Positions 1 to 64,000 of a stretch of 64,000 bases of DNA are shown piece by piece. Origin of the DNA: Serratia entomophila (GTDB lineage: Bacteria; Pseudomonadota; Gammaproteobacteria; Enterobacterales; Enterobacteriaceae). Every line of letters starts with the position of its first letter. Position 1 is the first letter of the stretch. The translations under genes and the position numbers were made by a program. The notes beneath the pieces are model-generated. The model did no database searches and was not told where the DNA came from. It was given only the letters and a program-made list of their open reading frames with translations. The DNA lies in NCBI RefSeq assembly GCF_021462285.1, contig NZ_CP082787.1:2542001-2606000 (forward strand), written 5' to 3'.

Positions 1-990
1 TATGCCGGCCAGCAAACCGAGGCGCTGAGGGATATCAACCTGAGCATTTTACGGGGTGAAATCTTCGGCATTATCGGCCGCAGCGGCGCAGGCAAGTCTT
101 CGCTGATCCGCACCATCAATCGATTGGAACGCCCCAGCGACGGCAGCGTACGGGTCGACGGCGTGGATATCGGCCAATTGAACGAAGACCAGCTGGTGAG
201 CTACCGGCGGCGCACCGGCATGATTTTCCAGCACTTCAACCTGCTGTCGGCCAAAACGGTACGGCAGAATATCGAGCTGCCGCTGCGGGTGGCCGGCGTG
301 CCCGCCGCCGAGCGGCGGCAACGGGTGGATGCGCTGCTGGCGCTGGTTGGGCTGGAGGCGTACCCGGACGCCTACCCGGCGCAGCTGTCCGGCGGGCAGA
401 AACAGCGGGTCGGCATCGCCCGGGCGCTGGTGCATAACCCGGAACTGCTGCTGTGCGATGAGGCCACCTCGGCGCTGGATCCGGAAACCACCCGCGCTAT
501 TCTGGCGCTGCTGCAGCGCATCAACCGCGAATTCAATATCACCATTGTGCTGATCACCCATGAGATGGAGGTGATCCACGATATCTGCCACCGGGTGGCA
601 GTGCTGGAGCGCGGCGAGATTATCGAATACGGCCCGGTGTGGCAGGTGTACGGCAATCCGCAGCAGGAAACCACGCGCATTCTGCTGACCCCGGCGCACG
701 ATCGCCTGCCGGAGCCGCTGGCCGGCCGCATCAGCGCCACCCCGCCAACGCCGGAGGCGCCGCAGCTGATCCGTTTGCGTTATCGCGGCCAGGGCGCGTC
801 GCTGGAGCTGAATCAGGTGCTGGCGGCGTTCAGCGGCCGCGTCACCCTGGTGGAAAGCGCCATCGAACACATTCAGGGCCACGCCATCGGTTATCTGTTG
901 ATTACCGTGACGCCGTCACCTTCCGTTCAGGCAATTTCACCGGCGCTGGCCGACGATGTGGAGGTATTGGGTTATGTCGCTGCTGCTTGA
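1..990 (+). CDS. MetN-type ABC transporter ATPase (5' partial)
   Basis: ATP-binding subunit of an ABC importer on the cytoplasmic face of the inner membrane. The reading frame is open from base 1, so the N-terminus lies outside the window. Visible motifs: Walker [10 protein letters not shown] (bases 76-102), signature LSGGQKQR (from 385), Walker [13 protein letters not shown] (about 448-483) and the switch His in LITHEME. After about residue 250 comes a C-terminal NIL/ACT-like domain ending in DDVEVLGYV, which in MetN proteins binds the transported amino acid and inhibits transport. It overlaps the permease gene by 17 bases, so the two are probably translationally coupled. The family is D-methionine MetN. 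However, the binding protein two genes on is of SsuA type, so the substrate may be another organosulfur compound. Family assignment is firm; substrate is inference. Confidence 0.9.
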
Positions 991-1627
991 CCGGCTGTGG
1001 GTCGGTTTTCTCGATACGCTGCTGATGGTGGGCGTGTCTTCCCTGCTGGCGTTGGCGCTCGGCCTGCCGCTGGCGATCCTGCTGGTGGTCAGCGAACGCG
1101 GCGGGCTGTACCAACGGCCCGGCCTCCAGCGGGTGCTGGGCTGGCTGGTGAACCTGTTCCGCTCGATCCCCTTCCTGATCCTGATGGTGGCGCTGATCCC
1201 GTTCACCCGCCTGATCGTCGGCACCTCCTACGGCGTTTGGGCCGCCGTGGTGCCGCTGACCCTCGCCGCCACGCCGTTCTTTGCGCGCATCGCCGAGGTC
1301 AGCCTGCGCGAGGTCGACAGCGGGCTGGTTGAGGCCGCGCAGGCGATGGGCTGCCGCCGTGGGCATATCATCCGCCACGTGCTGCTGCCCGAGGCGCTGC
1401 CCGGCATCGTCAGCGGCTTCACCATCACCCTGGTCACCATGATCAACGCCTCCGCCATGGCCGGCGCCATCGGGGCCGGCGGGCTGGGCGATCTGGCCTA
1501 CCGCTACGGCTATCAGCGTTTCGACACCCAGGTGATGCTGACGGTGATCGTGGTGCTGGTAGCGCTGGTCACCCTGCTGCAATTTTTTGGCGATCGGCTC
1601 TCGCGCCGATTGAACCACCGTAAATAA
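974..1627 (+). CDS. MetI-type ABC transporter permease
   Basis: Inner-membrane permease of 217 residues, the normal length for MetI. I chose the ATG at 974 ([12 protein letters not shown]) over an upstream in-frame start because it aligns with MetI N-termini and overlaps the ATPase stop. About five hydrophobic segments are visible. The EAA loop reads [27 protein letters not shown] split across residues about 115-145, which is the contact point for the ATPase. The MetI-like segment [17 protein letters not shown] follows. It lies between its ATPase and its binding protein in one operon (11-base gap to the next gene). Family is secure; substrate is open because of the unusual partner. Confidence 0.9.
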
Positions 1628-1638
1628 GGAGCGTCACC

Positions 1639-2583
1639 ATGAAAATGTTCAAAGCCCGGCTGCTCGCCGCCCTGCTGTTGGGCGCGTTCAGCCTGTCGGC
1701 AGCGGCGCAGGAAACGCCGCAGCAAATCACCATCGGCTACCAGAAGGCCAACATCTTCGCGCTGCTGAAGTATCGCGGCACGCTGGAGAAAACCCTCGGA
1801 CCGCAGGGCATCAAGGTGCGCTGGATTGAGTTCCCCGCCGGCCCGCAGATGTTGGAAGGCCTGAACGTCGGCAGCATCGATCTGGCCGCCACCGGCGACG
1901 CACCGCCGGCCTTTGCTCAGGCGGCCAAGGCCGATTTGATCTACCTGGCGCATTCGCCGGCCAGCCCGAAAACCGAGGCTATCCTGGTGCCGGCAGACTC
2001 GCCGATCAAAACCGTCGCCGATCTGAAAGGCAAGCGCGTGGCGCTCAACAAGGGTTCTGACGTCAACTATCTGTTGGTCAGCGCGCTGGAGCAGGCCGGG
2101 CTGAGCTATAAGGACGTAACGCCGGTATACCTGCCGCCGAGCGACGCCCGCGCCGCCTTCCAGCGCGGCAGCGTCGACGCCTGGGTGATTTGGGACCCCT
2201 ACTACGCCGAAGTGGAAACCCACGCCAACGCCAGGCTGCTGAAAGACGCCGAAGGGCTGGTGCCGCACTACACCTTCTTCCTCGCCAGCCGCCATTTCGC
2301 CGAGACCTACCCGGACAGCGCCAAGCAGGTGATCCGGCAGCTCAGCGAACTGAGCGACTGGGCCAACGCGCACCAGGATCAGGCGGCGAAGATCCTGGCC
2401 GAAAGCACCGGGCTGGATCAGGCTATTTGGGCCAAAGCCCTGGCGCGCATGCCGTTCGGCAGCCAACGGATGACGCCGGAAGTGTTCAACCAGCAGCAAC
2501 GCCTGGCCGATAAGTTCACCGCCATCGGGCTGCTGCCGGTGAAGGTGGATATCAACGCTGCACGCTGGTCCGAGGATAAGTAA
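1639..2583 (+). CDS. SsuA-like periplasmic sulfonate-type binding protein
   Basis: Periplasmic solute-binding protein of 314 residues with a Sec signal peptide (basic MKMFKAR, hydrophobic core, cleavage near SAAAQ). The mature part begins QQITIGYQKANIFALLK and carries the SsuA/NMT1-type fold signatures: SIDLAATGDAPPAFAQAA, DLKGKRVALNKGSDVNYLL and a GSVDAWVIWDPYYAE motif typical of aliphatic-sulfonate binders. The ribosome site is AAGGAG just ahead of the ATG. It is the third gene of the operon with MetN/MetI-type subunits instead of SsuB/SsuC. A true methionine importer would carry a MetQ lipoprotein, and there is no lipobox here. The likely role is uptake of an organosulfur compound, the exact one unknown. 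Confidence 0.88.
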   Translation: MKMFKARLLAALLLGAFSLSAAAQETPQQITIGYQKANIFALLKYRGTLEKTLGPQGIKVRWIEFPAGPQMLEGLNVGSIDLAATGDAPPAFAQAAKADLIYLAHSPASPKTEAILVPADSPIKTVADLKGKRVALNKGSDVNYLLVSALEQAGLSYKDVTPVYLPPSDARAAFQRGSVDAWVIWDPYYAEVETHANARLLKDAEGLVPHYTFFLASRHFAETYPDSAKQVIRQLSELSDWANAHQDQAAKILAESTGLDQAIWAKALARMPFGSQRMTPEVFNQQQRLADKFTAIGLLPVKVDINAARWSEDK

Positions 2584-2737
2584 CACTATGAATAGTTTTG
2601 CATTAATTTAACTATAGAAAGCAGAATCCGGCATTTTGCCGCCACCGCGGTTTTGCTTATCATGGCGTCGTGGAATGCGTTTTTTATGACAGGTCTACCG
2701 GAGTTTTGTCCTTGTTTCGTTCGTCGTGAACCCTTTG

Positions 2738-2768
2738 CCGCGTGGCTCCGCCCACGCGGTTTTTCTTT
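2738..2768 (+). terminator. Intrinsic terminator after the ABC operon
   Basis: Eight-base perfect stem (2738-2745 with 2752-2759), six-base loop and a T-rich tail running to about 2770. It lies 155 bases after the binding-protein stop. The rest of the 448-base gap to the next gene (2584-3031) shows no convincing ORF; the short open frames there have no ribosome site. Confidence 0.8.
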
Positions 2769-3031
2769 TTTAGCCCCCCAAGTGTTACGTCCCGCTGTTA
2801 CCCGCCGGCAACCTCGCCTTTTCCGGGGCGGTTAACGCCCAATAATGCCTCGCACCGCGGTTTTTCACCGCATTTGCCCTGCAATAGCCGCTTTTTTGCC
2901 TCCGGCGATCACATTACCGGTAACACCCTTTTTTAACATCCTTCAGCGTGATATCCGTCGCAAAAATGCCCGGTGAAAACCGCTTTGATAACAATAACGA
3001 AACATTCACCTTGGCTGAACAGGTAAAAATG

Positions 3032-3979
3032 ATGACCGATACCCCAAATGAAGTGCTGTTGATTGCCCCGTTGATGGCTAACCTGATGGAACGCCTTGAG
3101 GCCAACTTCAGGGTGCATCGCCTCTATGAGCAGGCGGACCCGGCCGCTTTCCTGGCCGCGCACGGCAATGCCGTCACCGCGCTGGTAACCCGCGGCGACG
3201 TCGGCGTCACCACGCCGGTGCTGGAGCAGCTGCCGCAGCTGGGGCTGATTGCCGTATTCGGCGTCGGCACCGACGGCATCGACCTGGGCTACACCCGCCG
3301 CCGCGGTATCGCGGTAACCATCACCTCCGGCGCTCTGACCGAGGATGTGGCCGATATGGCGCTGGGGCTGTTATTGGCCACCGCGCGCCAGCTGTGCCAT
3401 TACGACCGCTTTGTGCGCGCCGGCCGCTGGCTGCAGGAAGCGCCGGGGCTGACCACCCGGGTGAGCGGCAAACGCCTCGGCATTTTCGGCATGGGCAATA
3501 TTGGCCGCGCCATCGCCCAGCGCGCCGCCGGTTTCGATATGCGCATTCAATACGCCAGCCGCCGCCAAGACAGCAGCCTGCCCTACGCCTACTTCCCCGA
3601 TCTGGCGTCGCTGGCGCGTGAGAGCGACTTTTTGATACTCGCCGTCGCCGGCGGCAAGGAGACTGCCGGCCTGGTGGATAAGGTGGTATTCGACGCGCTG
3701 CCCAACCATGCGCTGGTGATCAACATCGCCCGCGGCAGCGTGGTCAATCAGCCGGATCTGATCGCGGCGTTGCAAAGCGGCGCCATCGCCGGCGCCGGGC
3801 TGGACGTCTACGCCGACGAGCCGCAGGTGCCCGCCGAACTGCTCGCCATGGAACAGGTGGTGCTGCAGCCGCACGTCGGCAGCGGCACGCACGAAACCCG
3901 GCAGAAAATGAGCGATATCGTATTCGCCAACGTCGACGCCTTCTTCCACCGCGAGCCGTTGCCGCACGCCATCGAGTGA
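3032..3979 (+). CDS. NAD(P)-dependent 2-hydroxyacid dehydrogenase
   Basis: D-isomer-specific 2-hydroxyacid dehydrogenase of 315 residues, cytoplasmic. It shows the Rossmann motif LGIFGMGNIGRAIAQRA (GxGxxG), the catalytic Arg in NIARGSVVNQ, the Glu in DVYADEP and the catalytic His in LQPHVGSGT. This layout fits glyoxylate/hydroxypyruvate reductases of the GhrB kind. Start choice: the open frame begins upstream at 2948, but homology-like sequence starts at MTDTPNEVLLIAPL; ATGs at 3029 and 3032 are adjacent and either could be used. It is followed at 85 bases by an MFS carrier and then an RpiR regulator, suggesting a sugar-acid or hydroxyacid catabolic unit. The exact substrate cannot be read from sequence. 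Confidence 0.9.
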   Translation: MTDTPNEVLLIAPLMANLMERLEANFRVHRLYEQADPAAFLAAHGNAVTALVTRGDVGVTTPVLEQLPQLGLIAVFGVGTDGIDLGYTRRRGIAVTITSGALTEDVADMALGLLLATARQLCHYDRFVRAGRWLQEAPGLTTRVSGKRLGIFGMGNIGRAIAQRAAGFDMRIQYASRRQDSSLPYAYFPDLASLARESDFLILAVAGGKETAGLVDKVVFDALPNHALVINIARGSVVNQPDLIAALQSGAIAGAGLDVYADEPQVPAELLAMEQVVLQPHVGSGTHETRQKMSDIVFANVDAFFHREPLPHAIE

Positions 3980-4064
3980 CGCCTGTTTAAATTCGCGCCG
4001 ATTAACAGCACCGCGTTACCCCCGGATAACGCGCTCTTCCCCGTGCCAGCAAAGAGAGAAAACC

Positions 4065-5372
4065 ATGGATAATAAAATCCCCCATACCCGCTGGCTGCGG
4101 GTTGTCGCCCCGATCCTGATCGCCTGCATCATTTCGTTTATGGACCGCGTCAACATCAGCTTCGCGCTGCCCGGCGGCATGGAAAGCGATCTGGGCATCA
4201 CCAGCCAGATGGCCGGGCTGGCCAGCGGCATTTTCTTTATCGGTTATCTGTTTTTGCAGGTGCCCGGCGGCCGCATTGCGGTCAACGGCAGCGGCAAACG
4301 CTTTATCGCCTGGTCGCTGTGCGCCTGGGCGGTGGTGTCGGTGGCCACCGGCTTCGTCACCAACCATTATCAACTGCTGCTGTTACGCTTCGTGTTAGGG
4401 ATCTCCGAGGGCGGCATGCTGCCGGTAGTGCTGACCATGATCAGCAACTGGTTCCCGGAGCGGGAAATCGGCCGCGCCAACGCCTTCGTAATGATGTTTG
4501 CTCCGCTGGGCGGCATGCTGACCGCGCCGATTTCCGGCGCCATCATCAACCAGCTCGACTGGCGCTGGCTGTTCATCCTTGAAGGGGTATTGTCACTGGT
4601 GGTGCTGGCCGTCTGGTGGCTGCTGATCGGCGACCGCCCGCAGGAAGCGCGCTGGCTGCCGGCCCGCGAGCGAGATTACCTGATCGCCGAACTGACCCGC
4701 GAGCGGCAGGAACGCAGCAAGAATCAGCCGGTCAGCAATGCGCCGCTCAAAGACGTGTTCCGCAACCGCGGGCTGATGAAGCTGGTGCTGCTGAACTTCT
4801 TCTATCAAACCGGCGATTACGGCTACACCCTGTGGCTGCCGACCATTCTGAAAAACCTCACCGGCGGCAGCATGGCCTCGGTCGGTTTCCTGGTGATCCT
4901 GCCCTTCGTCGCCACGTTGCTGGGGATCTACCTGATTTCGGTGCTCACCGACAAAACCGGCAAGCGCCGGCTGTGGGTGATGGTGTCGCTGTTCTGCTTC
5001 GCCGGCGCCCTGCTGGCCTCGGTGATGCTGCGCCACAACCTGGTCGCCGCCTATATCGCGTTGGTGGTATGCGGGTTCTTCCTGAAGGCCGCCACCAGCC
5101 CGTTCTGGTCGATGCCGGGGCGCATCGCCTCGGCGGAAGTGGCCGGCGGCGCGCGCGGCGTGATCAACGGCCTGGGCAATCTGGGCGGCTTCTGCGGGCC
5201 TTATCTGGTCGGCGTGATGATCTACCTGTATGGCCAGAATGTGGCGGTGTGTGCGCTGGCGGCCTCGCTGATTATCGCCGGCCTGATCGCCTGGCGGCTG
5301 CCGAAAGCCTGCGACCTGACCGGCCACGAAGCGGCCGAGGACGCGCTGCTGCACCGCGCCAAACGCGCCTGA
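4065..5372 (+). CDS. MFS transporter, anion:cation symporter (ACS) family
   Basis: Twelve-helix inner-membrane carrier of 435 residues. The segment SFMDRVNISFALPGGMESDLGI after helix 1 is the hallmark of the anion:cation symporter branch (hexuronate, galactonate, phthalate and tartrate carriers). A second marker is WFPEREIGRANAFVMMFAPLG between helices 4 and 5. The ribosome site is GAGAG ahead of the ATG. The upstream hydroxyacid dehydrogenase and downstream RpiR repressor suggest it imports an organic or sugar acid. No PTS gene is present nearby, so this may be the only uptake gene in the cluster. Family is firm; substrate is inferred from neighbours only. Confidence 0.9.
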   Translation: MDNKIPHTRWLRVVAPILIACIISFMDRVNISFALPGGMESDLGITSQMAGLASGIFFIGYLFLQVPGGRIAVNGSGKRFIAWSLCAWAVVSVATGFVTNHYQLLLLRFVLGISEGGMLPVVLTMISNWFPEREIGRANAFVMMFAPLGGMLTAPISGAIINQLDWRWLFILEGVLSLVVLAVWWLLIGDRPQEARWLPARERDYLIAELTRERQERSKNQPVSNAPLKDVFRNRGLMKLVLLNFFYQTGDYGYTLWLPTILKNLTGGSMASVGFLVILPFVATLLGIYLISVLTDKTGKRRLWVMVSLFCFAGALLASVMLRHNLVAAYIALVVCGFFLKAATSPFWSMPGRIASAEVAGGARGVINGLGNLGGFCGPYLVGVMIYLYGQNVAVCALAASLIIAGLIAWRLPKACDLTGHEAAEDALLHRAKRA

Positions 5373-5462
5373 GCCGACAGCGGAAAGCACGAGCGGGCGG
5401 CGGCAAAATTTGCTATGTTAGCCCGCTGATTAGCTTCACGTTGTTAGCCGCCGGACAGGTCT

Positions 5463-6197
5463 ATGTTTACCCATAAAGCAATTGCCGAACTCAACGCCCT
5501 CGAGCTGATGGTGTATAACTACGCCAGCAAAAACAAGAATCAGGTGATGTACATGACCATCCGCGAGCTGGCCGAGGCCGCCGGGGTGTCCACCACCACC
5601 GTGCTGCGGTTTTGCAAGAAGATGGGCTGCGACGGCTATTCCGAATTCCGCATTCGCTTCAAGCTGTACCTCGAACAAAGCGAAGTGCTGCCGACCGATT
5701 CCGGCGCCGGTGAGATCATCAGTTTTTTTAAAAGCGTCAACAACGACGAATTCAATCAGCTTATCGATCAGGCGGTGCGGCATATCTCCGCCGCCGAGCG
5801 CATTATTTTTGTCGGCATCAGCACCTCGGGTGCGCTGGGGAAATATGGCGCGCGTTTCTTTTCCAACGTGGGAAAATTCAGCACCCACATCGACGACCCT
5901 TATTACCCGGTAAACAGCGACATGTATAAAAACGCCGTGGCGATCGTGCTGTCGGTGTCTGGCGAAACCGAAGAGATCCTGCGGCTGGCCAGCCAGTTCA
6001 GCCTGCACCACTGCAAAATCATCAGCATCACCAATAACGAAACCTCTTCACTGGCGCGGCTGGCGGACTTCAACCTCTCCTATCACGTGCCCCAGTACCT
6101 GATCGGCGGCCAGCACAATATCACCACCCAAATACCCGTTATTTACATTATTGAAACCATCGGAAAACGCCTGGGATCAATTAACTCGGCAAAATAA
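5463..6197 (+). CDS. MurR/RpiR-family transcriptional regulator
   Basis: DNA-binding regulator of 244 residues. The N-terminal helix-turn-helix is at about residues 25-60 (TIRELAEAAGVSTTTVLRFCKKMG). The C-terminal SIS sugar-phosphate-binding domain spans about 100-225, with the ligand-loop IIFVGISTSGALGKYGARFF and VLSVSGETEE. Such proteins sense phosphorylated sugars. It sits between the dehydrogenase/MFS pair and the 6-phospho-beta-glucosidase, all on one strand, so it is the obvious local regulator for either. The gap before the next gene carries its own promoter-like sequence, which argues that the glucosidase is a target, not an operon partner. Confidence 0.9.
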   Translation: MFTHKAIAELNALELMVYNYASKNKNQVMYMTIRELAEAAGVSTTTVLRFCKKMGCDGYSEFRIRFKLYLEQSEVLPTDSGAGEIISFFKSVNNDEFNQLIDQAVRHISAAERIIFVGISTSGALGKYGARFFSNVGKFSTHIDDPYYPVNSDMYKNAVAIVLSVSGETEEILRLASQFSLHHCKIISITNNETSSLARLADFNLSYHVPQYLIGGQHNITTQIPVIYIIETIGKRLGSINSAK

Positions 6198-6251
6198 AAC
6201 AGCCTGTTTTTTTAATGTGACAAATTACCCGGCGCGCTGATTTGTTATATC

Positions 6252-6282
6252 GTGACAATCTTTTCGGTGTTGTTAGTATATT
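6252..6282 (+). promoter_or_regulatory. Candidate sigma-70 promoter for the 6-phospho-beta-glucosidase
   Basis: GTGACA/TGACAA (6252-6258) and TATATT (6277-6282) separated by 18-19 bases lie 53 bases before the gene in an AT-rich stretch. This is a visual match only; it explains why the gene is probably transcribed apart from the regulator. Confidence 0.45.
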
Positions 6283-6316
6283 ATCCGTCGCTAGCAAACT
6301 AGCCCTTCATTAATAA

Positions 6317-7771
<1,455 letters not shown>

Positions 7772-7787
7772 GCGCAGATCCCTGCCT

Positions 7788-7812
7788 GGGGGCGAAGTTC
7801 GCCCCCTTTTCC
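7788..7812 (+). terminator. Intrinsic terminator after the glucosidase
   Basis: Stem GGGGGCGA (7788-7795) pairs with TCGCCCCC (7799-7806) and is followed by TTTTCCTTTTT. It separates the glucosidase from the convergent MFS gene. Confidence 0.85.
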
Positions 7813-7852
7813 TTTTTCACGCCCCATTCCCCCTCGGAAAACACCTGCGGAG

Positions 7853-9214
7853 TCAGACGCTTTTCACCGCATCAATGCTTGCCGGCGCTGCCTGGCGGTT
7901 GTAGCCTCTGGCGCCCTTGGCAAAGATAGCGCAGGCGGTGATGACTGCGGGAATGGCGAGGATGGCGAAGATCTGATCGAACCCCCAGCCCAGCGCCAGC
8001 ATCTCCGCCCCGGCAAAGGCGCTGAGAATGGCGCCGATGCGCCCTACGCCGTGCATCCAGCTGGAACCGGTGGCGCGCGCTTCAGTGGGGTAATAACGCG
8101 CCGACAACGCATTCATGCCGGTATTGGCGCCGTTGAGGCAGAAGCCGCAGGCCAGCGCCACGCCCCCCAGCAAGAGGCCGTTGTGGGCAGACAGGCCAAT
8201 CGTCAGCGTCAGGCCGGCGCCCAGCAAATAGATGGCGCCCAATGCCCGGTGCGGGTTGATGCGATCCATCAGCCAGCCGGCAAACAGCGAGCCCAAAGTG
8301 CCGCCAGCCTGGTACAAGGCGGTGATCACCGCCGCCTGCGCCACGCTCAGGCCAATCCCCTTCACCAGCGTCGGCAGCCAGCTGCCCAGCAGGTAAACCA
8401 GAAACAGCGCCATAAAGTAGCTCAGCCACAGCATCAGGCTGCCGAACAGATACTGCCGCGACAGGACGATTTGCACCGCGCCTTTGCCGGGCGTCGTCAA
8501 CGGCGGCAGCGTATAACGCGTCCCGGCGTGGGTGCTGCCCGGCGCCAACTTTTCAACGATCTTGCCGATGCGCGCCGCGCTGGCGCGCCTGGCGACCAAA
8601 AAACGCACCGACTCGGGCAACTTGGCCAACAGCAGCGGCACGCAGAGCAGCGGCAGCACCCCGCCGAGTAGCAATAATGCATGCCATCCCCAACGCGGAA
8701 TGAGCCAGGAGGCGGCAAAGCCGCCCAGCGCCGCGCCGAAGGTGAAGCCGCAGAACACTACGGTGATAATAAACGAGCGTTTCTTTTCCGGCGCGTACTC
8801 CGAGATCAGCGTGCCGACGTTCGGCATCGCCGCGCCCAGCCCCAGGCCGGTCATAAAGCGGAAGAAAACCATCTGTTCGATATTTTGCGAAAGCGCGGTG
8901 GCCAGCGTCCACAGCCCGAAGAAAAATACGCTGTTGATGATGATCGCCCGGCGCCCCAGCCAGTCCGCCAATGGGCCGGACAGCAAGGCGCCGAGGGTCA
9001 GGCCTATCAAGGCGGCGCTGATCGCCAGACCCAGCTGTGAATTGCCCACGCCCCATTCGTTTTTCAACTCCGGCGCGATAAAGCCCATCAGCGTGATGTC
9101 GAAACCATCCAGCGCGATAACGATAAACCCCAGCAGCACGATCAGCTTTTGATAACCGCCCAGCGGGCGATCGTTGATCAACGCTCGAACATCAATTTCT
9201 TCATTGGCAGCCAC
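7853..9214 (-). CDS. MFS transporter, aromatic acid:H+ symporter type
   Basis: Twelve-helix inner-membrane carrier of 453 residues. The first helix carries LDGFDITLMGFIAPEL, the DGFDI motif of the aromatic acid:proton symporter branch (PcaK, BenK, MhpT). Helix 2-3 loop has GPLADWLGRR. Start is a GTG at 9214 with GGAGGAG about ten bases upstream. It stands alone, convergent with the glucosidase, with a 267-base gap to dsdA that contains nothing recognisable except an AT-rich stretch near 9330. No aromatic-catabolic genes are in the window, so the substrate remains open. Confidence 0.88.
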   Translation of the reverse strand: MAANEEIDVRALINDRPLGGYQKLIVLLGFIVIALDGFDITLMGFIAPELKNEWGVGNSQLGLAISAALIGLTLGALLSGPLADWLGRRAIIINSVFFFGLWTLATALSQNIEQMVFFRFMTGLGLGAAMPNVGTLISEYAPEKKRSFIITVVFCGFTFGAALGGFAASWLIPRWGWHALLLLGGVLPLLCVPLLLAKLPESVRFLVARRASAARIGKIVEKLAPGSTHAGTRYTLPPLTTPGKGAVQIVLSRQYLFGSLMLWLSYFMALFLVYLLGSWLPTLVKGIGLSVAQAAVITALYQAGGTLGSLFAGWLMDRINPHRALGAIYLLGAGLTLTIGLSAHNGLLLGGVALACGFCLNGANTGMNALSARYYPTEARATGSSWMHGVGRIGAILSAFAGAEMLALGWGFDQIFAILAIPAVITACAIFAKGARGYNRQAAPASIDAVKSV

Positions 9215-9481
9215 AATATGCGTTCTCCTCCGTGGATTTGTGGGCGACGCCTGGCCTGGCGGGCCGGCAGCGGAGGACTACTATAATCCAGATGGCTATC
9301 GAACCTGAGGGTACGTTTCATTTAATATGAAAATAGTAAATAGGCGAAATTGGGTGACACAAACAGCTGCCGCGGCGGCAAATCTAGCGATATAGCGCAG
9401 GAGTCGCGGCATGAATATGGCGATAAATAGCGCGTTAGGGCTGCGTCATTAGCCGGATGTCGCCGAATTTTCATTGCCGAT

Positions 9482-10819
9482 TCACCGAGCGGCCTGCGCC
9501 GCGGCCAGATATTTCGCCATCTCCACCGCAGGCACCATACCGCCGCCGGTAGCCCACACCAGGTGGGTGGCGCGCGCCATGTCCCCGGCGTTCAGCCCCC
9601 GCTCGCTTAGCCAGGCCGGGTGGCCCGCCACCCGCCACGGGCCCGCCATACCGGCCAGCGCGGAAGGCTCCAGCTGAATATGCTCCTGCTCATCCAGTAT
9701 CCCCAGCAGTGCGAACATCTCATCGTCGTCAAGGGTGTAGAACCCACTCAGCAAACGCTCCATCGCCCGGCCGACAAAGCCGGAGGCGCGGCCCACCGCC
9801 AGCCCGTCGGCCGCGGTGTGGTTGTCGATGCCGAGATCCTGCACCGCAATGCCGTCGTGCAGCCCGCTGTATACCCCAAGCAGCATGCAGGGGGAATGGG
9901 TCGGTTCGGCGAAAATACAGTGAACGTGATCGCCAAACGCCAGCTTCAGCCCAAAGGCCACCCCGCCCGGACCACCGCCGACGCCGCACGGCAGGTAAAC
10001 AAACAGCGGGTGTTGTGCGTCCACCTGAATCCCCTGCTGCTCGAACTGGCGCTTCAAACGGCCGCCGGCCACCGCATAGCCGAGAAACAGGGTTTTCGAG
10101 TTTTCATCGTCGATAAAGAAACAGTTCGGATCGCCCGCCGCCTGCCGCCGCCCTTGTTCGACGGCGACGCCGTAGTCTTCGGCGTACTCCACCACGGTTA
10201 CGCCGTTGTCGCGCAGCGTCTGTTTTTTCCATTCGCGCGCGTCGGCCGACATGTGCACGCTGACGTTAAAGCCCAACCGGGCGCTGATGATACCGATCGA
10301 CATCCCCAGATTGCCGGTCGAGCCGACGGCGATGCGATACTGGCCGAAAAATTCAGGAAACGGCGCCGAAAACAGCCTGGCGTAATCGTCGGTCACCTGC
10401 AGCAATCCGGCCGCCAGCGCCAGCTTCTCGGCGTGCGCCAGCACCTCGTAAATACCGCCGCGCGCCTTGATGGATCCGGAAATCGGCAAATGGCTGTCTT
10501 TTTTCAGCAGCAAACGCCCCGGCAGCGGCAGGCCGTAACGCGCGTTCAGCGCCTGCTGCATGGCGGGAATGGCGACCAGCTCAGACTCAATCACCCCATG
10601 GGCGGCCCGCGTTTCGGGAAAGGCGGCGCTCAGATAAGGGGCAAAGCGCGCCAGGCGCCGCTCCGCGTCGGCCACATCCTCCGCGCTCAACCCAACGTGG
10701 GGCAAGCCGGCCTGGAGCGTGGTCGCACGCGGGTTAAACCAGGTCAGGGGTTGCAATGCCGCCATCTGTTGCAGCAGCGGATGTTGCGCCACCCATTGTC
10801 GAATCTGTGTTTTTTGCAT
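9482..10819 (-). CDS. dsdA: D-serine ammonia-lyase
   Basis: PLP enzyme of 445 residues that deaminates D-serine to pyruvate and ammonia; length equals that of enterobacterial DsdA. The PLP-binding lysine is in [15 protein letters not shown], the phosphate loop is [11 protein letters not shown] and the glycine-rich loop is [13 protein letters not shown]. In E. coli dsdA is with the dsdX permease and dsdC activator; neither is adjacent here, so the gene is an orphan that probably serves detoxification. The ribosome site is weak (AGAG). The ATG at 10819 is supported by the conserved N-terminus. Confidence 0.96.
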
Positions 10820-10936
10820 GAGTTATCTCTGTTATTCATCGCGTTACCATCATCGCTCAAGATGCCGTGAACGCCATTGGCTGACAAATGATAATAACTC
10901 ACCTTAGCATGCAGCAGATTAATGCAAGGACGGGAA

Positions 10937-10957
10937 CCCCGCCGATCGCCGGCGGGG
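10937..10957 (-). terminator. GC-rich hairpin between dsdA and the VOC gene
   Basis: Eight-base perfect stem (10937-10944 with 10950-10957) just after the VOC gene stop at 10966. T residues are stronger on the plus-strand side (CATTTTGTT), so direction is uncertain; it most likely ends the minus-strand DUF1428-VOC transcript. Confidence 0.5.
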
Positions 10958-10965
10958 GCATTTTG

Positions 10966-11439
10966 TTATTCGCGCGCCGCCGCTTCCAGCCCGGCGATAT
11001 CAATTTTGACCATCTGCAGCATCGCTTCGGTCACGCGCCTGGCGCTGGCGCTGTCGCGCGTGTCCATCAGCTCGAACAGGCGTCGGGGCACAATTTGCCA
11101 GTACAGCCCCCAGCGATCGCGCAGCCAACCGCACTGCTCAATCTTGCCGCCCTCGCCCAGGCCATCCCACAGGCGATCCACCTCAGCCTGGTTCGCGCAT
11201 TCGATCATCACCGAAAAACTGTGATTGAAAGGCTCCATCTGGCGCGCTTCGAACGCCGAATAGCGCTGATCGCCGAGGGTGAATGTGGCCATTTTGACGC
11301 TGCCGGCCGGGCCGCTCGGCGTGTCTGCCTGCAGCGCAGAACGCCAGGTCACCGATGAGCCGGGGATCAGGGAGACATAGCGGGCCAATGCCCCCTCCAT
11401 GTCTTTCTCAAACCACAGATGCTGGATAATTTTAGCCAT
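10966..11439 (-). CDS. VOC-fold PhnB-like protein
   Basis: Cytoplasmic protein of 157 residues of the PhnB / 3-demethylubiquinone-methyltransferase-like branch of the vicinal oxygen chelate fold. Typical features: IIQHLWFEKDMEGALARYVSL at the start, FTLGDQRYSAFEAR in the middle, FNHSFSVMIECANQAEVDRLWDGL and the terminal CGWLRDRWGLYWQIVP repeat half. Strong ribosome site GGGGAGG. It lies 12 bases downstream of the DUF1428 gene in the same direction, so the two are cotranscribed. Members are widely annotated but enzymatically unassigned; I give no reaction. Confidence 0.85.
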   Translation of the reverse strand: MAKIIQHLWFEKDMEGALARYVSLIPGSSVTWRSALQADTPSGPAGSVKMATFTLGDQRYSAFEARQMEPFNHSFSVMIECANQAEVDRLWDGLGEGGKIEQCGWLRDRWGLYWQIVPRRLFELMDTRDSASARRVTEAMLQMVKIDIAGLEAAARE

Positions 11440-11451
11440 CCCGCCTCCCCA

Positions 11452-11805
11452 TCACGCATCGAGCAGCGGCGCAAAGCCGCCGAAGATCATGCGCTTTCCG
11501 TCGAAGGGCATCCGATCGCCCAAGGCCTTCATGCGCGGATCCTGCATCATCTTTTGGTTGGCGGCGTCGCGCACCGCCTTCGAGGGGTACTCTATCCAAC
11601 TGAATACCACCACTTCCCCTTCCTCCGCTTTTACCGCGCCGCGAAAATCCGTGAGCTTGCCGTCGGGCACGTCGTCGCCCCAACACTCCACCACTCGCGT
11701 GGCGCCGAACTCTTTGAACAACGGCGCAGCCGACGCGGCCAGCTCGCGATACGCCTCCTTATTGGCGGCCGGCACCGCCACCACAAAGCCATCTACGTAT
11801 TTCAT
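11452..11805 (-). CDS. DUF1428-family protein
   Basis: Small cytoplasmic protein of 117 residues. Start chosen at the ATG giving [20 protein letters not shown], which is the conserved DUF1428 opening, with GAGGAA upstream; the longer open frame from 11898 has no support. FPDKLTDF-like segment reads [25 protein letters not shown], and the end is [13 protein letters not shown], a family signature. It has a ferredoxin-like (dimeric alpha-beta barrel) fold by family knowledge; function is unknown. First gene of a two-gene unit with the VOC protein. Confidence 0.88.
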
Positions 11806-11920
11806 CTTCAGGTTCCTCTTGTGCGTTAAACACAGTCGGTCTGGCGCCGGCACAATGCCGACGCCATTTACCATTTTAGACGCCAGGGTGAGCGGCAACC
11901 ATGCGCCGCATGCAAGGAGG

Positions 11921-13351
11921 TTAGATGTCGCTGTAAATCAGGGGAAAAATTTCCGGGGTGGCGACCTGGTTACGGCCGGCGTTTTTCGCCTGATACACCG
12001 CTATATCCGCCATTTTCAGCAGTTCATCCAGGCTCTCCCCAGAGCCGCCAAAGCAGGTGACCATGCCGATGCTGACGGTGATCTGCAGCTGATTGCCGCC
12101 CGGCAGTACGATCGACTCCCGCTCTATTTGCTGGCGCAAACGCTCCGCCAGGGCCATCGCCTGCCGCTGCTGGCCCAGCGTCGCGACGATGGCGAACTCC
12201 TCGCCGCCCATGCGGCCAAACAGATCTTTCTCGCGCAGGTTAGCGGCGATGGCGCGGGTAAACGCCAGCAGCGCAGCATCGCCGCCGGCATGGCCGAAGC
12301 GATCGTTGATCGATTTGAAGTAATCGATATCCAGCATCATCACGCAAAGCACTTCGCCCTTGTGGGCGATCAGCCGCTCCCCGCGCTGCATGAAGGCGCT
12401 GCGCGTCAGTACCTGGGTCAGCGCGTCATGGTTCGCCACGTACTCCAGCGTGCTCAGCAGCGTATTGCGCGCGAAGTTCATGCTGGCGACGGCGATCGGC
12501 CCCAGCGCCAGCAGCGCTACGCCCAGGCGCATCGACACCGTATTCTGCGGCATGCGCATATCCAGATTGGTGACGATAAGCCCCATATCGATCGCCAGAT
12601 GGCACCACAACACGTAACCCAGCACCGCAATCATGGTGCTAAACAGCGAGAACGACATCGCCAGCCACAGCAGTACCGGCATAGGGAAAATCACCGAACC
12701 CGGGCCGCCGATCAGCACGCTGCAGACGCAGGCCAACAGCAGCAGCGCCAATACGGCGCTCTTTCTGCCGACGTCCGGCCACTGGCTCCAGCGCGGCAGC
12801 TGGCGTAACCGAACCTGCCAGTCGGCGGGAAAAGCCAGGATAAACGGCATCAGCGTGATGTAATTGGTGAATTCCGATGAAAACCACAGCGACAGCGCGG
12901 TGAAATACGGCCGGCCAAACAGCAGGTTTGAGACGCCGGCGCCCACCAGGCCGGTGCCCGCCGCGCTGGCCAGGCAGATGCCGAACAAATACATGCTCGA
13001 AGAGCCGCGTTGCAGCATGCGGGTTTGCGGTTGCAGCCGCATAAACAGCAGATAACCCAGCCCGACGCCGACGATATTGGCGCTATTGAGCAACAGCGCC
13101 TTGTTGAACGGGCTGCCGGTCAGCAAATCCGCCAAAAGGTAGCCGACAGCCGCCATGCTCCAGCCATAACGCGTGGCTAGTTCCGGATTGCGCACCAGCA
13201 CCGCCAGCAGCACCGCGTTGGCCGGCCAGAACGCCGCCAGAAAACCGCTGGGCCGGCTCAAAATACCCAACAGGCAAACGGCGAACACCAGCAGGAAGAC
13301 GGTGAGCGCATGCCAAAATTTTGCATTATCGGGCAACGGAGTGGTTTGCAT
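11921..13351 (-). CDS. MASE1-GGDEF diguanylate cyclase
   Basis: Membrane-bound c-di-GMP synthase, 476 residues. Start ATG at 13351 gives [19 protein letters not shown]; the longer frame to 13405 is not needed. About eight hydrophobic helices (residues about 12-300) form a MASE1-like sensor with the [21 protein letters not shown] motif. The C-terminal GGDEF domain starts near [14 protein letters not shown] and carries an intact GGEEF active site. The inhibitory I-site REKD sits exactly five residues before it, so product inhibition is expected. The only c-di-GMP receptor seen in the window is YcgR at 56841-57554. No EAL domain follows. Signal sensed is unknown. Confidence 0.9.
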
Positions 13352-13721
13352 CTTGGATCCAGAAACATTCGTTAAGGTGACGTCACGCCTACGCCATGTC
13401 GGCACACCGTCGCGCCATGGCTGCCGGTTTTTATCTCATCGCGGCACGGCTATTATTGCCAGTTTTACTGGTCTGATCATCTGTTTATTGAACATGAGGA
13501 AACATATTTGTGTATCAATATGCTGAACTTGCCGGGCTCCCGACAAAATGAGGCACGCGGGTTAAGATTATTATGGTCAATCGGCGCGCCTCTCGCCGGT
13601 AAAATAACGCTTTCCCCCGTTTGGAATAAGCGGCCGTGCCAAAAGTGAATGATTTTTCTATTAATAATTAATTACATATCGCCGAACAACGTAACCCTCT
13701 TTCCTTCGCGCCGGCCGACAA

Positions 13722-13743
13722 AAAACAGATAATGATTATCACT
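13722..13743 (+). promoter_or_regulatory. Fur box upstream of a binding-protein gene
   Basis: ACAGATAATGATTATCAC matches the Fur consensus closely (core GATAATGATTATC at 13728-13740). It lies 22 bases before the next start codon, over the likely promoter/ribosome region. The rest of the 414-base gap from 13352 holds the cyclase promoter side, a GTGACGTCAC palindrome at 13377-13386 and AT-rich DNA with no gene. Confidence 0.8.
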
Positions 13744-13765
13744 TCTCCTATTGACGAGACAAGCC

Positions 13766-14869
13766 ATGAAATCCCCTGTTAGCCGCCTGCTGTGCGCATT
13801 GGCGCTGGCGCTGCCGTTGAGCGGCTTCGCCACCCCCTATCCTCTGACCCTGACCGATATGGATGGCCGGAAAGTCACCCTTACCCACGAACCCGAGCAC
13901 GTGATCCTGCAGGACGGCCGCGATATTCTGACGCTGGCGTTGCTGGACCGTGAAGATCCATTCCGCCGGGTGGTCGCCTGGAACAACATGCCGAAAAAGC
14001 AGGATACCGCTACCTGGACCCTGCTGAAAAACACCTGGCCGCAGGCGACAAAAATTCTGGATATGGGATTTAACGATCAGGGCCAGGTTGACCTTGAGAG
14101 CGTGATCGCCAGAAAGCCGGACCTGATGATCGCCCAGCTGCGCGCCAAGCCGGCGCTGGAGCAGTCCGGCGTTTTGACTGCGTTGAAAGGGTTGAACGTT
14201 CCGGTGGTGTTTGTCGATTACGAGCTGGATCCGGCCAAAAATACCGCCGCCAGCGTCGCCTTGCTGGGCCGCGTATTGAACCAGGAGGCCCGGGCCAAAG
14301 AATATACCGACTTCTACCGGCAGAAATATCAGGCCATTCAGCAACGGGTGGCGAGCATCAAGATTAAACCGACGGTATTTATCGAACCTATCGCCGGCAA
14401 CAGCGACAACTGCTGTTTCACCCATTCGCACAACGGCTGGGGCGGGCTGGTTGAAGCGGTGGGCGCCACCAATATCGGCTCCAGCCTGCTGCCGGGCGGT
14501 GCGGGATTCGTTGCGCTGGAGAAAATCATCGCCATGAAGCCGGACGTCTACCTGATGACCGGTTCGGTGCGCCCGAACGCCAACGTGATCCCGTTCGGTT
14601 ATAACGTCTCTGAGCAGGCGGTTGCCGGCGCCTTCGACAAACTGACCCAGCGCACCGGCGTCGCCAACCTGGCGCCGGTGGAAAATCATCGGGCGTATGG
14701 CGTCTACCACCACTTCTATAACCACCCCTACAACATCATCGGCATGGAGATTTTGGCCAAGGACATTTACCCGCAGCAGTTCAGCCGGCTAGACCCCATC
14801 GCCGATTACCATCAGTTGATCAAAACCTTTACCCGCATTCCGGATCAGCCGGTGATTCTGTCTCATTGA
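13766..14869 (+). CDS. Fur-controlled FecB/BtuF-type periplasmic binding protein
   Basis: Periplasmic binding protein of 367 residues of the type III (FepB/BtuF) fold. Signal peptide: MKSPVSRLLCALALALPLSGFA then TPYPLTLTD. The mature start MDGRKVTLTHEPEHVILQD is the usual beginning of these domains, and DLESVIARKPDLMIAQ is the conserved second-strand motif. A long helix links lobes (RVLNQEARAKEYTDFYRQKY). The Fur box directly upstream points to an iron-siderophore or haem-type ligand. No permease or ATPase gene is adjacent, so it must share a transporter encoded elsewhere or act alone. ATG at 13766 is preferred to 13751 because it gives a clean signal peptide. Confidence 0.88.
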   Translation: MKSPVSRLLCALALALPLSGFATPYPLTLTDMDGRKVTLTHEPEHVILQDGRDILTLALLDREDPFRRVVAWNNMPKKQDTATWTLLKNTWPQATKILDMGFNDQGQVDLESVIARKPDLMIAQLRAKPALEQSGVLTALKGLNVPVVFVDYELDPAKNTAASVALLGRVLNQEARAKEYTDFYRQKYQAIQQRVASIKIKPTVFIEPIAGNSDNCCFTHSHNGWGGLVEAVGATNIGSSLLPGGAGFVALEKIIAMKPDVYLMTGSVRPNANVIPFGYNVSEQAVAGAFDKLTQRTGVANLAPVENHRAYGVYHHFYNHPYNIIGMEILAKDIYPQQFSRLDPIADYHQLIKTFTRIPDQPVILSH

Positions 14870-14949
14870 CAGCCAGCGCATCATTGAGCGGTGGTAACGC
14901 CTTGCAGTGTTTATACTTAAGGAGATGGTGACCAACGGAGGGAAGTGAA

Positions 14950-15126
14950 ATGAAAGCGATGATCCCGGTGCTGTTGATGTTGATGCTTTCCGGCTGTATC
15001 GGCGGTAAAGGCGGCCCACAGGACGTGCCGCCACCGCCGGCGCAAAACGATCCTCACACCTGCAATAACAGCGACGCCAGCGCCAACAGCGACTGCTCTC
15101 AGTCGGTGGTGCCGCCCATGCACTGA
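14950..15126 (+). CDS. 58-residue lipoprotein, function unknown
   Basis: Small gene below usual size limits but well formed: ribosome site GGAGGG nine bases before the ATG, then a signal peptide ending in the lipobox LMLSGC at residues 12-17. The mature part is about 42 residues, Gly/Pro/Asn/Ser rich (GGKGGPQDVPPPPAQ) with two further cysteines (DPHTCNNSD and NSDCSQS) that could form a disulfide. It would be anchored to the outer membrane by its lipidated Cys17. It follows the Fur-controlled gene by 80 bases with a candidate promoter in between (TTATACTTAA). I do not recognise a family. Confidence 0.75.
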   Translation: MKAMIPVLLMLMLSGCIGGKGGPQDVPPPPAQNDPHTCNNSDASANSDCSQSVVPPMH

Positions 15127-15130
15127 CCTG

Positions 15131-15158
15131 CCGCCGCCGGGTTACGGCCCGGCGGCGG
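15131..15158. terminator. Symmetric hairpin between convergent genes
   Basis: Eleven-base perfect stem (15131-15141 with 15148-15158) between the lipoprotein stop and the mechanosensitive-channel stop. No T tract on either side, so it may act as a bidirectional transcript end or stabiliser, not a classic terminator. Confidence 0.5.
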
Positions 15159-15166
15159 GTTCAGCT

Positions 15167-17590
15167 TTACGACGATTGCTCTTCCTCGTTGGCCAGGTTC
15201 TTCGCCTGCTGTTTCATAAACACCACTTCCTGCGGGCTGGACATATTGACGCGCTGCGCGCGCAGCAGTTTGAGGATGTTGAACAGCAGTTCGCTTTTGG
15301 TTGCGCCTACCATGCGCGGGCTGGGCACGTAGCCGGTGACGCTGAGGATAATGCCGTCCGGCCCCAGTTGGCTGAAACGAACGTAAGGCGCCGGCGTCTC
15401 CAAAATATTCTCGTAGTCGTTGTAGGCGCTCAGCAGGATATTGCGCACCAGCTCGGGATCGATATCCGTCGGGAAGGTCAGCGCGATGGTGACCACCCCT
15501 TGCGCGTTGCCCATGGTGGCGTTGCGCACGTTCTGCGAGATCAGCTGCGAGTTCGGCACGATCATGGTTGAACGGTCGCTGAGCTGGATCTCGGTGGCGC
15601 GCACGTTGATGCGGCGCACGTCGCCTTCCACCCCGCCGATGCCGATCATGTCCCCCACCTTCACCGGCCGCTCGGTCAGCAGGATCAGGCCGGAAATAAA
15701 GTTCTTCACGATCTCCTGCAGGCCAAAACCGATGCCGACCGACAGCGCACTGACGATCCACGCGAGGTTACTCCACTGGATGCCCAGCGCCGCCAGCGTG
15801 ATCAGGATCAGCAATACATAGCCGACGTTGCTGAACAGCGTAACCAGCGAGGCGCGAATGCCGACGTCTGAAATGGTTTTCGGCAGCAGCTCGTTGCTCA
15901 GCCAACGCTGGGTTACCCGCAGGATATAGATGCCGACCGCCAGGCAAATCACCGCGTTGATCAGATTGCCGGGAACGATGTTGAAACGCTGCAGGCCTTC
16001 GCCGGTCAGGATCGAGGCGATTTTTTCCAGCAACGAGTTAGGCGTGGTGGTGCCGAACGAGCCGTTGAACAGCGAGAGGATCATCAACAGCAGCAGTGAA
16101 CATTTCGCCACTGCGGTAGTGATAATCGCCATCTGTTCCAGGTGGCGGTCCTTGACGTTGAGCGTTTTCTTCAGCGTTTTGCCGCTGGTGGTTTGCGACG
16201 AGAAGATAGCGGCGCACAGGTCGGTAGCAAACAGCACGGTAAAATAGAAGGTCATCAGCACCAGCACGATCCAGATCACCTGATAGGTCAGGAACCGGGC
16301 GAAGGCGATGTAACCGATCAGCAGCGAAAACAGAATGATCACCGAACACACCAGCGTGACCAGATGCACCAGGCCACCGACGGTTGAACGTTTTTCGATG
16401 TGCACGCCCTGCTGTTCCAGCCGGCGGCGAATGCGCTGGGAGCGTAGCGGTATCGCCAGCAACACCATGCCGATCAGCCCGGCGACCAGGCCGTTGCCGA
16501 AAATGGTGGCGCTCAGGCTGGCGCTCACCACGTTATTGATAAGCTCCACCGTGCCAAAGGCCAACGCCAGCGCGGCCAGCAGCGGCGAGAAGTAGCGCAG
16601 CCCGGTGGCGACCGCGTCGTCCAGCGACGCCAGGCGCCATGATGGCCGATTCAGCGACAGCGCCGCGCGGCCCAGCCCGGCGATCAACGCGCAGAAAATC
16701 GCCAGCTTGCTGAAGCCTTCCGAAAAATCCTGCAGCAGCACCGGCAGCGCCTGCACCCGGGTAAAGGTCTGATTCAGCAGGTTCAGCGCGATGCCGGTGG
16801 TGATTACGGTGACGGCGACGGTCGCGATGGCCATAAAGCTGCGGCGCAGCCGCCCGTCCGGCAAGAAGCGAATGCTGACCCAGGCCAGGAAGCGCTCGGA
16901 ATAATAGCGGCCCCAGGACCAGATAATGACCGCCAACGCCAGCAAAGCAAGGGTGCCGTAGCGCCATTCCTCTTGCCAACTGGCGTCCCAGGCTTCTTTC
17001 ATCGCGGCATTGAACTGATCCAACCGCTGCGCATCCTCATCGGACGGTTGCACAATCGGCGCCCAAAATTTGGCGCCCACTATGCTGCCGGTGTTCAGCG
17101 CCAGCTGGGTTTTAAACGCCACCCGGCGCAGATCGCCAATTTGCTGCCCCAGATCGATCGCGCCGGCTCTGATGGCCTGCGCGCGTTTTGCCGCGTCGTC
17201 CAGCTGCTTCTTGCTGTTGTTGAGCGCGTTGCGCTGCTGCACCACCGCCGGGGTTTCGGCCAGGGAGCCGGCGGCCGGCTGCGGCCCCAGCACGTCGAGC
17301 TGCGCCTGCAGCTTTTCCTGTGCCGGCTGCAGGTCTGCCGCCAGCTTCTCCATCCCGGCGGCCAGATCGTCGGTGGACTGCCGCAGTTTGACGAGCTGAT
17401 TGTCGGTGCTGGCCTTGGAGACCTGCTGTTTCATGTCGTCCAACTGCTTTTGGGCCTTTTTTAGCGCCGTGGCGGGATCCGGCGCGCTTTCGGCAACGGG
17501 GTCATCCTGCGCGGCAACGCTGGCCAGCGGCGCCAACTGCAACCCAAACAGCAGGAACAGAAAAAAGAAGATCTGACGGGGTCTTAACAT
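15167..17590 (-). CDS. Large MscS-family mechanosensitive channel with DUF3772
   Basis: Inner-membrane channel of 807 residues. Start at ATG 17590 gives the signal peptide MLRPRQIFFFLFLLFGLQLA, cleaved after VAA; the GTG at 17647 would bury it. Residues about 30-190 are a periplasmic coiled-coil/DUF3772 region rich in Gln and Lys. About eleven hydrophobic helices follow. The MscS core near residues 560-640 has the pore helix SALSVGIGFGLQEIVKNFISG and the beta-domain LLTERPVKVGDMIGIGGVEGDV. It releases solutes during osmotic down-shock, by family knowledge. It is transcribed alone and has no E. coli-type KefA paralogue beside it. Confidence 0.9.
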   Translation of the reverse strand: MLRPRQIFFFLFLLFGLQLAPLASVAAQDDPVAESAPDPATALKKAQKQLDDMKQQVSKASTDNQLVKLRQSTDDLAAGMEKLAADLQPAQEKLQAQLDVLGPQPAAGSLAETPAVVQQRNALNNSKKQLDDAAKRAQAIRAGAIDLGQQIGDLRRVAFKTQLALNTGSIVGAKFWAPIVQPSDEDAQRLDQFNAAMKEAWDASWQEEWRYGTLALLALAVIIWSWGRYYSERFLAWVSIRFLPDGRLRRSFMAIATVAVTVITTGIALNLLNQTFTRVQALPVLLQDFSEGFSKLAIFCALIAGLGRAALSLNRPSWRLASLDDAVATGLRYFSPLLAALALAFGTVELINNVVSASLSATIFGNGLVAGLIGMVLLAIPLRSQRIRRRLEQQGVHIEKRSTVGGLVHLVTLVCSVIILFSLLIGYIAFARFLTYQVIWIVLVLMTFYFTVLFATDLCAAIFSSQTTSGKTLKKTLNVKDRHLEQMAIITTAVAKCSLLLLMILSLFNGSFGTTTPNSLLEKIASILTGEGLQRFNIVPGNLINAVICLAVGIYILRVTQRWLSNELLPKTISDVGIRASLVTLFSNVGYVLLILITLAALGIQWSNLAWIVSALSVGIGFGLQEIVKNFISGLILLTERPVKVGDMIGIGGVEGDVRRINVRATEIQLSDRSTMIVPNSQLISQNVRNATMGNAQGVVTIALTFPTDIDPELVRNILLSAYNDYENILETPAPYVRFSQLGPDGIILSVTGYVPSPRMVGATKSELLFNILKLLRAQRVNMSSPQEVVFMKQQAKNLANEEEQSS

Positions 17591-17795
17591 AAATTCAGTG
17601 CTCAGCTCAGCATGATAGACAGGTGTGCGGCAGACAGGGAAATCCACCGCTTAATCATAAACGCCGATTATAATAGCTGCTTAATCTGAGCCGAAATACC
17701 TGAATTATTCCCATTCATTCGTCACTGCGGGGATGCTGCGTTTAGCCTGCTGATATCTTGAACATTTTACGGTGGCGCGATGCCAAAAGACGCCC

Positions 17796-17801
17796 TATAA
17801 T
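17796..17801 (+). promoter_or_regulatory. -10 element for the leader/ABC-F transcript
   Basis: A perfect TATAAT hexamer 41 bases before the leader ORF. No good -35 hexamer lies at 16-18 bases spacing. Predicted transcript start is around 17808, giving a short 5' end before the leader peptide. Confidence 0.5.
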
Positions 17802-17841
17802 TCGCTCACCTATTAACCTAATTTATAAAAGGAGGATTACT

Positions 17842-17925
17842 ATGCCGATGTGTGAATTGTTTGTTTACTCACACTTCTATAGTAATTGCCGCCGCTCAAG
17901 CATTACCGGTATCGTGCTGCGATAA
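17842..17925 (+). CDS. 27-residue leader peptide of the ABC-F gene
   Basis: Short ORF beginning MPMCELFVYSHF and ending SITGIVLR, followed by TAA. It has an excellent ribosome site (GGAGG at 17831-17835, six bases spacing), much better than that of the ABC-F gene downstream. Codons 18-20 lie in the 5' arm of a long hairpin, so translation of the leader would melt it. It ends 112 bases before the ABC-F start. Short, strongly initiated ORFs with internal hairpins are the standard sensor of ribosome stalling in erm, cat and some ABC-F resistance genes. I know of no named homologue. The peptide itself is inferred; expression is untested. Confidence 0.65.
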   Translation: MPMCELFVYSHFYSNCRRSSITGIVLR

Positions 17926-18040
17926 CCCAGCTTGAGCGAAGCTTACTAAAATCTGAGCCCTTCCCTCCGGCTTACCGGGTTGTCGTCAGCGATGTTTGAC
18001 GATTGGCATCCTTATGCCTGTAAATCTTGAGTAAGCAATG
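17893..18040 (+). promoter_or_regulatory. Putative translational attenuator
   Basis: Three mutually exclusive pairings are visible. 1:2 is CGCTCAAGC (17893-17901) with GCTTGAGCG (17930-17938), nine bases, enclosing a smaller hairpin (17908-17914 with 17920-17927). 2:3 is AGCTT (17929-17933) with AAGCT (17939-17943). 3:4 is GCTTACT (17941-17947) with AGTAAGC (18030-18036), which ends one base before the ABC-F ATG. In the resting state 1:2 plus 3:4 would hide the ABC-F initiation region. A ribosome stalled over arm 1 would allow 2:3 and free arm 4. Confidence 0.6.
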
Positions 18041-19765
18041 AGCACATTACTATCTGCACAATCTGTCGGTTACGACAACGCGTTCGGCACCCTGCTGAGC
18101 GAGGTTTCCTTCAGCCTGAAAAAAGGCGATCGCATCGGTCTAATCGGCCATAACGGCTGCGGCAAAAGCACCCTGCTGAAAATCCTCAGCGGCGACCTGC
18201 CCGCCGGCGCCGGCAACGTAACGATGTCGCACCAGTGCCTGATGGCGCGGGTGGAACAACACCTGCCGGAAGCGCTGCACGCCTGCACCCTGTTGGATGC
18301 GGTGCTGGCGCGATTGCCGCCAAACCAACATCTGAGCGAACGCTGGCGCTGCGAGGCGTTGCTGGCCAGCCTGGGGTTCACCGCCGAAACCTGGACGCTG
18401 ACCGCCGGCACCCTCAGCGGCGGCCAACATACGCGCCTGTTGCTGGCGCGCGCGTTGATCCGCCAACCGGACCTGCTGCTGCTGGACGAACCCAGCAACC
18501 ACCTGGACCTGCCCACCTTGCTGTGGCTGGAAGGGTTCCTGCAAAACTGGTGCGGCAGCTTTGTGCTGGTGTCCCACGATCGCTATTTGCTGGATCAGGT
18601 GACCAACTGCACCTGGATTTTGCGCGACCAGACGCTGCAATTCTTCCGCTTGCCCTGCTCCGCAGCCCGCCTGGCGCTTGAGGAGCAGGATGCCGCGGAC
18701 GCGCACCGCCGCCAGGCCGAGCAAAAAGAGATCGATCGGGTGGAGAAGAGCGCCCACCGTCTGGCGGTTTGGGGCCGGGTGTACGACAACGAAGATCTGG
18801 CGCGCAAGGCCAAGCAAATGGAAAAACGCGTCGACCGCCTCAGGGAAGAACAAACTACGCTGACCGCCGGCAGCCAGTGGCGGTTGCGGCTGCAGGGGGA
18901 AGCGCTCGACGCCGATCGCCTGCTGGCGCTGCCGCAGCTGGACGTGCGGCCGGCGGCGGATGCGCCGGTACTGTTCAGCCTCGAGCAACTGCGGGTTAAA
19001 AGCGGCGATCGCATCGCCATCGTCGGGCGTAACGGCTGCGGCAAGTCCTCGTTGCTGCAGCAGCTGTGGCGTGAGTATCGCCAGCCAGACGATCGGCAGG
19101 CGGTATTCCATCCGCGGGTGCGGATAGGCTATTACGATCAAAGCCTGCAGCAGCTGCGCGATGAGGACAGGCTGAACGAAGCCCTGACGCATTTCGCACC
19201 GCTGACCGAAGAACAGCGGAAAATGGCGCTGATTGGCGCCGGCTTCCCCTACCTGCGCCATCAGCAGCAGGTCCGCTCGCTGAGCGGCGGCGAGCGCTCG
19301 CGCTTGCTGTTTGTCGGCCTGACGCTGGCCAACCATGGTCTGCTGTTGCTGGATGAGCCCACCAACCATCTGGATATGGCGGGTAAAGAAGAGCTGGCGG
19401 AAACGCTGCGGCAGTTTTCCGGCGCGGTAATGCTGGTGACCCACGATCGGATGCTGATCGAACAAAGCTGTAACCGCTTTTGGCTGATTGACCAACGGCA
19501 GTTGACCGAGTGGCACGATCTGGCGCCGGTCTACCAGCGGTTGGCCGGGGAGCATGCCGGGGAAGCCTCGTTGCCACCTCGGCAGGCCGTGGCCGCCGAC
19601 AGCGCGTCGCCGGATGACGAGGACGCGTTTCTGAACGCCCTGCTGCTGCTGGAAAGCAAACTGCAGGAAGATCTGGCGCGTAAACCTAAGCACCAAAAAC
19701 CGGAACTGCAGGCGCGTTGGCGCCGGGAGATAGCAGAAATAACCGCCCGTCTGAACCTGGGCTAA
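18038..19765 (+). CDS. ABC-F family ATPase (ribosome-associated)
   Basis: Soluble protein of 575 residues with two ABC ATPase domains and no membrane helices, as in ABC-F factors that bind the ribosomal E site. Domain 1: GLIGHNGCGKSTLLK, signature GTLSGGQHTRLLLARAL, Walker B LLLLDEPSNHLD. Domain 2: AIVGRNGCGKSSLLQQ, VRSLSGGERSRLLFVG, LLLLDEPTNHLDMAG. The interdomain linker (about residues 220-285) is charged and helical (QKEIDRVEKSAHRLAVWGR), the part that in antibiotic-resistance ABC-Fs reaches the peptidyl-transferase centre. A C-terminal helical tail follows. With the leader ORF upstream, a drug-protection role is possible, but housekeeping ABC-Fs share these features. Confidence 0.92.
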   Translation: MSTLLSAQSVGYDNAFGTLLSEVSFSLKKGDRIGLIGHNGCGKSTLLKILSGDLPAGAGNVTMSHQCLMARVEQHLPEALHACTLLDAVLARLPPNQHLSERWRCEALLASLGFTAETWTLTAGTLSGGQHTRLLLARALIRQPDLLLLDEPSNHLDLPTLLWLEGFLQNWCGSFVLVSHDRYLLDQVTNCTWILRDQTLQFFRLPCSAARLALEEQDAADAHRRQAEQKEIDRVEKSAHRLAVWGRVYDNEDLARKAKQMEKRVDRLREEQTTLTAGSQWRLRLQGEALDADRLLALPQLDVRPAADAPVLFSLEQLRVKSGDRIAIVGRNGCGKSSLLQQLWREYRQPDDRQAVFHPRVRIGYYDQSLQQLRDEDRLNEALTHFAPLTEEQRKMALIGAGFPYLRHQQQVRSLSGGERSRLLFVGLTLANHGLLLLDEPTNHLDMAGKEELAETLRQFSGAVMLVTHDRMLIEQSCNRFWLIDQRQLTEWHDLAPVYQRLAGEHAGEASLPPRQAVAADSASPDDEDAFLNALLLLESKLQEDLARKPKHQKPELQARWRREIAEITARLNLG

Positions 19766-19772
19766 GCCTCAC

Positions 19773-19799
19773 AGGCCGCCTTTATGGCGGCCTTTTTTA
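19773..19799 (+). terminator. Intrinsic terminator after the ABC-F gene
   Basis: Stem AGGCCGCC (19773-19780) and GGCGGCCT (19786-19793) with five-base loop and a TTTTTTAT tail. Textbook form. Confidence 0.92.
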
Positions 19800-19830
19800 T
19801 CACATCTGTCGATGAATGGCCTTTTCGGAT

Positions 19831-21210
19831 TCACGTCGTCGGTTTGATCGGCTCTACGTGCCCTATGGCGCGTGAAATGGCCGGGTAATCCGCCCGCAAC
19901 CGGCGTTCTATTCGGTCGACCGCGTCATGCGCCGCGACAATGCTTGCCGCCGGCGAAACCCGGCAGTGGAAATTGACGATAATGCCGGCGCGGGTCTTGC
20001 GGGCGCGGATGTTATGCACGTCCTGCACCCTTTCCCCCTGTTCCACCGCCGCTTTCAGGAGCAGGCTGATATCGGCCAGCTCGCCCGGCGTCACGTCTTC
20101 GCTGGCCAGCCAGTGCGGCGTTTGCGGCTCCAGGTGCGTTTCAATCTCGGTGTCTTCGCCGATGGCCTGGCGCAACAGAGTTTCTATTTCGCTGGCGATA
20201 TCATGCGCCTGCGCCACGCTGGCGCTGGCCGGCACTGCCAGATCCATGCTGATCGACATGCGCGAAGGCAGCTGCTGCAGCGCCAGGTTCTGCACCTGGG
20301 CGCCGTGGTTGGCGGCAATCGCCCGGATGCGCGTCGCCATATCCTCGTCGCTGCGGGTTTGCGGGATGGCGATCGTCGTCACCTGGGCATTGGGATATTG
20401 CTCTCGCAGCCGCGCGGCGATGTCCAGCTTCAGGGCATCGATGCGTTCGAGCGGCAACGTGCGGCACACCGCCACCGTCACCTCGACAAACAGCGCCGCC
20501 CCGGCGTTGCGAATACGGATACTCTCACAGGATAAAATGGCCGGGAATGGCGCAAGCGCGGCGGAAATCGCCTCTTTTGCGCCGGCCGGCGCCGCGTCCA
20601 TCAAGGAATCGAACGAGCGCTTTCCCAGCTTGAGAGCCGCCGCAAAGATAAAGCAGGCGACGATCAGCGCCGCAATGGCGTCGGCGCGGCCAAACCCCAG
20701 CAGCACGAAGAAAATCCCCAACAGCACCACGCCGGATGACAGCATGTCGGAGAAGAAATGCAGCGCATCGGCCTCCAGCGCTGCGCTGTCGGTGGCTTTC
20801 GCCACGCGGTTCAGCGCCCGCACGCGGAAAAAGTCGACGGCAATCGAAATCAACAACACCGCAATCACCAGCGGCGCCGCGACAATCTCATGCGGCTGGC
20901 CCAGCAGGCTGCTGCCGGCTTCATAGACAATCCAGCCCGCGGCGGCCAGCAACAGCAACACTTCAAACAGCGCCGCCAGGTTCTCCACTTTGCCGTGGCC
21001 GAAGTGGTGATCGTCATCGGCGGGCTTATCGCTGATGCGCACCGCCAGCCAGGTAATGCTGGTGGCGATAAAATCGGTAAAAGAGTGGATCCCTTCGGAT
21101 ATCAGGCCAATACTGCCGGTAAAGATACCGGCGACAAACTTCCCTACAGCCAACAACCCGCTGGCGATCATCGAGTTTCTGGCCACGATCAGTTTTTCAT
21201 TTTGCATCAT
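19831..21210 (-). CDS. Cation diffusion facilitator (metal efflux) with extended C-terminus
   Basis: Inner-membrane metal/proton antiporter of 459 residues; start ATG 21210 (MMQNEKLIVARNSM), with 21207 equally possible. Six helices cover about residues 10-205. Metal-site motifs are HSFTDFIATSI (helix 2) and EADALHFFSDMLSS (helix 5), the HxxxD pair of the family, preceded by DDDHHFGHGKVE in the loop. The typical protein is about 300 residues; here residues 210-459 contain what look like three successive ferredoxin-like modules (LEPQTPHW, then DISLLLKAAVEQGERVQDVHNIRARKTRAG split over the last one), so the cytoplasmic part is enlarged. It is the last gene after the mgtE and small-protein genes, 22 bases from the 59-aa ORF. 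Confidence 0.9.
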   Translation of the reverse strand: MMQNEKLIVARNSMIASGLLAVGKFVAGIFTGSIGLISEGIHSFTDFIATSITWLAVRISDKPADDDHHFGHGKVENLAALFEVLLLLAAAGWIVYEAGSSLLGQPHEIVAAPLVIAVLLISIAVDFFRVRALNRVAKATDSAALEADALHFFSDMLSSGVVLLGIFFVLLGFGRADAIAALIVACFIFAAALKLGKRSFDSLMDAAPAGAKEAISAALAPFPAILSCESIRIRNAGAALFVEVTVAVCRTLPLERIDALKLDIAARLREQYPNAQVTTIAIPQTRSDEDMATRIRAIAANHGAQVQNLALQQLPSRMSISMDLAVPASASVAQAHDIASEIETLLRQAIGEDTEIETHLEPQTPHWLASEDVTPGELADISLLLKAAVEQGERVQDVHNIRARKTRAGIIVNFHCRVSPAASIVAAHDAVDRIERRLRADYPAISRAIGHVEPIKPTT

Positions 21211-21232
21211 GCGGCTCACATTCGGTGGTGAT

Positions 21233-21412
21233 TTATTTTTTTACTTTAGCGGATAATTGCCAGACAAAGGCGACCAGCAGCATGCTGCCTGAGAAGGTTA
21301 ACATCAAACTGGTAAGAAATTCCGATTTTCCCGTGGTGGTGTAATAGATTTCATTTACGCCAACGGAAATCATTAAAATTGCGTAGAGTAATCCAAGGAT
21401 AAGCATCATCAT
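21233..21412 (-). CDS. 59-residue two-helix membrane protein
   Basis: Small gene with a GGAG ribosome site ten bases upstream of three successive ATGs (start could be any of 21412, 21409, 21406). The protein has two hydrophobic segments: LILGLLYAILMISVGV (residues 4-19) and, after a short polar turn YYTTTGKSEF, LTSLMLTFSGSMLLVAFVW (33-51). It ends in the basic tail AKVKK. It would sit in the inner membrane as a hairpin with cytoplasmic C-terminus. It lies between the MgtS-like gene and the metal-efflux gene, all on the same strand with short gaps, so it is probably part of the same transcript. I recognise no family. Confidence 0.65.
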   Translation of the reverse strand: MMMLILGLLYAILMISVGVNEIYYTTTGKSEFLTSLMLTFSGSMLLVAFVWQLSAKVKK

Positions 21413-21443
21413 GATCGTTACACTCCATTCTTCGGCAACGCTT

Positions 21444-21524
21444 TCAGCGTTCCATTAAATCCTCCCCATAAAAAAATAAAACCGTTACGGGGAGGATGCC
21501 TCTAGGCGGATCTTTAGCGTTCAT
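21444..21524 (-). CDS. Possible 26-residue ORF coupled to the MgtS-like gene
   Basis: Starts inside the MgtS-like stop codon (TAATGA overlap), the arrangement of translational coupling. The peptide begins MNAKDPPRGILPVTVLFFYG and is only weakly hydrophobic. It has no ribosome site of its own beyond the end of mgtS. A nine-base inverted repeat (21459-21467 with 21489-21497) lies inside it, so the DNA could instead be a regulatory hairpin. Low confidence. Confidence 0.25.
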   Translation of the reverse strand: MNAKDPPRGILPVTVLFFYGEDLMER

Positions 21525-21616
21525 TAATCATCCCATTTGGTGCTCATATAGGCGGCCAGCAGGCCCAGTGAGCTGATCATTCCCAGGAATCCTATAAAAA
21601 TCGTCATGTTTCCCAT
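21524..21616 (-). CDS. mgtS: MgtS-like 30-residue membrane protein
   Basis: Single-helix inner-membrane protein of 30 residues with a good ribosome site (GAGG, eight bases before ATG). The sequence opens MGNMTIFIGFLG and ends LLAAYMSTKWDD. From memory, E. coli MgtS (31 residues) has GNM near the start and ends LAAYFSHKWDD, so spacing and both ends agree. In E. coli MgtS accumulates in low Mg2+, binds and protects the MgtA importer and modulates PitA. Here it follows the M-box-controlled mgtE gene on the same strand instead of standing alone. The likely role is tuning a Mg2+ transporter, perhaps MgtE; that partner is inference. Confidence 0.75.
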   Translation of the reverse strand: MGNMTIFIGFLGMISSLGLLAAYMSTKWDD

Positions 21617-21630
21617 TATTTTGTCCTCGG

Positions 21631-21687
21631 TTAACTGTTATCGATAAAAACCTCTTTAATTAAAAAGCGGATTCGGTCTTTGCCCAT
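21631..21687 (-). CDS. Possible 18-residue ORF before mgtS
   Basis: Reads MGKDRIRFLIKEVFIDNS, with GAGGAGGG 11 bases upstream of its ATG, a strong but rather distant ribosome site. It ends 14 bases before the mgtS start. It could be a leader peptide or a chance frame in the mgtE-mgtS gap. Confidence 0.25.
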   Translation of the reverse strand: MGKDRIRFLIKEVFIDNS

Positions 21688-21721
21688 TGCGTTTAACGCC
21701 CTCCTCATCATTTGATAACAT

Positions 21722-21742
21722 CCCCGCCCGATTAAGGCGGGG
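21722..21742 (-). other. GC hairpin right after mgtE
   Basis: CCCCGCC (21722-21728) pairs with GGCGGGG (21736-21742) six bases past the mgtE stop on the minus strand. There is no T tract, so read-through into mgtS is expected. It may protect the mgtE message 3' end or set relative expression. Confidence 0.5.
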
Positions 21743-21747
21743 TTCGG

Positions 21748-22770
21748 TTAAATGCCCAATACGTACTGGGCGATTTTGAAGTAAATAATCAGGCCGGTGC
21801 CGTCGATAAAGGTGGCGATAAAGGGCGCCGACACCACCGCCGGATCGATACCCAGCCGTTTGAGCAGCATCGGGATGATAGACGATACTATGGCGCTCCA
21901 CAGGGTGATCGCCACCAGCGACAGGCTGACCACCAGCGTGACGTCGACGCCCACCCCCATGATCCAGGCGCGCACCCAGGCCGCGATGCCGATGGTCACG
22001 GCAATCAGCAGCGAGGTAGAGACCTCCTTGCGGATCACCGCCCCCAGATTGCGCAGGCTCACCTCGCCCAGCGCCATGGCGCGCACCAGCGTCGAGGTGA
22101 TCTGAGTGCCGCTGTTGCCGCCGGTGCCGATCAGCAACGGGATGAAAAACGCCAGCGCAATCGCCGCTTCCAACTGATCTTCAAATGCCTTCAGCACGTT
22201 GCCGGTATAGGCTTCGGCAACGAACAGCATCAGCAGCCACACCGATCTTTTACGCCACAGCGCCCAGGGGCTGGTCTCCAGATAGGGTTTGTCCAACGGC
22301 AGGCTGGCGCCCTGGCGCTGCGCGTCTTCGGTATTTTCGTCTTCGAGCAGACGGGCGATTTCCCGCTCGCCGAGCACGCCGACCAGCGTGTTGTTGGCCA
22401 CCACCGGCACCACGTCCAGCCCGCCCTTGCCCAGCAAATGCGCGACGTCGTTGCGGTCGTCTTCGGGCGAAACATGGAAGTAGCTGTGATTCATCATCAC
22501 GCCAACGGCTTTATCGTCATCTTCGCACTGCAGCAGCTTTTTTACCGACAGCGTGCCGCGCAAATGATAATCGTCCGCGGTGATAAACAGCTGGGTGGGA
22601 ATTTCATCCGTTTTTAACTGTGAAAGAAAATACGCCCTGGCTTTATTAACCGTCATATTGCCGGGAACGGTAATAAAATCGGCGGTCATATAGCCGGCGA
22701 CAGAAGACTCATCGAGAGCGTCGCCGTCGGCCAGCGCCGGGGAAAGGTATTGTTGATGTGACTTGTTCAT
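21748..22770 (-). CDS. mgtE: MgtE-type Mg2+ transporter, short form
   Basis: Inner-membrane Mg2+ channel of 340 residues. Residues about 25-150 form two CBS domains (AGYMTADFITVPGNMTV and VGVMMNHSYFHVSPEDDRND, then DVVPVVANNTLVGVLGEREI). Five hydrophobic segments follow, with the pore signature FIPLLIGTGGNSGTQITSTL and the last-helix signature GIDPAVVSAPFIATFIDGTGLIIYF split over its length. Classical MgtE has about 450 residues because of an N-terminal superhelical gating domain; that domain is absent here, the protein starting almost at the CBS pair. Expression is probably set by the M-box upstream. Family is certain; gating without the N domain is a notable variation. Confidence 0.92.
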   Translation of the reverse strand: MNKSHQQYLSPALADGDALDESSVAGYMTADFITVPGNMTVNKARAYFLSQLKTDEIPTQLFITADDYHLRGTLSVKKLLQCEDDDKAVGVMMNHSYFHVSPEDDRNDVAHLLGKGGLDVVPVVANNTLVGVLGEREIARLLEDENTEDAQRQGASLPLDKPYLETSPWALWRKRSVWLLMLFVAEAYTGNVLKAFEDQLEAAIALAFFIPLLIGTGGNSGTQITSTLVRAMALGEVSLRNLGAVIRKEVSTSLLIAVTIGIAAWVRAWIMGVGVDVTLVVSLSLVAITLWSAIVSSIIPMLLKRLGIDPAVVSAPFIATFIDGTGLIIYFKIAQYVLGI

Positions 22771-22777
22771 TGTTAGT

Positions 22778-22817
22778 CCCTATTTCTGTTTAAACTTCAA
22801 CAGCGAATCGCATAGGG
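22778..22817 (-). promoter_or_regulatory. Ribosome-site hairpin (expression platform) of mgtE
   Basis: On the minus strand CCCTAT (22812-22817) can pair with ATAGGG (22778-22783), the latter being the only Shine-Dalgarno-like stretch, eight bases before the mgtE ATG. A nested CTGTT/AACAG pairing strengthens it. This would let the riboswitch act at translation. Confidence 0.6.
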
Positions 22818-22846
22818 GCGCAACCAAAGAGGGAGTGCAGACAGCC

Positions 22847-23012
22847 TATCTCCGCGTCCAGGTTTTAGCACTATACAACGTATCCGATCGATAAATCAGA
22901 AGTTACCTTGGGCTGAACCTTAATCCGATAAAGCCTGTCTTAACCTTGGGCATCTCTCGATGTCGTCAGATCAGTAACCTGTGTTTGTATAGGAGCCTCG
23001 CCAAACGAGATA
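22847..23012 (-). promoter_or_regulatory. M-box (ykoK) Mg2+ riboswitch
   Basis: The minus strand of this 166-base stretch shows the M-box core: GGCGAGGCTCCTATAC near the 5' side and GTATAGTGCTAAAACC near the 3' side, closed by TATCTC (from 23012) with GAGATA (to 22847). The segments AGGCTCCTATA and AGTGCTAAA are the most conserved M-box strings and pair through the complementary TATAC/GTATA bases. It ends 76 bases before the mgtE start. High Mg2+ should fold it and shut off mgtE. Between it and 23121 is only a probable promoter region with no gene. Confidence 0.85.
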
Positions 23013-23120
23013 CTGCATATAAACTACCGGCGCAGTATAGGCGGTGTTTCTCTCACCGGGAAGGAAATGTTCTCTGCCGTTTATGGAGTATTTAGGAAAC
23101 TGTTATTTAGAATGAAATCC

Positions 23121-23146
23121 ATAAAAAAGGCCGATGTTAATCGGCC
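23121..23146 (-). terminator. Intrinsic terminator of the peptide-binding-protein gene
   Basis: Minus-strand stem GGCCGA (23141-23146 complement) and TCGGCC (23129-23134 complement), six-base loop, followed by TTTTTTAT. It lies 15 bases past the stop at 23162. Confidence 0.85.
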
Positions 23147-23161
23147 GGTTTTATTTATTAT

Positions 23162-24784
23162 TCAGTGCGCAACAATATAGGCGTTCTTATCATACAATGC
23201 TCCCTGCCGCGTAAAGTCGATGCCCTTCACATAGGGTTTGACCAACGTGGCGTTCGCTTCATAATAGACCGGCGCCACCGGCGTATCCGCCGCCAGCAAG
23301 TCTTCCGCCTGCTGGAAATAGTGCTGCACCTGCTGCGGCGTTTGCGCCGCGGTGGCCTGATGCAGAATGCGGTCATAGTTCCCGTTGCGGTACTTGGGGC
23401 TGTTTTCACTGCTGGCGGAACGGAAAACGTTCAGGAAGGTGGAAGGATCGTTGTAGTCCGCCAGCCAGCGGGTAAAGGCCACGCTGTACTGCCCGCGGTT
23501 AATGCTGTCCAGGGTGACCTTGCGCTCCTGGCTTTGCAACCTGGCCTCGACGCCAAGGTTCTTTTTCCACATCGCGCTGCTGGCGATGACGATTTTCTTG
23601 ATGGTAGCGTCGTTGCTGTACAACAGGGTAAAGCGCAGCGGATTAGCGGCGTTAAAGCCGGCCTCCGCCAGCAGCTTTTGCGCCTGCGCGAGGCGCTGTT
23701 CACGCGTCCAACCCGCCGCTTCGCCCGCTTTCAGGCTATAGCCGCCCGCCCCGGTGGGGGTGAAGGTCCAGGCCGGCTGTTGGCCGTAGCCCAGCACCTT
23801 GCCGGCGATAATGTCCTTGTCCAGCGCCAGATTAAGCGCCTGCCGCACGCGCACGTCATTAAACGGCGCCTGCTGGTTGTTAAACGCAAAGTAGCTGGTG
23901 GACAACAGCGGATAGGTCACCAACTGCTCATCTCCCAGGGTTTTCTTCAGCCGTTGATACAGCTCCGGCGGCGTGGTGTAACCCAGTTCGATTTCACCGG
24001 CGCGGAAACGTGCGACTTCGGGGAACCCTTGCAGCGGCAGGAAAGTAACCTTGTTCAGCCGGGTATTGGCGTTGTCCCAGTATTGTGGATTGCGCTCCAC
24101 CACCAGCTTCTCATTCACCACCCACTGGCTGAGGCGAAACGCGCCGTTGCCGACAAAATGCGCCGGCTGGGTCCAGTCTTTGCCGTACTTTTCCACCACC
24201 TTTTGATTCACCGGCAGTACCGGGAAATGCACCAACTGCTTCAGCAAATAAGAATTGGGTTCGGCAAGCGTCACCTGCAGCGTATGCGCATCCAGCGCCC
24301 TCACCCCCAGCTCGCTCGGCGGCTTGCTGCCGGCGTTGATCTCCGCCGCGTTGAGCACATAGGCCGAGGCCAGATAGCTGCCGTACGGCGAAGCGGTTTT
24401 CGGGTCGGTCAGGCGCCGCCAGCTGTAGACGAAATCGCCGGCGGTAACGGGATCGCCGTTGGACCACTTGGCCTGCGGCCGCAGATGGAAGGTCCAGACG
24501 TTGCCCTGTTGCTCCCATTTCTCTGCCAGCGCCGGGATCACCTCGCCTTTTTTGCCCACCCGCAACAGCCCTTCGAACAGATCGTTGAAGATGTAAAACT
24601 CCACGTTGCTTTCGGCCAGGTTAGGGTCCAGCGTCGCCGGCTCATAGCCGTTGGCGCGCACCAGCTCCTGGGTTTCCGCCAGCTTGACGCCGGCCGGCAC
24701 CTCTGCGGCGCTAACGCCGGCCACCGGCGACAAAGAGCAGACGATTAAACCAGCCAGAATCTTGGTATTGAATGAATGTTTCAC
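23162..24784 (-). CDS. Periplasmic oligopeptide-binding protein (OppA/MppA type)
   Basis: Periplasmic peptide-binding protein of 540 residues. The start is a GTG at 24784 (read MKHSFNTKILAGLIV) because AGGGA stands seven bases before it and a signal peptide follows, cut at GVSA/AEVPAGVKLAE; the longer frame to 24826 would bury the signal. The mature N-terminus AEVPAGVKLAETQELVRANG is the OppA/MppA opening. SBP family 5 motifs: ATLDPNLAESNVEFYIFNDLFEGL split after residue 60, and AKWSNGDPVTAGDFVYSWRRL. Permease genes are not adjacent, as for E. coli mppA, which borrows the Opp permease. Ligand (peptide or murein tripeptide) cannot be fixed. Confidence 0.9.
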   Translation of the reverse strand: MKHSFNTKILAGLIVCSLSPVAGVSAAEVPAGVKLAETQELVRANGYEPATLDPNLAESNVEFYIFNDLFEGLLRVGKKGEVIPALAEKWEQQGNVWTFHLRPQAKWSNGDPVTAGDFVYSWRRLTDPKTASPYGSYLASAYVLNAAEINAGSKPPSELGVRALDAHTLQVTLAEPNSYLLKQLVHFPVLPVNQKVVEKYGKDWTQPAHFVGNGAFRLSQWVVNEKLVVERNPQYWDNANTRLNKVTFLPLQGFPEVARFRAGEIELGYTTPPELYQRLKKTLGDEQLVTYPLLSTSYFAFNNQQAPFNDVRVRQALNLALDKDIIAGKVLGYGQQPAWTFTPTGAGGYSLKAGEAAGWTREQRLAQAQKLLAEAGFNAANPLRFTLLYSNDATIKKIVIASSAMWKKNLGVEARLQSQERKVTLDSINRGQYSVAFTRWLADYNDPSTFLNVFRSASSENSPKYRNGNYDRILHQATAAQTPQQVQHYFQQAEDLLAADTPVAPVYYEANATLVKPYVKGIDFTRQGALYDKNAYIVAH

Positions 24785-24934
24785 GACGATATCCCTGATA
24801 AGTATTTTGTCGTCGCTAATATTCACTGAAGCAGTGAAATAAATTAAATCATTAATCGCTATGACTCATAACCAAAAGCCGTGATGAATTTCTTTCATTA
24901 TCAAGGTAATACCGGCGCAGTCTTTGAAGCAACC

Positions 24935-25711
24935 TTAACTGAAGCCCCGCCGGCGCCTTTGCATCAACGTCAAATAAGTGACCAGGCTGATAATCACCAC
25001 CAAAAACAGGCCGCTGGTGCTGGCTGCGCCCAACCCAAGGCCGCCATTATCGACCGGCTGCGAGAGCAGATCGCCGCAGGAGGCGCCAAAGGGCCGCGTC
25101 AGCACATAGGCTATCCAGAAACAGAGTATGCTGTTGGCCTTGAACAGATAATGCGCGGCGGCGGTAACGGCAATCAGCGCGCCGAACAACCAGGCCGAAT
25201 TGACGTAGCCCAGCCGCCATCCTTCCGCCACCCAGTCACCGGCGGCGGTGCCGAGCGCGAAGGTGAACAAGATAGCCAACCAATAAAACAACTCCCGTTT
25301 GGGTGTATCGATGGCGTGAATGGAAAGCGTGCGTTCGCTCCGATGCCAAATGACGAAGGTTGCGGCCAGCAACAGGCTGAACAGGCCGGTGGAAAATGCC
25401 AGCGAGACGCCAAAATGGTCAGTCAGATTATCAGTGATTAACGTGCCGAAGACGCTGATCAGCACCACGGCGATCCAGTACAGCGGGGGAAGATAACGTC
25501 GAGCGCGAATTTGGAAAAACAGCGCCGCCAGCAACAAGCCGCCGGTAATCAACGAAGTCTTGGTCAAGCCGAAATTAAGATCCATATTGAGATAATCGGC
25601 GGCCGTTTCCCCCACCGTGGTGGACATCATTTTGATCAGCCAGAAAAATAAGGTGACTTCCGGCACTTTATTCAACCGGTGAAGCGCATTCTTTGCCTTA
25701 GGTGACAGCAT
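24935..25711 (-). CDS. DUF347-repeat membrane protein
   Basis: Inner-membrane protein of 258 residues with eight hydrophobic helices. It is built of DUF347-type repeats, each with a polar Gly-Glu/Asp core inside the membrane: KMMSTTVGETAADYLN, VFGTLITDNLTDHFGV, FALGTAAGDWVAEGW and LTRPFGASCGDLLSQP. These regularly spaced acidic residues suggest an ion pathway, but no function is established for the family (COG4705). It ends in the basic tail MQRRRRGFS. It stands alone between the peptide-binding gene and sfuA; the 311-base gap to sfuA holds the sfu promoter. Confidence 0.82.
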   Translation of the reverse strand: MLSPKAKNALHRLNKVPEVTLFFWLIKMMSTTVGETAADYLNMDLNFGLTKTSLITGGLLLAALFFQIRARRYLPPLYWIAVVLISVFGTLITDNLTDHFGVSLAFSTGLFSLLLAATFVIWHRSERTLSIHAIDTPKRELFYWLAILFTFALGTAAGDWVAEGWRLGYVNSAWLFGALIAVTAAAHYLFKANSILCFWIAYVLTRPFGASCGDLLSQPVDNGGLGLGAASTSGLFLVVIISLVTYLTLMQRRRRGFS

Positions 25712-25916
25712 AACCCACTCCGTAAATGGAAAAACACCCAGCCAGTATCACCTCCGATACTTAGCTTTCCCTTAAGAAGCGATATCTGATTAGGTTGTCT
25801 TTACCCCCTCGCGAACCCGGGTGACATTCGGCAATCAGCACAGAGTATTGCGGTTGAAACTTAATTTTTCCTTAGGAGGGGTCGATTAGTGAGCGAACTC
25901 AAAAAATAAATTAATA

Positions 25917-25940
25917 CGAATCATTTTCACTATCATTATT
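25917..25940 (+). promoter_or_regulatory. Fur box of the sfu operon
   Basis: GAATCATTTTCACTATCATT and flanks (25918-25937) form overlapping Fur hexamers in an AT-rich promoter 83 bases before sfuA. S. marcescens sfu is known to be iron-repressed. Confidence 0.75.
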
Positions 25941-26022
25941 AATATTCCTGATTAAAATCGGGCTGATTGCGCTTGCCAGGCGATATCGCCTTTCTTCTCC
26001 CGTCGTTAAAAAGGATAACCAT

Positions 26023-27039
26023 ATGAAGCTGCGTATTTCCTCTCTCGGCCCCCTTGCCCTGCTGGTTTCGTCGATGCTGCCGGCCTTCACCGCCCAGGCG
26101 GAGTCTGCCGATAAAGGCATCGTTATTTACAACGCTCAACACGAAAATCTGGTGAAGTCCTGGGTAGAGGGTTTCACCAAGGATACCGGCATCAAGGTCA
26201 CGCTGCGCAACGGCGGTGACAGCGAGCTGGGCAACCAGCTGGTGCAGGAAGGCAGCGCCTCGCCCGCCGACGTCTTCCTCACGGAAAACTCCCCGGCGAT
26301 GGTGCTGGTAGACCGCGCCAGGCTGTTCGCACCGCTGGAGGCCGCGACGCTGAATCAGGTGGAACCGCAGTACCGCCCGGACCACGGCCGCTGGATCGGC
26401 ATCGCCGCGCGCTCTACCGTCTTCGTCTACAACCCGGCAAAACTGAGCGAGGCGCAGCTGCCCAAGTCGCTGTTGGATCTGGCCAGGCCTGAATGGAAAG
26501 GCCGCTGGGCCGCATCGCCTTCCGGCGCCGATTTCCAGGCAATCGTCAGCGCGCTGCTGGAGCTGAAAGGCGAAAAAGCGACGCTGGAATGGTTGAAAGC
26601 GATGAAAACCAACTTCACCGCCTATAAGGGCAACAGCACGGTAATGAAAGCGGTTAACGCCGGCCAAATCGACAGCGGCGTAATTTACCACTACTACCCG
26701 TTTGTAGACGGCGCGAAAACCGGTGAAAACAGCAAAAACATCAAGTTGTATTACTTCAAACATCAGGATCCGGGCGCATTCGTCAGCCTCTCCGGCGGCG
26801 GCGTACTGGCCTCCAGCAAGCATCAGCAACAGGCGCAGGCCTTTATCAAATGGATCACCGGTAAAAACGGCCAGGATATTCTGCGCACCAATAATGCCTT
26901 CGAATACGCCGTTGGCGTCGGCGCCGCTTCCAACCCTAAACTGGTGCCGCTAAAAGATCTGGATGCGCCGAAGGTTAACGCCGCACAGTTGAACGGTAAA
27001 AAAGTCGTTGAGCTGATGACCGAGGCCGGCCTGCTGTAA
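26023..27039 (+). CDS. sfuA: Ferric-iron periplasmic binding protein
   Basis: Periplasmic Fe3+-binding protein of 338 residues with signal peptide MKLRISSLGPLALLVSSMLP cut after AQA. It belongs to the FbpA/SfuA group that binds free ferric ion by two tyrosines; the pair is visible in SGVIYHYYPFVDG (residues about 224-236). Other signatures: IVIYNAQHENLVKSW at the mature start and ASPADVFLTENSPAM. First gene of sfuABC; the 36-base gap to sfuB has no terminator. It feeds siderophore-independent iron uptake across the inner membrane and is expected to be Fur-repressed. Confidence 0.97.
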   Translation: MKLRISSLGPLALLVSSMLPAFTAQAESADKGIVIYNAQHENLVKSWVEGFTKDTGIKVTLRNGGDSELGNQLVQEGSASPADVFLTENSPAMVLVDRARLFAPLEAATLNQVEPQYRPDHGRWIGIAARSTVFVYNPAKLSEAQLPKSLLDLARPEWKGRWAASPSGADFQAIVSALLELKGEKATLEWLKAMKTNFTAYKGNSTVMKAVNAGQIDSGVIYHYYPFVDGAKTGENSKNIKLYYFKHQDPGAFVSLSGGGVLASSKHQQQAQAFIKWITGKNGQDILRTNNAFEYAVGVGAASNPKLVPLKDLDAPKVNAAQLNGKKVVELMTEAGLL

Positions 27040-27075
27040 GGCGGCTTTCAAGCGTACCGAGAGTTTTTGAACCTT

Positions 27076-28659
27076 ATGGCTAACCTGAGCATCAACGCCG
27101 CAGAGCTAAAGCGGCGTTATTCTGTTTTGCAGCGTCACCAGCGGCCCGGGCCATTCGTGGTGATCTCCGCGCTGCTGCTGTCCCTGCTGGCGCTGCTGCC
27201 GCTGGGATTTGTCATCGGCGTGGCGTTTGAAACCGGCTGGCAAACGGTTAAAACGCTGGTGTTCCGCCCCCGGGTGGCCGAACTGCTGCTGAACACCCTT
27301 CTGTTGGTGGTGTGCACGCTGCCGGTGTGCGCCATTCTCGGGGTGGCGCTGGCCTGGCTGACCGAGCGCACCACCTTGCCGGGCCGCCGGCTTTGGTCGG
27401 TGCTGGCCACCGCGCCGCTGGCGGTGCCGGCCTTTGTGCAAAGCTATGCCTGGATCAGCCTGGTTCCCTCGCTGCACGGCCTGAGCGCCGGGGTATTTAT
27501 CTCGGTGCTCGCCTATTTCCCCTTTATTTATCTGCCGGCCGCCGCCGTGCTGCGGCGGCTGGATCCCGGCATCGAAGACGTCGCCACCTCGCTGGGCGCC
27601 AGGCCGCTGGCGGTATTCTGCCGCGTAGTGCTGCCGCAGCTCAAGCTGGCGGTTTGGGGCGGCTCGTTGCTGATCGCCCTGCACCTGCTGGCGGAATACG
27701 GCCTGTATGCGATGATTCGTTTCGACACCTTCACCACCGCGATCTTCGATCAGTTCCAGTCGACCTTTAACGGCCCGGCGGCCAATATGCTGGCCGGGGT
27801 GCTGGTATTGTGTTGCCTGGGGTTATTGTTGCTGGAAGCCTCCAGCCGCGGCCGTGCGCGCTATGCGCGCGTCGGATCCGGCAGCGCACGCAGCCAGGCG
27901 CCTCGGCGCCTTTCCGCCCCGCTGGCCGCCGGTTGCCTGCTGTTGCCCATCGGGCTGAGCGCGCTGACGCTGGGCGTGCCCTTTATCACCCTGGCGCGCT
28001 GGCTGACCTTAGGCGGCATCGACGCCTGGCGCAACGCCGAACTTTGGCCTGCGCTGCTGCAGACGCTGTCGCTGTCCGCCGGCGGTGCCCTGCTGATCAC
28101 GCTGTGCGCCATTCCGATGGCCTGGTTGTCGGTGCGATACCCGGCGCGGCTGTACCGGCTGCTGGAAGGCTGCAACTATGTCACCAGCTCGCTGCCCGGC
28201 ATCGTGGTGGCGCTGGCGCTGGTCACCATCAGCATCCACAGCTTCCGGCCTATCTACCAGACCGAAATTACCCTGCTGCTGGCCTACCTGCTGATGTTTA
28301 TGCCGCGGGCGCTGATCAACCTGCGGGCCGGTATCGCTCAGGCGCCGGTCGAGCTGGAGAACGTCGCCCGCAGCCTCGGCCGTTCGCCGGCGCAGGCGTT
28401 GTGGAGCACCACCCTGCGCCTGGCGGCGCCTGGTGCGGCGGCCGGCGCGGCGCTGGTATTTTTGGCGATATCCAACGAGCTGACGGCTACGCTGCTGCTG
28501 GCGCCCAACGGCACCCGCACGCTGGCTAGCGGTTTTTGGGCGCTGACCAGCGAGATCGATTACGTGGCCGCCGCCCCTTACGCGCTGATGATGGTGGCGC
28601 TGTCCTTGCCACTCACCTGGCTTCTTTATTCTCAATCTAAACGCACGGCGGGATTATGA
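27076..28659 (+). CDS. sfuB: Ferric-iron ABC transporter permease
   Basis: Inner-membrane permease of 527 residues, the fused two-domain type in which both halves carry six helices and an EAA loop: first [22 protein letters not shown], second [24 protein letters not shown] at 27076 is preferred over a TTG at 27067 that would leave only three bases after the GAGAG. It overlaps sfuC by four bases (ATGA). It carries iron delivered by SfuA into the cytoplasm. Confidence 0.96.
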
Positions 28660-29693
28660 GCACGCTTGAACTGCATGGCATAGGTAAGTCGTACAACTCC
28701 GTCAGGGTGCTTGAGCACGTTGATCTGCGGGTTTCACCGGGCAGCCGCACGGCGATAGTCGGCCCTTCCGGATCGGGGAAAACCACCCTGCTGCGCATTA
28801 TCGCCGGCTTTGAAATACCGGACGGCGGCCAGGTGTTGCTGCAGGGCCAGCCGATGGGCAACGGCGGCGCCTGGGTGCCGGCGCATCTGCGCGGCATTGG
28901 TTTTGTGCCGCAGGACGGCGCGCTTTTCCCGCATTTTACCGTCGCAGGCAATATCGGCTTTGGCCTGAAGGGCAGCAAACGCGATAAACAGCAGCGTATC
29001 GACGCGCTGATGGAGATGGTGGCGCTCGACCGGCGTTTGGGCGCCCTGTGGCCGCACGAGCTTTCCGGCGGCCAACAGCAACGCGTGGCGCTGGCCCGCG
29101 CGCTGTCGCAGCGGCCGCGGCTGATGCTGCTGGACGAGCCGTTCTCGGCGCTGGATACCGGCCTGCGGGCGGCGACCCGCAAGGCGGTGGCCGAGCTGCT
29201 GGCGGAAGCCGGGGTGGCCTCGATCCTGGTCACTCACGACCAAAGCGAAGCCTTGTCGTTTGCCGATCAGGTGGCGGTAATGCGCAGCGGCCGGTTGGCG
29301 CAGGTGGGCGCGCCGCAGGATCTTTATCTGCGGCCGGTAGATGAACCCACCGCCGCTTTCCTGGGCGAAACGCTGGTGCTTTCCGCCGAACTGGCGCACG
29401 GCTGGGCCGATTGCGTGCTGGGCCGCATCGCCGTGGACGACCACCGCCGCAGCGGGCCGGCGCGCATCATGCTGCGCCCGGAACAGATTCAAATCGGGCT
29501 GTCAGACCCGTCGCAGCCCGATCAGGCGGTGGTCTCCAGCGTCGACTTCGCCGGTTTTGTTTCCACCCTCAACCTGCGTATGCCAGGCAGCGACGACGAC
29601 ATCGAAATTAAAACCGTCAGCCGCGAAGGGATCCGCGCCGGCTCTCGCGTCAGCCTGAACATACTGGGGCGGGCACATATTTTTGCCGGGTAA
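28656..29693 (+). CDS. sfuC: Ferric-iron ABC transporter ATPase
   Basis: Cytoplasmic ATPase of 345 residues. Walker [17 protein letters not shown]-loop [14 protein letters not shown], signature [16 protein letters not shown], Walker [13 protein letters not shown], switch VTHDQSEAL. The C-terminal 110 residues form the TOBE/regulatory part ([13 protein letters not shown]). Last gene of the sfu operon; the stop lies 17 bases from the stop of the convergent hydrolase gene. Confidence 0.96.
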
Positions 29694-29710
29694 CCTCATG
29701 GTCTGCCGCC

Positions 29711-31207
29711 TTAGCGGCAAACCTTATCTCGCCGCGGTTTTTTCGGCGCCAGCAGGTAATCCACCACGCTTTCATCCACGCAGCGATCGATACCGTTCAG
29801 CACCAGCGTATGCCCGTCCCGTTCGCGGGTGATCAACGGGCTTTTGAACCTGCTGGCCATCACCTGCGCATTGCGGTACGGCGTGGCCGGATCGTAACGC
29901 TGAGCGACGAACAACAGCGGCGGCAGCGCCGGCGAAACCACCGGCGCATGCGGCCTGTCCTTGCCGCGGTACGGCCACAGATCGCACATTTCCAGCGGAT
30001 ATTCATGCAGCGGCAGGTAGTGAGCGAACATCGCGGCGGTGTTGATTTCCTGGCGCTGGCGGCGCAGCCGCTGCGGATCGGCGCCCGGGTCGGCGACGTC
30101 GGCGCAGGTGATAACGTTCAGCGCATCATCGGCATCCGGTGAATAGCTCTCGTCAATCAGATCGGAAACCTGTTGGCCGGCGATGCCGGCGTCGAGCTGA
30201 TGCAGCAAGGTGGCCAGCTCATGCCAACGCTCCGGCCACGGCAACAGCGAACGGGTGACCGTGAGCACGTCGTCGGCGGAGATCTCGTAACCGGCCTGGG
30301 TGACAAAAGGATGATCGTGCAGTTTGCGCAGCATCTCATGGTACACCTGCATCGCCCGATTGGCGTCGGCAGGCAGCGGGCAACTGTCGGTTTTGTCGCA
30401 ATAGGCGGCAAAACGCAGGAAGCTTTGCTGGTAGCCCCGCTCCTGATTCATCCGTTGGGTAAAGTCGTCTTCGGCAAGGTCCACCACGCCGTCCAGCACC
30501 AGCGCGCGGGTTTTCTTCGGATAGCGCTCGGCATACAGCGCCGCCACTTTGGTGCCGTAAGAGTAGGCCACGGCGGTCAACGCCGGTTCGCCAAGCGCGT
30601 GGCGGATCGCGTCCAGATCGTCGACCGCTTCGTCGGTGCCGATATGCTGCAACACGTCGGCGCCGGTGCGCTTAATGCAGGCGTCGATGATGTTGCGCAC
30701 CTGCTGCTCCGCGCCGGCTATGTCGTTGTCGTTCGGCGACGGCGTTTCGTCGTTTTCCGCCAGTTGGCAAGAGATCTTCGGCGTAGACTGCCCCACGCCG
30801 CGCGGATCGTAGCCGATGATGTCGTAAGATTTTCTCAACCGGGCCACCCGTGCGTCGTCGGCCAACTGCGGATTGATGCCCGGCAACCCCGGGCCGCCGC
30901 CGATCACCACCAGGCTGCCTTTCTTCGGCCCGGTCGCCGGTAACAGGGTCAACGCCAGCCGCACGCTTTCATTGCCGTTGCCCGGCGGCGCATGCCCGGC
31001 ATGCGTCTGGTAAACCAGCGGCGCCTCGACGTAGCCGCAGCGCAGCCCTGGGGGCGGTGCATCGTCAAACCAGCGCTGAAAGCCGCTGTTCAGGCAGGAT
31101 TGCCAGCGGATGCCGCTTTCCGGCGCGGCGACGTGAAGCAAGGGTTTGGCTAAGGCGGGCAGATTGGCGGCGGCGGCAAGCAACACCAGAATACGCAGTA
31201 CTGACAT
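29711..31207 (-). CDS. Secreted alpha/beta-hydrolase, tripeptidyl-peptidase type
   Basis: Exported hydrolase of 498 residues; start ATG 31207 has AAGGA six bases upstream and begins a signal peptide (MSVLRILVLLAAAANLPALA). The nucleophile elbow is TAVAYSYGTKVAALYA, the oxyanion stretch VVIGGGPGLPGIN, and near the end FVAQRYDPATPYRNAQ (acid) and RDGHTLVLNG (His), the TAP-like C-terminal domain. Six cysteines (CGYVEA, CQLAEN, CIKRTG, CDKTDSC and others) suit the periplasm. Such enzymes remove tri- or dipeptides or proline from peptides; specificity is not readable. Single gene. Confidence 0.88.
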   Translation of the reverse strand: MSVLRILVLLAAAANLPALAKPLLHVAAPESGIRWQSCLNSGFQRWFDDAPPPGLRCGYVEAPLVYQTHAGHAPPGNGNESVRLALTLLPATGPKKGSLVVIGGGPGLPGINPQLADDARVARLRKSYDIIGYDPRGVGQSTPKISCQLAENDETPSPNDNDIAGAEQQVRNIIDACIKRTGADVLQHIGTDEAVDDLDAIRHALGEPALTAVAYSYGTKVAALYAERYPKKTRALVLDGVVDLAEDDFTQRMNQERGYQQSFLRFAAYCDKTDSCPLPADANRAMQVYHEMLRKLHDHPFVTQAGYEISADDVLTVTRSLLPWPERWHELATLLHQLDAGIAGQQVSDLIDESYSPDADDALNVITCADVADPGADPQRLRRQRQEINTAAMFAHYLPLHEYPLEMCDLWPYRGKDRPHAPVVSPALPPLLFVAQRYDPATPYRNAQVMASRFKSPLITRERDGHTLVLNGIDRCVDESVVDYLLAPKKPRRDKVCR

Positions 31208-31428
31208 GAAGAGTCCTTCCAACTCGGCGAATCTGTTCAGGGTAAATAGCCCCGGTTAAACAGCTAACCAATAGACCATAAAAAACCTGCCGGGTGAAGC
31301 CGAACGCCGTCTTCCGCCGTGGATTTTTCGCGTTCGGATTGCTCCCATAAACCGCGATTTCCCGCAGGTTGCCCATTCCTCTGCTAGGCTTAAGGTTCGT
31401 TTATGCAACAAGGAACAGGAGAGTCACC

Positions 31429-31677
31429 ATGTTTGGAAAAGCTGAAGACAAAGCCAATGAAGCGGCCGGTGCAGTAGAAGAAGCGTTCGGTAAAGCCACT
31501 GACTCGCCGGAGCATCAGGTTCGCGGCGCTGCGCGCAAATATGCCTCGCAGGCCAGCTATGCCGCCCGTGATGCGGCCGACAGCGTAAGAACCCAGGTGG
31601 AATCAAATCCGCTGGCCGGCGTGGCCATTGCCGCGGCGGTGGGCATCGTGTTCGGCTTCCTGCTGGGCCGTAAATAA
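31429..31677 (+). CDS. YqjD/ElaB-like small inner-membrane protein with CsbD-like start
   Basis: Protein of 82 residues. The C-terminus VESNPLAGVAIAAAVGIVFGF then LLGRK is the DUF883 (YqjD/ElaB) glycine-zipper anchor, which in E. coli puts stationary-phase ribosome-binding proteins in the inner membrane. The N-terminal half MFGKAEDKANEAAGAVEEAF resembles CsbD stress proteins instead of the usual YqjD coil. ATG at 31429 follows AGGAACAGGAGAG. A terminator follows. Likely a stress/stationary-phase protein; ribosome tethering is only inferred from the family. Confidence 0.82.
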   Translation: MFGKAEDKANEAAGAVEEAFGKATDSPEHQVRGAARKYASQASYAARDAADSVRTQVESNPLAGVAIAAAVGIVFGFLLGRK

Positions 31678-31696
31678 GCCGTTTACGCCAGCCGTC

Positions 31697-31723
31697 AAGG
31701 GGCCCTTCACGGGCCCTTTTTAT
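31697..31723 (+). terminator. Intrinsic terminator
   Basis: AAGGGGCCC, five-base loop, GGGCCCTT then TTTATTT, 20 bases after the small-protein stop. Confidence 0.85.
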
Positions 31724-31843
31724 TTCCCGCCTATCGCAGCCATCGGTTAATAAAACCCGCGCCATCAACTACGATTACTTTGTGACCGCCGCCGAAGCGG
31801 CGCGTTCCGGCAGATAACCCATTGAGGATTATCATCATTACTC

Positions 31844-31888
31844 ATGCTGTTTAAGCCGCTCTGCCTGCTCGCGGCTAAGAAAGGTTGA
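31844..31888 (+). CDS. Possible 14-residue leader ORF before EF-G2
   Basis: [14 protein letters not shown], whose last codons overlap the AAAGG ribosome site of the EF-G gene and whose stop lies two bases before its ATG. No clear ribosome site of its own. It could couple translation or be chance. Confidence 0.25.
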
Positions 31889-31890
31889 TT

Positions 31891-33996
31891 ATGGCACGCA
31901 CTACCCCTATTGAACGCTACCGCAATATCGGCATCTCCGCGCATATCGATGCCGGCAAGACCACCACCACCGAGCGGATTCTGTTTTACACCGGGGTCAG
32001 TCACAAGCTGGGCGAAGTTCACGACGGCGCGGCGACCATGGACTGGATGGCGCAGGAACAGGAGCGCGGCATCACCATTACTTCGGCGGCCACCACCTGC
32101 TTCTGGAGCGGCATGCAGCATAATTATCCGCAGCATCGCATCAACATCATCGACACCCCCGGGCACGTCGACTTCACCATTGAGGTGGAGCGTTCAATGC
32201 GCGTGCTGGACGGCGCGGTGATGGTGTATGACTCGGTCGGCGGCGTGCAGCCGCAGTCAGAAACCGTGTGGCGCCAGGCCAACAAATACAAAGTGCCCCG
32301 CCTGGCGTTCGTCAACAAGATGGACCGCGTCGGCGCCGATTTCTTTCGCGTGCGTAAAATGATGATCGAGCGGCTGAAAGCCAACCCGGTGCCGATCGTC
32401 ATCCCGATTGGCGCCGAAGACCGCTTCACCGGCGTGGTGGACCTGGTGCGCATGAAGGCCATCCTGTGGGACGAAGCCTCGCAGGGCATGAGCTTCAGCT
32501 TTGAAGAAATCCCGGCCGAGCTGCGCGCCTCGGCGCAGGAGTGGCGCGAGAACATGATCGAGGCCGCCGCCGAAGCCTCTGAAGAGCTGATGGAAAAATA
32601 CCTCAACCAGGTGCCGCTGAGCGATGAAGAGATCGTCCACGGCCTGCGGGTGCGCACCGTGGCCGGCGAAATTCAGCCGATGCTGTGCGGCTCGGCGTTC
32701 CGCAACAAGGGCGTGCAGCGCATGCTCGATGCGGTGATCGAGCTGATGCCCTCGCCGCTCGACGTGCCGCCGATGGAAGGCCACGGCGAACATGATGAGA
32801 TTGTCACCCGCAGAGCCGACGACGATGAAAAATTCTCGGCGCTGGCGTTCAAACTGATGACCGACCCCTTCGTCGGCCAGTTGACCTTCGTGCGCGTTTA
32901 CTCCGGGGTGCTGGCCAAGGGCAGCAGCGTCTATAACCCGGTCAAAGGCAAAAAAGAGCGCATCGGGCGCATCGTGCAGATGCACGCCAACGACCGCAAG
33001 GACGTCGAAGAGCTACACGCCGGCGATATCGCCGCCTGCGTCGGGCTGAAGGACGTTACCACCGGCGACACGCTCTGCGATCCCAACGCCATCATCACCC
33101 TGGAACGCATGGTGTTTCCGGAGCCGGTGATCGCCCAGGCGATCGAGCCGAAAACCAAGGCCGATCAGGAGAAAATGGGCATTGCGCTGCAGCGTCTCTC
33201 TTCGGAGGATCCGTCGTTCCGGGTGCGCACCGACGAAGAATCCGGCCAGACCATCATTTACGGTATGGGTGAGCTGCACCTGGAAATTATCGTCGACCGC
33301 ATGCGCCGCGAATTTGGCGTGGAAACCACCACCGGCAAACCGCAGGTCTCCTACCGGGAAACCATCCGCAAGCGGGTGGCCGACGTGGAGGGCAAATTTG
33401 TGCGTCAGTCCGGCGGCAAAGGCCAGTACGGCCACGTGGTGCTCAGCGTCGAACCGAACGAGCCGGGTAAAGGCTTTGAGTTTTTCGATGAGATCAAGGG
33501 CGGCGTGATCCCGGGCGAGTTTATTCCGGCGGTGAAAAAAGGCGTGCTGGAAGCGCTGAACAACGGCGTGCTGGCCGGTTATCAGGTGGTGGACGTGAAG
33601 GTGCATCTGACCTTCGGTTCCTACCACGACGTCGACTCCTCAGAGCAGGCATTCCGCATGGCGGCGATCTTCGGCTTCAAAGAGGCTTGCCGGCTGGCGG
33701 ATCCGGTGATCCTCGAGCCGATAATGTCGGTGGAGGTCGAAACGCCGGAAGACTACGCCGGCAACGTGATGGGCGATTTGTCCTCGCGCCGCGGGCTGGT
33801 GCAAGGAATGGAAGACATCCCGGGCGGCGGCGGTAAGGAAATCCACGCCAAGGTGCCGCTGTCCGAGATGTTCGGTTACTCGACCACCCTGCGCTCGATG
33901 TCGCAGGGCCGCGCCACCTACACCATGGAATTCAGCCACTATGCCGAAGCGCCGCGCAACGTGGCCGAAGAGATCATTCACCACAGCAAGCGTTAA
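31891..33996 (+). CDS. fusA: Second elongation factor G
   Basis: Full-length EF-G of 701 residues, translocase GTPase of the ribosome. G motifs: [12 protein letters not shown] (G1), [10 protein letters not shown] (G2), [10 protein letters not shown] (G3), VNKMDRVG (G4), [10 protein letters not shown] (G5). Domains II-V follow, including the domain IV tip region [12 protein letters not shown] and [14 protein letters not shown] 31891 follows AAAGG. The genuine str-operon copy is normally flanked by rpsL, rpsG and tufA; none is here, so this is a paralogue in single-gene context. It is too long and too canonical for the ribosome-protection proteins TetM/TetO (about 640 residues). It may be a condition-specific EF-G or a backup. 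Confidence 0.93.
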
Positions 33997-34002
33997 TCCC
34001 AT

Positions 34003-34026
34003 CGCCCGCCGCCATGGCGGCGGGCG
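34003..34026. terminator. Symmetric GC hairpin between convergent genes
   Basis: Eleven-base perfect inverted repeat (34003-34013 with 34016-34026) separated by two bases, lying between the EF-G stop and the EamA stop. Only TTATT follows on the plus strand. Likely shared transcript end. Confidence 0.6.
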
Positions 34027-34980
34027 TTATTCGCCTTCCGCCGCCGGCTGCGGCTTAATGCGCATGGCGTAAACCACCCCGACAATCAAACAGGCGATGC
34101 CGCACAGCGTCAACAACGGCGGCCAAGCCTGGCGCAATATGAAGGTATAGGCCAACCCCGCCAGAATTTCGAACACGATCAGCGGCCCTACCAGCACCGT
34201 CGGCAAACGCTGGCTGGCCTCGTTCCAGCACAGCGCGCCCAGCCAGGAGCAGAACACGCCAATGATCAGCATCAGCGAGATAAACACCGCCGGCCGCGGC
34301 CCGAACGGCAATGTGAACGCAGGCTGGGTGATGGCCAGTTGGCCGCATACCAGCAGATAGCCTAGCAGCGCCAGCGGCAGGGTCACTACCCCCTGCGCCG
34401 TGGCCCAGGTGGCGGGCCGCTGCGTCGGGTTTTCACGCAGCCAGCGGGAGTTGCGCAGCGGGAACCAGGTCCAGCAGGCCACCGCCAGCAGCGCCAGCCC
34501 CAGGCCGCTGAGATAGCGCCAGCCGTCGAGGGGCGCCTCGTTGCCCCGCAGCTCGGCGACGTTAACGCACGCCAGGCCGCAGCCGATCAGTACCAGCGCC
34601 GGCGCCAGCTTGCGCCACGCCAGGCGCCCGTCGTGCCGGCCATAAAACAGATTGGCGGTAATGGAAATCACCACCGGCAAGGTGCCGATGATCATGGTTG
34701 ATACCGGCGCGCCGGTGCGTTGAATGGCGCTGGCCAGGCACAGGTAGTACAGCAGGTTGCCGATGGCGGTCAGCTTGAGCGCCTCCAGCCAGTCTTTGCG
34801 CAGCAGTCGCCGCAAACGGCGGCGATCAAACCAGGCCAACGGCAAGGCAATCAGCCCAAAGGCCAGATAACGCCCGGTGGACTGCAACGCGGCGGGATAA
34901 TCCGGCACCAACAGCGGGCCGACGAAGATCAGCCCCCACATCAGCCCGGCCGCCAGGGCAAACAACACGCCAATAAACAT
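34027..34980 (-). CDS. EamA/DMT-family transporter
   Basis: Ten-helix inner-membrane carrier of 317 residues of the drug/metabolite superfamily. Start ATG 34980 (MFIGVLFALAAGLMWGLIF) with GGGAG five bases away. Two internal repeats: the first has AIQRTGAPVSTMIIGTLPVV, the second ends FCSWLGALCWNEASQRLPTVLVGPL split over two helices. Substrate unknown. The AraC regulator at 35075 is 94 bases upstream on the same strand and could control it. Confidence 0.88.
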   Translation of the reverse strand: MFIGVLFALAAGLMWGLIFVGPLLVPDYPAALQSTGRYLAFGLIALPLAWFDRRRLRRLLRKDWLEALKLTAIGNLLYYLCLASAIQRTGAPVSTMIIGTLPVVISITANLFYGRHDGRLAWRKLAPALVLIGCGLACVNVAELRGNEAPLDGWRYLSGLGLALLAVACWTWFPLRNSRWLRENPTQRPATWATAQGVVTLPLALLGYLLVCGQLAITQPAFTLPFGPRPAVFISLMLIIGVFCSWLGALCWNEASQRLPTVLVGPLIVFEILAGLAYTFILRQAWPPLLTLCGIACLIVGVVYAMRIKPQPAAEGE

Positions 34981-35074
34981 AACCACTCCCACTCTACGCC
35001 GGGCATCCCCGGGCAATCGACATGGGAGCAGCCTAAAGGAACCCCGGGGCGGATTATTGTAGCAGGTTGCTGTT

Positions 35075-35902
35075 TTAGCCCAATTTAACCTGCTTTTGAA
35101 AGCGGACCGGCGTGACGCCGTAACGGTTGGCGAAGGCGCGCGTCAGGTGCGCCTGGTCGGTCAACCCCGCCGCCGCCGCCACCTGCGCCGCAGGCAGACC
35201 GCGCTCCAGCATGCGTTTGGCCTGCGACAGGCGCACGGCCATCAACATCTGATGCGGCGATACGTGGTATTCGGCTTTGAACTTGCGCAGAAAATGATAG
35301 GGGCTGAGCGACACCAGCGCAGCCAGCTGATTGAGCGTGATGGCTTCGGAGAAGTTATCGTGCAGATACTGTTTAACCCTCTCAAAGCGGTGCGCCGCCT
35401 CAGCCTTCTCCGCGTGCGCCACGCGGATATGCGGGCGCAACAGCCCGACCGCCTCCAGCAACAGGCCGTCGATGGCCAGCGGATCGTTTTCCCGCCACAG
35501 CCCGGCGAGAATGGCGGACAAGCGCTGCGCCGCCAGAGGATCCTCGCGCACCGCGTCGGTGAACCACTGCCCCCGCTCGCCGGAAAGCTGTTCCAGCGCC
35601 TCGGGCGCCAGATACAGCATGCGATAGCGCCAGCCGCCGGGGGTCTCCGCCTCGCCGGTGTGCAGCTCGTCGGGGTTCATCAATACCAAAGACCCCGGCG
35701 CCGCCAGGTGTTGCGCGCCGCGATAACGAAAACGCTCCGCCCCGCTGTTCACGGTGCCGATGGCGAAGGCGTCATGGGTGTGCGGCTCAAAGGCATAGCG
35801 TTCGATATGCGCCTGGTAAAGTTCTACCCCCGGCAAGTGGGGCAAATGCCGAAACTGCGCGCAGTCCTTTTCAAACGGAAACTGTTCTGGAACTCCCTTC
35901 AC
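35075..35902 (-). CDS. AraC-family regulator with cupin sensor
   Basis: Transcription regulator of 275 residues. The N-terminal arabinose-binding-like cupin (ERYAFEPHTHDAFAIGTVNSG and PGSLVLMNPDELHTGE) is followed by an AraC-type double helix-turn-helix at about residues 175-270 (LNQLAALVSLSPYHFLRKFK and AAAAGLTDQAHLTRAFANRYG). GTG start at 35902 has AAGGTGG upstream; no closer ATG is available. Neighbours are an EamA exporter/importer downstream and an aldehyde dehydrogenase on the other strand, so it may sense an amino-acid-like or amine compound. Confidence 0.87.
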   Translation of the reverse strand: MKGVPEQFPFEKDCAQFRHLPHLPGVELYQAHIERYAFEPHTHDAFAIGTVNSGAERFRYRGAQHLAAPGSLVLMNPDELHTGEAETPGGWRYRMLYLAPEALEQLSGERGQWFTDAVREDPLAAQRLSAILAGLWRENDPLAIDGLLLEAVGLLRPHIRVAHAEKAEAAHRFERVKQYLHDNFSEAITLNQLAALVSLSPYHFLRKFKAEYHVSPHQMLMAVRLSQAKRMLERGLPAAQVAAAAGLTDQAHLTRAFANRYGVTPVRFQKQVKLG

Positions 35903-36106
35903 CGCGCCACCTTCGTTCGCTGATTCAATCTGCCATCAGCATAGCCAAAGCCGGCGCTTTTGAGTAGCCGCAAACCGCGCTTTCGTGCGGCGCTTTCTGG
36001 ACGATCGGCCTCATTGCGCGTAGGGTATTCTTTCCCTGTCCGGTTCAGGCGGGCCGCATCGCGTACGACAACCGCCCCCCTGATCCCCCGAAAGCAAGAG
36101 GCAATA

Positions 36107-37540
36107 ATGTACCCGGATACTCAACTGTATATCGATGGACAATGGCGCAACGCGCTGGCCGGCAAAACCATCCCGGTCACCAACCCCGCTACCGATGAAG
36201 TGATTGGCCAGGTGGCCCACGCCGCCCACGCCGATCTCGATCTGGCGCTGGCCGCCACCGAGCGCGGTTTCCACCTCTGGCGCGACACTTCCGCCTATCA
36301 GCGCGCCATCCTGATGCGCAAAGCCGCCGCGCTGTTGCGCGAGCGCGCCGGATCCATCGCGGCGATCATGTCGCAGGAACAGGGCAAACCTGTGGCGCAG
36401 GCCAAGGTCGAAATTCTCAACTCCGCCGACGTGATCGACTGGTTCGCCGGCGAAGCCAGCCGCACCTACGGCCAGATAATCCCCTCCCGCGCCCGCGACG
36501 TGCAGCAGCAAACCCTGAAGCTGCCGGTAGGCCCGGTAGCCGCGTTCACGCCGTGGAATTTCCCGATCAACCAGATCGTGCGCAAGCTGTCCGCCGCGCT
36601 GGCAGCCGGCTGCTCCATCATCGTCAAAGGCCCGGAAGAGACGCCCGCTTCCCCGGCGGAGCTGATCCGCGCCTTCGCCGACGCAGGCGTTCCGGCCGGC
36701 GTGATTGCGCTGGTGTACGGCACTCCGGCGGAAATTTCAGAATATTTGATCCCGCATCCGACCATCCGCAAGATCTCCTTCACCGGCTCCACCCGGGTGG
36801 GCAAGCACTTGGCGGCGCTGGCCGGCCAGCATATGAAAAAGGCCACCATGGAGCTGGGCGGGCACGCGCCGGTGTTAATTTTTGACGACGCCGATCTGGA
36901 CGCCGCCGCCAAAGAACTGGCGCAGGCCAAGTTCCGCAACGCCGGCCAGGTGTGCATCGCTCCGACCCGCTTTCTGATCCAGCAAGGCGTCTATGAAGCC
37001 TTTGTGGAGAAGTTCACCGCGGCGGTGCGCGAAATCAAGCTCGGTAACGGGCAGGAAGAAGGCGTCACCATGGGCCCTATGGTATTGGGCCGCAGCGTTG
37101 ACGCCATCGAAGGCTTCGTGAAGGACGCGATTGCCCAAGGGGCGAAAGCCTGCACCGGCGGCAAACGCGTGGCCGGTAAAGGCAACTTCTTTGAACCGAC
37201 GGTGCTGCGCGACGTCCCGCTGAGCGCGCGCGCCATGTCGGAAGAGCCCTTTGGCCCGGTCGCTCTGCTGCGGCCTTTCGCCGGCTATGAGGAGGCCATC
37301 GCCGAAGCCAACCGTCTGCCGTACGGCCTGGCGGCCTATGCCTACAGCCGCAGCGTCGCTACCGTCAACGCCCTGGGCCGCGACGTGGAAAGCGGTATGC
37401 TGAGCATCAACCATATCGGTTTCGGCCTGCCGGAAACGCCGTTTGGCGGGGTGAAAGACTCCGGCCACGGCACCGAAGGCGGCAGCGAAGCGATCGAGTC
37501 CTATCTGGAAACCCGCTTTGTGACCGTCGCCGGCCGCTAA
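36107..37540 (+). CDS. NAD(P)-dependent aldehyde dehydrogenase (succinate-semialdehyde type)
   Basis: Cytoplasmic enzyme of 477 residues. Start ATG 36107 with AGAGG upstream; the frame is open from 35960 but earlier sequence is not dehydrogenase-like. Motifs: [31 protein letters not shown] (NAD site), catalytic Glu in [12 protein letters not shown], catalytic Cys in [12 protein letters not shown], and the end [20 protein letters not shown]. The pattern fits succinate-semialdehyde/glutarate-semialdehyde enzymes (GabD/Sad group), but related aldehydes are possible. Divergent from the AraC regulator (204-base gap), which may control it. Confidence 0.92.
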
Positions 37541-37560
37541 TGCCCCCCGATGAAACTGCA

Positions 37561-37590
37561 AAGCCCCGCACTGCGGGGCTTTTGTCTTTT
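37561..37590 (+). terminator. Intrinsic terminator of the aldehyde dehydrogenase
   Basis: AAGCCCCGC (37561-37569), three-base loop, GCGGGGCTT then TTGTCTTTT. The tail overlaps the stop of the convergent hydrolase gene at 37589. Confidence 0.9.
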
Positions 37591-38485
37591 AATCAGCCAG
37601 CGCGAACAACTGCCGCGCCGCCGGGGTCACCCCCAGCATGTGCATGCAGGCGTGCACCATCCCCGCCAACCGTTCGCAACGTACCGCCACCCCCGCCTCA
37701 CGCAGCCGTTGCGCATAGCGTTCGGCCTCGTCGCGCAGCGGATCGTATTCGCAGCTGGCAATAATGGCCGGCGGCAGCCCGGCCAAACAGGCGGCGTGCA
37801 GAGGCTCGGCCAGCGGATCGCGCCGCGCGCCAAGGTAGTTTTGCCAGCAAAAAACCATCGCCTCGCGCGTCAAAAAGTAGCCTTCGGCGAATTCCCGATA
37901 GCTGGCCGTCGCCATCTCACGGCTGAGCGCCGGGTACAGCAGCAGCTGATGTTCAATGCGCGGGCCGCCGCGATCCCTGGCCAGCAGCGCTGCCGCCGCG
38001 GCCAGATTACCGCCTGCGCTGTCGCCGCCGATCGCCAGACGCGCGGCGTCTATCCCCAACGACGCCGCCTGTTCGGCTACCCAGCACAGGGCCTGATACA
38101 CGTCCTCCAGCGGCCGCGGAAACGGATGCTCCGGCGCCAACCGGTAGTCCACCGACAACACCACCCGCCCGGCGGCGTTGGCCAGCGCCTGGCAAGGCTG
38201 GTCGTATAGCGCCAACGATCCCAAACACCAGCCGCCGCCGTGAGCGAACAGCATGGCGGGCTGCGCCCCGCCCGCAGCGCCGACAGGCGAATAGGCGCGA
38301 ATGCGGATGCGATAACCGTCGTCGGCGATGGCCGCCCAGTCCCGCACGCCGCCGCTGGCCGGCATTTCGCCCTGCAAGGCGCGCAGGCCAATGTCGGTAT
38401 TGGCGCGCAACGCCGCCAGCGACGCCGGGGCGGCGGCCCCCGCCGTTTGCGCCAGCAGGCGGGCTATCTGTGCATCAAGCGGCAT
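37589..38485 (-). CDS. Alpha/beta-hydrolase, hormone-sensitive-lipase family
   Basis: Esterase/lipase-like protein of 298 residues. Start ATG 38485 (MPLDAQIARLLAQ) with GGGAG upstream, overlapping the end of the next upstream gene by 11 bases, so the two are coupled. Family marks: oxyanion HGGGWCLGSL, VDYRLAPEHPFPRPLEDVYQ, nucleophile IGGDSAGGNLAAAA, acid in SCEYDPLRDEAE and the final His in GMVHACMHM. No signal peptide. It ends the three-gene unit with an epoxide-hydrolase-like protein and a sugar-isomerase-like protein. Confidence 0.9.
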   Translation of the reverse strand: MPLDAQIARLLAQTAGAAAPASLAALRANTDIGLRALQGEMPASGGVRDWAAIADDGYRIRIRAYSPVGAAGGAQPAMLFAHGGGWCLGSLALYDQPCQALANAAGRVVLSVDYRLAPEHPFPRPLEDVYQALCWVAEQAASLGIDAARLAIGGDSAGGNLAAAAALLARDRGGPRIEHQLLLYPALSREMATASYREFAEGYFLTREAMVFCWQNYLGARRDPLAEPLHAACLAGLPPAIIASCEYDPLRDEAERYAQRLREAGVAVRCERLAGMVHACMHMLGVTPAARQLFALAD

Positions 38486-39368
38486 CGCGTTCTCCCGACA
38501 GAAACGGCAGAAGCAGCGCGATAAACGCCTCATGACACTCTTCGGTAATAAAATGGCCGCAGCCGGCAATCGTCTCGCCACGCAGGTTGTGCGCATTGTC
38601 CCGCAGCGTGACGAAAGGCGCGTCGCCGGTGGCGTGCTCCGCGCCGATGGTCATCACCGGCATAGCGAGGCGAGCCGCGGCGCGAAGCTGATTTTGCCGG
38701 ATGGTTTCCGGAATGGCGCGATAGTAGTCGAACCCTGCGCGCAGGCTGCCGGGCGCCGAATAGGCGGCGATGTAGGTCTCCGCCGCCACGCGATCGCGCC
38801 GATGCGACCAACGGTTGAAGATATAGCTGAGGTACTGGCGTTCCCGTCCGAGGGTCAGGGCTTCCGGCAAATCCGCCAGCTGGTTGAACATGAAGTGCCA
38901 CAGGAAGATGTTTTCCTCCGGCGCGACGAAGATCGGCGGCGCCGGCGCCAACCCGGGGATCACCGCTTCGGTCAGCACCAGCCGCTCAACCGCCGCCGGG
39001 AAGTCGCTCGCCATGGCGTAGCCGATCCACATGCCGATATCGTGCCCTACCAGTTGGTAACCTGAGTGCCCCAGCTGCGCCATCGCCGCGTGCAGGGTCG
39101 CCGCCACGCTGCCGGTGTCATAACCGCCCAGCGGCTTGTCCGAGTCACCGATGCCCGGCGGATCGACCGCTATCGCCTGAAACCCGGCCGAGGCCAGCGC
39201 GCGCATGACATGGCGCCAGGTGTACCAGGTCTGCGGCCAACCGGGGATCAGCAGCACCGGCGCGCCTTCGCCGAGGATCGCGCAGTGTATGCGCTGGCCA
39301 TTAACTTTCACATAGGCGTGTTCCGGCTCAGGTCCATACGGCATGGACCCGTTTTCGTGCTGTTTCAT
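38475..39368 (-). CDS. Alpha/beta-hydrolase, epoxide-hydrolase/dehalogenase-like
   Basis: Cytoplasmic hydrolase of 297 residues. The HGxP-like oxyanion region is LIPGWPQTWYTWRHVMRAL, followed by AVDPPGIGDSDKPLGGYDTG. The nucleophile is an aspartate in LVGHDIGMWIGYAMA, which is what distinguishes epoxide hydrolases and haloacid/haloalkane enzymes from esterases. The His is in IAGCGHFITEECHEAF. Ribosome site CGGAG. Middle gene of the minus-strand unit, 26 bases after the isomerase-like gene. Natural substrate not readable. Confidence 0.9.
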   Translation of the reverse strand: MKQHENGSMPYGPEPEHAYVKVNGQRIHCAILGEGAPVLLIPGWPQTWYTWRHVMRALASAGFQAIAVDPPGIGDSDKPLGGYDTGSVAATLHAAMAQLGHSGYQLVGHDIGMWIGYAMASDFPAAVERLVLTEAVIPGLAPAPPIFVAPEENIFLWHFMFNQLADLPEALTLGRERQYLSYIFNRWSHRRDRVAAETYIAAYSAPGSLRAGFDYYRAIPETIRQNQLRAAARLAMPVMTIGAEHATGDAPFVTLRDNAHNLRGETIAGCGHFITEECHEAFIALLLPFLSGERDAA

Positions 39369-39394
39369 GGATATTCTCCGTGTTGAGGGGCGGC

Positions 39395-40450
39395 TTAGCG
39401 GATGCCAAGCAGCGCGTTGATTTGCTGTTGGTTAACCGGCGCGCCGGCGAAGTCGTCGAATACTTTGTCGGTGACGTTGATGATGCGCTCGCGGATAAAG
39501 GCCGCGCCTTCGCGTGCGCCATCCTGCGGGTTCTTCAGGCAGCATTCCCACTCCAGCGTCGCCCAGCCTTCATAGCCGTACTGCGTCAACCTGGAGAAGA
39601 TCCCCCTGAAATCCACCTGGCCGTCGCCTAGCGAACGGAAACGGCCAGCGCGATCGGCCCATGACTGATAACCGCCATAGATGCCCTGGCGGCCGGTCGG
39701 ATTGAATTCGGCATCCTTGACGTGGAACATGCGGATGAAATCCCGATAGATATCGATAAAATCCAGGTAGTTAAGCTGCTGCAGCACAAAGTGGCTCGGG
39801 TCGAACAGCATTTGGCAGCGCGGATGCGCGCCCACCCGCTGGTGGAACATCTCAAAGGTCACGCCGTCGTGCAGATCTTCGCTGGGGTGGATTTCATAGC
39901 ACAGGTTCACCCCCTGCTCCTCGCAGGCGTCGAGCACCGGCAGCCAGCGTTTGGCCAGTTCATCGAACGCGGTGTCGATCAGCCCCGCAGGGCGTTGCGG
40001 GAACGGGAACAAATACGGCCAGGCCAGCGAACCGGAGAAGGTGCCCATTTCGCTCAAACCGAGCCGGGCTGAAGCCCGCGCCGCCAGCAGCAGCTGTTCG
40101 CGCGCCCATTCGCCGCGCGCCTGCGGGTTGCTATGCAGCTGCGCCGGCGCGAAGTTGTCGCACAGTGCGTCATAGGCCGGGTGCACCGCCATCAGCTGGC
40201 CGAAAATATGCGTGGTCAACTCGCTGACCTCCAGCCCCTGTTCCGCCAGCATGCCGGTAACATCGTCGCAGTAGGTTTGGCTTTCCGCCGCGGTGGCCAG
40301 GTCAAACAGCCGCCGATCCCAGGCCGGGATTTGCAGGGCTTTAAAACCGGTGGCGGCGGCCCATTGGGCAATGGCCGGCAGGCTGTTGAACGGCGCGGCG
40401 TCATCGCTAAATTGAGCAAGATGCAGGCTCGGGCCTTTTATGGTTTTCAT
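39395..40450 (-). CDS. Sugar-phosphate isomerase/epimerase-like TIM barrel
   Basis: Protein of 351 residues of the xylose-isomerase-like/AP-endonuclease-2 barrel family (IolE, IolI, EboC relatives). Metal-site regions are visible: GVNLCYEIHPSEDLHDG (Glu), MLFDPSHFVLQQLNYLDF (Asp/His), FHVKDAEFNP (His) and GWATLEWECCL (Glu). First gene of the unit and divergent from a TetR repressor, with a palindromic operator between. Together with two hydrolases this looks like catabolism of a sugar- or polyol-related compound. Confidence 0.88.
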   Translation of the reverse strand: MKTIKGPSLHLAQFSDDAAPFNSLPAIAQWAAATGFKALQIPAWDRRLFDLATAAESQTYCDDVTGMLAEQGLEVSELTTHIFGQLMAVHPAYDALCDNFAPAQLHSNPQARGEWAREQLLLAARASARLGLSEMGTFSGSLAWPYLFPFPQRPAGLIDTAFDELAKRWLPVLDACEEQGVNLCYEIHPSEDLHDGVTFEMFHQRVGAHPRCQMLFDPSHFVLQQLNYLDFIDIYRDFIRMFHVKDAEFNPTGRQGIYGGYQSWADRAGRFRSLGDGQVDFRGIFSRLTQYGYEGWATLEWECCLKNPQDGAREGAAFIRERIINVTDKVFDDFAGAPVNQQQINALLGIR

Positions 40451-40459
40451 CCTAAACTC

Positions 40460-40487
40460 CTATTGGTTGTCGATTGACAAACAATAG
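40460..40487. promoter_or_regulatory. Palindromic operator between the hydrolase unit and the TetR gene
   Basis: CTATTGGTTGTC (40460-40471), spacer GATT, GACAAACAATAG (40476-40487): 12-base arms with one mismatch. It starts nine bases from the isomerase ATG and 93 bases from the TetR ATG. Size and symmetry fit a TetR-family site repressing the catabolic unit. Confidence 0.75.
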
Positions 40488-40579
40488 GGGCAAATCCGCG
40501 CGGCAGCAAGCGGAATTTACAAACTGATTGGTTTAGGCAATGCTATGCCGCTGAATGAAAGGCAAACTGGAGCAGGCGG

Positions 40580-41164
40580 ATGGCAGGCAGACCACGCGAG
40601 TTCGATCGCGAACAGGCGTTAGTGAAAGCGCGGGATTTATTCTGGCGCCAGGGCTATGAAGGCACTTCGATGTCGGATCTGGTGGCCGAACTGGGCATCG
40701 CTTCCGCCCGCATCTACAAGGCATTCGGTTCCAAGGAGCAGCTGTTCCGCGAGGCCGTCGCCCGCTACGAAAGCCACGAAGGCGGCTTCGCCGATCGGGC
40801 GTTCAGCGAAGAAACCGGCGTGCGGGCGGCGTTCGAACGCATGCTGAATGACGCCGTGCAGCTGTACAGCCGCCAGGATATGCCGCAGGGGTGCATGGTA
40901 GTGTCTTCCGCCGCCAGCGTCAGCGCGGAAAACGACGGGATCAAGACCTGGCTGGCGGCGCATCGTTTGCAACGCACCCAGGACATTATCGGGCGGCTGC
41001 AGCGAGCGGTGCAAAACGGCGAGCTGCCGGCCGATACCGATGCCGAGGGCCTGGGGGACTACTTCGCCGCGTTCCTGCACGGTCTGTCGACACAAGCGCG
41101 TGACGGCGTCACAAAAGAACGCCTGACGGCGGCGGTGCAGATCGCGCTGAAGGCGCTGGGTTAA
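40580..41164 (+). CDS. TetR-family transcriptional regulator
   Basis: Repressor of 194 residues. The N-terminal HTH is at about residues 10-55 (DREQALVKARDLFWRQGYEG then SMSDLVAELGIASARIYKAF). The C-terminal ligand domain has the PQGCMVVSSAASVSAENDG stretch common in the AcrR/NemR-like group that handles reactive electrophiles or aromatic ligands. Ribosome site GGAG. Divergent to the isomerase-hydrolase unit and the natural reader of the palindrome between them. Its last four bases overlap the convergent cupin gene. Confidence 0.9.
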   Translation: MAGRPREFDREQALVKARDLFWRQGYEGTSMSDLVAELGIASARIYKAFGSKEQLFREAVARYESHEGGFADRAFSEETGVRAAFERMLNDAVQLYSRQDMPQGCMVVSSAASVSAENDGIKTWLAAHRLQRTQDIIGRLQRAVQNGELPADTDAEGLGDYFAAFLHGLSTQARDGVTKERLTAAVQIALKALG

Positions 41165-41463
41165 CCCTCCGGCAGGTCAACGATCACCAGCGTGCCCTCG
41201 CTGCCCGCCAGCACGCGGTGCGGCACGCCGGCGGCGGCCTGGTACAGCTGCCCCGCCCGCACGTCAATCACTTCGCCCGCCACCTCCAGCCGCAGCAGGC
41301 CGCTGATCACCAGCAGGCCTTCGCTGTAGTCATGCGTTTCTTCTTCGACGCTGCGCGGATCCATGCGCAGCACTTTGATATTGGCCACGCCTACGCGGCC
41401 AAGCACTCTGGAGCGCCAGGCCTCGGGCAGTTCGGCGCCCAGCGCGTTTAAATCAAACAGCAT
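41161..41463 (-). CDS. Small cupin-domain protein
   Basis: Single-cupin protein of 100 residues. ATG 41463 (MLFDLNALG) is preferred to 41469 because AGGG then stands seven bases away. Cupin barrel strands: VANIKVLRMDPRSVEEETHD, SEGLLVISGLLRLEV and AGQLYQAAAGVPHRVLAG. Metal ligands are incomplete (one His in ETHDYSEG and one in PHRV), so it may bind rather than convert a ligand. Tail-to-tail with the TetR gene. Confidence 0.82.
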   Translation of the reverse strand: MLFDLNALGAELPEAWRSRVLGRVGVANIKVLRMDPRSVEEETHDYSEGLLVISGLLRLEVAGEVIDVRAGQLYQAAAGVPHRVLAGSEGTLVIVDLPEG

Positions 41464-41542
41464 CGTCATACCCTATTTTCATCCCATGGGCCTGCACTCT
41501 ATCCTGAGCGCGCGCCGGGCTGAAATATCCCTTGGTTGTAGG

Positions 41543-42475
41543 TTATGACTCGGCGTTCTGAGCCGCCGCTTCACGCCGCAGCCACTGCTGCAGATCCCGC
41601 CCTTCCTGCGACAGCTCGCTGTCCTGGCGCTCGCACAGGTAATAGTCGCGGCCATCGTCGACGGCCAGGTCGAACAGTTTGATCAGTTCACCGCTATTGA
41701 GATAAGGCTCGATCAGCGGTTCACGCATCAGCGCACAGCCCAACCCCGCCTGCACCGCCGCCAGCGTCAGCAAACCGTCTTCAAACATCGGGCCGGTGCT
41801 GCGCAGCGGCCGCTTCACGCCGGCCTGCTGAAACCACTGCATCCAGGTATTGCGCTCTTCGTCGTGCAGCAGCGGCAGCGTCGCCAGCTGATCCGGGGTA
41901 TCCAGCAGGCCGTGCAGTTTGCTGAAGGCATGGCTGCACACCGGCACCATTTTGCCGGACATCAGCTTTTCGCTGCGGTAGCCGGTCCACTGCCCGACGC
42001 CAAAACGGATCGACAGATCCGCGGCGTCGCTGAGGTAATTGCGGTGGTTGGCGTAGGTCACATTGATATCAATCTGTGGGTTTTCACGCAGAAAACCGCG
42101 CAAACGCGGGATAAACCAGCCCATACCGAACAGCGGTATCAGGCTGATGGTGACCTGCCGCGAAGCGGACTGTTCACGCACGTGTTCGGTGGCCTGGCGC
42201 AGCACGCTAAACGCCGAGCGGATCGAGCGGTAATACTCCCGCCCTTCGTTGCGCAGGATCAGGTTGCGCCCCTGCCGCTCGGTCAGCGGCATCTGCAGAA
42301 ACGCCTCCAGCGTTTTCAGCTGATGGCTGACCGCCGAGGGCGAAATATTCAGCTCTACGGCGGCGGCGTTGATGCTGCCCAGCCGGGCGATGGCCTCGAA
42401 CGCCCGCACGGCGCGCAGCGGCGGATCGTTGGGCTGCAGGGGCAACGGCGCGTCGTATCGTTCTGTTTTTTTCAT
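41543..42475 (-). CDS. LysR-family regulator, GcvA-like
   Basis: Activator/repressor of 310 residues. The HTH is at about residues 18-80 (RAVRAFEAIARLGSINAAAVELNISPSAVSHQLKTLE, split by helix 2). The effector domain starts QVTISLIPLFGMGWFIPRL, the GcvA-like pattern, and includes DLSIRFGVGQW. It is divergent from the seven-gene importer/thiazoline operon at 42646 and is the obvious regulator, by analogy with other LysR-operon pairs. It would respond to the imported compound or cysteine status; both are guesses. Confidence 0.9.
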   Translation of the reverse strand: MKKTERYDAPLPLQPNDPPLRAVRAFEAIARLGSINAAAVELNISPSAVSHQLKTLEAFLQMPLTERQGRNLILRNEGREYYRSIRSAFSVLRQATEHVREQSASRQVTISLIPLFGMGWFIPRLRGFLRENPQIDINVTYANHRNYLSDAADLSIRFGVGQWTGYRSEKLMSGKMVPVCSHAFSKLHGLLDTPDQLATLPLLHDEERNTWMQWFQQAGVKRPLRSTGPMFEDGLLTLAAVQAGLGCALMREPLIEPYLNSGELIKLFDLAVDDGRDYYLCERQDSELSQEGRDLQQWLRREAAAQNAES

Positions 42476-42519
42476 ATATTGACAATTTTATGGAAAATCA
42501 GCTGCGAGGGTGAAATTAA

Positions 42520-42563
42520 TATACAAATAAATCAATAAATTAAAAACACTCATTTTTTGTATA
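42520..42563 (+). promoter_or_regulatory. Inverted repeat in the LysR/importer promoter region
   Basis: TATACAAA (42520-42527) and TTTGTATA (42556-42563) are perfect inverted repeats 36 bases apart centre to centre, in an AT-rich 170-base region. They may be half-sites for the LysR protein on the same helix face region. A weak TTTACA (42583-42588) / TAGTGT (42605-42610) promoter follows. Confidence 0.45.
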
Positions 42564-42645
42564 AGAAATGATGTTTCCGTATTTTACAAATTATTTTAAT
42601 TCTCTAGTGTGACCTGCCTGAATCAATTTTTCGGGACTTCCCTCT

Positions 42646-43596
42646 ATGGATACGCTGGTACAGCAGACCGTCAACGGACTGATGCTCGGCAGTATTTATG
42701 CGCTGATCGCCCTGGGCTACACCATGGTTTACGGCATCTTGCGCATTATCAACTTTGCCCACGGCGACGTGTTGATGGTCGGCGCGCTGAGCGCCCTGTC
42801 CGCCATCGGCGTGTTGCAACACCACTTCCCGAGCCTGCCCGCCCATGCGGTGCTGCTGCTGGCCGCGCTGTGCGCCATGGCTATCTGCGCGCTGACCTCA
42901 ATCGCGATCGAACGCCTGGCCTACCGCCGTCTGCGCCACGCGCCGCGCCTGGCGCCGCTGATCAGCGGCATTGGCGTCTCGCTGCTGTTGCAGACGCTGG
43001 CGATGCTTATCTGGTCGCGCAACCCGCTGATGTTCCCGCAGCTGTTGCCGATGGAACCGATAGCGCTTACGCGCGGCAGCGCGGAGCATGCGCCGGCGGT
43101 GATCACCGGCACGGCGATCGCCACCCTGGCCGTCGCCGTGCTGGTGATGGCCGGTTTGCTGCTGCTGGTGGAGCACAGCCGCTTTGGCCGCGCCATGCGC
43201 GCCACGGCGGAGAACCCGCAGGTCGCCAGCCTGATGGGCATCAACCCCAACCGCATCATCGTGCTGACCTTCGCGCTCGGCGGCGCGCTGGCGGCGGTGG
43301 CCGGCATCATGATGGCCAGCAATTACGGCAACGCCGGTTTTTCGATGGGCTTTCTGCCGGGCATCAAGGCCTTTACCGCCGCGGTGCTGGGCGGCATCGG
43401 CAACCTGCGCGGCGCCATGCTCGGCGGCCTGCTGCTGGGGCTGTTTGAATCGCTGGGCACCGGCTATCTCGGCGAACTGACCGGCGGCACCTTCGGCAGC
43501 AACTACCAGGACGTGTTCGCCTTCCTGGTGCTGATCGCGGTGCTGGTGTTCCGCCCATCCGGCCTGCTGGGCGAACGCGTCGCCACCCGCGCCTGA
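42646..43596 (+). CDS. Branched-chain amino-acid-type ABC permease (LivH-like)
   Basis: Inner-membrane permease of 316 residues with eight hydrophobic helices. LivH signatures: QQTVNGLMLGSIYALIALGY, ARTVYGILRIINFAHGDVLM-like stretch reading TMVYGILRIINFAHGDVLM, and FGRAMRATAENPQVASLMGI (cytoplasmic loop contacting the ATPases). It begins the operon HMGF plus binding protein. The neighbouring enzymes suggest that the substrate is 2-aminothiazoline-4-carboxylate or a related cysteine precursor, not leucine. Confidence 0.93.
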   Translation: MDTLVQQTVNGLMLGSIYALIALGYTMVYGILRIINFAHGDVLMVGALSALSAIGVLQHHFPSLPAHAVLLLAALCAMAICALTSIAIERLAYRRLRHAPRLAPLISGIGVSLLLQTLAMLIWSRNPLMFPQLLPMEPIALTRGSAEHAPAVITGTAIATLAVAVLVMAGLLLLVEHSRFGRAMRATAENPQVASLMGINPNRIIVLTFALGGALAAVAGIMMASNYGNAGFSMGFLPGIKAFTAAVLGGIGNLRGAMLGGLLLGLFESLGTGYLGELTGGTFGSNYQDVFAFLVLIAVLVFRPSGLLGERVATRA

Positions 43597-43605
43597 GGAG
43601 TAACG

Positions 43606-44718
43606 ATGACTATCCTGACTTCCACACTACAGACCACCGCTCCCCGCCGCCTTCGGCTGGGCGTGGCGCTGTTCATGCTGGGCCTGCTGCTGGCCCCCTG
43701 GCTGGCGGGCGCCGCCGGCGGCAACTATTGGGTGCGAGTGATCGACTTCGCCCTGCTGTACCTGATGCTGGCGCTGGGGCTGAATATCGTGGTCGGCTTC
43801 ACCGGCCTGCTGGATATGGGCTTTATCGCGTTTTATGCGGTGGGCGCCTACCTGACGGCGCTGCTGTCTTCCCCGCACCTGACGCAACAGTTTCCGCTGC
43901 TGTTGCAGTGGTTCCCGAACGGGCTGCACCTGTCGATTTTGCTGCTGATCCCGCTGTCTGCGGTGCTGGCGGCGCTATGCGGCATTCTGCTCGGCGCGCC
44001 GACGCTGCGGCTGCGCGGCGACTATCTGGCGATCGTCACGCTCGGCTTCGGCGAGATCGTACGCATCCTGATGCGTAACCTCGATCGGCCGGTCAATATC
44101 ACCAACGGCCCGAAAGGCATTTCCGGCATCGATCCGGTCAACCTGTTCGGCCTGCGGTTTTCCGGCATGTATGAGTGGTTCGGCGTGCGCTTTTCGTCGC
44201 TGTACCTCTATTACTATCTGTTCGCCGCGCTGTTGCTGGCGATCCTGTTTATCTGCCTGCGGCTGCAGCATTCGCGCGTTGGCCGCGCCTGGGCGGCGAT
44301 CCGCGAAGACGAAGACGCTGCGCGGGCGATGGGCATCAATACCCGCAACTTCAAGCTGCTGGCCTTTGCCATGGGCGCCACCTTCGGCGGCGTCGCCGGT
44401 GCTTTGTTCGCCGCCTTCCAGGGGTTCGTCTCGCCCGAGTCTTTCACCCTGCAGGAGTCGATTGCGGTGCTGGCGATGGTGGTGCTGGGCGGCATGGGGC
44501 ACATACCGGGGGTGATCCTCGGCGCGTTGCTGCTGGCCGCCCTGCCGGAGCTGCTGCGCAGCAGCATGGGGCCGTTGCAGCAGGCGCTGTTCGGCCAGGT
44601 ATGGGTTGATCCGGAGATCGTCCGCCAGCTGTTCTACGGCCTGGCGCTGATCCTGGTGATGCTGTATCGCCCGGCCGGTTTATGGCCGGCCCGCCACTCG
44701 CGGGGGGCCGCTTCATGA
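43606..44718 (+). CDS. Branched-chain amino-acid-type ABC permease (LivM-like)
   Basis: Second permease, 370 residues, about nine helices. Family motifs: LGLNIVVGFTGLLDMGFIAFYAVGAYL split over two helices, RLRGDYLAIVTLGFGEIVRI and GRAWAAIREDEDAARAMGIN with NFKLLAFAMGATFGGVAGAL. It starts nine bases after the first permease gene (ribosome site GAGGAG) and overlaps the first ATPase gene by four bases. Confidence 0.94.
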   Translation: MTILTSTLQTTAPRRLRLGVALFMLGLLLAPWLAGAAGGNYWVRVIDFALLYLMLALGLNIVVGFTGLLDMGFIAFYAVGAYLTALLSSPHLTQQFPLLLQWFPNGLHLSILLLIPLSAVLAALCGILLGAPTLRLRGDYLAIVTLGFGEIVRILMRNLDRPVNITNGPKGISGIDPVNLFGLRFSGMYEWFGVRFSSLYLYYYLFAALLLAILFICLRLQHSRVGRAWAAIREDEDAARAMGINTRNFKLLAFAMGATFGGVAGALFAAFQGFVSPESFTLQESIAVLAMVVLGGMGHIPGVILGALLLAALPELLRSSMGPLQQALFGQVWVDPEIVRQLFYGLALILVMLYRPAGLWPARHSRGAAS

Positions 44719-45485
44719 CGCCGCTGCTTGCTTTGAACCACGTCAGCAAACGCTTCGGCGGGCTGACGGCGGTGGATGACGTCAGCATGCGCATCCATCG
44801 GGGGGAAATTTACGGCCTGATCGGGCCCAACGGCGCCGGCAAGACCACCTGCTTCAACCTGATCACCGGCCTGTACCGCGCCGACAGCGGCGAGTTCAGC
44901 CTGCAGGGCCGCCGCTACCGGCCGCAGGCGATCGACAAGGTGGCGCAGGCCGGCATCGCCCGCACCTTCCAGAACCTGAGGTTGTTCAATGACATGAGCG
45001 TACTGGAAAACGTGATGGTCGGCTGCCACGTGCGCACCCGCAACGGCCTGTGGGCGGCGATCTCTCGCCATCGCCGCGCCCGCGAGGAGGAACGGGCGGT
45101 GCGCGAAAAATCCCACGCTCTGCTGGACTACGTCGGCATCGGCCAGTTCGCCCACTATCGCGCCGGCGATCTTTCCTATGGCCACCAACGGCGGCTGGAA
45201 ATCGCCCGTGCGCTGGCCACCGAACCGCAGCTGCTGGCGCTGGATGAACCGGCGGCCGGCATGAACGCCGGGGAAAAGGTGGCGCTGCGCGAACTGTTGC
45301 TGCGCATCCGCGACGGCGGCACCAGCCTGCTGCTGATCGAGCACGACGTCAAGCTGGTGATGGGGCTATGCGACCGGCTGACGGTGCTGGATTACGGCAA
45401 AGCGATCGCCGAAGGCAAACCGGCGGAAGTGCGGCGTGAACCGGCGGTGATACAGGCTTATTTGGGAGGCGCGGCGCATGTCTGA
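44715..45485 (+). CDS. Branched-chain-type ABC transporter ATPase (LivG-like)
   Basis: ATPase of 256 residues; ATG 44715 overlaps the LivM-like stop (ATGA). Walker A LIGPNGAGKTTCFN, the LivG-specific GIARTFQNLRLFNDMSVLENV, signature DLSYGHQRRLEIARAL and Walker B LLALDEPAAGMN, then LLLIEHDVKLVMGL. Works with the next gene product as a heterodimer. Overlaps it by eight bases. Confidence 0.95.
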   Translation: MTPLLALNHVSKRFGGLTAVDDVSMRIHRGEIYGLIGPNGAGKTTCFNLITGLYRADSGEFSLQGRRYRPQAIDKVAQAGIARTFQNLRLFNDMSVLENVMVGCHVRTRNGLWAAISRHRRAREEERAVREKSHALLDYVGIGQFAHYRAGDLSYGHQRRLEIARALATEPQLLALDEPAAGMNAGEKVALRELLLRIRDGGTSLLLIEHDVKLVMGLCDRLTVLDYGKAIAEGKPAEVRREPAVIQAYLGGAAHV

Positions 45486-46191
45486 ACCCTTGCTGAGCGT
45501 AAAACAGCTAAAAGTGTCCTATGGCGGCATTCATGCGGTTAAAGGCATCGATTTCACGGTAAGCAGCGGTGAACAGGTGACGTTAATCGGCGCCAACGGC
45601 GCCGGCAAAACCTCCAGCCTGCGCGCATTGACCGGCCTGCTGCCGTTCGACGGCGAGATCCTGTTCGCTGGCCGTTCGATTCGCGGGGTGCCGCCGCACC
45701 GCCTGCTGCAGCAAGGGCTGGTGATGGTGCCCGAGGGGCGCGGTATTTTCGCCCGCATGACGGTGCGAGAGAACCTGCAGCTCGGCGCCTATGCCCGGCG
45801 CGATCGCGCCGCGGTGCGGCAGGATCTGGAGCAGATCTACGCCACCTTCCCACGCCTGCGCGAGCGGCTTAACCAGCAGGCCGGGCTGCTTTCCGGCGGC
45901 GAGCAGCAGATGGTGGCGATGGGCCGCGCCCTGCTGAGCCGCCCGCGCCTGCTGGTGTTGGATGAACCCTCTATGGGGCTGGCGCCGATCGTGGTGGAAG
46001 CGATCTTTGAGGTGATCAAACAACTGGCCAGTGACGGCGTCACGCTGTTGTTGGTGGAACAAAATGCCCGGCTGGCGCTGGAGTCTACCGACCGCGCCTA
46101 TGTGCTGGACAGCGGCAGCCTGAGCCACAGCGGCCCGTCTGCCGACATGCTGGACGATGAAAAAATCAAACAGGCCTATTTAGGCGAATAA
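45478..46191 (+). CDS. Branched-chain-type ABC transporter ATPase (LivF-like)
   Basis: ATPase of 237 residues. Walker A LIGANGAGKTSSLRAL, LivF marker GLVMVPEGRGIFARMTVREN, signature LLSGGEQQMVAMGRALL, Walker B LLVLDEPSMGLAP, then LLLVEQNARLALES. Paired with the LivG-like protein. The 32-base gap to the binding-protein gene has no terminator. Confidence 0.95.
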   Translation: MSEPLLSVKQLKVSYGGIHAVKGIDFTVSSGEQVTLIGANGAGKTSSLRALTGLLPFDGEILFAGRSIRGVPPHRLLQQGLVMVPEGRGIFARMTVRENLQLGAYARRDRAAVRQDLEQIYATFPRLRERLNQQAGLLSGGEQQMVAMGRALLSRPRLLVLDEPSMGLAPIVVEAIFEVIKQLASDGVTLLLVEQNARLALESTDRAYVLDSGSLSHSGPSADMLDDEKIKQAYLGE

Positions 46192-46223
46192 CCCTTTTAC
46201 CTTTACCGCACCGGGAGCTTTGC

Positions 46224-47378
46224 ATGAACCAGATAACTCGCTTTACCCCCTTGGCGTTGGCCGCCGCCGTGATGATCGGCCTGAGCGCCCCCGCGCAGGC
46301 CGACGACACCGTGCTGATCGGCCTGGCCGGCCCGCTGACCGGGCCTTCCGCGCGCATCGGCAAGGATTTGGAAAACGGCGCGCAGCTGGCTATCGCCGAC
46401 GCCAACGCCCAGAAGCCGACGCTGAACGGCAAGCCGGTCACCTTCAAATTGCTGTCTGAAGACGATCAGTCCGATCCGCGCACCGCGGTGGCGGTAGCCC
46501 AGCGCCTGGTGGACGAAGGCGTAGCCGGCGTGGTCGGCCACTGGAACACCGGCACCAGCATTCCGGCCGCGCGCATCTACCACGACGCCGGCATAGCTCA
46601 GGTGGCGCCGGTGGCAACCGGCCACGGCTATACTCAACAAGGATTCGACACCAGCTTCCGCGTGATGGGCCATGACGACGACGGCGGCAACTATGCCGGG
46701 CAGTACGCGGTGAAAGAGCTGAAAGCCAAGCGCATCGCGGTCATCGACGATCGCACCGCCTTTGGCCAGGGGCTGGCGGATGAGTTCATCAAGTCGCTGC
46801 AGGCCCAGGGCGTGCAGCCGGTCAGCCGTGAATACGTCGACGACAAAACCGTCGACTTCAGCGCGGTGCTGACCACCATACGCAGTAAAAACGCCGACCT
46901 GATTTTCTTTGGCGGCGTGGATTCGCAGGCGGCGCCGCTGGCCCGCCGCCTGAAACAGCTGGGCATGAACGCTCAATTAATGGGCGCCGGCGGCTTTGTC
47001 AGCCAAACTTTCCTGACGCTGGCGCAAAAAGAAGGCGACGGCGTGGTGGCGCTGGAGCCTGGCCTGCCGCTGGAGCAAATGCCGGGCGGCAAGGCCTTTG
47101 AACAGGCTTACCGCGACCGGTACAAAACCCATATCGAGCTGCATGCGCCCTTCGCCTATGACGCCACCCGGGTGTTGATCGCCGCTATCGAACAGGCCGG
47201 TTCGGCCGATCCGGCCGACTACCTGCCTAAGCTGCGCGCCATCCGCTATCAGGGCGTGACCGGCACCATCGCCTTTGACGCCCAGGGCAACCTGCAGCAG
47301 CCAAGCTTCACCCTGTACCAGGTAGTCGGCGGCAAATGGCAGCCGCAGACCGTGCTGGGCGGCGCCAAACCACAATAA
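46224..47378 (+). CDS. Branched-chain-type periplasmic binding protein (LivK-like)
   Basis: Periplasmic protein of 384 residues with signal peptide MNQITRFTPLALAAAVMIGL cut after AQA. Peripla_BP_6 fold: VLIGLAGPLTGPSARIGKDL at the first strand, GVVGHWNTGTSIPAARIYHD, RVMGHDDDGGNYAGQYAVKE and VIDDRTAFGQGLADEF. Binding pocket residues TGTS and the DDRT loop resemble LivJ/K. It sits between the ATPases and the two hydrolytic enzymes, so the ligand may be a cyclic or modified amino acid. Confidence 0.93.
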   Translation: MNQITRFTPLALAAAVMIGLSAPAQADDTVLIGLAGPLTGPSARIGKDLENGAQLAIADANAQKPTLNGKPVTFKLLSEDDQSDPRTAVAVAQRLVDEGVAGVVGHWNTGTSIPAARIYHDAGIAQVAPVATGHGYTQQGFDTSFRVMGHDDDGGNYAGQYAVKELKAKRIAVIDDRTAFGQGLADEFIKSLQAQGVQPVSREYVDDKTVDFSAVLTTIRSKNADLIFFGGVDSQAAPLARRLKQLGMNAQLMGAGGFVSQTFLTLAQKEGDGVVALEPGLPLEQMPGGKAFEQAYRDRYKTHIELHAPFAYDATRVLIAAIEQAGSADPADYLPKLRAIRYQGVTGTIAFDAQGNLQQPSFTLYQVVGGKWQPQTVLGGAKPQ

Positions 47379-47400
47379 GAGAGCAATGAGGAGCAAGCCG

Positions 47401-47892
47401 ATGAGCTGTGCAAAAAACGAATTGGGCATTCTGGCCCGCCGCCGTATTGAGGCGGAGATCATCAAGCCAATCTATCACATCCTGGTGCGCGAGATAGGCA
47501 AGGCGCGGGCGCAGGCGGTGATCGGCGAAGCCATCGAAAACGCCGCCATCGACGCCGGCAAGCGGTTTGCCGCCCAGGAGCCGGCAGGCGCGGATTTGCA
47601 AAGCTTCGCCGCCCTGCAATACCTGTGGGAAAAAGACGACGCGCTGCGGGTCGAGGTGATCAATCAGGACGAGCGGCATTTTGATTATAACGTCACCCGC
47701 TGCCGCTACGCCGAGATGTACCACGAAATGGGGCTGGGCGAGATTGGCCACCTGCTGTCGTGCGCCCGCGACAGCCAGTTTATCGTCGGCTATGCGCCGG
47801 ACGTCGAACTGCAGCGCAGCCAGACCATCATGTCCGGCGCGCCCTGCTGCGACTTCCGCTACACCGCTAAAACCCAGGAAGAAAAAAAATGA
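47401..47892 (+). CDS. L-2-amino-thiazoline-4-carboxylate hydrolase family
   Basis: Protein of 163 residues; ATG 47401 has AGGAG seven bases upstream, better than the ATG at 47386. The family opens the thiazoline ring of 2-aminothiazoline-4-carboxylate (ATC), giving N-carbamoyl-L-cysteine (AtcB step in Pseudomonas). Visible features: RRRIEAEIIKPIYHILV, NVTRCRYAEMYHEMGLGEIG and two conserved cysteines near the end, LLSCARDSQFIVGYAPD and GAPCCDFRY. It ends in GAA AAA AAA TGA and overlaps the next gene by four bases. Both the fold and the pairing with a carbamoylase argue for this pathway; activity is inferred. Confidence 0.82.
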   Translation: MSCAKNELGILARRRIEAEIIKPIYHILVREIGKARAQAVIGEAIENAAIDAGKRFAAQEPAGADLQSFAALQYLWEKDDALRVEVINQDERHFDYNVTRCRYAEMYHEMGLGEIGHLLSCARDSQFIVGYAPDVELQRSQTIMSGAPCCDFRYTAKTQEEKK

Positions 47893-49115
47893 CTCTGCAG
47901 ATCGACGGCGACCGCCTGTGGCGCAGCCTGCATGAGATGGCGCAGTTCGGCGCCATCGCCAACAACGGCGTCACCCGGCTGGCGCTGAGCGAAGAAGACC
48001 GGCTGGCGCGCAACCAACTGCGCGACTGGGCGCTGCAGGCCGGCTGCAGCGTACGGGTCGATCGCATGGGCAATATGTTCCTGCGCCGCGAAGGCGCGCG
48101 CCCCGAACTGGCGCCGGTGGTGACCGGCTCGCACGGCGATTCGCAGCCCAACGGCGGCCGTTTCGACGGCATTTACGGCGTGCTGGCCGGGCTGGAGGTG
48201 ATCCGTACCCTCAACGATCGCCAGATCCTGACCGAACGGGCGATTGAGGTGATCAACTGGACCAACGAAGAAGGCGCGCGCTTTGCGCCGGCGATGATTT
48301 CCTCCGGCGTCTTTTCCGGCGTGTTCAGCCTGGAATACGGCCTGTCGCGCCGCGACGCGCAGGGGGTCAGCATCGGCGAAGCGCTGCGGGAAATCGGCTA
48401 CGACGGCGAACAGCCGGTGGGCGGCGCGCCGATCCACGCCGCCTTCGAACTGCATATCGAGCAAGGGCCGATCCTCGAAGCGGAAAACATCGCGATCGGC
48501 GTGGTGACCGCTGCGCAAGGGCAGCGCTGGTATGAACTGGAGGTCACGGGTTTCAGCGCCCATGCCGGCACCACGCCGATGGATCGCCGCCGCGACGCCC
48601 TGCTCGGCTTCGCCGACCTGGTGACGGCGGTCAACCGCATTGGCCTGAACTTTATGCCGGACGCGCGCGCCACCGTCGGCATGGCGCAAATCACGCCCAA
48701 CTCACGCAACGTGGTGCCGGGCAAGGTGTTCTTCAGCGTCGAGTTCCGCCACCCACAGGACGCGGTGCTCGAACAGATGGAACAGCGCCTGCTGGCGGCG
48801 GTGGCCGAGGTGAATAGCGGCGCCTTGAACGCCCGCGCCGAACGCATTTTTCAGTATCAGCCGATCCGTTTCGACGCCGGCTGCGTCACCAGCGTGCGCC
48901 AGGCGGCGCAGGCGCTGGGCTACAGCCACCACGACATGGTCTCCGGCGCCGGCCACGACGCCTGCTACCTGAGCAACGTCGCCCCGACCGCGATGATTTT
49001 CATCCCCTGCGTGGACGGCATCAGCCACAACGAACAGGAGGATATCTCCCCGGCCTGGGCCACCGCCGGCGCCAACGTGCTGCTGCATGCGCTGCTGGCG
49101 CATACTCACGCCTGA
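47889..49115 (+). CDS. N-carbamoyl-L-amino-acid hydrolase (M20 family)
   Basis: Zn enzyme of 408 residues, the L-carbamoylase/allantoate-amidohydrolase group. Metal ligands: TGSHGDSQPNGGRFDGIYG (His, Asp), NWTNEEGARFAPAM (Glu), FELHIEQGPILEAE (His) and ISHNEQEDISPA (His). Substrate Arg in NSRNVVPGKV region. Paired with the ATC hydrolase it would free L-cysteine, CO2 and ammonia from N-carbamoyl-L-cysteine (AtcC step). Ribosome site AGGAAG within the end of the upstream gene. Other carbamoyl- or ureido-acids are alternatives. Confidence 0.9.
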   Translation: MTLQIDGDRLWRSLHEMAQFGAIANNGVTRLALSEEDRLARNQLRDWALQAGCSVRVDRMGNMFLRREGARPELAPVVTGSHGDSQPNGGRFDGIYGVLAGLEVIRTLNDRQILTERAIEVINWTNEEGARFAPAMISSGVFSGVFSLEYGLSRRDAQGVSIGEALREIGYDGEQPVGGAPIHAAFELHIEQGPILEAENIAIGVVTAAQGQRWYELEVTGFSAHAGTTPMDRRRDALLGFADLVTAVNRIGLNFMPDARATVGMAQITPNSRNVVPGKVFFSVEFRHPQDAVLEQMEQRLLAAVAEVNSGALNARAERIFQYQPIRFDAGCVTSVRQAAQALGYSHHDMVSGAGHDACYLSNVAPTAMIFIPCVDGISHNEQEDISPAWATAGANVLLHALLAHTHA

Positions 49116-49155
49116 TCCCTTTCCGCCCGCGGTTGCCGATCGGGGGCGCGAAAAT

Positions 49156-49212
49156 ATATTCAACGAAACGGTTGAATATTAGCCTGCCTGTTCTATATTC
49201 AACCATATGGTT
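49156..49212 (+). promoter_or_regulatory. Two ArsR-type operators over a promoter
   Basis: Site 1: ATATTCAAC (49156-49164) and GTTGAATAT (49171-49179), perfect. Site 2: palindrome AACCATATGGTT (49201-49212), which contains the start codon ATG at 49207. TTGAAT (49172-49177) and TATATT (49194-49199), 16 bases apart, form a promoter. Repression of the gene by its own product is likely. Confidence 0.75.
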
Positions 49213-49554
49213 AAATTATCTTCCTCTCAGCTGGACGCCATTTTTCACGCGTTGTCCGATCCGACCCGGCGCTCCATGCTGCACGCGCTGGCCGACGGCG
49301 AACGCAGCATCGGCGAACTGGCCGCGCCGTTGCAGATGTCGTTCGCCGGCGCCTCCAAGCACGTTAAAGCACTGGAACATGCGGGCCTGGTGCAGCGAAC
49401 CGTGCAGGGAAGAAACCATATTTGCCGGCTCGAAGCCGAGCCGATGGCGCAGGCCATGCAATGGCTGCAAACCTATGAACATTTCTGGACTGAACGGCTG
49501 GACGCGCTGGAACTGGCGCTGCGGCAGGCCGAACGGCATCCTCCCAAGGAGTGA
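49207..49554 (+). CDS. ArsR-family repressor
   Basis: Winged-helix regulator of 115 residues (LDAIFHALSDPTRRSMLHAL, SIGELAAPLQMSFAGASKHV, LEHAGLVQRTVQGRNHICRL). No metal-binding CxC motif; this belongs to the branch paired with SRPBCC/AHSA1 genes. There is no Shine-Dalgarno ahead of the ATG; the predicted transcript starts at or next to it, so the message may be leaderless. Cotranscribed with the next gene (three-base gap). Confidence 0.88.
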   Translation: MVKLSSSQLDAIFHALSDPTRRSMLHALADGERSIGELAAPLQMSFAGASKHVKALEHAGLVQRTVQGRNHICRLEAEPMAQAMQWLQTYEHFWTERLDALELALRQAERHPPKE

Positions 49555-49557
49555 ACC

Positions 49558-50091
49558 ATGAATGATTACGGCATGATTATCGAACCCGGCACGCTGCGCA
49601 TCCAGCGGCTGCTGCCCGGCCCGATCGAACGGGTCTGGGCTTACCTGACCGAATCCGACAAACGCGCTACCTGGCTGGCGGCCGGTGAGATGACGCTGGA
49701 GAGCGGCGCGCCGCTGGAGCTGAGTTTCCACAATTCCGAGCTGGCGGGCGAACACGAACAGCCGCCGGCCAAATACAAACAGCACGGCGGCTGCGTCAGC
49801 AACCGCGGCCACATTACCTGCCTTTTCCCGCCGCGCGTGCTGAGCTTTACCTGGGCGGAACAGGATCAGGGCCGCCCTTCCGAAGTCACTTTCGAACTGA
49901 CCGAGCAAGGCTCGGCGGTGCTGCTGACGGTGACCCACCGCCGGTTGGCCAACCGCGACGAAATGCTCAGCGTGGCCGGCGGCTGGCACACGCATCTGGA
50001 TATTCTGGTGGACCGGCTGCATGACCGCCAGCCACGGCCGTTCTGGAACACCCTCACCAGGCTGGAAGAGGAGTATCGCGTCAGGCTGTGA
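49558..50091 (+). CDS. SRPBCC (AHSA1-like) protein
   Basis: Protein of 177 residues of the START/AHSA1 fold, a hydrophobic-pocket beta-grip. Typical run: IQRLLPGPIERVWAYLTESD, KRATWLAAGEMTL, then FTWAEQDQGRPSEVTFELTE and AGGWHTHLDILVDRL. It has a good ribosome site (AAGGAG). Pairs of ArsR plus AHSA1 proteins are common; the ligand is unknown. Its stop abuts the stop of the convergent CorA-like gene with no spacer. Confidence 0.87.
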   Translation: MNDYGMIIEPGTLRIQRLLPGPIERVWAYLTESDKRATWLAAGEMTLESGAPLELSFHNSELAGEHEQPPAKYKQHGGCVSNRGHITCLFPPRVLSFTWAEQDQGRPSEVTFELTEQGSAVLLTVTHRRLANRDEMLSVAGGWHTHLDILVDRLHDRQPRPFWNTLTRLEEEYRVRL

Positions 50092-51120
50092 TCAGCCTTC
50101 GTCCCTGCGCCTGAATGCCAGATAACCGGCGATCAGCGTAAAACTGCCGACCAGCAACACCAGCAGAATAAAGCCGTGGTGATTGCTGGCCAGCGGGATC
50201 CCCCCGACGTTCATACCAAAAAAACCGGCGACGATGTTGATCGGCAGCGCCAGCACGGTGATCACCGTCAGGGTGTACAGCGTGCGGTTGTTCTGCTCCA
50301 TCTGCTTGGCGCCGATTTCCTCCTGCAGCAGCCGGATGCGTTCGGTCAGGCTGGCGAGATCGTTCAACACGACGGTGAACTCCTCGGTGAACTGGCGCAG
50401 ATCCTGCACCACCTCGCGGCTCAGCCAGTTCGGCGGGCGGTTCAACAAGCGGAACAGCGCCGCCGGCTCCGGCGCCAACAGCCGTTGGAAACGCAGCAGC
50501 ATGCGGCGCATGCGCCCCAGTTCGGTGCGATTGCGCTTGACGTGGTTGCTCAACAGGCGATCTTCAATGGTATCGACATAGTGGTTGGCCTGGCGCACCA
50601 CCTGCTCCAGCACCTCCTCCTGTTCCTCCAGCAAATGCGCCAGCAGTTCGGTCGAGGACGCCAGCTGCAGCGGCCCCAGCCGGCCGAGCAGCCGTTCGAT
50701 CAGGCGCAGCGGCTTATGCCGCACCGTCACCACCAGCCCGCTGCAGCAGTACAGCCACAGCGTTGCGGTTTCGGGGTTGTTCTCTTTGGGATGGAAAATC
50801 ACGTCGTTGAGCACCGCGAACAGATCGTCACCCTGCCGCTCAATGCGCGTGGTGTGCGAACCGTGACGAATTTCGTCAAAGAAGAAATCGGAAATGGCGA
50901 AATGGTTTCTCAGCCACTTTTCCGCCGCGGCGTGGTTGAGATTGAGGTGCAGCCAGATAAATCCCTCGCCGGGCGGCAGCGTCTGATAGGCCTGGCAGGC
51001 CTGCTGCGACGTCAGCCGCTGCGGCGGCTCGCCCTGGCGGAAGACATGGCCGTAGATCAGGCCGGTCACTTCGTCGTCGAAATCAAGCTTGTGCATTTTT
51101 TCCGCAAGCGTCTGCGCCAT
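50092..51120 (-). CDS. CorA-superfamily metal transporter, ZntB-like
   Basis: Inner-membrane transporter of 342 residues: a large cytoplasmic N-terminal funnel (coiled coil LLEEQEEVLEQVVRQANHYV, residues about 165-260) then two helices at the very end. The loop between them reads GFFGMNVGGIPLASNHHG: GMN is the CorA selectivity motif, and GGIP after it is a ZntB/CorA-II feature. ATG 51120 (MAQTLAEKMHKLDF) is chosen over the frame start at 51177. Zn2+, Mg2+ or Co2+ are possible ions. Single gene. Confidence 0.85.
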   Translation of the reverse strand: MAQTLAEKMHKLDFDDEVTGLIYGHVFRQGEPPQRLTSQQACQAYQTLPPGEGFIWLHLNLNHAAAEKWLRNHFAISDFFFDEIRHGSHTTRIERQGDDLFAVLNDVIFHPKENNPETATLWLYCCSGLVVTVRHKPLRLIERLLGRLGPLQLASSTELLAHLLEEQEEVLEQVVRQANHYVDTIEDRLLSNHVKRNRTELGRMRRMLLRFQRLLAPEPAALFRLLNRPPNWLSREVVQDLRQFTEEFTVVLNDLASLTERIRLLQEEIGAKQMEQNNRTLYTLTVITVLALPINIVAGFFGMNVGGIPLASNHHGFILLVLLVGSFTLIAGYLAFRRRDEG

Positions 51121-51238
51121 AAATATTACTACCCTGAGAAACCGGACCTCGCCTTTATAGCAATCTTTATCCGCCAACGTTAATTATTTTCACCGTTCCC
51201 GATGATTAATATTAGCGTCATAAAAAAGTCACATTAAT

Positions 51239-51319
51239 TCAGAATACTTTGCAGGCAATAGCCAGCACACGTTCAATAATCAGGTCGATTACCGCTGCAC
51301 CAACTTGAGCATTCCTCAT
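51239..51319 (-). CDS. Possible 26-residue hydrophobic peptide
   Basis: Reads MRNAQVGAAVIDLIIERVLA then a short Cys-containing end, in the AT-rich gap between the CorA-like gene and the STM2901-like gene. GGA stands eight bases before the ATG. Amphipathic single helices of this kind occur in small stress or toxin peptides, but one short frame is weak evidence. The rest of this 318-base gap (51121-51438) shows only AT-rich promoter-like DNA. Confidence 0.25.
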   Translation of the reverse strand: MRNAQVGAAVIDLIIERVLAIACKVF

Positions 51320-51438
51320 CGATTTCCATATCCAGAACACCAAAGTGTGATTTTTGTTCAGACTACCACAGGGGTCGAGCATTGAAACATTCCCTGACGT
51401 CCGTTATGTTAGAACGCTGCCAATTGACAAGGAAAGTT

Positions 51439-51903
51439 ATGGATACGGTTGAAGAGTTAGGCGGAACGTATTTCTACAAAGGTTACAGTAACTTAAATCC
51501 CCAGCAGCTATTCTGGCTTGTCTGGGTTGATGCATTCAGCCAGCATGCAGGTTTAGAAATTTCCGCATCAGCTATGATTTTGGCGGGCTACCCATTCTTG
51601 GGAACAAGAGGAAAGCCATCCCCCGCGACCAAAGGGACGTCTATAGCCTCCGTTGTATCAAGAAGGTTAATCCCTGATATACACTTACCGCCCGGCGTTG
51701 TTATACCTACGCTTGTCGGACGCTCCTTAAAAGACTTGCACGTTAGCTATACAAACAAGGTAAGAACAGCTATCGGGAGAAACATTCCGTGGATTGGTTA
51801 TGCAATGGCGGCATACACAGTTCATGCCATAAGCCGCGATGTTAAAGAAACATATAACCGCGTCGCAAGATCTGAACATCGAATCGCGTGGACACACTTT
51901 TGA
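51439..51903 (+). CDS. STM2901-like protein of the AT-rich insert
   Basis: Protein of 154 residues; ATG 51439 has AAGGA five bases upstream, whereas the open frame from a TTG at 51382 has poorer support. Sequence opens MDTVEELGGTYFYKGYSNLN and includes VWVDAFSQHAGLEISASAMI, ILAGYPFLGTRGKP and a terminal PWIGYAMAAYTVHAISRDVK. The pattern recalls Salmonella STM2901-family proteins found beside mobile-element scars; one or two membrane segments are possible. Codons are visibly AT-richer than those around. It overlaps the DUF1493 gene by 16 bases. Identity is from memory only. Confidence 0.65.
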   Translation: MDTVEELGGTYFYKGYSNLNPQQLFWLVWVDAFSQHAGLEISASAMILAGYPFLGTRGKPSPATKGTSIASVVSRRLIPDIHLPPGVVIPTLVGRSLKDLHVSYTNKVRTAIGRNIPWIGYAMAAYTVHAISRDVKETYNRVARSEHRIAWTHF

Positions 51904-52211
51904 ATACCGAACATGAAATTTTGGCGTACATCCAAAGAAAATACAGCCACAAAAAATTTCTTTTTTTTGGCCCCTTGTTACCAGTTACCTTAGAAACGGA
52001 TCTCCGCCGTGACCTTAAAATAATTTATGAGGATGCTGAGGAACTTTTTACTTATTATTTCGATACGTGGAAAATTGCCCCTGAGCAGTTCAGTATTGAC
52101 CGATATTTCAACCCGGAGTACCTAGGGTCACCTAAGCCTGACAAACCTTTAGAATCAATTACAGTCCGTATGCTTATCGAATCCGCCAAGGTTGGCCGCT
52201 GGCTGTATTAG
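51888..52211 (+). CDS. DUF1493-family protein of the AT-rich insert
   Basis: Protein of 107 residues from a GTG at 51888, overlapping the upstream stop. The family pattern is visible: LPVTLETDLRRDLKIIYEDA, then EELFTYYFDTWKIAPEQFSI, RYFNPEYLG and the C-terminal KPLESITVRMLIESAKVGRW. DUF1493 proteins are acyl-carrier-like by shape and usually lie next to an STM2901-type partner, as here. Function unknown; a small accessory pair moved by horizontal transfer is the natural reading. Confidence 0.7.
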   Translation: MDTLLNTEHEILAYIQRKYSHKKFLFFGPLLPVTLETDLRRDLKIIYEDAEELFTYYFDTWKIAPEQFSIDRYFNPEYLGSPKPDKPLESITVRMLIESAKVGRWLY

Positions 52212-52213
52212 GC

Positions 52214-52288
52214 CGGCAGTTGCCGACCATCCCGCCGCGCAAGCGCAGCCCCGAATACAGCCGCAGCCCGGTGCCGGAAGTCTATTGA
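52214..52288 (+). pseudogene. Possible 3' remnant of a GC-rich gene
   Basis: Immediately after the AT-rich pair the base composition returns to normal and a frame reads RQLPTIPPRKRSPEYSRSPV then PEVY and TGA. This Arg/Pro/Ser-rich end looks like a real C-terminus without an upstream gene. A hairpin ten bases beyond its stop (52298-52317) would be the gene's old terminator. The parent gene is not identified. Confidence 0.35.
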
Positions 52289-52297
52289 GTGCCGCAC

Positions 52298-52317
52298 GGG
52301 GGCGGGCAACCGCCCCC
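52298..52317 (+). terminator. Hairpin after the gene remnant
   Basis: GGGGGCGG (52298-52305), loop GCAA, CCGCCCCC (52310-52317), weak tail. Probably the ancestral terminator of the lost gene. A second small hairpin CCCTG/CAGGG is at about 52331-52346. Confidence 0.55.
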
Positions 52318-52459
52318 TCGCTCAGCCGAACCCTGCGGCAACAGGGTTGCTGTAACGCCTGTTAACAGATTGCAGGATCATCCCCCTATTTTCTCCACAT
52401 TTGCTGCTCAGACTCTTGTTTATATTTATTAATCACTTAGAGTCATTATTGCGGTCGCC

Positions 52460-53275
52460 ATGTTTTTATCTAAACCTTTCTCTCGTGTTCTCGTGCTGTT
52501 CCTCGGCCTGTTGGCCGCCCTGTCTCAGGCCCACGCCGCCGCGCCGCTGGTGCTGAATTCCAAGGCCGCGCTGGTGGTCAATCAGCGCACCGGCAAAATC
52601 CTGTATCAGAAACAAGCCAACCGCGCGCTGCCCATCGCTTCGCTGACCAAGCTGATGACCGCGATGGTCGCTCTCGACGCCAAACGCCCGTTGGGCGGCA
52701 AGCTGAGGGTAACCCCCGCCGACCGCGACCTGCTGAAGAAAACCCATTCGCGCCTGACCATAGGTTCCACGCTGAGCCGCCGCGATATGCTGCACATCGC
52801 GCTGATGTCCTCGGAAAACCGCGCCGCTTCGGCGCTAAGCCGCAACTATCCCGGCGGCCGCAAAGCCTTTGTGGCGAAGATGAACCAGAAGGCGCGCGCC
52901 ATCGGCATGAAACGCACGCGTTTCTACGATCCGACCGGGCTGACGCCGCGCAACGTCGCCAGCGCCCGAGATCTGCTGCAGATGGTGAACCATGCCTACC
53001 GCTATCAGACTATTCGCCGCTTCAGCATCGACAAACAGCAGATTGTCCGCCCCGGCCGCGGCCAACTGGTGTATCGCAGCTCTAACGGGTTGATCAATAA
53101 CCCTGCCTGGAAAATTCAGCTGCAGAAAACCGGCTTTACCGACGAAGCCGGCCATTGCCTGGCGGTGCGCACGCTGATTAAAGGCCAGCCGGTGGTGATC
53201 GTCCTGCTCGGCGCGCAGCAGCGCTACGGTCACTACAGCGACGCCATTCGCCTGAAGGCCTGGCTGGAGTCTTGA
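52460..53275 (+). CDS. pbpG: D-alanyl-D-alanine endopeptidase (PBP7)
   Basis: Periplasmic serine peptidase of 271 residues that cuts D-Ala-DAP cross-links in peptidoglycan. Signal peptide MFLSKPFSRVLVLFLGLLAA cut after AHA. Penicillin-binding motifs: SxxK in IASLTKLMTAM, SxN in MSSENRAASAL and KTG in QLQKTGFTDEAG. Length and order match enterobacterial PBP7 (S11 family). Monocistronic, convergent with an alcohol dehydrogenase. Confidence 0.94.
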   Translation: MFLSKPFSRVLVLFLGLLAALSQAHAAAPLVLNSKAALVVNQRTGKILYQKQANRALPIASLTKLMTAMVALDAKRPLGGKLRVTPADRDLLKKTHSRLTIGSTLSRRDMLHIALMSSENRAASALSRNYPGGRKAFVAKMNQKARAIGMKRTRFYDPTGLTPRNVASARDLLQMVNHAYRYQTIRRFSIDKQQIVRPGRGQLVYRSSNGLINNPAWKIQLQKTGFTDEAGHCLAVRTLIKGQPVVIVLLGAQQRYGHYSDAIRLKAWLES

Positions 53276-53286
53276 ATACGACATGT

Positions 53287-53309
53287 CGGAGACGGGCGCG
53301 CCGTCTCCG
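53287..53309. terminator. Hairpin between pbpG and the alcohol dehydrogenase
   Basis: CGGAGACGG (53287-53295) and CCGTCTCCG (53301-53309), nine perfect bases, five-base loop, no T tract. Shared by the convergent genes. Confidence 0.6.
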
Positions 53310-53314
53310 GTCGG

Positions 53315-54406
53315 TCAGAACGAAGTGATGATGCTGCGGGCTATCTTACCGGTCTTCAGCTCCTCATAGGCCTCGTTGATCTGGGCAATGTTGATCTCTT
53401 TGGAGATCAAATCGTCAAGATTAAAGCGCCCCTGCAGGTATAAATCGGCGTACATGGGAATATCGTGCTTGATGTTGGTCGATCCCATATAAACCCCTTT
53501 AACGGTCACCTGATTGAGCAGTAAATCGCCCAGCACGTCCACGCTGATGCTCGAACCCGGCTTGTGGACCCCAATCAAAAATGCCCCACCGCCCTTGCGG
53601 GCCATTTTTATCGCCTGTTCCGAGGTGGCCTTGAGGCCAATCACTTCAAAGGCGTGATCGACGCCGCCCTCCGTCAACTGTTGCACCCGTTCCACCGCGT
53701 TCCCCGCGCCGGCATCGATAAAGTCGGTGGCGCCGAATTTGCGCGCCAGGGCCTCTTTGGCAGGCTGCATATCAATGGCGATAATGCGGCTGGCGCCGGC
53801 CAGACGCGCACCGGAGATAACATTCAGCCCCACGCCGCCGACGCCGATAACCGCAACCGTATCGCCGGGCTTGACGTTGGCGGTATTGATCGCCGCTCCT
53901 GCGCCGGTAACGCAGCCGCAACCCAGAATCGCCGCCTGCGGGAAGGGCAAGGCATCGGGCACTTTGACCAGCTGGTTTTCGTGCACCAGCGAATATTCGG
54001 CAAAAGCCGAGGTGCCGAATACCGGCGTCACCGCCTGCCCGTCCCGGCTCAGCCGCTGCCCCTGCGCCGCATCGCGCAGCGTTTCTTCAGGGTGTTCGCA
54101 CTGGTAGGTGCGCCCGGAGATGCAGGCCTCGCAGTGGCCGCAATATTGGATCAACGAACCGACCACATGGTCGCCAATGTTAAACTCACGCACGTCGGGC
54201 CCGATGCCTTTGACCACGCCGGCCAGCTCATGGCCGAACACCGCCGGCAGCGGCACGCCAAAATCGCTTTCGGCCATGTGCAGATCCGAATGGCACAGGC
54301 CGGAGGCTTTGACCTCCACCAAGACTTCACGCCCTTTGGGTTGATCTATTTGGATATCTTCAACGTCAAATATTCCGTTACTCGCATTCAGTACGGCAGC
54401 TTTCAT
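53315..54406 (-). CDS. Zinc-dependent medium-chain alcohol dehydrogenase
   Basis: Cytoplasmic enzyme of 363 residues. ATG 54406 (MKAAVLNASNGIFDVE) has AAGGAG upstream; the extra N-terminus from 54445 is dropped. Catalytic zinc: ASGLCHSDLHMAE and VFGHELAG. Structural zinc: four cysteines in QYCGHCEACISGRTYQCEH. NAD site: VAVIGVGGVGLNVISGAR. The NAD-binding Asp in IAIDMQPAKE. Close to the class III/aryl-alcohol group; substrate open. A 399-base AT-rich gap lies upstream. Confidence 0.92.
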   Translation of the reverse strand: MKAAVLNASNGIFDVEDIQIDQPKGREVLVEVKASGLCHSDLHMAESDFGVPLPAVFGHELAGVVKGIGPDVREFNIGDHVVGSLIQYCGHCEACISGRTYQCEHPEETLRDAAQGQRLSRDGQAVTPVFGTSAFAEYSLVHENQLVKVPDALPFPQAAILGCGCVTGAGAAINTANVKPGDTVAVIGVGGVGLNVISGARLAGASRIIAIDMQPAKEALARKFGATDFIDAGAGNAVERVQQLTEGGVDHAFEVIGLKATSEQAIKMARKGGGAFLIGVHKPGSSISVDVLGDLLLNQVTVKGVYMGSTNIKHDIPMYADLYLQGRFNLDDLISKEINIAQINEAYEELKTGKIARSIITSF

Positions 54407-54805
54407 TGCGTAACTCCTTAAGCCATGATTTGCCACCCAACGCACGATCGCGGGTTGGGTACAGTCTGGAGAAGACCAGCCACCTCACTGGCAAGAACGA
54501 CAATATCCATGCTGATACTCAAGCCAAGGTGAAGGCCTTCCGCACCAGTAAAACGATTAAATTTAACAAATTGGCAACAAAAAATGCTTATATTGCTATT
54601 CATTTGATAGTTATCATTTTATTTTGTAGGGTTTTACTTCACGCATGACCCCGCCGCCTCGCTCCCATCCTGTGCGGCCTTAACCGCCGTGTGCATATCT
54701 AAATCCGTTTTTTATCAATGGAATATCCTATCGCCAATCAATATTAAACCGGCGAGGCCACGCATGGTATTTGTCATGGATAACTGATGATAAAGGAGCA
54801 GGAAA
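54407..54805. other. AT-rich intergenic region, no gene seen
   Basis: Between divergent genes. Carries an AT-rich stretch with a Fur-like GATAGTTATCATTTT at about 54606-54620 (weak) and promoter-like sequences for both sides. The open frames here lack ribosome sites. Confidence 0.5.
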
Positions 54806-55792
54806 ATGGCGTATGCGCTGAGCGTGTTGGAAAAGAGCCCTATTGCCGAAGGAGAAAGCGCCGCTCAGGCGCTGGCGCGCACGCTGCGGCTGGCGCAGCA
54901 GGCAGAGAGCTGGGGCTATCGGCGTTTTTGGCTGGCGGAGCATCACAATACCCCCCAGCTCGCCTGCCCGTCGCCGGAGATACTGATAGCCTACCTGCTG
55001 GGGCAGACTTCGCGCATCCGCATCGGCTCCGGCGGCGTGATGCTGCAGCACTATAGCGCCTATAAGGTGGCGGAGAACTTCAACCTGCTGGCGGCGCTGG
55101 CGCCTGGACGCGTCGATCTTGGCGTGGGCAAAGCGCCGGGCGGCCTGCCGCTGTCTACCCAGGCGCTGCAGGCCGCCCACGATCGGCAGCGCAAACCGGA
55201 CTTTGCCCAACAGTTGGCACAGCTCACCGCGCATCTGCATGACGATGCGCAGCCGGGCCTGAGCGCTACGCCGCTGCCGCCGCAGCCTGCCCAGCGTTTC
55301 TTGCTGGGCGCCAGCCAGGAAAGCGCCCAGTTGGCCGCAGAACACGGCTGGGCCTTTGTGTTCGCCGCGCATCTCAACGGCAACCCGCAGGATATTCAAC
55401 GCGCGCTGACGCATTATTCGGCGCAAAGCGGCGGCCGCAAGGCGCTGCTGGCGGTGGCGGTGATTGTTGCCGACAGCGCGGAACAGGCCAACGCGCTGGC
55501 GGCGGGGATCCGCCAATACCGGGTGCACGTCGCCGGTGGACAAAGCGTCACCGTCGGCAGCCTGGAACAGGCGGAAAGCTATGTTCAACAGGCCGGCGCC
55601 GGCGACTACCGCATCGAACCACGTGAAAGCCATATTCTGCTGGGCACTGCGCCGCAGGTGCGTCAGCAGTTGGAACAGCTGCAACGGCGATACGGCGTGG
55701 AAGAGTTCGTCATCGACACCCCGGTGAGCGAACCGGTCGCCCGCCAGGCCTCTCTGCAACTGCTGGCGCAGGAAAGCCTGGCTCCGGCCTGA
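54806..55792 (+). CDS. LLM-class flavin-dependent oxidoreductase
   Basis: Luciferase-like monooxygenase-fold protein of 328 residues, YhbW-like branch. Start with AAAGGAGCAGG upstream. Motifs: RRFWLAEHHNTPQLACPSPE, RIRIGSGGVMLQHYSAYKVA, FNLLAALAPGRVDLGVGKAP and the late LLGTAPQVRQQLEQLQRRYG. FMN-dependent but substrate unknown. Followed by pdxK at 169 bases. Confidence 0.9.
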   Translation: MAYALSVLEKSPIAEGESAAQALARTLRLAQQAESWGYRRFWLAEHHNTPQLACPSPEILIAYLLGQTSRIRIGSGGVMLQHYSAYKVAENFNLLAALAPGRVDLGVGKAPGGLPLSTQALQAAHDRQRKPDFAQQLAQLTAHLHDDAQPGLSATPLPPQPAQRFLLGASQESAQLAAEHGWAFVFAAHLNGNPQDIQRALTHYSAQSGGRKALLAVAVIVADSAEQANALAAGIRQYRVHVAGGQSVTVGSLEQAESYVQQAGAGDYRIEPRESHILLGTAPQVRQQLEQLQRRYGVEEFVIDTPVSEPVARQASLQLLAQESLAPA

Positions 55793-55961
55793 TTCACCGC
55801 TGCGCCGGCGCTGAGAGCGTCGGCCAGTCGCTGCACAACCCGCCTCCCTGCTCGCTCCACCGCGCAAATCAGCCATCAGCTGACGCCTTGCCCCAAAGCC
55901 AAAGAGAGGCAACAATGGGGGATGTTCTCTGGCTGGATAAAACGAGCAAAGGATGTAACCC

Positions 55962-56801
55962 ATGCAACAGGCTTCTCAGCGGCGTCCGCCGCCATTCGAC
56001 GTCATCAGCATTCAATCTCAGGTGGTGTACGGCAGCGTCGGCAACGGCATCGCTTACCGCACCCTGCTGAAAAAGGGGATGGAAGCGCTGCAGGTGCCCA
56101 GCGTGCTGTTCGGTTGCCCGCCCTATTACGGCCCGCCGCACGGCGGGGCGATTAGCGGCGAATGGTTTGGCGGCTTTCTGGACGACCTGATCGCCCGCGG
56201 AGTGATGAACCACACCCGGGCGGTGATCGTCGGCTATCTGGGCGGTGTGGTGCAGTGCCATATTCTGGCCGATTGGCTGCAGCGCGTTCGCGCTCTCAAT
56301 CCGCAGATAAAGATCTATATCGATCCGGTGATGGGCGATTACGGCGAAGGGATTTATGTCGATAAGCGCATCGTCGACTGCTATCGCTCCCCCTTCCTGC
56401 AGTTGGCTAACGGCCTGACGCCAAACGGCTTCGAACTGGAGCAGCTGTGTGGGCGCAGCCTGACCACCCAGGAGCACGCCGAGCAGGCCGCGCGGGCACT
56501 ATTGAACGACACCACCGAATGGGTGCTGGTCACCAGCGCGCCGGGGGTGGCGGAAAACGACGATGAGGTGGGATTGCTGCTGGTGAGCCGCGGCAGGGTG
56601 CAAAGCTATCGCCATCCGAAAATCGCCTCTGCGGTCAAAGGCACCGGCGACATGTTCACCGCACTGTTGGTCAGCCATCTGCTGCTGGGCGAAAGCCTGA
56701 ATGACGCCATAGTTACCGCAAGCGAAGAGGTGTGCGGGGTGTTGGCTGAGGCGGCGCATTTTGGCTGGGAAGAGATTGGCAGCCTGCGCGCGTTGAAATG
56801 A
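55962..56801 (+). CDS. pdxK: Pyridoxal/pyridoxine kinase
   Basis: Vitamin B6 salvage kinase of 279 residues, cytoplasmic. SQVVYGSVGNGIA near residue 18-31 and EWFGGFLDDL are PdxK-type; IYIDPVMGDYGEGIYV is the ATP/Mg2+ region, and the anion-hole motif with catalytic Asp is AVKGTGDMFTALLVSHLLLG. N-terminal extension of about 13 residues before DVISIQSQVVYG agrees with PdxK more than PdxY. Ribosome site AAAGGA. A strong hairpin follows. Confidence 0.9.
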   Translation: MQQASQRRPPPFDVISIQSQVVYGSVGNGIAYRTLLKKGMEALQVPSVLFGCPPYYGPPHGGAISGEWFGGFLDDLIARGVMNHTRAVIVGYLGGVVQCHILADWLQRVRALNPQIKIYIDPVMGDYGEGIYVDKRIVDCYRSPFLQLANGLTPNGFELEQLCGRSLTTQEHAEQAARALLNDTTEWVLVTSAPGVAENDDEVGLLLVSRGRVQSYRHPKIASAVKGTGDMFTALLVSHLLLGESLNDAIVTASEEVCGVLAEAAHFGWEEIGSLRALK

Positions 56802-56811
56802 GAGGGTAAAT

Positions 56812-56835
56812 CCTGGGGCAGTAAGCTGCCCCAGG
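56812..56835. terminator. Symmetric hairpin between pdxK and ycgR
   Basis: CCTGGGGCAG (56812-56821), loop TAAG, CTGCCCCAGG (56826-56835). Ten perfect bases between convergent genes, little T tract. Confidence 0.65.
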
Positions 56836-56840
56836 GGCAT

Positions 56841-57554
56841 TCAGCGCTTTTTCTTCTTGTTGAAATCCAGTTCGAAGGCGAACACCGCGCTCTGGATTTT
56901 TCTTTCCATCGCCAACCCAAGATTGAGGAAACGGCACGACAGGCGCGAAAAATGCACCACCTGCTCGTTATCGTCCACTTCCTGATCGTCGTTAACCACC
57001 ACCAGTTCCATGTTGACCTTGAAACTGCCGTAGCTGCCGAGATCCAGCTGCGCCTTTTTCAGCAACAGACCGGGTTGGAAAAATTCCGGCACCGGGCCGT
57101 CGATGCGCAAGCCGACGCCGCCGGCGGAGAGATCGTGGATCCTCAGCTCGTAGGGCGTCCCATCCGGGTATTCGCCGGTGCACAAAAACTGGCGCCAGTG
57201 CGGCGTCGTAATGCGGAACTGGCGGCGACGTTGGATGTAAATCAACTCCAGCGGCAGCCGGGTTGAATAAGTCACTACGCCCTGCTCATCGCCCTGCTGC
57301 GGCTGCCAGACCGAAAACTCAATCTTGGCGTCATGGCTCTCAATGATAATGGTCAATTCACCGTCGAGCGGCGCTTCGCTTTCTTCACCGCTAAAAACTA
57401 TAGTGTCCGGCCCGACGCTCAATAACAGACTCTGAAACCGTTGCTGCTGGCTTTCTACCCGCAGCGGCGTGCGCTGTTTGCACACCTCGCGTAAAATCGC
57501 CAGAACTTCAAAACGTTCACGTTTAATAAACAGCCCGTTATCGCTGTGCTCCAC
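56841..57554 (-). CDS. ycgR: c-di-GMP-binding flagellar brake protein
   Basis: Protein of 237 residues. Start is a GTG at 57554 with AGGAGA seven bases upstream; the longer frame lacks support. N-terminal YcgR domain (FEVLAILREVCKQRTPLRVE) then a PilZ domain with the c-di-GMP ligands RRRQFR and, 40 residues on, IHDLSAGGVGLRIDG. When loaded with c-di-GMP, YcgR slows flagellar rotation. Ends in FNKKKKR. It would read c-di-GMP made by cyclases such as the one at 11921-13351; that link is only inference. Confidence 0.93.
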   Translation of the reverse strand: MEHSDNGLFIKRERFEVLAILREVCKQRTPLRVESQQQRFQSLLLSVGPDTIVFSGEESEAPLDGELTIIIESHDAKIEFSVWQPQQGDEQGVVTYSTRLPLELIYIQRRRQFRITTPHWRQFLCTGEYPDGTPYELRIHDLSAGGVGLRIDGPVPEFFQPGLLLKKAQLDLGSYGSFKVNMELVVVNDDQEVDDNEQVVHFSRLSCRFLNLGLAMERKIQSAVFAFELDFNKKKKR

Positions 57555-57626
57555 ACGTCTCTCCTGACTATTCCAATGAGGGCCCAAAAAATCCTAGGGT
57601 TATCATCTCTGGGAATATTCCTAAAG

Positions 57627-58409
57627 TCAAATTTGCCAGCGCCGCCAGGCCTGCGGAAGCAGGCGCGCCAGGCGTTTCGCCCATGCCTGCTGGCCCTGCT
57701 CGTCGGCGATCAGATCCTGGCGGATCTCGATGCCGACATAAGGCAATTCGCGGCGCTCGGCATGCACCGGCAAAGTGTAATCGGTCGCGTCGGTCATGGC
57801 ATAGGGCTGGTTGATGCCGACCTGCAGATCCCCTTCTTCCTGCAGCAGTTCGGCCAGCAGATGGGCGAACGCCGGATGGCGGTTGAACAGCAACCCCACC
57901 GGCCAGGGCCGCGCATCGCCTTTGAATACCGGCGTGAAGCTGTGCATGGCAACGATCGCCGTCGGCCGCGCGCGCATTTGGCGCTCGCCAAGGTGAGAGT
58001 CGATGGCGCGATGGTACGGCAGAAAAATTTCGCGCTCGCGGGCCAACGCCTGTTCAGCCTCAATGTCGATATTGCCGGGGATCGACGTCAGTTCGGAAAG
58101 ACGGGGAATCGAACTGGCGATGCCCGGCGTGCGGTTGCAGTCGATTACCAGGCGCGAGTAGCGCTGATGTATCAGAGTAGCGTCCAAATGGCGGCTCAGA
58201 AGACGAGAAACGCTCAACGCGCCGATGTCCCAGCCGATGTGACGGTCTATTTCACCTGAAGGCAGGCCCAGATCGCCCAAGCGCCGCGGTATCGCCTGGC
58301 CGGCATGATCGCACAACAGCACGAAAGGCGCGGCACCCTGCGGGGTTTCAATCACTGCCGCAGGCGGCTCATCGGCGAATAACAACGGCGGGATAAATGA
58401 CTGAGGCAT
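57627..58409 (-). CDS. N-formylglutamate amidohydrolase family protein
   Basis: Protein of 260 residues with family marks VLLCDHAGQAIPRRLGDLGL, GWDIGALSVSRLLSRHLDAT, CNRTPGIASSIP and IVAMHSFTPVFKG. These carry the metal-binding Asp/His and the substrate Arg. No hut genes lie nearby, so the role may be outside histidine catabolism, as for the many orphan family members. It ends 72 bases before the start of ycgR on the same strand. Confidence 0.87.
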   Translation of the reverse strand: MPQSFIPPLLFADEPPAAVIETPQGAAPFVLLCDHAGQAIPRRLGDLGLPSGEIDRHIGWDIGALSVSRLLSRHLDATLIHQRYSRLVIDCNRTPGIASSIPRLSELTSIPGNIDIEAEQALAREREIFLPYHRAIDSHLGERQMRARPTAIVAMHSFTPVFKGDARPWPVGLLFNRHPAFAHLLAELLQEEGDLQVGINQPYAMTDATDYTLPVHAERRELPYVGIEIRQDLIADEQGQQAWAKRLARLLPQAWRRWQI

Positions 58410-58489
58410 GAAAAGCTCCGGCGGCTGAATGACAAAGCGCTTATCGTAACGCTATCTCACCGCCGGGCCCAAGATCAAAAAGTTTTAAA

Positions 58490-60214
58490 TTACGCTATGT
58501 CCGCTTCCTGTTGCCGTTGGTGCACCGCAATATATCGTTGATAGCGCGCCGGTTTGAGGCGTGTGGTATCCACCAGCACCAGACCGTCAATACAGTTGTT
58601 GAACGCCGGATCGGTGCCGAAATCGATAAACTGCACGCCGCCCGGCTCGCACAGCTCGGTGTACTGCTTGTACAGCGTCGGGATCGAACAGCCGATGTTG
58701 CTCAGCAGGCTTTTCAGCCGCACCAGATCCTCTTGGTAGTTGTCTCCGGCAAACTGCGCCAGCACCTGCGGCAACGACGCCGGATACGGCTGGCGCGACT
58801 GCGCAAACGCCTGGTCCGGCGAGAAATAGAGCCGGTAAAAGGCGATCAGCAGGTCGCGCGCCGCCAGCGGCATACCGCCGGAAATCGACACCGGCCCGAA
58901 CAGATAGCGATACTGCGGGTATTTCGCCAGATAGGCGCCAATGCCCAGCCACAGGTAGTCCAGACCGCGTTTACCCCAGTAGGCTGGCTGGATAAAGCTG
59001 CGCCCCAGCTCGATGCCCTGCGCCAGAATCGGCTCCATGTCGCGGTCATAGTGGAACAGGCTGTTGCTGTAAATGCTTTCCAGCCCCTTGCGCTCAAGCT
59101 GCTCTGCGGTGGGAATAAAGCGGTAAGCGCCGACGATTTCCAGCTCTTCTTCATCCCACAGCACCAGGTGATAATAATCGTCGTCATAACTGTCCAGATC
59201 GCGGCGGCGGCCGGAGCCTTCCCCCACCGCCCGGAAGGCTATCTCACGCAAGCGGCCCAGTTCGCGCAGGATAGGCGTGCGCGCCTCGTCTTGCCGACGA
59301 TAGAGGAAAATGGTTTTGCCGTCCGGCGTCATCCCCAGCCGTTCGCAGTTCCCCAGCGCCTTCTTCAGCTCCAGGCGATCTTCCGGCAGCGCAATTGGCG
59401 ATTCACTGGCGAACAACCCTGCCTTGCCCTGGCCAAGACGATAGACGTGGCGGCGAAAACGCTCGGCCAGATCCTTGGCACTGGTGTGGCCGTCGTGCCA
59501 GTTGGCAAACGGAACACGGCCGCCGATGCGGATCTTGATATGGCCGCCCTGCTGCTGAAACATTTCACGCACCAACAGCAGCGTCGACAACGGCCGGTAA
59601 ACCAGCGAGGTGAAATAGAACAGGTTACTGTTACGCGCGCTGATGTGGATTGGCACGATAGGCGCACGCGCCTTGGCCGCCAGGCGCAGGAAACCGGTAT
59701 GCCAGTGGCCGTCGCGGATGCCTTTCGGGCTCATGCGCGATACTTCACCGGCCGGGAACAGGATCAACGCCCCCTGGTTATCCAGCTGGCGCTGCATGCC
59801 TTCAATCTGCTTGCGGCTGGTTTTGTTCGCCATATTGTCCACCGGCACAAACAGGCTGCGCAGCGGTTCGATATAGCTCAGCAGTTGGCTGGCAACCACT
59901 TTGACATCCGGCCGCACCGCGGCGACGGCGCGCAGCAGCACCAGCCCGTCCAGCGAGCCGATCGGGTGGTTGGCCACCAGCACCACCGGCCCCTGGCTGG
60001 GAATGTTTTCCAGGTCACCGTCCACCAGCTCGCAGCTGAGGTTGAAATGCTCCACCACCTGTTCGATCAGGTCCAGCCCTTTCAAATGGGGATAATCGGC
60101 GGCGAACTGTTTGAATTCTTTTTCGAAGAGAATGCTTCTTAGCAGGCTACGCTGCCAGGCAGGGGTATTGCGGTGTGGAAATGCATCTTGCAACAGAGAA
60201 TCCAGGCTGAACAT
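58490..60214 (-). CDS. olsF: Bifunctional ornithine-lipid synthase
   Basis: Fused acyltransferase of 574 residues; ATG 60214 (MFSLDSLLQDAFPHRN) has AGGAGA upstream; the open frame from 60349 is not used. N-terminal half is a PlsC-type O-acyltransferase (NHxxxxD as ANHPIGSLDGLVLL, then LFPAGEVSRMSP). C-terminal half is a GNAT N-acyltransferase (VLWDEEELEIVGAYRFIP, EPILAQGIELGRSFIQP, YLFGPVSISGGMP). The pair makes the N-acyl and O-acyl ornithine lipid that replaces phospholipid; this fusion (OlsF) was described in Serratia proteamaculans, replacing separate OlsB and OlsA. Confidence 0.93.
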   Translation of the reverse strand: MFSLDSLLQDAFPHRNTPAWQRSLLRSILFEKEFKQFAADYPHLKGLDLIEQVVEHFNLSCELVDGDLENIPSQGPVVLVANHPIGSLDGLVLLRAVAAVRPDVKVVASQLLSYIEPLRSLFVPVDNMANKTSRKQIEGMQRQLDNQGALILFPAGEVSRMSPKGIRDGHWHTGFLRLAAKARAPIVPIHISARNSNLFYFTSLVYRPLSTLLLVREMFQQQGGHIKIRIGGRVPFANWHDGHTSAKDLAERFRRHVYRLGQGKAGLFASESPIALPEDRLELKKALGNCERLGMTPDGKTIFLYRRQDEARTPILRELGRLREIAFRAVGEGSGRRRDLDSYDDDYYHLVLWDEEELEIVGAYRFIPTAEQLERKGLESIYSNSLFHYDRDMEPILAQGIELGRSFIQPAYWGKRGLDYLWLGIGAYLAKYPQYRYLFGPVSISGGMPLAARDLLIAFYRLYFSPDQAFAQSRQPYPASLPQVLAQFAGDNYQEDLVRLKSLLSNIGCSIPTLYKQYTELCEPGGVQFIDFGTDPAFNNCIDGLVLVDTTRLKPARYQRYIAVHQRQQEADIA

Positions 60215-60522
60215 CGCGTTATCTCCTGACGTAGTCGCTGCAAACTTAAGCCAGAGCCATGACTCTAACATGTCATTTACATGACAAAAAAATGAAATCC
60301 ATCGACTATCAGGTATAGCAAATTTATCGAGAATGGGGGCGTCGCTCACAACAGCGGAGAATAAAAACAGTGAAACGCCTGCGCCGTGATAGGTGCGTCC
60401 GCCGCTTTCGACCCGCCGAAGAAAAATGAATTTTCACAACACCCCGAGGCCAAGGAGCCACGCCAATATATTGTTCCCGGCAAATTGGCGATGAAAGAAG
60501 TCGTGGCGGAAAAATCCGCCCC

Positions 60523-60538
60523 TGTGACAGAGATCACA
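60523..60538 (+). promoter_or_regulatory. CRP site
   Basis: TGTGACAGAGATCACA is a perfect TGTGA-N6-TCACA. Centre at 60530.5, about 64 bases before a start predicted from TATGAT (60583-60588), close to a class I position. It is 229 bases from the fimbrial-like ATG. OlsF lies the other way; its start is at 60214. Confidence 0.85.
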
Positions 60539-60580
60539 CCGCACCGCCCTCGCCGCCAAAACACCCATTAACCGGACTTC

Positions 60581-60600
60581 ACTATGATCTAGGTCATAGT
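60581..60600 (+). promoter_or_regulatory. Palindrome overlapping the -10 region
   Basis: ACTATGATCTAGGTCATAGT: seven-base perfect arms, six-base spacer, containing the candidate -10 TATGAT. A second regulator (unidentified) may bind here. The 545-base gap 60215-60759 otherwise holds AT-rich 5' UTR and no gene. Confidence 0.6.
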
Positions 60601-60759
60601 ATTGGCCTCAGGCCGTCCCTACTATCAAATTCACAGGCAAATTTCAGTAAGAACATTGCTCAATTTTTTCATCATGGATCGCGGAACATTATATTTTTGC
60701 CGGTTTATTTTTTATTTTTTTGTTACTTGGCTGCACGTTTATTTTAAGAGGAACCGCGC

Positions 60760-61071
60760 ATGAAATTTTACCTCATAGCGTTAGGCATATTGGCATCCAC
60801 TTCTTTCACCTTGCAGGCGGCGAAAACCACCGGCAGCCCCTTAGCCTCAGGCACTCTTCACTTTACCGGGAGCATTACCGCCCCGGCCTGCGCCATCAGC
60901 CGCCAGGCCGATCGGTTGCTCTCCAATTGCTTCGACAAGCTCACGGATAATAACAGCGGCTACGTCTCCAGACCATTAGAGGCGATGCCCTTTGAATTGG
61001 TTTCCAGCGTAACCAGTGAAGAGGTTAATAATAACCCAAACATGAAGCGCGTCATTATCAGCTATAAATAA
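60760..61071 (+). CDS. Miniature fimbrial-subunit-like secreted protein
   Basis: Exported protein of 103 residues: signal peptide MKFYLIALGILASTSFTLQA, then SGTLHFTGSITAPACAIS, the usual N-terminal strand and first Cys of type 1 pilins. The second Cys comes 17 residues later (LLSNCFDKL), so the disulfide is present. It ends KRVIISYK with penultimate Tyr, as in chaperone-usher subunits. A normal subunit is about 170 residues; here the middle strands are missing. No usher or chaperone gene is adjacent. The long leader and the CRP site suggest regulated expression. Confidence 0.7.
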   Translation: MKFYLIALGILASTSFTLQAAKTTGSPLASGTLHFTGSITAPACAISRQADRLLSNCFDKLTDNNSGYVSRPLEAMPFELVSSVTSEEVNNNPNMKRVIISYK

Positions 61072-61269
61072 CCAGAAAGAGTTAATTTACGGCGTAATAA
61101 TAGGCAAGGGTAAATGCCTCGGGTTATGCATAAGTTTAACTGATGATTTTGCCGCATCAGGGTTTAGGGTCGGGCAACCCCAGGTTGCCCATCTGCATGT
61201 CCGAAATCCGCCATCCCTGCAGCGAATTTCATGCAATAATCGCCCTATCAAACCCGAGGAGTGATCCAG

Positions 61270-61794
61270 ATGCAGACCTTTTTACTTGATCGTATGGCTA
61301 CGCCGGTGGGCGAACTGGTGCTGATTGCCGATGAGCAGGATCGCCTGCGCGCTATCGACTGGACCGATCACCAAGCGCGGCTGATGAAGCTACTGAATAG
61401 CCATTACCGAGCGAACCATTTTCAACTGCGCGAACAGCGTAACCCCGGCGGCCTGACCGAAGCCATGCAGCGCTATTTTTCCGGTGAACTGGCGGTGATT
61501 GACACCCTGCCGGTGATGACCGCCGGCACCGAATTTCAACGCATCGTGTGGCAACAGCTGCGCCAAATTCCCTGCGGCGAAATCCTGACCTACGGCGAAC
61601 TGGCCAAACGCATTGGCCGCCCGACCGCCTCACGCGCGGTCGGCATGGCCAACGGTTCGAACCCCATCAGCATCGTGGTCCCCTGCCACCGGGTGATCGG
61701 CTCGCAGGGCGCGCTGACCGGCTACGCCGGGGGCGTGCAGCGCAAGCAGTGGTTGCTGCAGCATGAAGGCTATCTGCAGAAAGACCTGCTTTAA
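61270..61794 (+). CDS. ogt: Methylated-DNA--protein-cysteine methyltransferase
   Basis: DNA repair protein of 174 residues that removes O6-methyl groups from guanine onto its own Cys. ATG 61270 has GAGGAG eight bases upstream; a GTG at 61261 is less likely. Motifs: QRIVWQQLRQIPCGEILTYG, RPTASRAVGMANGSNPISIV and the acceptor VVPCHRVIG. Length and the PCHRV environment fit Ogt, not Ada. Its last four bases overlap the convergent dalR stop. Confidence 0.95.
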   Translation: MQTFLLDRMATPVGELVLIADEQDRLRAIDWTDHQARLMKLLNSHYRANHFQLREQRNPGGLTEAMQRYFSGELAVIDTLPVMTAGTEFQRIVWQQLRQIPCGEILTYGELAKRIGRPTASRAVGMANGSNPISIVVPCHRVIGSQGALTGYAGGVQRKQWLLQHEGYLQKDLL

Positions 61795-62738
61795 TCCGCC
61801 AGCAGCGCCAGCGCGCTGCCTTCGTCGGTCACCAGCCCGTTGATCCAACGGCCGGCGAGCGCGGCGCGAATGGCGCGATGTTTCTCCGGCCCGCCGGCCA
61901 GCGCAATCACCGGCTTCTCCGGCTGCTGCCGCAGCTCGACGCTGGTCAGGCGGCGGTCCAGATCGTTGATGACTCGCCGCCCTTCGCCGTCGATAAAGTG
62001 CCCCAGCATTTCCGCCACGGCGTTGGCAGCCGTGAGCCGCGCCACGTCCGCCAACGAAATGAAACCGTCCTGATGCAGTGGGCACTGTTCACCAATGGTA
62101 CCGACGCCGATAAAAGTCACGTCCGCCTGGCTGGCTTTTTCGCTCACCGTGCGGTAAATGCGGTGATTGCACCACAGGGCGCGATCCTGTTCGCTGTCGG
62201 CGAACAGCGGCGCCGGCAAAATGAAATAGCGGCCCTGGGTTTTTTCCGCCATCCACAACGGCACATCGTAGCGGGTACAGGAGCCGTCCGCGGCGATAGC
62301 GCCAATCAATGACACGCAGCTGTGCTGCGGCCGCTGGATTTCCGCCAGCTCATCAATCGCCGCCTTCAGGCTGCGCCCTGAACCTACGCCAACGATCAAC
62401 GGTTCTTCGCTGCGAATAAACTGCGCCATGACTTCGGCGCCGGCCACCGCCACCGCACGGTTGATGCCCTGGGTGTCCATACCCTGGCTGGGCACTACCT
62501 GGCACAGTTCCAGCCCATAACGCGCACTGAGCTGGGCGGCAAGTTCCATGCAACGCCCCACCGGATGCGCGATGCTGACGCTAATCAGCCCATTGTCGAT
62601 GGCGCAGGCCACCAGCCGCTGCGCCACCTGCCGCGAAACGCCGAGCGCCTCGGCAATCTGGTGCTGGGTTTGCCCTGCCACGTAATACATCCAGGCAGCG
62701 CGCGCCGCCTGATCCAATTTCTTGTCGTGTTTGCTCAT
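61791..62738 (-). CDS. dalR: SorC/DeoR-type sugar-responsive regulator
   Basis: Regulator of 315 residues. Start ATG 62738 (MSKHDKKLDQAARAAWMYY) precedes the HTH AGQTQHQIAEALGVSRQVAQ (about residues 22-45). The rest is the SorC sugar-phosphate-binding domain: IVGVGSGRSLKAAIDELAEI, DVTFIGVGTIGEQCPLHQDG and KPVIALAGGPEKHRAIRAAL. It is divergent from the arabinitol dehydrogenase gene; two operator-like palindromes lie between. By analogy with Klebsiella dalR it responds to D-arabinitol. Symbol is moderate confidence. Confidence 0.85.
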   Translation of the reverse strand: MSKHDKKLDQAARAAWMYYVAGQTQHQIAEALGVSRQVAQRLVACAIDNGLISVSIAHPVGRCMELAAQLSARYGLELCQVVPSQGMDTQGINRAVAVAGAEVMAQFIRSEEPLIVGVGSGRSLKAAIDELAEIQRPQHSCVSLIGAIAADGSCTRYDVPLWMAEKTQGRYFILPAPLFADSEQDRALWCNHRIYRTVSEKASQADVTFIGVGTIGEQCPLHQDGFISLADVARLTAANAVAEMLGHFIDGEGRRVINDLDRRLTSVELRQQPEKPVIALAGGPEKHRAIRAALAGRWINGLVTDEGSALALLAD

Positions 62739-62828
62739 CGGTTTTCCGCCCGCCATGACTCTATATGGCGTCATTTTACCGCTCGCCGCCCACTGCAGGG
62801 GCGGCAATTTATGCTTTTGTGAGCTAAA

Positions 62829-62896
62829 GCCCATTTAATGGGCAAAAGTTTGTTTAGGCTGTCCGCATCAAAAGGGCATTTACCCACTTAATGGGC
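62829..62896. promoter_or_regulatory. Paired operators for the dalR/dalD region
   Basis: GCCCATTTAATGGGC (62829-62843) is perfect; CCCACTTAATGGGC (62883-62896) is a close copy. Centres are 54 bases apart, about five helical turns. They lie 91 and 143 bases from dalR and 82 and 29 from dalD starts, suiting both promoters. Confidence 0.7.
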
Positions 62897-62924
62897 TTTT
62901 GCTCAAAACACGGAGAGCCTTTCT

Positions 62925-64000
62925 ATGCCACATGCCACACCCTCTATCGCCCCGTCCGTTTGGCTGCACATCGGCGCGGGTTCATTCCACCGGGCGCACC
63001 AGGCCTGGTACCTGCACCGCCTGATGGCTAGCGGCGATCGTCGTTGGTCTATCGCCCTGGCCAATATTCGCGATGACGCCACCCCGCTGTTGGACGCTCT
63101 GGCGGCGCAACGCGGTGAATATGTGCTGGAAACGGTGACGCCGCAGGGGGAGCGGCGGTATGAAACCATTACCTCCATTCAGAAAATCATCCCCTGGGAT
63201 GCGGAGCTGGCGGCGTTAACCGCCGAAGGCGCGCGGCCGGAAACCCGGGTGATCTCCTTCACCGTCACCGAGGCCGGATATTATCTGGATAATCAGTTCA
63301 ATCTTGATCGGCAGAATGCCGATATCCAGGCCGACCTGCGCGGCGGTTGCCGCACTATTTATGGCGCAGTGGCGCAGATACTGCAGCGCAGAATGCAGCT
63401 TAATGGTGACCCTGTCACTCTACTGAACTGCGATAACCTGCGGCACAATGGCGATCGTTTTCGCCATGGGCTGATGCAATTTCTTCAACTGCGCCATGAG
63501 GATGCGCTGATTGACTGGCTCGAACGCCGTACCCGCTGCCCCAACACCATGGTGGATCGCATCACGCCGCGTCCTTCTCCAGAGGTGGCGATACGCGTCG
63601 CCGAGGCCACCGGCATTGAGGATCGGGCGCCGGTGATGGCCGAGTCCTTCATTCAATGGGTGATCGAGGATGATTTCGCCGCCGGTCGTCCGGCGCTGGA
63701 ACAGGTTGGCGTCGAACTGGTTGCATCGGTGTTGCCCTATGAAGAAGCGAAAATTCGCATCCTCAACGCCAGCCACAGCTGCATCGCCTGGGCCGGCACG
63801 CTGATCGGCCAACGCTTCATTCATGAAAGCACCCTTACCGACGCCATTCGCCAAATGGCCTACGACTACGTCACCCAGGACGTTATCCCCTGTTTGACGC
63901 CCAGCCCGATCGATCTGGCCGATTACCGCGATCGCGTATTGGAACGCTTTGGCAACCCCGATATCCGCGACACCAACCAGCGCGTGGCCGCCGACGGTTT
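62925..64000 (+). CDS. dalD: D-arabinitol 4-dehydrogenase (3' partial)
   Basis: NAD-dependent polyol dehydrogenase of the mannitol-dehydrogenase family; it begins [20 protein letters not shown] with CGGAGAG upstream and runs off the window at codon 358 (full length about 455). Motifs: [50 protein letters not shown] and the catalytic [17 protein letters not shown] with Lys and His. It oxidises D-arabinitol to D-xylulose. The dalK kinase and a transporter would be expected further on, outside the window. Confidence 0.88.

Follow-up and report, generated by a model that had tools for sequence, protein, structure and literature searches.

An M-box-led gene group of Serratia with mgtE, mgtS, a 59-residue membrane protein and a CDF exporter: a candidate Mg2+-starvation operon

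The minus strand of the analyzed stretch of Serratia entomophila DNA (64,000 nucleotides, here called the window) carries an M-box riboswitch, mgtE, mgtS, a gene for a 59-residue membrane protein (s59) and a gene for a CDF-type cation exporter, in this order and with short gaps (Table 1). The arrangement is conserved in relatives, and in three genomes the M-box precedes mgtS with no mgtE between them. With a preference somewhat better than even, we interpret the group as a dual-sensor Mg2+-starvation operon that would combine Mg2+ uptake, MgtS-type transporter protection and the removal of competing metals. Most of these components are known, but their combination appears to be new. In the available excerpts of the open-licence literature, no treatment of mgtS behind an M-box, or of this cluster, was recognized; the excerpt of PMC8844918 names MgtS and the M-box, but apart from each other.

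The proposed operon would work as follows. Low outside Mg2+ would act through PhoP on a reverse box, and low cytoplasmic Mg2+ would keep the M-box open, leaving the mgtE ribosome site free and allowing transcription to continue. MgtE would bring in Mg2+. Together with s59, and possibly with a peptide encoded at the mgtT position, MgtS may hold or tune transporters in the membrane; the likeliest of these is MgtA, whose genes lie elsewhere. The CDF protein may rid the cell of zinc, iron or cobalt, as competing transition metals that come in or bind wrongly during Mg2+ scarcity. Upon Mg2+ recovery the M-box would close, and hairpins would limit expression of the distal genes. We infer co-transcription, PhoP action, switching, partners and substrate in this scheme.

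Table 1. Features of the cluster and its upstream region (positions within the window).
Feature	Coordinates	Strand	Basis or remark
Intrinsic terminator after upstream oppA-like gene	23129..23146	-	7-pair stem, then six T
Reverse-orientation PhoP-box-like site, TAAATA-N5-TAAACG on transcript strand	23078..23094	-	10/12 matches
Candidate -10 hexamer TATACT	23034..23039	-	38 nt from PhoP-like box
M-box Mg2+ riboswitch aptamer	22843..23016	-	RF00380, 141.8 bits
Hairpin CCCUAU/AUAGGG over likely Shine-Dalgarno of mgtE	22778..22817	-	fold
mgtE, 340 aa, with membrane domain and CBS pair but no N domain	21748..22770	-	profile searches
GC-rich hairpin just after mgtE, without U-tract	21722..21742	-	fold, z -1.53
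Putative 18-codon ORF upstream of mgtS (14-nt gap)	21631..21687	-	positional counterpart of E. coli CDS58
mgtS, 30 aa	21524..21616	-	NF033842
mgtT-position ORF, 26 codons, ATG shares last base of mgtS stop	21444..21524	-	position
Conserved hairpin CCUCCCC/GGGGAGG between mgtS and s59, inside mgtT-position ORF	21459..21497	-	alignment
s59, 59-aa two-helix membrane protein	21233..21412	-	selection, homologues, predicted structure
CDF-type cation exporter, 462 aa, three tandem ZT_dimer domains	19831..21219	-	Pfam/NCBIfam, model

Gene order and conservation of the cluster

A sequence-only reading of this DNA had named an M-box ahead of the genes on the same strand, a short MgtE, an MgtS-like 30-residue protein, a 59-residue two-helix protein and a CDF exporter with an enlarged cytoplasmic part, and each of these was recovered by the searches described here. 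The CDF gene lies outside the interval 21233-23012 to which that reading had assigned the cluster.

The single strand, short gaps and fixed order hold up across relatives. In 25 of 30 genomes of the genus, mgtE, s59 and the CDF gene are adjacent, in order and on one strand; of the other five, one has s59 alone and four, all reduced genomes, have none of the three. This count took in mgtE, s59 and the CDF gene, with mgtS outside the search. All four genes, mgtS included, were present at 15 of the 16 named Serratia loci uncut by a contig end and in Yersinia nurmii, and thus at 16 of the 22 fetched enterobacterial loci with this CDF. Rfam models were run on 10 of these 22 loci and identified an M-box in 7. 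The sequence-only reading would have been weakened by relatives that keep mgtE and the CDF gene but lack a small ORF; for s59 this was seen in none of the 25 genus genomes. The closest instance lies outside the genus, in Y. ruckeri, which has kept mgtE, s59 and the CDF gene and has a degenerate mgtS.

The upstream oppA gene is set apart from the group by an intrinsic terminator. Within the cluster, a pattern scan listed no intrinsic terminator on the minus strand in the intergenic gaps, in agreement with the earlier claim of an uninterrupted group; this claim has to be qualified, since two hairpins that lack a proper U-tract lie after mgtE and in the mgtT-position ORF, respectively. They could stop or reduce transcription ahead of s59 and the CDF gene. 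A plasmid search matched two Proteus records over 206 bases that overlap the M-box.

The leader region and mgtE

The RF00380 match is full length (model positions 1-169 of 169) and exceeds the gathering score of 44. The M-box is described as an off-switch at high Mg2+ (PMC12810186, excerpt), so the operon should be on at low Mg2+. An M-box is also found directly ahead of an MgtE-type gene at other M-box sites of the family, and M-box (ykoK)-controlled mgtE elsewhere shares this placement of the same aptamer; the Serratia locus differs in continuing with mgtS, the mgtT-position ORF, s59 and the CDF gene. The hairpin over the likely Shine-Dalgarno sequence of mgtE is a possible translational expression platform of the M-box. 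Its stability was no greater than that of shuffled sequences (z 0.53), and its stem was present in the folds of 5 of 7 M-box leaders with identical letters, so that there is no covariation. A translational M-box acting with Rho has a precedent in the M. tuberculosis pe20 operon, where, according to the same excerpt (PMC12810186), an M-box likewise precedes a polycistron with a translational platform, small ORFs and Mg2+ genes. The genes themselves differ, and Rho action was demonstrated there, whereas we infer it for Serratia.

The protein encoded behind the M-box is a short MgtE that scores above the family cut-off despite the absence of the canonical N domain (TIGR00400, 238 bits, cut-off 232.75; PF01769, 112 bits; PF00571, two stretches). 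Its alignments begin at TIGR00400 model position 133, which indicates the missing N domain, and at residue 153 of Thermus MgtE.

The PhoP-box-like site upstream of the M-box is not significant in the window alone (shuffle p 0.147). The same test failed to reach p 0.05 in 12 of 16 regions, and the best site in the E. coli mgtS promoter, used for comparison, had 8 of 12 matches (p 0.98). Among 26 M-box leaders, which are related, the best site fell between -85 and -87 relative to the anchor in 17 and scored 9 or higher in 23, each score being the maximum over 20 nt searched. This set left out 10 of 30 loci (L056-L064, L066) plus L075, with no motif match, and three M-box matches without a locus. 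Of 15 leaders measured, hand-picked from the 26 for an exact TATAAT, TATACT or TATAGT and an accepted box, 14 had a distance of 36-39 nt between box and -10 hexamer. Reverse PhoP boxes of Salmonella are located 30, 37, 47, 48, 49 and 58 nt from the -10 element (PMC3335776, excerpt), and the Serratia site, at 38 nt, fits in place and orientation the PhoP architecture V with a reverse box 30-58 nt upstream of the -10 element, but its box has 10/12 matches at p 0.147. The mgtE genes of other bacteria are not PhoP-regulated according to the excerpt of PMC3207850. Taken together, the leader sequences suggest control of the cluster by PhoP plus the M-box, a signal that is weak in the window alone.

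Salmonella mgtA is controlled by PhoP and, in addition, by its leader RNA. The Serratia cluster is predicted to be under a similar twofold control, responding to Mg2+ outside as well as inside the cell. However, Salmonella mgtA has its own leader and a direct PhoP box (PMC3335776, excerpt), whereas the Serratia cluster has an M-box and a reverse box.

We consider it improbable, but a serious competitor to the operon, that the genes are neighbors rather than a unit, so that the M-box controls only mgtE translation, mgtS is transcribed from a separate promoter, like its E. coli counterpart, and the CDF gene is expressed independently. A hairpin over the mgtE ribosome site would affect mgtE alone, hairpins lie between the genes, and a conserved stretch directly precedes mgtS. 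Moreover, mgtS and s59 are present without an M-box at the gathering threshold in two genomes (G276, G221), so mgtS can have its own promoter. On the other hand, three genomes, placed in three genera by the grouping used, have the M-box ahead of mgtS and no mgtE between the two, the gene order is common to Serratia and Y. nurmii, and a promoter scan of positions 19000-25000 revealed no excess (2 found, 2.7 expected).

MgtS, s59 and the neighboring small ORFs

MgtS scored 65.8 bits against NF033842 (cut-off 35) and 38.6 against the Pfam MgtS-like model (cut-off 27); the curated model match rules out a random ORF. Differences among mgtS sequences were distributed over the codon positions as 304/106/703. 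For s59, purifying selection was evident in comparisons with 16 relatives (pS 0.53-0.84, pN 0.07-0.20), which also rules out a random ORF, and the structure model shows two helices (mean pLDDT 87, pTM 0.63). No Pfam or NCBIfam family matched s59 over the cut-off, nor did any Pfam family match its relatives; the best matches, UPF0542 and exosortase P, were at chance level.

The small proteins had been tied to mgtE in the sequence-only reading, and this did not hold. The M-box lies before mgtS with no mgtE between in G208, S. silvae (G267) and Biostraticola tofi (G301), three genera in the genome grouping used, at gaps of 195, 265 and 403 nt, respectively. The S. silvae locus contains an MgtE-like stretch of just 36 residues (47% identity) together with intact mgtS, s59 and CDF frames, and another mgtE is found elsewhere in that genome. 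MgtE of the Serratia type (57% identity or more) occurs in 28 family genomes, with mgtS or s59 beside it in only two (G000, G216). A tblastn search behind such an M-box mgtE in eight other genomes detected no mgtS, s59 or CDF gene on that strand. Judged from these gene neighborhoods, s59 goes with mgtS, not with mgtE. No M-box lies near mgtS in 26 of 31 genomes, which counts against the operon reading. G229 has a similar small ORF beside mgtE, though on the opposite strand, and the match is weak (E 3e-4, small search set). A hairpin with seven U between the M-box and mgtS of G208, noticed by eye, was absent from the scan and is not claimed as a terminator.

In E. coli, MgtS binds and protects MgtA and also acts on PitA (PMC10710835, excerpt). 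Two MgtA-type pumps are encoded elsewhere in this Serratia genome, and an MgtA hit was found in 28 of the 31 genomes with MgtS over the cut-off versus 49 of 118 others (Fisher p 6e-7, relatedness uncorrected), or 27 of 31 versus 48 of 118 when only MgtA hits over the cut-off are counted. The three exceptions are G209, G294 and B. tofi (G301). The last of these, 99% complete, has an M-box, mgtS and the CDF gene and no MgtA hit, which, along with the action on PitA in E. coli, speaks for the phosphate symporter PitA or the CDF protein as the main target of MgtS, with MgtA as one partner only. Given the MgtA-type hits in most MgtS genomes and the two in this one, we regard this alternative, which is compatible with the operon reading, as rather unlikely.

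The surroundings of mgtS resemble the E. coli CDS58-mgtS-mgtT operon with MgrR (PMC12350097, excerpt): the final base of the mgtS stop codon is also the first base of an ORF, this ORF contains a GC-rich hairpin, and a short ORF lies just upstream of mgtS. As far as the excerpt goes, the E. coli operon stands alone, with the MgrR RNA on the other strand, whereas the Serratia version is placed between mgtE and s59-CDF behind an M-box. STnc560, the Rfam family matching the place of E. coli mgrR, had no match in the window. The mgtT-position ORF, which the sequence-only reading did not include, overlaps the mgtS stop by one base at 20 of 23 loci, follows directly after it at 2 and is absent from Y. 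nurmii; most Serratia rows share the N-terminus MN....P..IL and vary in the tail. It shows no third-position bias (158/108/125 by codon position, 12 codons), so selection on the peptide is not indicated. The upstream ORF was open in the 15 Serratia loci tested (of 23), likewise without third-position bias, and neither ORF is therefore claimed as a conserved peptide. The hairpin inside the mgtT-position ORF, also beyond the earlier reading, covaries: in an alignment that took 16 of the 23 loci, 99.4% of cells were paired and 3 of 10 pairs had changed on both sides. At two loci (L088, L091) a run of five T starts at the last base of the stem.

We propose only tentatively that MgtS, the mgtT-position ORF and s59 form one unit that different lineages have put under an M-box, with partners that include the triple-domain CDF rather than MgtE or MgtA alone. 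If so, tiny membrane proteins would link uptake during Mg2+ starvation with a gated route by which competing metals leave the cell. Natural deletions at related loci concern mgtE (S. silvae, B. tofi), the MgtA hit (B. tofi) and this CDF type (G208), so that MgtS partners are separable. E. coli mgtS sits apart from transporter genes; in Serratia, gene order and the M-box tie it to a Mg2+ channel, and also to a new 59-residue membrane protein and a metal exporter, which allows a test of MgtS targets.

The CDF exporter and its probable substrate

The exporter has a Cation_efflux domain, ZT_dimer stretches and metal-site residues on TM2 and TM5 (H45, D49, H154 and D158, an H-D/H-D site). In the structure model (mean pLDDT 82.6, pTM only 0.47), six TM helices are combined with three domains of alpha-beta-beta-alpha-beta fold. 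YiiP/FieF and other CDFs share the six helices, the TM2 and TM5 metal-site pairs four residues apart and a C-terminal domain of ZT_dimer type; the Serratia protein differs in its three tandem C-terminal domains and in H for D at the first TM2 place. It is not a FieF equivalog (187 of 420 bits for NF050169, 160 of 447 for NF007064), and with H154xxxD158 instead of DxxxD in TM5 it is not a Mn-CDF. HxxxD in TM5 is the mark of Zn- and Fe/Zn-CDFs (PMC1868760, excerpt), and by its metal site the protein probably exports zinc, iron or cobalt rather than Mg2+.

It is quite unlikely that, as the sequence-only reading proposed, one Mg2+-sensing transcript balances MgtE import against CDF export with the tiny proteins acting on both: fixed order, adjacency, the single strand and the action of MgtS on transporters in E. 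coli (PMC10710835, excerpt) favor it, but a Mg2+ exporter made at low Mg2+, when the operon is expected to be on, would be pointless, and the CDF site belongs with those of Zn- or Fe/Zn-CDFs. In addition, three genomes have mgtS behind an M-box with no mgtE at the locus, and neither mgtS nor s59 lies beside this MgtE type in 26 of the 28 family genomes that have it. The dual-sensor operon predicts that Mg2+ starvation and transition-metal efflux would be one response in these bacteria.

The protein search for this CDF scored at least 7997 candidates. Outside Enterobacterales, this CDF type occurs at 58 loci, and the 11 of them examined had no M-box or other Rfam match, which also counts against the operon reading; the ORF lists of 14 loci, read by eye, gave no substrate clue among the neighbors. 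An apparent stop within the CDF gene of S. silvae turned out to be the normal gene end.

Layout and conservation of the cluster

The terminator of the oppA-like gene, an M-box, mgtE, mgtS, the gene for a 59-aa membrane protein (s59) and the gene for a 462-aa CDF cation exporter follow each other in this order on one strand of the 5.1-Mb genome. The sequence-only reading had described this gene cluster correctly in its main points, except that the CDF gene lies outside the coordinates it gave. The M-box scored 141.8 bits (threshold 44), and MgtS passed the curated MgtS model with 65.8 bits (cut-off 35). MgtE consists of a CBS pair and the membrane domain; the N domain that precedes these in other MgtE proteins is missing. 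The kinds of all parts but s59 are already known; their assembly is a new variant. The best reading of the cluster is a putative Mg2+-starvation operon with two sensors, in which Mg2+ uptake is combined with small proteins of the MgtS type and an exporter of transition metals.

The cluster is real and conserved beyond chance. The genes mgtE, s59 and CDF were adjacent, in order and on one strand in 25 of 30 genus genomes; one full-size genome (G337) has s59 without mgtE or CDF, and all three are absent from 4 genomes of 1.5-3.6 Mb. Among 22 enterobacterial loci fetched with CDF, including one with a contig cut, 16 (15 Serratia and Y. nurmii) carry mgtE, mgtS, s59 and CDF. At the CDF locus of S. 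silvae, an MgtE-like stretch of only 36 residues replaces mgtE, and that of B. tofi is without mgtE and recognisable s59; both species have an mgtE elsewhere in the genome. Y. ruckeri retains M-box, mgtE, s59 and CDF with a degenerate mgtS containing an early stop (fetched locus L127:5506-5600), and two Budvicia loci have CDF without the other cluster genes.

The window's genome has a second M-box-mgtE pair (G000:C1:1426010-1427244, locus L075; MgtE 63% identical), and no other of the 30 genus genomes has two mgtE genes of this kind (E 1e-80).

Small proteins and frames around mgtS

No family over cut-off matched s59, which is predicted to form a two-helix hairpin. Synonymous differences among 16 relatives greatly exceeded the others (pS 0.53-0.84 vs pN 0.07-0.20). 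In a protein search with 61 matches, all sources with names were Serratia, Chania or Gibbsiella; relatives are also present at two Yersinia loci. A 60-aa ORF in G229 (L171:5914-6096), on the strand opposite an M-box mgtE, weakly resembles s59.

Two small frames flank mgtS. In E. coli MG1655, the annotated start of mgtT shares the final base of the stop codon of mgtS; mgtS is in turn preceded by CDS58, the third small coding sequence there (PMC12350097). At 23 loci compared, the mgtT-position start overlapped the mgtS stop by one base in 20 and directly followed it in 2; Y. nurmii had no such ORF. Pairwise differences by codon position at 15 loci were 158/108/125 for the mgtT-position ORF (12 codons) and 374/654/443 for the 18-codon ORF, compared with 304/106/703 for mgtS. 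Neither frame shows third-position bias; both are therefore candidate ORFs only, with peptide function unproven. A hairpin within the mgtT-position ORF, likewise missed in the sequence-only reading, had 99.4% of cells paired in 16 sequences, with 3 of 10 pairs changed on both sides.

Features of the cluster (window coordinates)
Feature	Position	Strand	Remark
Whole cluster	23146..19831	-	oppA-like gene terminator to CDF
18-codon ORF before mgtS	21687..21631	-	place as E. coli CDS58; missed in the sequence-only reading
GAGG-TTTATCGATAACA-TTAACC-GAGGA-like stretch	21656..21617	-	ahead of mgtS; well conserved in most aligned Serratia loci, including that of S. silvae despite its loss of mgtE
mgtT-position ORF	21524..21444	-	place as E. 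coli mgtT; missed in the sequence-only reading
s59	21412..21233	-	
CDF	21219..19831	-	

Control region and exporter

M-box leaders have, at a fixed place, a TAAATA-N5-TAAAC-like site oriented as a reverse PhoP box. At -86 it scored 6.54 on average, compared with a mean of 3.84 for all positions (sd 0.63 between position means). In 17 of 26 leaders, which come from related genera and are not independent, the highest-scoring site of a 20-nt stretch was at -85 to -87. The distance to the -10 was 36-39 nt in 14 of 15 leaders, hand-picked from the 26 for an exact TATAAT, TATACT or TATAGT and an accepted box; reverse PhoP boxes of Salmonella promoters are described 30-58 nt upstream (PMC3335776). 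Two results speak against a PhoP box. In shuffles of single regions, p 0.05 was reached in only 4 of 16, and not in the window (p 0.147). The E. coli mgtS promoter has no good site of this type (best 8/12 matches, p 0.98). Since the reverse site is common to M-box leaders of many genera (score at least 9 in 23 of 26; L037-L055, L065 and others), M-box genes may be under PhoP control throughout the Enterobacterales.

We infer M-box switching at the window locus. A hairpin behind the M-box, over the likely mgtE ribosome site, recurred in the folds of 5 of 7 leaders; its stability was not above that of shuffles (z 0.53). M. tuberculosis provides a precedent for an M-box that acts on translation together with Rho (PMC12810186).

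The enlarged cytoplasmic part of the CDF, pointed out from sequence, reappears in the structural model as three consecutive alpha-beta-beta-alpha-beta domains beside six TM helices (pTM 0.47). It is not special to the locus, since long CDFs of this type are common: of 7997 candidates scored, at least 1437 reached E 1e-80 or better. In the CDF of the cluster, the TM site residues are H45 and D49, and H154 and D158; HxxxD in TM5 distinguishes Zn- and Fe/Zn-CDFs from Mn-CDFs, and the TM2 H occurs in Zn-CDFs and parts of the Fe/Zn group (PMC1868760). In the third C-terminal domain, H402, H418, H454 and E456 align with H, H, H and E or D of CzrB and YiiP, residues that bind zinc in YiiP. Mg2+ is an unlikely substrate; no CDF is known to carry it.

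Companions of mgtS in the family

Among 149 family genomes (148 genera), MgtS over cut-off was found in 31, s59 in 6, a CDF of the type seen here in 5 and an M-box in 29. Five of the 31 MgtS genomes have an M-box within 1.3 kb upstream of mgtS on the same strand, with mgtE between them in G000 (the window's genome) and G216 and without it in G208, G267 (S. silvae) and G301 (B. tofi). All 6 s59 genes are located behind mgtS, yet s59 is without a match in 25 of the 31 genomes with mgtS. Window-type MgtE (57% identity or more) occurs in 28 family genomes, and mgtS or s59 neighbours it only in G000 and G216; in eight of the remaining genomes, tblastn of the region behind this mgtE found no mgtS, s59 or CDF on the same strand. 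On these placements, s59 belongs to mgtS, with mgtE and CDF as lineage-specific companions.

E. coli MgtS shields MgtA from FtsH and also acts on PitA (PMC10710835, PMC13209247). The window's genome has two MgtA-type pumps, and an MgtA match was found in 28 of 31 MgtS genomes vs 49 of 118 others in the family (27 and 48 without G219 and G293, whose matches are below cut-off only). The MgtS genomes without a match are G209, G294 and G301. The last of these, B. tofi, is the most telling case: its M-box, mgtS and CDF without an MgtA match argue for another role of MgtS besides MgtA. G209, which has MgtS, also carries two tandem M-box-mgtE pairs (G209:C1:1968140-1970803).
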